This document shows positions 1-18,796 of a DNA stretch of 18,796 nt, one piece after another. The number at the start of each line of letters is the position of its first letter. Position 1 is the stretch's first letter. The stretch is from an uncultured Prevotella sp. (GTDB taxonomy: Bacteria; Bacteroidota; Bacteroidia; Bacteroidales; Bacteroidaceae): assembly GCA_947303825.1 (NCBI GenBank), contig CAMYZK010000013.1:1-18796 (forward strand). The letters run 5' to 3'. The notes below the pieces were generated by a model that saw only the letters and a program-made list of their open reading frames with translations, searched no databases and was not told where the DNA came from. A program made the position numbers and the translations under genes.

Positions 1-101
1 CGCATCAAGTTCAACATGGGCGTCTCGGAGAACTATTTCATGGAGATTGCCAAGTTCCGCGCCGCCCGCCTGCTCTGGGCCCAGATTGTGAAGCAGTATG
101 T
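1..101 (+). pseudogene. mutA: methylmalonyl-CoA mutase fragment (probably small subunit)
   Basis: The first 34 codons read FNMGVSENYFMEIAKFRA then ARLLWAQIVKQY. This is the highly conserved FxxGxxxNYFMEIAKxRAARxLWAxIV stretch of methylmalonyl-CoA mutase, an adenosylcobalamin enzyme of succinate-propionate metabolism. The NYF pattern favours the small (MutA) over the large subunit, but the piece is too short to be sure. In the family this stretch is followed by an (A)AKMxxxAxTSxWNxTxYDPYVNxLR block, which is absent; the frame instead enters a GC-rich repeat and then a surface-protein domain. The active-site barrel is interrupted and the cobalamin-binding domain is missing, so no mutase activity is expected from this ORF. 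Confidence 0.7.
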
Positions 102-711
102 AGCCCCCCTTTCGTCCCCCGAGGGGGACACAAATGTCCAAGCAAGTAATGAAGCCCCCTCGGGGGCCGTAGGGGGGGCCTTCACCCGCTTTGTCATCAA
201 CCCCGAGGCGACGACCCGCTATGACATTGGGCGCGACGCACCAGTGATGGCGGCCGACAGCGTCAACCTGCTCTATACCATGGCTGGCGGCGTGGCATAC
301 GCCATCAACGAGCGCCCGCTTGACGACGGCATCATCCGTCTCGCCATGCAGCTTACGAAGCCGGGCACCTATACCCTCACGCTGAGTCTGAAGGACGGCA
401 CTGTGCTCAGCGGTTCCGCTGCTGAGACCGTCTGGCTCATCGACAACGAGACAGGCACCCGTACGCAGCTTCTCCCCTCCCTTGGAGAGGGGTCGGGGAT
501 GGGCTCCTACACCTTTGAGGCTTCCGAGGCAGGCACCATCAGCAGCCGCTTCGTCATCGCCATTGGCAATGCGGAGCCTTCAGCTATCGACGAGACAGAG
601 ATGGGCGTGCCTCAACGCATAGACGGCATGTTCAACCTCGAGGGTCAGCGTATTGGTCAGCCCAGTCGTGGGTTATATATCAAGAACGGTAGAATCGTAT
701 ACAACAAATAA
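1..711 (+). CDS. 3' part of a chimeric ORF: mutase fragment fused to BspA-like C-terminal domain
   Basis: The frame is open from base 1, so the start lies outside the window; the Met at 16 is internal. Three parts can be seen. Codons 1-34 match methylmalonyl-CoA mutase. Codons 35-60 are encoded by a GC-rich repeat and read as Ser/Pro/Gly-rich filler. From about base 181 on the protein matches the C-terminal part of the BspA-like protein at 9119-12775: TRFVINPEATTRYDIGRDAP here aligns with TRLVVTPRATEGYDRGQDAP there, then YAINERP with YSLNEQP, and LIDNETGTRTQL with LLDKETGAVTAI. It ends in the tail MFNLEGQRIGQPSRGLYIKNG, split here as MFNLEGQRIG and GLYIKNGRIVYNK, the same type as in the other surface proteins. 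A second in-frame repeat adds LPSLGEGSGMGS. The BspA-like part is probably the upstream partner of the giant gene at 824. Whether the fusion is real or an assembly join cannot be decided here. Confidence 0.8.
   Translation, partial: RIKFNMGVSENYFMEIAKFRAARLLWAQIVKQYVAPLSSPEGDTNVQASNEAPSGAVGGAFTRFVINPEATTRYDIGRDAPVMAADSVNLLYTMAGGVAYAINERPLDDGIIRLAMQLTKPGTYTLTLSLKDGTVLSGSAAETVWLIDNETGTRTQLLPSLGEGSGMGSYTFEASEAGTISSRFVIAIGNAEPSAIDETEMGVPQRIDGMFNLEGQRIGQPSRGLYIKNGRIVYNK
102..181 (+). repeat. GC-rich inverted-repeat element at the fusion junction
   Basis: The element starts agcccccct (102-110) and ends agggggggcct (171-181), so its ends are inverted repeats. Inside are two small hairpins: gtccccc/gggggac (114-120 with 123-129) and gccccc/gggggc (around 154-167). 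It is translated in frame as SSPEGDTNVQASNEAPSGAV. The mutase similarity stops at its left edge and the BspA-like similarity starts at its right edge. Elements of this look are common as dispersed repeats in Prevotella-type genomes (general knowledge; no search was run). Confidence 0.75.
469..503 (+). repeat. in-frame GC-rich hairpin repeat inside the first ORF
   Basis: A G/C-rich insert with stem cccctc (474-479) and gagggg (487-492) and a 7-nt loop, followed by tcggggatggg. It adds the peptide LPSLGEGSGMG between a conserved segment (NETGTRTQL) and YTFEASEAGT. The paralogue at 9119-12775 has only a short ordinary stretch at this point (AVTAITEEASTFT). It therefore looks like a dispersed repeat that entered the coding sequence without breaking the frame. 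Confidence 0.6.
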
Positions 712-769
712 TTACAGACCCCGCCCCCGACTCCGCCCCTTGAGGGGTGGGGAGAGGCTGCGCCATCCC
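712..769. repeat. GC-rich intergenic repeat between the first ORF and the giant gene
   Basis: The gap contains ccccgcccccgactccg and a small hairpin cccct/agggg (736-740 with 743-747), followed by tggggagaggctgc. It resembles the G/C-rich inserts at 102-181 and 469-503. There is no T-tract, so it is not a convincing terminator, and no promoter of the TTTG/TAnnTTTG type is visible. The gene at 824 is therefore probably transcribed from further upstream. Confidence 0.5.
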
Positions 770-817
770 AAACGACCAATCTCCCAAACGACCAAACGAC
801 CAATCTCCCAAACGACC
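770..817 (+). repeat. octanucleotide array just before the start of the giant gene
   Basis: Six consecutive 8-nt units: aaacgacc, aatctccc, aaacgacc, aaacgacc, aatctccc, aaacgacc. The array ends 6 nt before the ATG at 824, so it occupies the place where a ribosome binding site would be. No Shine-Dalgarno is present, which is normal for Bacteroidota. Confidence 0.85.
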
Positions 818-823
818 AACAAT

Positions 824-3800
824 ATGAAAAAGTTATTCTATATCATAATGGTGTGCTTCATTGCCACACTGACGGCAACGGCACAGGAGACAGCGACCCA
901 CCACCTGAAGGTGAGGGTAGAGCCCAGCGTTTCTCTCCATTTCAGCTTGAAGTGTTATGAACCCTCTGCGCAGATGCACAAAAGCGGGTACTTCTACGGT
1001 GCCTCAGAACTGCTTTACCTCAGGAGCGACACACTGGACGTAGTAGACGTAGAGCTGCCAGTAGATGCAGGCATTACCATTTGGATATCGGCATACGGAT
1101 CCGCCAATGGGTCTTTCGAGCCCATTGACTGGCGCGATGCCGGCACCGTGGTAGACGTTTACAGATACAACAACGGCACCAGCTACCATTGGCGCATGCC
1201 CAACCACGACGTAGATCTCGTGGGCACCTTCGAGTATGTCCCGTACTCTCCCAGCGAGGGCGAGAATCCCGGCATGGGCAGCTGGGACCCAGAGACGGGA
1301 ACGCTTATTTTGGAGGGCAGCAGCGAATACTGGCCCATTGGCTACAATCGTGACACCGACAAGGACAAGGTGCAGCGCTTCGTCCGTATCAGCAATGCCT
1401 TTGGCAATCGTACCGCAAGCTTCACGCACACCAACTATCCTAACTGCACCGTCATTGACTATAGCCACACCAATGCCGCCACTGTGACGTGCATGGACAG
1501 TAGGGAGGACATTACCACGTCTGTTGTGGAAGCCATCCTGCCTGCCACCGTCACCTATTTCGACACCGACGCCTTCAAGAACACCCACCTGCAGACCCTC
1601 GTGCTCTACTCCCTGACGCCACCCGAACTAAAAGGAAGGAAGTGGAACAGCGAAATTCGCGAATATGAGTGGGCCACGTCGTTCCCCGACTGCCCCGACA
1701 TGGTGGTGCGCGTGCCTGCCGAGGCAGTGCCCCTCTACCAGGCCGACGAGCACTGGAAGGAATATACCATCGTGCCGATGGAGAGCAACTATTCTAATCT
1801 CACCGTGCAGCTCATGGCCACCCCCGTGGCCGTCACGCTGGCTCAGTACAAGGGCATGAGCCTGTTGCTGACCGACAAGAAGAGCGGCCAGGCGCGTCGC
1901 TACCTGCTCAACGGACAGAACAACAGCTATGAGTTCCGCTACTTGCCCGTCAACTCCACGTTCAAGGTACAGCTGCTCAATGGTTATGGCACTGAGGTGG
2001 CTGTGCTCGACAACGTGTTCGTCGGCGAGGAGAACAAGACCGTTACCTTCGACCACCTGCGCCGTCCCCACCAGATGGTGCTGAACCTCAGTGACGGCAC
2101 GTCCTTCGTCGACCCGGCACTCTACGAAGTGACATGGCTCAACGGCGAGGGCAACTATATCAGTAAGGGATATGTGCTGAACGATGCCCTCGATGGCGAG
2201 CAGCTGCGCTACGCCATCCATCTCGACCGCTCGTTGGCCATGCAGTACACCACGACCGACAGCACCCTCATCACCGTGGGTGCCGAGGGCCAGCCGGACA
2301 ACATCGTGGTGCCGCTGCTGCCTATTGCCAAGACTAATGCCACCTTCACCGTGGTTGACGCGCAGACTCATCTGGGCATTAATGGCGCCACCATCATCGT
2401 GACCCAGCGCTTAGACTATGGCGAGGCAGGCAGCGTGACTACACTTACCACTGGCATCGACGGAAAAGCTATCGGTGAGGTGCTGGCCACCATGAGCCAC
2501 GTCAGCGTGAAGTCGCCGCTGCATGGCACGCAGGAGTTCATCATCAACATGGCCGACAGCACCAACTTCCGCATGGCCTTCGTCACTGCCGAGGGCACCA
2601 CCATCCGCCTGCAACATACCTATCAGGAGGCTGTCGCTGCCGATGCGACACCTACTGTGGTGCAGGGCTATGACAAAGGCCAGAGCCTGAACTACGAGTT
2701 CAAGGCCATACTGCCCGACGGCAGCGAAAAGGCACTGACCGACTATTTGGCCAACTATCCCGTCTATACCCTCTACGACCAACTGCCGCAGGGCACGAAG
2801 GTATGCGTCAAGGCTACTGGTGTCAATGACGAGATAGAGCCTGTGGAGGCCGAGGCCGTGGTGGGTTCGGACGGCATCGTCGCCGTCACCCTGCCCATCG
2901 TGCAGCGAGGCTACCTCAGCGTGCGCTATGTCAAGAGCGACAGCCGCCATCCCGCCGTGCTGCTCTTCAACGATGCCACTGGCGAGCTGGTGAAGAAGGT
3001 GGGCTTCGGCAACTATATGACAGCCGAGTTCCGCAACTTGACTGCCGGCAACTATCTTGTGGCCGTGATGAGCAACGGACCCGCCTATCAACTTATCAAC
3101 AGCAGGAGCCAGTTGCTGCAGTACGAGGCCGACAAGGACTATGTCAGTCAGCAGGTGACACTTGCCGATGGCCGACTGACTGAGGCCGTCTTCGACAAGG
3201 TGCCGCTCACCATGACCCAGTTGGAGACCAACCTCACTACGCGGCGCGCACTGTGGAAGGCGGCGGCAGCCTACATTGGATTCCAGACGGGCATCGAAAT
3301 CAAGGTCGAGTTCAAAGGCCTCACGGAGCGCACCTACCGCCGGGACTGGTACACCTATTACGACCACTCGAAGTATCCCACCGACTGCAAGGTGGAGGTT
3401 TATCTGCCCGAGGGCATGGCGAGGCCTCTAGCCCAGAGGAGCCTCCGCATGTATAGCAGCACTGGCTATACATGGCCCATAGGAAACGGCGTGTACATGC
3501 AAGGCGGCGATATAGAAACACTGTTGGCAACTGATCCCAGTCTATTCTTCATTGACCACAGCACCATACAGTGGACCACTGCCAAGTCGGTGTGGAACGA
3601 GCGTGAGCGCAAGCTCACTGTTGAATGGCCACACATCGACGAAGATGGTAAGATGTATATTGTCACTGGAGCAGGGAATGCAGGTACCTACACCCCTGAG
3701 GTCTACCTCACCTATACGCTGAACGGCAAACAGTACCGTGAGGTGCTCGAAACAAACACCCTGACGGTGGAAACGTGCGACATCAAAGCGCCCGAGGTGG

Positions 3801-6800
3801 TGACGCAGCCACGATTCAGGGTGAGCGGCCATGCCCAGTACACGGGCGAGAAAGTGATGGTTAAAGATCAGTTGCTTAGTGACAGATGGGCATTTGGAGG
3901 ATGGATTGAAAACTGGAGTTATAAAGAGATTCCCTACGAGGCCATCACCATCATGGATGGCAACCAGCCCATCGGCAAGGCTGCAGTGAACAGCTCCGGC
4001 ACATGGGAGGCATGGGTGACGTTGCCAAAGACCACCACACTTTCCAAGCACAACATCTATGCTACGGTGAAACCCTATAAGGGACAGGACTACACCTTCA
4101 ACACAGAGGTGAAGGAGGTGACCTACGACCCCGATGCCGTGGTGCCTCTGGCGACGAAGATGACCTTCTTCAACCACCACCCGGCGCACCTGGAGAGCAT
4201 CGATGTGACCTTCGACTACATGGAAGGCAAGTGTACGCCCCGCAGCTATGGCTTCTCCAATGAGCAGGGCTACGACACCGACTTCACCTTCGAGGTGAAC
4301 CTGTCGAACAACGACACCACGAAGGTCTACGCCTGCGCACTGTTTGTGGCCACCAACGGCCCCGATGCTACGGAGGATGTCCTCTGGGCGCACTACAACA
4401 AGCGCAAGAACCGCTGGATAGCCTACGCGAAGTACAACACCCGCTCTTTGCCCTATTCGGTCATGGTAGAGCCCTATTACCACAAGGAGAACATTGGTTC
4501 AGCCGAAGATGTCAACGAGGGATATAACCTCTTCGATACCCTTCTCAACAATGACAACCAGGCCACTGCCGAGTTGCTGACGCGCTTCAGCCAGTTGGTA
4601 GACCAAGACTATCAGGCAGCTCTGAGCGGCGACCCGTCGAAGGCCATCGACCCTGCCGAGCTCAACAGCGTCATGCAGCAGCTCTATGCACTCACCGGGG
4701 GCGGCGAATACCAGGCCGGCTCTACCACCAGCGACGGCAACATAGATGCGCTGCTGAAGAGCATAGACGACTATGACAGTCCAATGAAGAACGTAAGCAA
4801 CATCTACGCCGACGTGCAGAAGAAACTCAACGAGGTGGGCGAGCTGGTGGAGGGCATCACCACCAGCCCTGCCACGGGGCTTACCCCTGAAGGCCTGCTG
4901 GCCGACGGCTACGAAGAGCTGAAGCTCGACGACGGCACCTCTATCTTTGTGCGCACCACCGAGGATGGCGGCTGGACGTATGTTGACTTTGCCAAGAACG
5001 TGAAGATGGATATATCGGCCGACGCCAAGCTGGCTCGCATGTTAAAGGGGCCGCAACGCATGTCGACAGGCGAGGAGTGGTTCTATACTGCCGTGGAGAT
5101 GGTCTATCTCACGGCACAAGACTTCGTCGATGTGGTGGGCAAGGTGGCCGACGCCTGCTCGGCAGTGGTCGATGCCTGTAGCCTGCACATTGACTGGTGT
5201 GTGTCCAAGCAGAAAGACTTTATTGCCATGGTGGAGTTCAACAACAAGAACCTCAGCTGGGTGGAACGTGGCTTTGCCAACCTGCGGCTCAAGTTCGCCT
5301 ACGACTCCATGACCAAGTCCATCACTGCCGCACAGAAGCTAAAGGATGCCGTGTCAAAGTTCAAGTTTGGCGACGGTGTGGGAACGCTGGCCAGCTTCTA
5401 TTCGCTGGCCAAGAACTATATGGGTTTCAAAGACCAGGACGAGAAGCTCTATAAGCTTGCCATGAGCCTGCCCATTAAGGACTGCGACGACTGGCAGAAG
5501 GCGGTCGAGCTGCAAGGCAAGATCATGAACTTCATCATGTGGATCATACCTTACCAGACGGCAACGCTCTTTGCCGACTTTGCCGCCGTGTCTACTGGAC
5601 TGGCCAGTCTGATGGGCATCACCGTCGACCCTTCAGGTGCCACTTGGTTAGGCGTGGCCCTCTCGTTTGCCAAGATTGCTATCAGCTATGCTGCCGACAA
5701 GATCTATCAGGACCGCTACGAGTGTGCCCTCGAGGTGTTCAACTATGAGAAGGCCGACATCATCTGCGACAAGAAGAAGACCTGCCAGCAGCGAGGCGAC
5801 TGTCCCACGTGCGTCAGCACCGGCACCTGCCCCCAATGGCCCAAGCTGCCCAAGGAGCCCAAGTATCCCACTACAGATCCCCTCATCGACCCTTCGGGCT
5901 TCGTCTATGAGGGTGTGGAGAGCAACCGCTTGGAGGGCGTCACCACCACCGTGTTCTACAAGGAGGTGACCAATGACATCTTTGGCAACGATGTGGAGAA
6001 TGTATCCCTATGGGATGCTGAGAACTACGACCAGCAGAACCCGCAGCTCACCAACGAGAACGGCGAGTACGGCTGGATGGTGCCTTCAGGCCTCTGGCAG
6101 GTGAAATACGAGAAGCAGGGCTATCAGACCGAGTTTAGTGAGTGGCTGCCCGTGCCGCCGCCACAGCTCGACGTCAACCAGGGCATGACAACGATGGCAT
6201 CGCCCGTGGTGAGCGATGTAAAGGCTACGCCAAATGCTGTGCAGATCACCTTCGACAAGTACATGCGTGCCGACAGCCTGACCACTAACCGCATCTTCGT
6301 CACCCGTAACGGGCAGAAGGTCAACGGTACCATCGACCCGCTGCTGCCCGCTGATGAGGCTGAGAACATGGTGCACCTCACCAACCGCGTAAACTTCGTG
6401 CCTGCCGCACAGTTGCCCGCAGGTCAGAAGCTGACGCTTACCGTCAAGGGCGACGTCGTGAGCTATGCCGGCGTGGAGATGGGCAGCGACTTCCAACAGG
6501 AGTTCGACATCAAGGCTGCCGTAGAGCGCATAGAGGCTCCCGCAGCCATCAACGTCACCTACGACCAGGGCTATGCACTCACCATACAGGCCCTGCCCGC
6601 CGAGGCTGCTGCCGGCAAGCAGGTTAAGGCACGCATACTGAGTGATATGATTGCTACCATTGACTTGGCACCGCAAGGAACTCTTAACTCTTCACTCTTA
6701 ACTCTTAACTCGCAGGGCAAAGCTAATGTCACTCTCGTTGGCGAGGCCCACGGCACCACAGCCCTCGTGCTGGAGATGGCCGACGACCCGCTGGTAAGCA

Positions 6801-7264
6801 CGGCGGTGCAGGTAACGGTGCGTGGCGACGGCGACTTCATCTGCCCCATGCCCACCTCCAACTATCGGTCTAGCCAGGCCTATCCACAGGGCACGCAGAT
6901 CGCACTCTCCTGCGAGCTCTCAGAAGCCACCATCTACTACACCCTCGACGGCTCCTGCCCCTGCAGCACCGGCAACGACGTGCACCGCTACGACGCGCCA
7001 ATCACGCTAACCAGAGACATGGTGATAAAGGCCATGGCCACTGCTCCCGGCTATGCCGACAGCGATGTGGCCGAGCTCACCTTCCTCGTGGACAACGGCG
7101 ATGGCATCATGGAACTGCCCTACACACCAGCACCCTCGTCGCCCACTTACGTCTACGACCTGCAGGGCCGCAAATTGTCCAATAGTAAAATGGTAAAATG
7201 GTCAAATGGTCAAATGCCCAAGGGAGTGTATATCCGCAACGGCAAAAAGGTCGTAATTAAGTGA
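824..7264 (+). CDS. giant secreted multidomain surface protein (Ig-like, BspA-cap, chitobiase-like C-terminal modules)
   Basis: A 2146-residue protein. The ATG at 824 is chosen because it opens a signal peptide (MKKLFYIIMVCF...ATAQ); the frame extends upstream to 653 but only through repeats. Modules in order: an N-terminal beta region ending in an MPNHDVDLVGTF segment like InlB-type B repeats (about 125-150); one leucine-rich repeat plus a BspA cap, DAFKNTHLQTLVL...VRVPAEAVPLYQ (about 233-320); a long run of beta-sandwich segments (about 320-1200); a helical stretch (1300-1346); a hydrophobic helical centre (about 1413-1650); a cysteine cluster (to about 1670); a DPSGFVYEGV...WLPVPPPQLDV module (1689-1785); an SbsA-type Ig-like domain (about 1793-1899); a Big_2-like domain (1900-2000); a chitobiase C-terminal-like domain (IYYTLDGS, about 2007-2092); and the tail VYDLQGRK...KGVYIRNGKK. 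It is a collinear paralogue of the gene at 12786. A role in adhesion or glycan or host contact is inference; no catalytic site was recognised. Confidence 0.88.
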   Translation: MKKLFYIIMVCFIATLTATAQETATHHLKVRVEPSVSLHFSLKCYEPSAQMHKSGYFYGASELLYLRSDTLDVVDVELPVDAGITIWISAYGSANGSFEPIDWRDAGTVVDVYRYNNGTSYHWRMPNHDVDLVGTFEYVPYSPSEGENPGMGSWDPETGTLILEGSSEYWPIGYNRDTDKDKVQRFVRISNAFGNRTASFTHTNYPNCTVIDYSHTNAATVTCMDSREDITTSVVEAILPATVTYFDTDAFKNTHLQTLVLYSLTPPELKGRKWNSEIREYEWATSFPDCPDMVVRVPAEAVPLYQADEHWKEYTIVPMESNYSNLTVQLMATPVAVTLAQYKGMSLLLTDKKSGQARRYLLNGQNNSYEFRYLPVNSTFKVQLLNGYGTEVAVLDNVFVGEENKTVTFDHLRRPHQMVLNLSDGTSFVDPALYEVTWLNGEGNYISKGYVLNDALDGEQLRYAIHLDRSLAMQYTTTDSTLITVGAEGQPDNIVVPLLPIAKTNATFTVVDAQTHLGINGATIIVTQRLDYGEAGSVTTLTTGIDGKAIGEVLATMSHVSVKSPLHGTQEFIINMADSTNFRMAFVTAEGTTIRLQHTYQEAVAADATPTVVQGYDKGQSLNYEFKAILPDGSEKALTDYLANYPVYTLYDQLPQGTKVCVKATGVNDEIEPVEAEAVVGSDGIVAVTLPIVQRGYLSVRYVKSDSRHPAVLLFNDATGELVKKVGFGNYMTAEFRNLTAGNYLVAVMSNGPAYQLINSRSQLLQYEADKDYVSQQVTLADGRLTEAVFDKVPLTMTQLETNLTTRRALWKAAAAYIGFQTGIEIKVEFKGLTERTYRRDWYTYYDHSKYPTDCKVEVYLPEGMARPLAQRSLRMYSSTGYTWPIGNGVYMQGGDIETLLATDPSLFFIDHSTIQWTTAKSVWNERERKLTVEWPHIDEDGKMYIVTGAGNAGTYTPEVYLTYTLNGKQYREVLETNTLTVETCDIKAPEVVTQPRFRVSGHAQYTGEKVMVKDQLLSDRWAFGGWIENWSYKEIPYEAITIMDGNQPIGKAAVNSSGTWEAWVTLPKTTTLSKHNIYATVKPYKGQDYTFNTEVKEVTYDPDAVVPLATKMTFFNHHPAHLESIDVTFDYMEGKCTPRSYGFSNEQGYDTDFTFEVNLSNNDTTKVYACALFVATNGPDATEDVLWAHYNKRKNRWIAYAKYNTRSLPYSVMVEPYYHKENIGSAEDVNEGYNLFDTLLNNDNQATAELLTRFSQLVDQDYQAALSGDPSKAIDPAELNSVMQQLYALTGGGEYQAGSTTSDGNIDALLKSIDDYDSPMKNVSNIYADVQKKLNEVGELVEGITTSPATGLTPEGLLADGYEELKLDDGTSIFVRTTEDGGWTYVDFAKNVKMDISADAKLARMLKGPQRMSTGEEWFYTAVEMVYLTAQDFVDVVGKVADACSAVVDACSLHIDWCVSKQKDFIAMVEFNNKNLSWVERGFANLRLKFAYDSMTKSITAAQKLKDAVSKFKFGDGVGTLASFYSLAKNYMGFKDQDEKLYKLAMSLPIKDCDDWQKAVELQGKIMNFIMWIIPYQTATLFADFAAVSTGLASLMGITVDPSGATWLGVALSFAKIAISYAADKIYQDRYECALEVFNYEKADIICDKKKTCQQRGDCPTCVSTGTCPQWPKLPKEPKYPTTDPLIDPSGFVYEGVESNRLEGVTTTVFYKEVTNDIFGNDVENVSLWDAENYDQQNPQLTNENGEYGWMVPSGLWQVKYEKQGYQTEFSEWLPVPPPQLDVNQGMTTMASPVVSDVKATPNAVQITFDKYMRADSLTTNRIFVTRNGQKVNGTIDPLLPADEAENMVHLTNRVNFVPAAQLPAGQKLTLTVKGDVVSYAGVEMGSDFQQEFDIKAAVERIEAPAAINVTYDQGYALTIQALPAEAAAGKQVKARILSDMIATIDLAPQGTLNSSLLTLNSQGKANVTLVGEAHGTTALVLEMADDPLVSTAVQVTVRGDGDFICPMPTSNYRSSQAYPQGTQIALSCELSEATIYYTLDGSCPCSTGNDVHRYDAPITLTRDMVIKAMATAPGYADSDVAELTFLVDNGDGIMELPYTPAPSSPTYVYDLQGRKLSNSKMVKWSNGQMPKGVYIRNGKKVVIK
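6679..6711 (+). repeat. heptanucleotide array inside the giant gene
   Basis: About 4.7 units of 7 nt: aactctt, aactctt, cactctt, aactctt, aactc. It lies within the Big_2-like domain and encodes GTLNSSLLTLNS, between IATIDLAP and QGKANVTLVG. A longer array of the same family sits at the equivalent place in the paralogue (18506-18559). Because the unit is 7 nt, gain or loss of one or two units would shift the frame. Confidence 0.85.
7187..7218 (+). repeat. octanucleotide array in the C-terminal tail of the giant gene
   Basis: Units aaaatggt, aaaatggt, caaatggt, caaatgcc. They encode part of SKMVKWSNGQMPKG, which splits the usual YDLQGRK-KGVYIRNGKK tail. A matching array is found in the tail of the BspA-like gene at 12698-12729. 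Confidence 0.8.
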
Positions 7265-7386
7265 GAACAAAGCAGAACTTGCTCATGCTTTGTCGAGGGT
7301 GGGCGAGCTCGAGCTTTAGCTCAAGGTCGTAATTAAGTGAGAACAAAGCAGAACTTGCTCAAGCTTTAGCTTAAGGTCGTGGTTAA
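7247..7386 (+). repeat. duplicated 3' end of the giant gene
   Basis: A 39-nt stretch starting aaggtcgtaattaagtga, which includes the last codons and stop of the giant gene (7247-7285), is repeated exactly at 7323-7361. A shorter copy, aaggtcgtggttaa, follows at 7373-7386. The spacers also share gctc(g/a)agctttagct(c/t)aaggtcgt (7307-7330 and 7357-7380). This looks like tandem duplication across the gene end, leaving the first copy as the working terminus. Confidence 0.85.
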
Positions 7387-7392
7387 ATGAAA

Positions 7393-7420
7393 GAAGTGCC
7401 CGAGTTTCATCGGGCACTTC
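7393..7420. terminator. strong hairpin between convergent genes
   Basis: Perfect 10-bp stem gaagtgcccg / cgggcacttc with an 8-nt loop (agtttcat). On the minus strand it is followed by the T-rich ttctttcattt, fitting a terminator for the lipoprotein gene that ends at 7503. On the plus strand no T-run follows, but the hairpin is 129 nt past the giant gene's stop and may serve both directions. Confidence 0.75.
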
Positions 7421-7502
7421 CTATCGATAACGAGCTAGTGTAAAAATTCCTTACCTTCGTCGTATGTGACTGTGGCACAGTTATATATGGTGAATGATTG
7501 TG

Positions 7503-8288
7503 TCAGCTGCCAGCACCATTACAATCGGGACAGGTCATGCTACCGCTACCTTTGCGGAGTGAACTGCGACCAGCACCACCTGCTCCACCCCATGCTTCTT
7601 CGCCAGAGCCGCCACATTTCTTGCAGCCGTGAGTAACTCCGAATGGAGGACCAGGAATCTTTTCGTCATACGAACCTTTTCCACCGCACTTAGTGCATTT
7701 CACCTTGCCTGTACCATTACAAGTGGGACAGATATTTCCGGCTTGTGAGACGTTGATGCTGGCGGTCTGCTCGTCGGCAGTGAGCGTAATGATGCCGCTG
7801 CGCTTGCCTCCATCGTTGGCTGTTGTGGTCACCGTTAGCACGCCAGAGACATAATCGGCAGTGAAGCCGTCGGGGGCCGTCACTTGCAGGGCACCGTCAG
7901 TGTCGATTTTCACGGTCTTACTGCCGCCGTCCTTCTCAAATTCCAACGTGTCTTTCTCAGCAGTGATGTGCGTACACTTGGCCATCTGTCTTACAGCGAT
8001 TGTTGCCGTCACCTCGCCCGAAGCTAACACGATGTTGCCCTCGCGCACTTTGCCAGAGTCGTTCTTCGCAACTTTGACCAGCAGTGAGCTGTCCTGCAAC
8101 TCAGTAGTTACCCACTCGGGACACTCATTAACTTCCCATGAGCCGTCGGAGCTAACACTTACAGGCGCCTCGCCACCCTCAAGGGTGAACTCTACTTGCG
8201 CCTTGTCGGGGGTGATAAAAGTGGCACGATGGCAAGCGCCAAGCGTCAGCAGTGCCACGAGAATTGCAATTAACGATAAGTTCTTCAT
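7503..8288 (-). CDS. lipoprotein with two BACON domains and a DnaJ-type zinc-binding cysteine-rich module
   Basis: A 261-residue protein. It starts MKNLSLIAILVALLTLGAC, a lipoprotein signal peptide with Cys19 as the likely lipidated residue. Residues about 26-103 and 104-182 form two BACON-type beta-sandwiches: each has F-x-x-GG, a W or equivalent core residue, an LxVxxxxNDxGKxRxGxI pattern, and ends in VRQMA or VSQAG. BACON domains are common at the N-terminus of Bacteroidota surface proteins and are thought to help bind glycans or mucin. The C-terminus carries four CxxCxGxG motifs, CPTCNGTG (187), CTKCGGKG (198), CKKCGGSG (222) and CPDCNGAG (253), which is the zinc-binding pattern of DnaJ/Hsp40. 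There is no J domain, so it is not a classical Hsp70 partner. The last motif sits at the very end of the protein. No acidic surface-export signal follows Cys19, so which side of the outer membrane it faces is unclear. It is transcribed alone from its own promoter, opposite to its neighbours. Confidence 0.88.
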   Translation of the reverse strand: MKNLSLIAILVALLTLGACHRATFITPDKAQVEFTLEGGEAPVSVSSDGSWEVNECPEWVTTELQDSSLLVKVAKNDSGKVREGNIVLASGEVTATIAVRQMAKCTHITAEKDTLEFEKDGGSKTVKIDTDGALQVTAPDGFTADYVSGVLTVTTTANDGGKRSGIITLTADEQTASINVSQAGNICPTCNGTGKVKCTKCGGKGSYDEKIPGPPFGVTHGCKKCGGSGEEAWGGAGGAGRSSLRKGSGSMTCPDCNGAGS

Positions 8289-8335
8289 AAACCGTTTTTG
8301 TTAGGTTATACATTATATGTTTCAGATTTATAATG

Positions 8336-8367
8336 CAAAGTTACGAGCTTTTTCGCAAACTGCCAAA
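8336..8367 (-). promoter_or_regulatory. promoter of the BACON lipoprotein gene
   Basis: Read on the minus strand, TTTG (8367-8364) and TAACTTTG (8343-8336) are separated by 20 nt, close to the Bacteroidota TTTG/TAnnTTTG consensus. Transcription would start about 40 nt before the ATG at 8288. A second -7-like box, TATCTTTG (8394-8387), lies upstream but has no good partner. Confidence 0.65.
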
Positions 8368-8402
8368 TAATATTAGTTTTTGGGTGCAAAGATAATAATT
8401 AT

Positions 8403-8459
8403 TTGGCGAAAAGCTGCTAAACTGTGACTTTTTTTTTATGTTTAGCAGGTTTACGCCAA
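8403..8459. repeat. long inverted repeat with a poly-T loop
   Basis: Outer arms ttggcg (8403-8408) and cgccaa (8454-8459), inner arms ctgctaaac (8414-8422) and gtttagcag (8440-8448). Three further A-T pairs between them give a stem of about 20 positions with two mismatches. The 17-nt loop contains nine or more T. It lies upstream of the lipoprotein promoter; its role is unknown (operator, transcript hairpin or remnant of a small element). Confidence 0.7.
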
Positions 8460-8501
8460 TTTTTTTCGGACTTCTTTCTGCAAAAGGCATGCACTTTTTC
8501 A

Positions 8502-8521
8502 TTGCTGACCCAGGTCAGCAA
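8502..8521. repeat. short palindrome
   Basis: ttgctgacc / ggtcagcaa around a 2-nt centre: a perfect 9-bp inverted repeat in the gene-free stretch. It has no T-tract and no gene next to it. It could be a protein-binding site or part of a dispersed repeat. Confidence 0.6.
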
Positions 8522-8562
8522 CAGCCAGACGCACCCCCCTGCGCTCTACCTCTGGTCGCTTG

Positions 8563-8625
8563 CCGCTCGGCTCTGCCGCTTTCACCGCTCGGCTCTGCCG
8601 CTTTCACCGCTCGGCTCTGCCGCTT
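8563..8625. repeat. 22-nt tandem repeat, about three copies
   Basis: A 22-nt unit beginning ccgctcggctctgccgct starts at 8563, 8585 and 8607; the third copy is cut after 19 nt. Small ORFs here only reflect the repeat and are not called. The 13-mer acctctggtcgct just before it (8548-8560) recurs at 8965-8977. Confidence 0.85.
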
Positions 8626-8680
8626 GCTACTGAAAGGACGCAAGAAAGCGAAGCGACTGAAAGAACCGAAGGGACGCAAG

Positions 8681-8804
8681 AACTCCAGTAACTCATGAAC
8701 TCATAAACTCATGAACTCATAAACTCATGAACTCCAGTAACTCCTGAACTCATAAACTCATAAACTCATGAACTCATAAACTCTTGAACCTCCTGAACTG
8801 CGTG
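8681..8804. repeat. octanucleotide AACTCATR array in the gene-free region
   Basis: Fourteen or fifteen units of 8-9 nt, mostly alternating aactcatg and aactcata, with variants aactccagt, aactcctg, aactcttg and aacctcctg. The aactc core is shared with the 7-nt arrays inside both giant genes (6679 and 18506). Confidence 0.88.
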
Positions 8805-8866
8805 ACCATTTCCGAATAGGGTGGGGCTACATACACTCCCATCTGTAACTGGGGCGGGTAAAAACG

Positions 8867-8930
8867 AATCCTTCACCATAATATATTGATATTCAGTTAA
8901 ATATGTAGTTGGTGAAGGATTTTTTTTATT
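8867..8930 (+). terminator. plus-strand terminator-like hairpin with no gene upstream
   Basis: An 11-bp stem aatccttcacc (8867-8877) and ggtgaaggatt (8911-8921), an AT-rich 33-nt loop, then ttttttatt. On the plus strand this fits an intrinsic terminator, but no plus-strand gene lies between 7264 and it. It may end a small RNA, or be part of a dispersed repeat. The rest of 8805-9060 shows nothing else recognisable. Confidence 0.55.
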
Positions 8931-9061
8931 CTTTCATTACTTGTTATTAGTAAGCCAGCAAGAGACCTCTGGTCGCTCTCATTGTCTGTTTTGTCGCCTT
9001 TATTGTTTCTTTTCTTACCATATTGTAACTTTATGTCAAAATAATTGCAGCAATATGCATG

Positions 9062-9088
9062 TTGTTTGGATTTTTTTTTGTATCTTTG
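9062..9088 (+). promoter_or_regulatory. promoter of the BspA-like/giant gene operon
   Basis: TATCTTTG at 9081-9088 is a perfect TAnnTTTG -7 box 30 nt before the ATG at 9119. Upstream, TTG (9062-9064) or TTTG (9065-9068) may be the -33 element, but the spacing (16 or 12 nt) is shorter than the usual ~20. The spacer contains nine T in a row (9071-9079). Confidence 0.6.
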
Positions 9089-9118
9089 CGCACTATAGTA
9101 TATTTTCTACCAGTAACT

Positions 9119-12100
9119 ATGAAACGAAGATTATTATTACTAAGCACCCTTTTAGCTCTGCTACTGTCGGTCTCGGTCTCTGCCCAGCAATGGACGGTGA
9201 TAGAGCTGCCCGCAAAGGTGTCTGACATGCCGCAGCTGGTGCAAGACCAGTTTGGCTGTACCTACCAGGAGCTGCCCGACAAGTACGAGCTCACCCATGT
9301 GCGATTTACGGGTACCGATTTCTATCGCGAGGACTACGACAACGAAGGGCAGAATGCCATCAAAGCCCTGGTCATTAAAGCAAAGGTTCTTGACTTGTCG
9401 CAGGTGAAGGACAACGAAGAGAGCCGTCAGTGGTATGCCGACAGCTATTACTACAAAGACGATTATCCCGGCCCCGCACGTATGTATTACTTTATCAGCT
9501 ACTTCACTAAAGACTCACTCGAGCACTTTCTCTTCCCCAAGACGATGACTCGTATCAACAGCAGCTTTGGCGGCGGAAAGAAGCTAAAGCAGGTGACATG
9601 GCCCGACCGTGTAGAGAATATATGGTCAAACATGTTCAGTAACTGTGAAGGCTTGGAAGAGATGACTATTCCCGAGGGGGTAACAGTGCTGCCAGACCAA
9701 TGCTTCCGCGGATGTTCGTCGCTTACCAGCGTCACCCTGCCCTCCACGCTGAAGACTGTTGGCGACCAGGTGTTCCGTAGCTGCAATGCCCTGGAGACCT
9801 TTGCCTTCCCCGACGGCGTGGAGGCCATAGGCAACGACAGCTTCCTCTACTGCAAGGGGCTCAAGCGGGTCGTGCTGCCGCAATCTGTCACTAGCTTAGG
9901 CTACGGCACCTTTAACCGCTGTGATAATCTGGAGAGCGTCGCCCTGCCCGACAGGGTGAAGGAGATTGGCGGTAGCATGTTCTCCTGCTGCTATAAGCTG
10001 ACCAGCGTCAAACTGCCCGACAGCACGGAGACCATCGCCGGTGATGCCTTCTCCTATTGCTCTGCATTGAAGAGTGTCACCGTGCCAGCAGGAGTAACCT
10101 CCATCGGAACGAGCGCTTTCAGGCAGACCGCCTTGGAGGAGTTCGACATGCCCGATGCCGTCACCACACTGGGCGAGTATGTCTTCGAGGGCTGCAAACA
10201 GCTGCGACGGGTGCACCTCAGCCGACGGCTGACCACCATCCCCGTGCGCACCTTCAGCGACTGTCAGGCACTGGAGGAGGTGAACATCCCACAGCGTGTC
10301 ACACGCATAGAGCACGATGCCTTTGTGCGCTGCTACAAGATGCCCTCGCCGCTGCTGCCCGAGGGTTTGACGCATCTTGACGAGTACGCCTTCTGGGACA
10401 CGCGCTTCGACCACATCAACCTGCCCTCCACCTTGCAGATTATCGGCAGGGAGTGCTTCCGCTACAGCCACCTGCGCAGCATCGACGTACCGGCCAATGT
10501 GGTGGAAATAAAGCAGGGAGCCTTTGAATACTGTGACAGTCTGCGCCACGCCACCCTGCCCGAGGGGTTGCTCTACCTGCAGAACGAGGCGTTTCGCGAC
10601 TGTCCTTTGCTAGAAGACGTGGCCCTGCCTGCCGGCCTGCGCGTTCTGGGCGAGTGGGTGTTCCACGGCAACAAGAGCAAGAAGACTTTCGTACAGCCAC
10701 CATTGGTCAACGTGGTGCCCAATCACATCTGCTGTGCCTGTGAGAACCTGACCAGCGTCACCCTGCACAACCGCATCACCCGCATTGACGGCAATGCCTT
10801 CGACGGCTGTAAGAAGCTTTCCCGCATCGACCTGCCCGAAGGACTGGAGACCATTGGCAGCTGGGCTTTCGTCAACTGCCCGCTCACTGAAATCAACATT
10901 CCTTCATCAGTGCGCAACATCGAACCCCGTGCTTTCAACGGAGGCCTGTACAGCCGTGTGGTGGTGCCCGAGGGCGTAGAGAAAATACGTGAGCGTGCCT
11001 TCTACAGTAAGAACCTGCGCTATGTGGATTTTCCAAGTACCGTCTCGCTGCTTGAGGAATGGGCTTTCCAGGGCGACGGCCCGGCCTGCGACAGCGTCAT
11101 CATACGCAATCCCCTGCCACCACTCACCTGGGGCGAGCAATATCGTAGCTGGCATGGCGGCACCCTCTATGTTCCAGCACAGTCGGTGGAGGCATACAAG
11201 AATGATGGCGTGTTCAAGAAAGGCTTTGTGAACATCCTGCCCCTCACGGGCTACGATGCCAAGAACATTGTGGTGGCAACCACGGTGTCTACCGACTCCA
11301 CCTATTTCCCCATTGTCAACAATGCCAACCTGACCATAGCTCATCAGGACTGGCATAAGGACTTCTGCTCCGGTCACCTGCATGTGGGCAGCAAGGTCAA
11401 CTGGCCTCTCGACCACCTGCGCTATGACTATCGCCAGCCATGGCAGAACTATGACTGGGAAAACAAGCAGGCCTCTGGCTCCCTCATCAACGAGGGAACG
11501 ATGACGGTGCAGTCGATGGAGGTGAACCTGGAGTACCCCGTAGACCAGTGGCTCTTCTTCACTGCTCCCTTCGACATGAAGGCCAGCGACCTGGTCTGCA
11601 ACGACCCGCGCACACCCTTCGTGCTGCGCACCTTCGACGGGGCACAGCGAGCCAGTGGCAACCATGCCCGGGTGTGGGCCGATGTTGACCCGCAGGCCAC
11701 GCTGCAGGCCGGCCGGGGCTACATACTGCAATATGGTTCCTACGCCTATCAGTCGGGCTTTAACAGCTGGAGCAGGATGAATGCCGACAAGGTGTTCAAC
11801 CTGAAGAACTCCTCGCCGCTGCACACCTTTGCACTCAGCAGCCAGCCCGTCACCATTCCTCTCGCGGAATACAAGGGGACCTATCCGCACAACGAGGGTT
11901 GGAACATGGTGGGCAATCCCTTCATGGCCTACTTCGACATAGAGCAGCTGGAGAGCGATGCTCCCATCATCGTGGCTGTTCGCAACAACTTCAAACACTT
12001 TCAAGCCGTCAGCCCCCTTGACGATGACTACCGCCTGAAACCCCTGGAGGCTTTCCTTGTCCAGCGCAGTACGGCCCAGACTTCCATTACCTTCAACCCG

Positions 12101-12775
12101 GCGGGGCGTCAGGCCGACTTTGTAAGCCACCGCGAGTCAACGAACAGTGCCCGCCATCTGCGTCGGCAGCAACTTCGTAGGCAGCGTGTAGTCTATGACG
12201 CAACGCTGTTGCACCACAGTGAGCAAGGCGACAGCCTTATGGCCACCACCCGCCTCGTCGTCACGCCGCGTGCTACCGAGGGCTACGACCGTGGACAGGA
12301 CGCTCCGCTCTTCACTATGGACGACGACTTCACCTCCCTCTACACCCGCAGTGGAGGACTGCGCTACAGTCTGAACGAACAGCCACCCACCACGCAGAGC
12401 GTGCAGCTGGGCATGCATCTGGCCGAGGCCGGAGCATACACCATCAGCATCACTACACACGGCAGTGAGGTTAGCGGTTTTGACAGCGGTGTCCTGCGCC
12501 TGCTCGACAAGGAGACAGGTGCTGTCACTGCTATTACCGAGGAGGCATCCACCTTCACCATCGACGAGCCCACGACGCTGAACAGCCGTTTCCTGCTTAT
12601 GCTGGGCGACGGCATCACCTCGGTAGAGTGTGTTGAGGCTTCCCCTCAACAAGACGATGCCGTCTACGACCTGCAGGGCCGCAAATTGTCAAATAGTAAA
12701 ATGGACAAATGGTCAGATGGTCAAATGCCAAAGGGCCTCTACATAAAGAACGGAAAGAAACACATACATTATTAA
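9119..12775 (+). CDS. BspA-like leucine-rich repeat surface protein
   Basis: A 1218-residue secreted protein. The start at 9119 gives a clean signal peptide (MKRRLLLLSTLLALLL...SAQ) and lies just past the promoter; an in-frame ATG at 9059 would sit upstream of the -7 box. Residues about 128-670 hold roughly 23 repeats of 22-23 residues with the LRR_5 (BspA/TpLRR) pattern LPxxVxxIGxxAFxxCxxLxxVxL, for example PEGVTVLPDQCFRGCSSLT. A BspA cap follows, TLYVPAQSVEAYKND, then a beta-rich region without a named family, and a C-terminal domain also found in the first ORF of the window. The tail is VYDLQGRK...KGLYIKNGKK. BspA-family proteins bind host matrix proteins or other cells in oral and gut bacteria; the same role here is inference. 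The gene is followed after 10 nt by the second giant gene, so the two are surely co-transcribed. Confidence 0.92.
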   Translation: MKRRLLLLSTLLALLLSVSVSAQQWTVIELPAKVSDMPQLVQDQFGCTYQELPDKYELTHVRFTGTDFYREDYDNEGQNAIKALVIKAKVLDLSQVKDNEESRQWYADSYYYKDDYPGPARMYYFISYFTKDSLEHFLFPKTMTRINSSFGGGKKLKQVTWPDRVENIWSNMFSNCEGLEEMTIPEGVTVLPDQCFRGCSSLTSVTLPSTLKTVGDQVFRSCNALETFAFPDGVEAIGNDSFLYCKGLKRVVLPQSVTSLGYGTFNRCDNLESVALPDRVKEIGGSMFSCCYKLTSVKLPDSTETIAGDAFSYCSALKSVTVPAGVTSIGTSAFRQTALEEFDMPDAVTTLGEYVFEGCKQLRRVHLSRRLTTIPVRTFSDCQALEEVNIPQRVTRIEHDAFVRCYKMPSPLLPEGLTHLDEYAFWDTRFDHINLPSTLQIIGRECFRYSHLRSIDVPANVVEIKQGAFEYCDSLRHATLPEGLLYLQNEAFRDCPLLEDVALPAGLRVLGEWVFHGNKSKKTFVQPPLVNVVPNHICCACENLTSVTLHNRITRIDGNAFDGCKKLSRIDLPEGLETIGSWAFVNCPLTEINIPSSVRNIEPRAFNGGLYSRVVVPEGVEKIRERAFYSKNLRYVDFPSTVSLLEEWAFQGDGPACDSVIIRNPLPPLTWGEQYRSWHGGTLYVPAQSVEAYKNDGVFKKGFVNILPLTGYDAKNIVVATTVSTDSTYFPIVNNANLTIAHQDWHKDFCSGHLHVGSKVNWPLDHLRYDYRQPWQNYDWENKQASGSLINEGTMTVQSMEVNLEYPVDQWLFFTAPFDMKASDLVCNDPRTPFVLRTFDGAQRASGNHARVWADVDPQATLQAGRGYILQYGSYAYQSGFNSWSRMNADKVFNLKNSSPLHTFALSSQPVTIPLAEYKGTYPHNEGWNMVGNPFMAYFDIEQLESDAPIIVAVRNNFKHFQAVSPLDDDYRLKPLEAFLVQRSTAQTSITFNPAGRQADFVSHRESTNSARHLRRQQLRRQRVVYDATLLHHSEQGDSLMATTRLVVTPRATEGYDRGQDAPLFTMDDDFTSLYTRSGGLRYSLNEQPPTTQSVQLGMHLAEAGAYTISITTHGSEVSGFDSGVLRLLDKETGAVTAITEEASTFTIDEPTTLNSRFLLMLGDGITSVECVEASPQQDDAVYDLQGRKLSNSKMDKWSDGQMPKGLYIKNGKKHIHY
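12698..12729 (+). repeat. octanucleotide array in the tail of the BspA-like gene
   Basis: Units aaaatgga, caaatggt, cagatggt, caaatgcc, encoding part of SKMDKWSDGQMPKG. It occupies the same place in the C-terminal tail as the array at 7187-7218 in the first giant gene, although the rest of the two proteins is unrelated. Confidence 0.8.
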
Positions 12776-12785
12776 TATACAGCCC

Positions 12786-15700
12786 ATGAAACGACTTCTG
12801 AATACCTGCTTGCTGTGCCTGCTTTATGCGACGGTGATGTTTGCACAGCCGCAGACCCACACCCTTACGGTGAAGACCCTGCCGCAGGGTCTGAGCAGTT
12901 TCACTGTTGCCTATGTTCCACACGGCAGCAATAGTTGGAACTACCTCAACAACGGCAACAACACCATAGTCCAGATACCGGCAGGATGCCGGACCTATGT
13001 ACAAGTGGATGCTATGTACACAGGATGGAAAATCGTAGACTGGCATGTCACCCAGGGAAATGCCGTTATCACCAGCTTAACCTATGAAAACAAACGGGCG
13101 GAGTTTGTCATGCCCGATGAAGACATGGTTCTTACTCTCGTCTTGGAATATAATCCCGACAACCCCGACAACCCCATGCCCAACGCCTGGTATCCCGATG
13201 AGGGGTTGCTGGTGGCAGACTATGTGACTGGCCAATACTACTCTGATATCCTGAGAAAGCTTGTTCCCGAAGAAGACAATGTGCTTGTAAATACCATTAT
13301 CGTTGGAGGATACGTAAAAGACTATTACGCTTACGTGATGGACTACCTGACTAGCGAAAGGTATCCATCGCTGCGGCGTGTTGACATGAGCCGCTTGGAG
13401 AACACGGATGACATGAACGTGAATGATGTGAGAAACCGCCCATGGGAGCAGCTGCTGCTGCCAGCCTGTGTGAAGAGCTTCGGCCGCAACGCATTCGAGG
13501 GCACCTACCTCAGCGAACTCACCATCTATGCCACTACGCCGCCAACACTGAGCTACAACCTGGGGAGTGACGGCCAGAGGCATCAGGCATCCTTGCCGTC
13601 GCCTGCCGGTCTTACCGTCTATGTGCCCGAACAGTCGCTGCCGCTCTACGCGGCTGCCTTTGGATGGAAAGAATACGACCTGCAGCCCATTGTGGAAGAT
13701 GCTGCCAACCTCAACGTCAGCGTGCTGCCCGACGGTGGCGACTTGTCGCCATACTACGGCATGGTGCTCGAGATAGTCGATTTGAAGAGTCTCTTCACCC
13801 GTTCCATGATTATTGGCAACAGGCAGGACTACACCTTCTTCACCCTACCCAAGAAGACCAGCTACGATGTGCGACTGCTTAGCCGTACAGGCAGCGTGGT
13901 GGCGCAGGCAAAGAATGTGCTCCTTGGCGATGACGATGCCAATGTCAAGCTGACAGGACTGGGGCATCCTTGCGAACTGAACCTTACGGTGAGCGACGGG
14001 AAGGCTACAGTAGCACGCGACCTGTACAGCTGCCTGTGGCTTAATGCCGACGGACGCATCATTGCACGTGGAGAGAAAGTGGGAGGAATACTTGAGGACG
14101 AGCCCGTGCAGGCACTCGTCACGCTGACCGACCCAGTGCTGAAGGCTACATACCGTGAGCGCGACACGCTCAGCATCAGCCGGCCAGGAGACTACGCAAA
14201 ACAGGGACTCACGCATAAGCTGCGCCCCATTCCTACTCACAGGCTCACCACTGTGGTAGAGCGTGCCGACGGCAAGTTCTTCAGCCGTGAGACAGCACAG
14301 CTCACTATAAACCGCTCGGGCAGCGGCGAACTGGTGCGCCAGCTGTCGTTTAGTTCATTACTCCCGTCTGGGGGCCTGAGCAGCGGTCTGCAAGAACCAC
14401 TGCCCGAGGGCGACTATGAGGTGACGGTGCGTGTGGAGGACACCAACCTGAGCACCGTGACGCAGCACCTCAGGCTGACTGCCGACCAGATGCTCACCTT
14501 CAGCCTGAGCGAGGCCAACGGAAGTAACGTCGGCCTGAAGTGGACACACTATGGAGTGGCTGCCGAGGGAGACGATGCCAACACTGCCGTAAGTAGCAGG
14601 AAGAGCACCATTGGGGCTCCCATCACGCTGCGCGACGTGACAAACGGCCGTAGCCTCACGGGGTTTGCCTTTAACAGTGCTGGCGACCTGAGGCTACAGG
14701 AGAAGCTGGAGCCCGGCACCGAAGTGGAACTCACACTGGGCAGTGCCAACAACCAGCAGTATGCTCCTGTCACCATGCCTGCCAAGGCCGATGCCGACGG
14801 AAACCTGAGCTATGACATCACTACCCGCAATTACGGCACACTCAACGTTAGCTTCACCGCCACCGAGTGCAGCCGCGTGTCAATGCGCATCTATGATGGC
14901 AAGGGTAAGCTGGCTGCCACCGCCAACGCCGTCACTACCACCAAGGCCTTCACGCTGCTCAAGGATGACAACTACACCGTTGTGCTGATGGAGGGAGGAA
15001 CCATGGCCGATGCCATGAACACCCTGGCCGACGTGGAGAAATTCCTGCGCAAGAACACCGACTACGTGATGCGTGAGGTCAAGGTAAGGTCGGGCATGAC
15101 GGCTGCTGCATCCTTTACCACTGTGCCCGCTCTGCGCAGCGACGTGCACATGTATACCGACGATACCAATACCCGCATTTCGCCCAAGAAGGCTCAGCTC
15201 ATGGCTGGCACCTACCAGACAATGAGCACACAGGTGGTGTTCCTGCCTGAGTTTAAAGGGCGCATCAGCAACCTTCAGGCTGTCTTCGACCTGCCCGACG
15301 ATGCTGCCATGCCTCTCGTCGAGGGGTCGGTAGTGTTCGACAATGCAAAGGCTACTTACACCCGCAACGGTTCGCAGCTCATCGTGCCCATTACGGAAAG
15401 GCGCCTGCTGCGCTTCTGTGTCGTACCCCACGAGGCAGGCGAAAAGAGCATCAGCGGGAAAATAACCTTCCTTCTCGACGGAGAGAAGTGCGAACAGCCG
15501 CTGTCGGCAGCATCGTTTACGGTGAAAGACGCAGATATCAATGTTGTTGATGTATCGGCCAGCAAGGAAGTTGCGGTCAACGGAACGTCTCTGCCCAGCG
15601 TGCCGGTCACCATCTTTGTCAACGATGAAGAGACAGCTACGCTGACCAGCAACATCTATGGAGAATGGGCTGCCAGAGTGCCGCTGTCGCGTACCTACAA

Positions 15701-18700
15701 CATGGCAGAAAACAGCATCTATGCCAAATATACGGGCAGCGACGGCTATCAGGTGAAGACTCCGGTGAGGCAGGTGACGTATAACGTTAGTGCCATCTTT
15801 CCCCTCAGTGTACGCATGTCGCACTACAATAAATGGATGCACAAGGAGCAGGCCCTGACCTTCGACCTGGTGAACAACACCTGCACGCCAGGCAGCTACT
15901 CTTTCTACACCGATGCAGAGTTCACCTTCGACGTCAAGCTCAACACCACCGACACCACCAATATTGACCGGGTGCTGCTCTATGTCTACATGCAGGGCGA
16001 CCAGCGACGGCTGTACTTCCCTAAGTACAACAAGCAGACGGGGTCGTGGGTGGCTACCGATGTCTTTAACTCAAAAGGACTGCCCACACAGGTGCGTGTG
16101 CTGGTGGAGGAGCATGCTCCGAAGGTGCTGGGCGACCAGGCAGTGGGCGACCTCATACATGTGCTCGACAACATCTATGGCGACTACAACGATGAGCCTG
16201 TAGAGATAAACCAGATGATTGCCGACATGGAGAACAGCGAGCACGGCAGCGCAGAAAAGGAAGCGGCCATTCGCTCGGTGATGATGCACAGCGGCATTAA
16301 CCCCGACGAGATCATTGGAGTAGGGGAGACCCTCCCCGACACCCCAGAGGCAAAGGCCCAGTGGGAGACCGAGGTGGATGCTGCCTTGGCCAACTATGAA
16401 GTGGCCGCTGCCAAATATGACAAGATGGCTGCCGAGGGGTTCTTCGACGTCAACCTGACACCCTTCAACCAGCTGGGAGAACTTATCAACGGTGTCACCT
16501 TCTCAACGCTCTCGGCCAGCTCACGCCAGTATTATACTGCACGCGCCCGAGGCGAGAAGCCGGCCCCGCTGCCCGCTGCTGGGCCCAACGAGAACGAGTA
16601 TGTCATCGACCTGGAGGGTGGAGACCATATTTACTACCGCCTGCACGACAACGGCTATGTGCTGACCATACCCACGGAAGACCTGGAGGTGACGGTAGAC
16701 TACTCGCGCATGGATGCTGCTACGGCGGCTCCGCTGCGCAAGATGCGTGCCGCACTCCAAGAGCTGCGCTCGCTGCAGAACTCTCCGAAGAAGGCTGCTG
16801 ACAGCGGTTTTGCCGATGCTGTTATGAGTGCCGTAGGCAAAGTGTACGATGCCATTGCAAGCTTGCAGAGCCATATAGACATGCTCTTGAAATATATGGA
16901 TTACGGCATTAATAAAGGCATAGACAGCAGCAATGAGGCCATTGAGGGAATACAGCGGGCCACACAGGAGAACTGGAGCAAGTACTGGAACTCTAATCCT
17001 AAATGGAGGGGAGCTGTTACCAATCCCAACAGCCGCTTTGCACAGCTGCAGAGGAAGGCCGGAGAAGCACTGGCAAAGATTGACAAGCTACGTGCATCGA
17101 TAGGCAAGCTGCAGAAGGTGGCAAAGGTGCTGGGAGGTCTGGGCAAGTTGCTCTCGGTGGTGTCGCTCATCAATAACGCCAGCGACTTCTCGGATGCGGC
17201 CAACACGTGTATCAGACTCTACTACTCCATTCCCGACCCGTGTAAGCTGGAGCAGGCCAAGGCCGACAGACTGCGCAGCTCGCTGTACGCCTGGGGAACC
17301 GGACGACTGGCACAGAAAGCACTGGCCATTGCATGCGACGTATCGTCTATCTGTGCTGCCATAGGTGGCCTGGTGTCGACACCGGTCAGCGGCGGTGTTG
17401 GTACCGGACTGGGCCTGGGAGCATCGCTGGCACTGAGCACTGCCAACTATCTGGGCAACCTGGGCTTAGACTGGGCATGGGAGAAATACCTGAAGAGCAT
17501 GGAGAAGGATATAAACAGTTTGAAATGTGACACCGTGCCATGCGAGAAGGCTCTGCGATTCGACAAGGAGAAAGACCTGGCTGCTAACGGGGCCAGTTCG
17601 GCAGGAGGAAACAATATGTGTGGCGACGAGTGCCAGAAGGGTTCTGGCTCTAACGGCAAGTGCCCCGGGCCGCCACCTCCACCACCTCCTGGCGGAACGC
17701 CTATCATGGACCCCTCTGGCTATGTCTTCGAGGCTGTTGGTTCCAACCGTGTGAAGGATGCCATTGCCAGTGTCTACTATAAGGAGATATACGAGGATAT
17801 GTATGGTGACGAATATGAGCGCACGGTGCTCTGGGATGCTGCGAAGTTCGACCAGGTGAACCCCATGCTTACCGACGAGAACGGCGAGTATGGTTGGGAT
17901 GTGCCCGCAGGACTGTGGCAGGTGCGCGTGGTGAAGGACGGCTATCTGGAGACTTACAGCGACTGGCTGCCTGTGCCGCCGCCACAGCTCGACGTGAACT
18001 TGGCCATGCAGCAGCCCACGGCTCCCGTGGTGCAGCGCGTGGTGGCCACCGAGCAGGGTTTGCAGCTGCGCTTCGACAAGTATATGAAGCCCGAGATGCT
18101 TACGGCCGACAATATCTTTGTGACCCGCAACGGACAGAAGCTTGGAGGCACCTTACGCCTGACGGATGCCGAATACACGCCCGACTCGCTGAAGACCTAC
18201 GCACGCACCGTGCTCTTCCAGCCAAAGGCGGCAGGGGGAGCCGTTGAGAGGCTGAAGGTGGGCGAGAAAGTGCGACTCACAGTGAAGGCCGGCGTGGAGA
18301 GCTATGCCAGCGTGGCCATGCTGAACGACTTCACCCAGGAGTTCGAGGTGGAGCAGCGCGTGGCAGAGCTGGTGGCCGACTCGGTGGTGGGCATCCTTCA
18401 CGGAGAGGAATATACCCTGACCATCAGCGCACTGCCCGCAGCTGCCGCCAAGGGCAAGCAGGTGAGGGTGGTGACGCTCAATCCCGACATTGCATCAATA
18501 AGCTCAACTCCTAACTCCTCACTCCTAACTCTTAACTCTTCACTCTTAACTCTTAACTCAAACGGTCAGGCCCAGCTCACCCTCAAGGGTGTGGGCTATG
18601 GCACCACCGCCATACAGCTAACCCTGGCCGACGACGAGGAGGTGCAGACGATGGTGGTGACGGGGGTTAAGGATGCCGACGACCTGCTGACTCGCCGACC

Positions 18701-18796
18701 ATCGGCATCGCGCATCAGCGGTACGGAGGTGCCCTACGGAGCAGTGGTGAGGCTGAGATGTGAAACGCCGGGAGCCGTCATCTACTATACCACCGA
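12786..18796 (+). CDS. second giant secreted multidomain surface protein, 3' end outside the window
   Basis: I read this frame by eye from 12786 to the window end and saw no stop: about 2003 codons. It starts with a signal peptide (MKRLLNTCLLCLLYATVMFAQ without the last residue is MKRLLNTCLLCLLYATVMFA). It is collinear with the giant protein at 824. Matches include the single leucine-rich repeat and cap (AFEGTYLSELTI...LTVYVPEQSLPLYA), the Ig-like stretch ENSIYAKYTGSDGYQV (about 940-1110), the DPSGYVFEAVGSNRV module at residue 1642, an SbsA-type Ig-like domain, a Big_2-like domain and the start of a chitobiase-like domain (AVIYYTT). The central part (about 1310-1580) is helical, with a Gly-rich hydrophobic stretch at 1509-1569 (GGVGTGLGLGASLAL), and differs strongly from the first protein. 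Cysteines at 1581, 1586, 1612, 1616 and 1626 and seven prolines in a row follow. By comparison about 110 codons are missing at the 3' end. Function unknown; probably surface-exposed. Confidence 0.88.
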   Translation, partial: MKRLLNTCLLCLLYATVMFAQPQTHTLTVKTLPQGLSSFTVAYVPHGSNSWNYLNNGNNTIVQIPAGCRTYVQVDAMYTGWKIVDWHVTQGNAVITSLTYENKRAEFVMPDEDMVLTLVLEYNPDNPDNPMPNAWYPDEGLLVADYVTGQYYSDILRKLVPEEDNVLVNTIIVGGYVKDYYAYVMDYLTSERYPSLRRVDMSRLENTDDMNVNDVRNRPWEQLLLPACVKSFGRNAFEGTYLSELTIYATTPPTLSYNLGSDGQRHQASLPSPAGLTVYVPEQSLPLYAAAFGWKEYDLQPIVEDAANLNVSVLPDGGDLSPYYGMVLEIVDLKSLFTRSMIIGNRQDYTFFTLPKKTSYDVRLLSRTGSVVAQAKNVLLGDDDANVKLTGLGHPCELNLTVSDGKATVARDLYSCLWLNADGRIIARGEKVGGILEDEPVQALVTLTDPVLKATYRERDTLSISRPGDYAKQGLTHKLRPIPTHRLTTVVERADGKFFSRETAQLTINRSGSGELVRQLSFSSLLPSGGLSSGLQEPLPEGDYEVTVRVEDTNLSTVTQHLRLTADQMLTFSLSEANGSNVGLKWTHYGVAAEGDDANTAVSSRKSTIGAPITLRDVTNGRSLTGFAFNSAGDLRLQEKLEPGTEVELTLGSANNQQYAPVTMPAKADADGNLSYDITTRNYGTLNVSFTATECSRVSMRIYDGKGKLAATANAVTTTKAFTLLKDDNYTVVLMEGGTMADAMNTLADVEKFLRKNTDYVMREVKVRSGMTAAASFTTVPALRSDVHMYTDDTNTRISPKKAQLMAGTYQTMSTQVVFLPEFKGRISNLQAVFDLPDDAAMPLVEGSVVFDNAKATYTRNGSQLIVPITERRLLRFCVVPHEAGEKSISGKITFLLDGEKCEQPLSAASFTVKDADINVVDVSASKEVAVNGTSLPSVPVTIFVNDEETATLTSNIYGEWAARVPLSRTYNMAENSIYAKYTGSDGYQVKTPVRQVTYNVSAIFPLSVRMSHYNKWMHKEQALTFDLVNNTCTPGSYSFYTDAEFTFDVKLNTTDTTNIDRVLLYVYMQGDQRRLYFPKYNKQTGSWVATDVFNSKGLPTQVRVLVEEHAPKVLGDQAVGDLIHVLDNIYGDYNDEPVEINQMIADMENSEHGSAEKEAAIRSVMMHSGINPDEIIGVGETLPDTPEAKAQWETEVDAALANYEVAAAKYDKMAAEGFFDVNLTPFNQLGELINGVTFSTLSASSRQYYTARARGEKPAPLPAAGPNENEYVIDLEGGDHIYYRLHDNGYVLTIPTEDLEVTVDYSRMDAATAAPLRKMRAALQELRSLQNSPKKAADSGFADAVMSAVGKVYDAIASLQSHIDMLLKYMDYGINKGIDSSNEAIEGIQRATQENWSKYWNSNPKWRGAVTNPNSRFAQLQRKAGEALAKIDKLRASIGKLQKVAKVLGGLGKLLSVVSLINNASDFSDAANTCIRLYYSIPDPCKLEQAKADRLRSSLYAWGTGRLAQKALAIACDVSSICAAIGGLVSTPVSGGVGTGLGLGASLALSTANYLGNLGLDWAWEKYLKSMEKDINSLKCDTVPCEKALRFDKEKDLAANGASSAGGNNMCGDECQKGSGSNGKCPGPPPPPPPGGTPIMDPSGYVFEAVGSNRVKDAIASVYYKEIYEDMYGDEYERTVLWDAAKFDQVNPMLTDENGEYGWDVPAGLWQVRVVKDGYLETYSDWLPVPPPQLDVNLAMQQPTAPVVQRVVATEQGLQLRFDKYMKPEMLTADNIFVTRNGQKLGGTLRLTDAEYTPDSLKTYARTVLFQPKAAGGAVERLKVGEKVRLTVKAGVESYASVAMLNDFTQEFEVEQRVAELVADSVVGILHGEEYTLTISALPAAAAKGKQVRVVTLNPDIASISSTPNSSLLTLNSSLLTLNSNGQAQLTLKGVGYGTTAIQLTLADDEEVQTMVVTGVKDADDLLTRRPSASRISGTEVPYGAVVRLRCETPGAVIYYTT
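18506..18559 (+). repeat. heptanucleotide array inside the second giant gene
   Basis: About 7.7 units of 7 nt: aactcct, aactcct, cactcct, aactctt, aactctt, cactctt, aactctt, aactc. It encodes NSSLLTLNSSLLTLNS at the same place of the Big_2-like domain as the 6679-6711 array. It is 21 nt (three units) longer, so the frame is preserved. Confidence 0.88.

Follow-up and report, generated by a model that had tools for sequence, protein, structure and literature searches.

Introduction

Rickettsia palindromic elements are approximately 150 bp in length and are inserted in unrelated genes, often in frame (excerpt of PMC10969869). REP elements are mostly intergenic, with some copies located inside genes (PMC3733652, in excerpt). 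For draft genomes of Bacteroidia, contig breaks and assembly errors are described at repeats, MITEs among them (PMC5771137, also in excerpt).

The window analyzed here, a stretch of 18,796 nucleotides from an uncultured Prevotella sp., starts with an open reading frame in which a methylmalonyl-CoA mutase sequence is joined to the C-terminal end of a surface protein at a palindromic element. As far as the excerpt on Rickettsia goes, the Prevotella element appears comparable to the Rickettsia elements in that it is a short palindrome found in frame in unrelated protein genes, where each copy encodes a similar peptide (PMC10969869). It differs in that it belongs to another phylum and is shorter (mostly 26–28 residues, compared with approximately 150 bp), and in that it is present in both orientations, with one reading phase for each. 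REP elements are likewise many-copy hairpin repeats, some of which are inside genes; however 28 of 29 sampled Prevotella copies are within open reading frames of at least 200 aa, whereas the REPs in the excerpted source are mostly intergenic (PMC3733652). The error proposed below resembles those of the Bacteroidia drafts in its location at a repeat, but the repeats in that excerpt are at least as long as the sequencing reads and the repeat in the present contig is only about 80 bp (PMC5771137).

The first open reading frame of the contig

Contig C13 constitutes the entire window and base 1 is therefore a contig end. The source MAG consists of 385 contigs, totals 2.63 Mb and has a completeness of 70.7%. 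Its highest-numbered contig has a size of 2504 bases, and contigs shorter than this may have been omitted from the MAG. That contig (L317, G000:C385) is apparently masked, i.e. 2504 of its 2504 bases are N.

Bases 1–711 of the forward strand form a single frame that is open throughout. Positions 1–99 display an internal fragment of mutA, the gene of the methylmalonyl-CoA mutase small subunit, which ends with ...AQIVKQY. A search of the translated positions 1–180 shows a PF01642 match at residues 1–36 (E-value = 8.7e-14). The small subunit model TIGR00642 matches residues 1–34 (E-value = 4.8e-10), which is under the full-length cut-off, as expected for a fragment. The mutase signature that the first-pass annotation read in the first 34 codons is borne out by both models. 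The fragment is at the tip of the contig and appears foreign to the locus.

Positions 100–144 on the same strand encode the left arm and spacer of the palindromic element, which by comparison of the spacers of P0123 and P0124 with that of P0241 are of the MutA type (VAPLSSPEGDTNVQA). The right arm (SNEAPSGAVGGA) is at positions 145–180. Its peptide is identical in both parent proteins, and it appears to contain the point where the sequence switches from one parent to the other. Positions 181–711, also on the forward strand, encode the C-terminal end of an LRR_5 (BspA-like) surface protein that is native to the locus. This region has a 39% identity (E-value = 2.2e-22) to the C-terminal part of the LRR_5 protein encoded at positions 9059–12775, in agreement with the original proposal that the frame from base 181 matches the C-terminal domain of the BspA-like protein.

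The same open reading frame contains a second, different palindrome-like insert (LLPSLGEGSGMGS) at positions 469–507 (forward strand). Sequence comparison shows that this insert is also present in P0241 and is absent from P0246 and G178; a paralogue on contig C48 of this genome has a similar insert.

The inverted repeat and the switch point

The arms of the inverted repeat are at positions 103–127 and 155–179. Each is 25 nt in length and the two are 88% complementary. The predicted RNA fold of positions 97–183 has a free energy of −52.4 kcal/mol (z = −5.1), and none of 200 shuffled sequences is equally stable. No Rfam family matches the window at the gathering threshold. The arms, the fold and the related sequences all confirm the initial view that the switch coincides with an inverted-repeat element of about 80 bp.

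The spacer residues Q47-A48 (bases 139–144) are as in the MutA proteins P0123 and P0124 (NVQAS), whereas P0241 has L-K at this location (NVLKS). Residues S49–A60 (bases 145–180) are identical in both parents when compared at the peptide level, and the sequence is of the surface type from base 181. Since the MutA-type spacer reaches at least base 144 and the surface type starts at 181, comparison of these sequences places the switch within positions 145–180, provided that the surface copy of this genome has the spacer of P0241. The first-pass annotation had assigned everything left of about base 102 to another place in the genome. The foreign nature of the tip is supported, but the boundary was set too far to the left, as the foreign sequence extends at least to base 144.

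Intact relatives of the two parents

In the MutA relatives read, the sequence ...AQIVKQY is mostly followed by EPKCDC or a variant of it, and then by further mutase sequence. A protein search with the joined sequence as query shows, among the matches listed, at least five MutA proteins (P0121–P0125) that have the element immediately after KQY. P0123 and P0124 display window residues 1–60 unchanged, including the element, followed by CQMHVC and mutase. The same element at KQY of MutA was not found in 398 genomes of the genus searched with residues 1–60, where 16 candidates were scored in some genomes; the window itself scored 122.4 bits and the best sequence elsewhere 64.7.

The 27-residue element peptide of P0124 occupies the place of seven linker residues in P0165, and 6oxc_B, the best-matching solved MutA, aligns with gaps across the element-bearing linker. 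A second, later linker of MutA also carries the element in P0121, P0122 and P0165, as well as in L169. In P0008, also a MutA, the KQY linker carries an unrelated insert (DGTQRRKDAEDSKSADEKLCVSASLRSE). P0007, which its score had suggested to be a fusion, was rejected as such and proved to be a mutase in which one segment is duplicated.

Complete mutA genes with the repeat in the linker, which the first-pass annotation had envisaged in this genome, thus exist in other assemblies, but the 385 contigs of this assembly contain no complete mutA and no mutA sequence besides the tip. The C-terminal end of mutB is at the edge of contig C213.

An intact relative of the surface part is P0241, an LRR_5 protein of 1065 aa with the sequence ...RLDK-APLSSPEGDTNVLKSNEAPSGAVGGA-FTRFVINPEA, where the element is at the same place as in the window. 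Of the P0241 residues aligned with window residues 35–236, 192 of 202 are identical. Homologues in G121 and G268 also have the element at this place (tblastn). The C48 paralogue and G320 have another insert at the element site, PSPMEGSS and PSPREGG, respectively.

Contig C87 of this genome matches P0241 residues 1–580 at 553 of 580 positions and runs off the contig end; the C13 counterpart is P0241 residues 864–1065. The near-equal divergence of the two contigs from P0241 fits one split gene. A search of this genome gave no match to P0241 residues 581–863, which correspond to the gap from C87 to C13. The missing LRR part that had been predicted for this genome is therefore present on C87, but it ends about 280 residues ahead of the repeat and not in the repeat. 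G178 has an intact LRR surface gene, which is followed by a homologue of the second open reading frame of the window, at positions 824–7264 (956 of 2199 aligned positions identical, 43%).

Origin of the fusion

The fusion between mutase and surface protein is in all probability an assembly chimera and not a gene; we place the probability of this at about 90%. mutA and the LRR surface-protein gene would be separate genes, each with a copy of one palindromic element of about 80 bp, and the mutA of the sample would thus carry the element as well. Within the common right arm, the assembler probably passed from the element of mutA into that of the surface gene, and this would have left a short mutA tip at the start of C13. 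In the sampled copies, each orientation of the element has a single reading phase, and the frame would therefore be kept when two coding copies of the same orientation are joined. Because all 29 sampled loci follow this phase rule, the open frame of positions 1–711 carries no weight with regard to a real fusion.

The chimera is indicated by the separate existence of intact relatives of both parents (P0123 and P0124 on one side, P0241 on the other) and by the position of the switch inside a peptide common to both (SNEAPSGAVGGA, between residues 48 and 61). MutA relatives run from KQY on into mutase, the LRR half of the genome's own surface gene is on C87, and the LRR gene of G178 precedes the homologue of the second open reading frame of the window. 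The mutase piece takes up at most 180 bases, presumably the size of a read, at the very start of a contig in a fragmented MAG. In addition, the retrieved sequences contain no second example of the fusion. Of 287 proteins, drawn from lists giving the best 120 of 130, 227 and 145 matches, none displays both signatures (119 have the mutase signature and 32 the surface signature), and the sequences with both at 327 retrieved loci are all copies of the window start itself, seven in number. The first-pass annotation had proposed either that copies of a dispersed repeat had recombined or that the assembly had joined two loci at the repeat. The latter fits best; the repeat is dispersed in relatives, and relatives of both parents carry it.

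Several observations count against a chimera. The element is single-copy in this genome, and the bin has no second, mutA-borne copy. Relatives with 47–97 pattern matches did assemble, and a repeat of about 80 bp is usually resolved by reads of 150 bases. The composition of C13 is normal, with a tetranucleotide correlation of 0.90, and P0241 residues 581–863 have no counterpart on the contigs. C13 as a foreign contig was also considered and was rejected, as it displays no compositional sign of this in comparison with 21 further contigs or stretches, one of which consists entirely of N.

A real recombination between copies of the element, in which the 5′ portion of mutA would have been joined to the 3′ portion of the surface gene and both genes broken, is favored by the element in relatives of both genes, the switch inside the common peptide, and a fixed phase that would yield a frame-preserving fusion. 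However the mutase sequence occupies only the tip of a contig, the remaining mutA is absent, the fusion was not seen in any other fetched sequence, and the fused protein would be without most of the mutase and without the entire LRR part. Such an event is unlikely. A reading without any join, in which the mutase residues would normally belong to this family of surface proteins, agrees with the single open frame but is hardly credible: the homologues read have surface-type sequence and never mutase before TRFVIN, the element of P0241 (95% identity) is preceded by RLDK, and P0124 also speaks against it. This candidate was rejected on the homologues and P0241.

It is conceivable, though doubtful, that the chimera joins two species, where the mutA tip originates from another Prevotella present in the sample and not from the mutA of the MAG itself; this is a sub-case that overlaps with the assembly chimera. 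It would account for the single copy of the element in the genome. The best match of the 99-nt tip is G083 (96.9%), whereas the mutB fragment on C213 is closest to RGIG1522 (87.0%) and has an 84.3% identity to G083. However 99 nt are too little for such a comparison and other pairs disagree likewise, e.g. G180 versus G083 gives 92.9 and 85.7. Judged by this mutB fragment, the three nearest named relatives are MAGs of Prevotella obtained from goat, water buffalo and red deer.

With an assembly chimera as the preferred reading, annotation of the fusion as a gene should be avoided, and the sequence to the left of the switch (within 145–180) should be regarded as part of another locus. More generally, a coding palindrome present in tens of copies can yield in-frame, plausible but false fusions in metagenome assemblies, which stay in frame because coding copies of the same orientation share a phase.

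The coding palindromic element in Prevotella

The real feature underlying the fusion is the element itself, which many genes of related Prevotella carry in frame. The element pattern, with one mismatch or less, has one match in this genome and 10–97 in each of 13 relatives (559 in all 14 genomes), where the relatives were chosen because earlier searches gave matches, and the number of matches is not the number of copies since both arms can match. At 29 loci sampled by the DNA pattern alone, 24 in forward and five in reverse orientation, the longest open reading frame is in one phase per orientation in every case. The other reading phases of the element often contain stop codons, so selection alone could account for the fixed phase.

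The peptide motif, with two substitutions or less, is present in 143 of 168 proteins checked (P0121–P0287 and P0089). The 25 proteins without it are all within P0242–P0268 and were retrieved via the surface part of the query. The element peptide has a length of 26–28 residues in 111 of 142 occurrences, as determined by a regular expression. In our own labelling, based on the Pfam matches listed, 52 motif proteins represent at least 33 named groups, plus three proteins without a Pfam match. The element-bearing groups include proteins that, from the names read from the accessions, we take to be AlaRS, LeuRS, PheT, topoisomerase I, RecQ, PFL, RseP, Obg and IspH. With this element it could be examined how unrelated enzymes, essential ones among them, tolerate the same insert of approximately 27 residues, a question raised earlier by the Rickettsia elements. 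NCBIfam contains models of the Rickettsia palindromic elements; there is no such model among the NCBIfam matches of four proteins.

The chances appear about even that this is a mobile coding palindrome of the Rickettsia style in Prevotella, inserted in dozens of families (among them aminoacyl-tRNA synthetases and topoisomerase I, as well as MutA, where it replaces native residues at two linkers), in either orientation with one phase for each, and spread by an enzyme. The evidence for a RAYT as the general mover is mixed, as is the link to the REP/RAYT system. PF01797 (Y1_Tnp, RAYT) is present in nine of the 13 element-bearing relatives and absent from G403, G023, G337, G180 and the genome of the window; G403 has 61 pattern matches to the element yet no PF01797 match. 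It is also found in five of 12 other genomes of the genus. Carriage by phage or plasmid was rejected, since the element has no match in viral contigs (searched with one exact 25-base pattern), phages or plasmids. A search of the literature, covering titles and abstract openings, found no report of a coding palindrome in Prevotella. Judged by this search, the element is new for Prevotella, although its kind is already known.

Other features of the contig

The next gene, at positions 824–7264 of the forward strand, is an open reading frame for a large surface-type protein, where the start codon is our own reading. Between the surface gene and this gene, positions 715–770 are G+C-rich and appear palindrome-like by eye. 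Positions 7247–7367, at the end of the 2203-aa open reading frame, have a 45-bp direct repeat, 98% identical, with a start-to-start distance of 76 bases. On the reverse strand, positions 7503–8288 contain a 261-aa open reading frame with, by eye, a lipoprotein-like start and CxxCxG-type cysteine repeats. The intergenic region at positions 8666–8795 displays an array of 8-base units (ACTCATGA/ACTCATAA).
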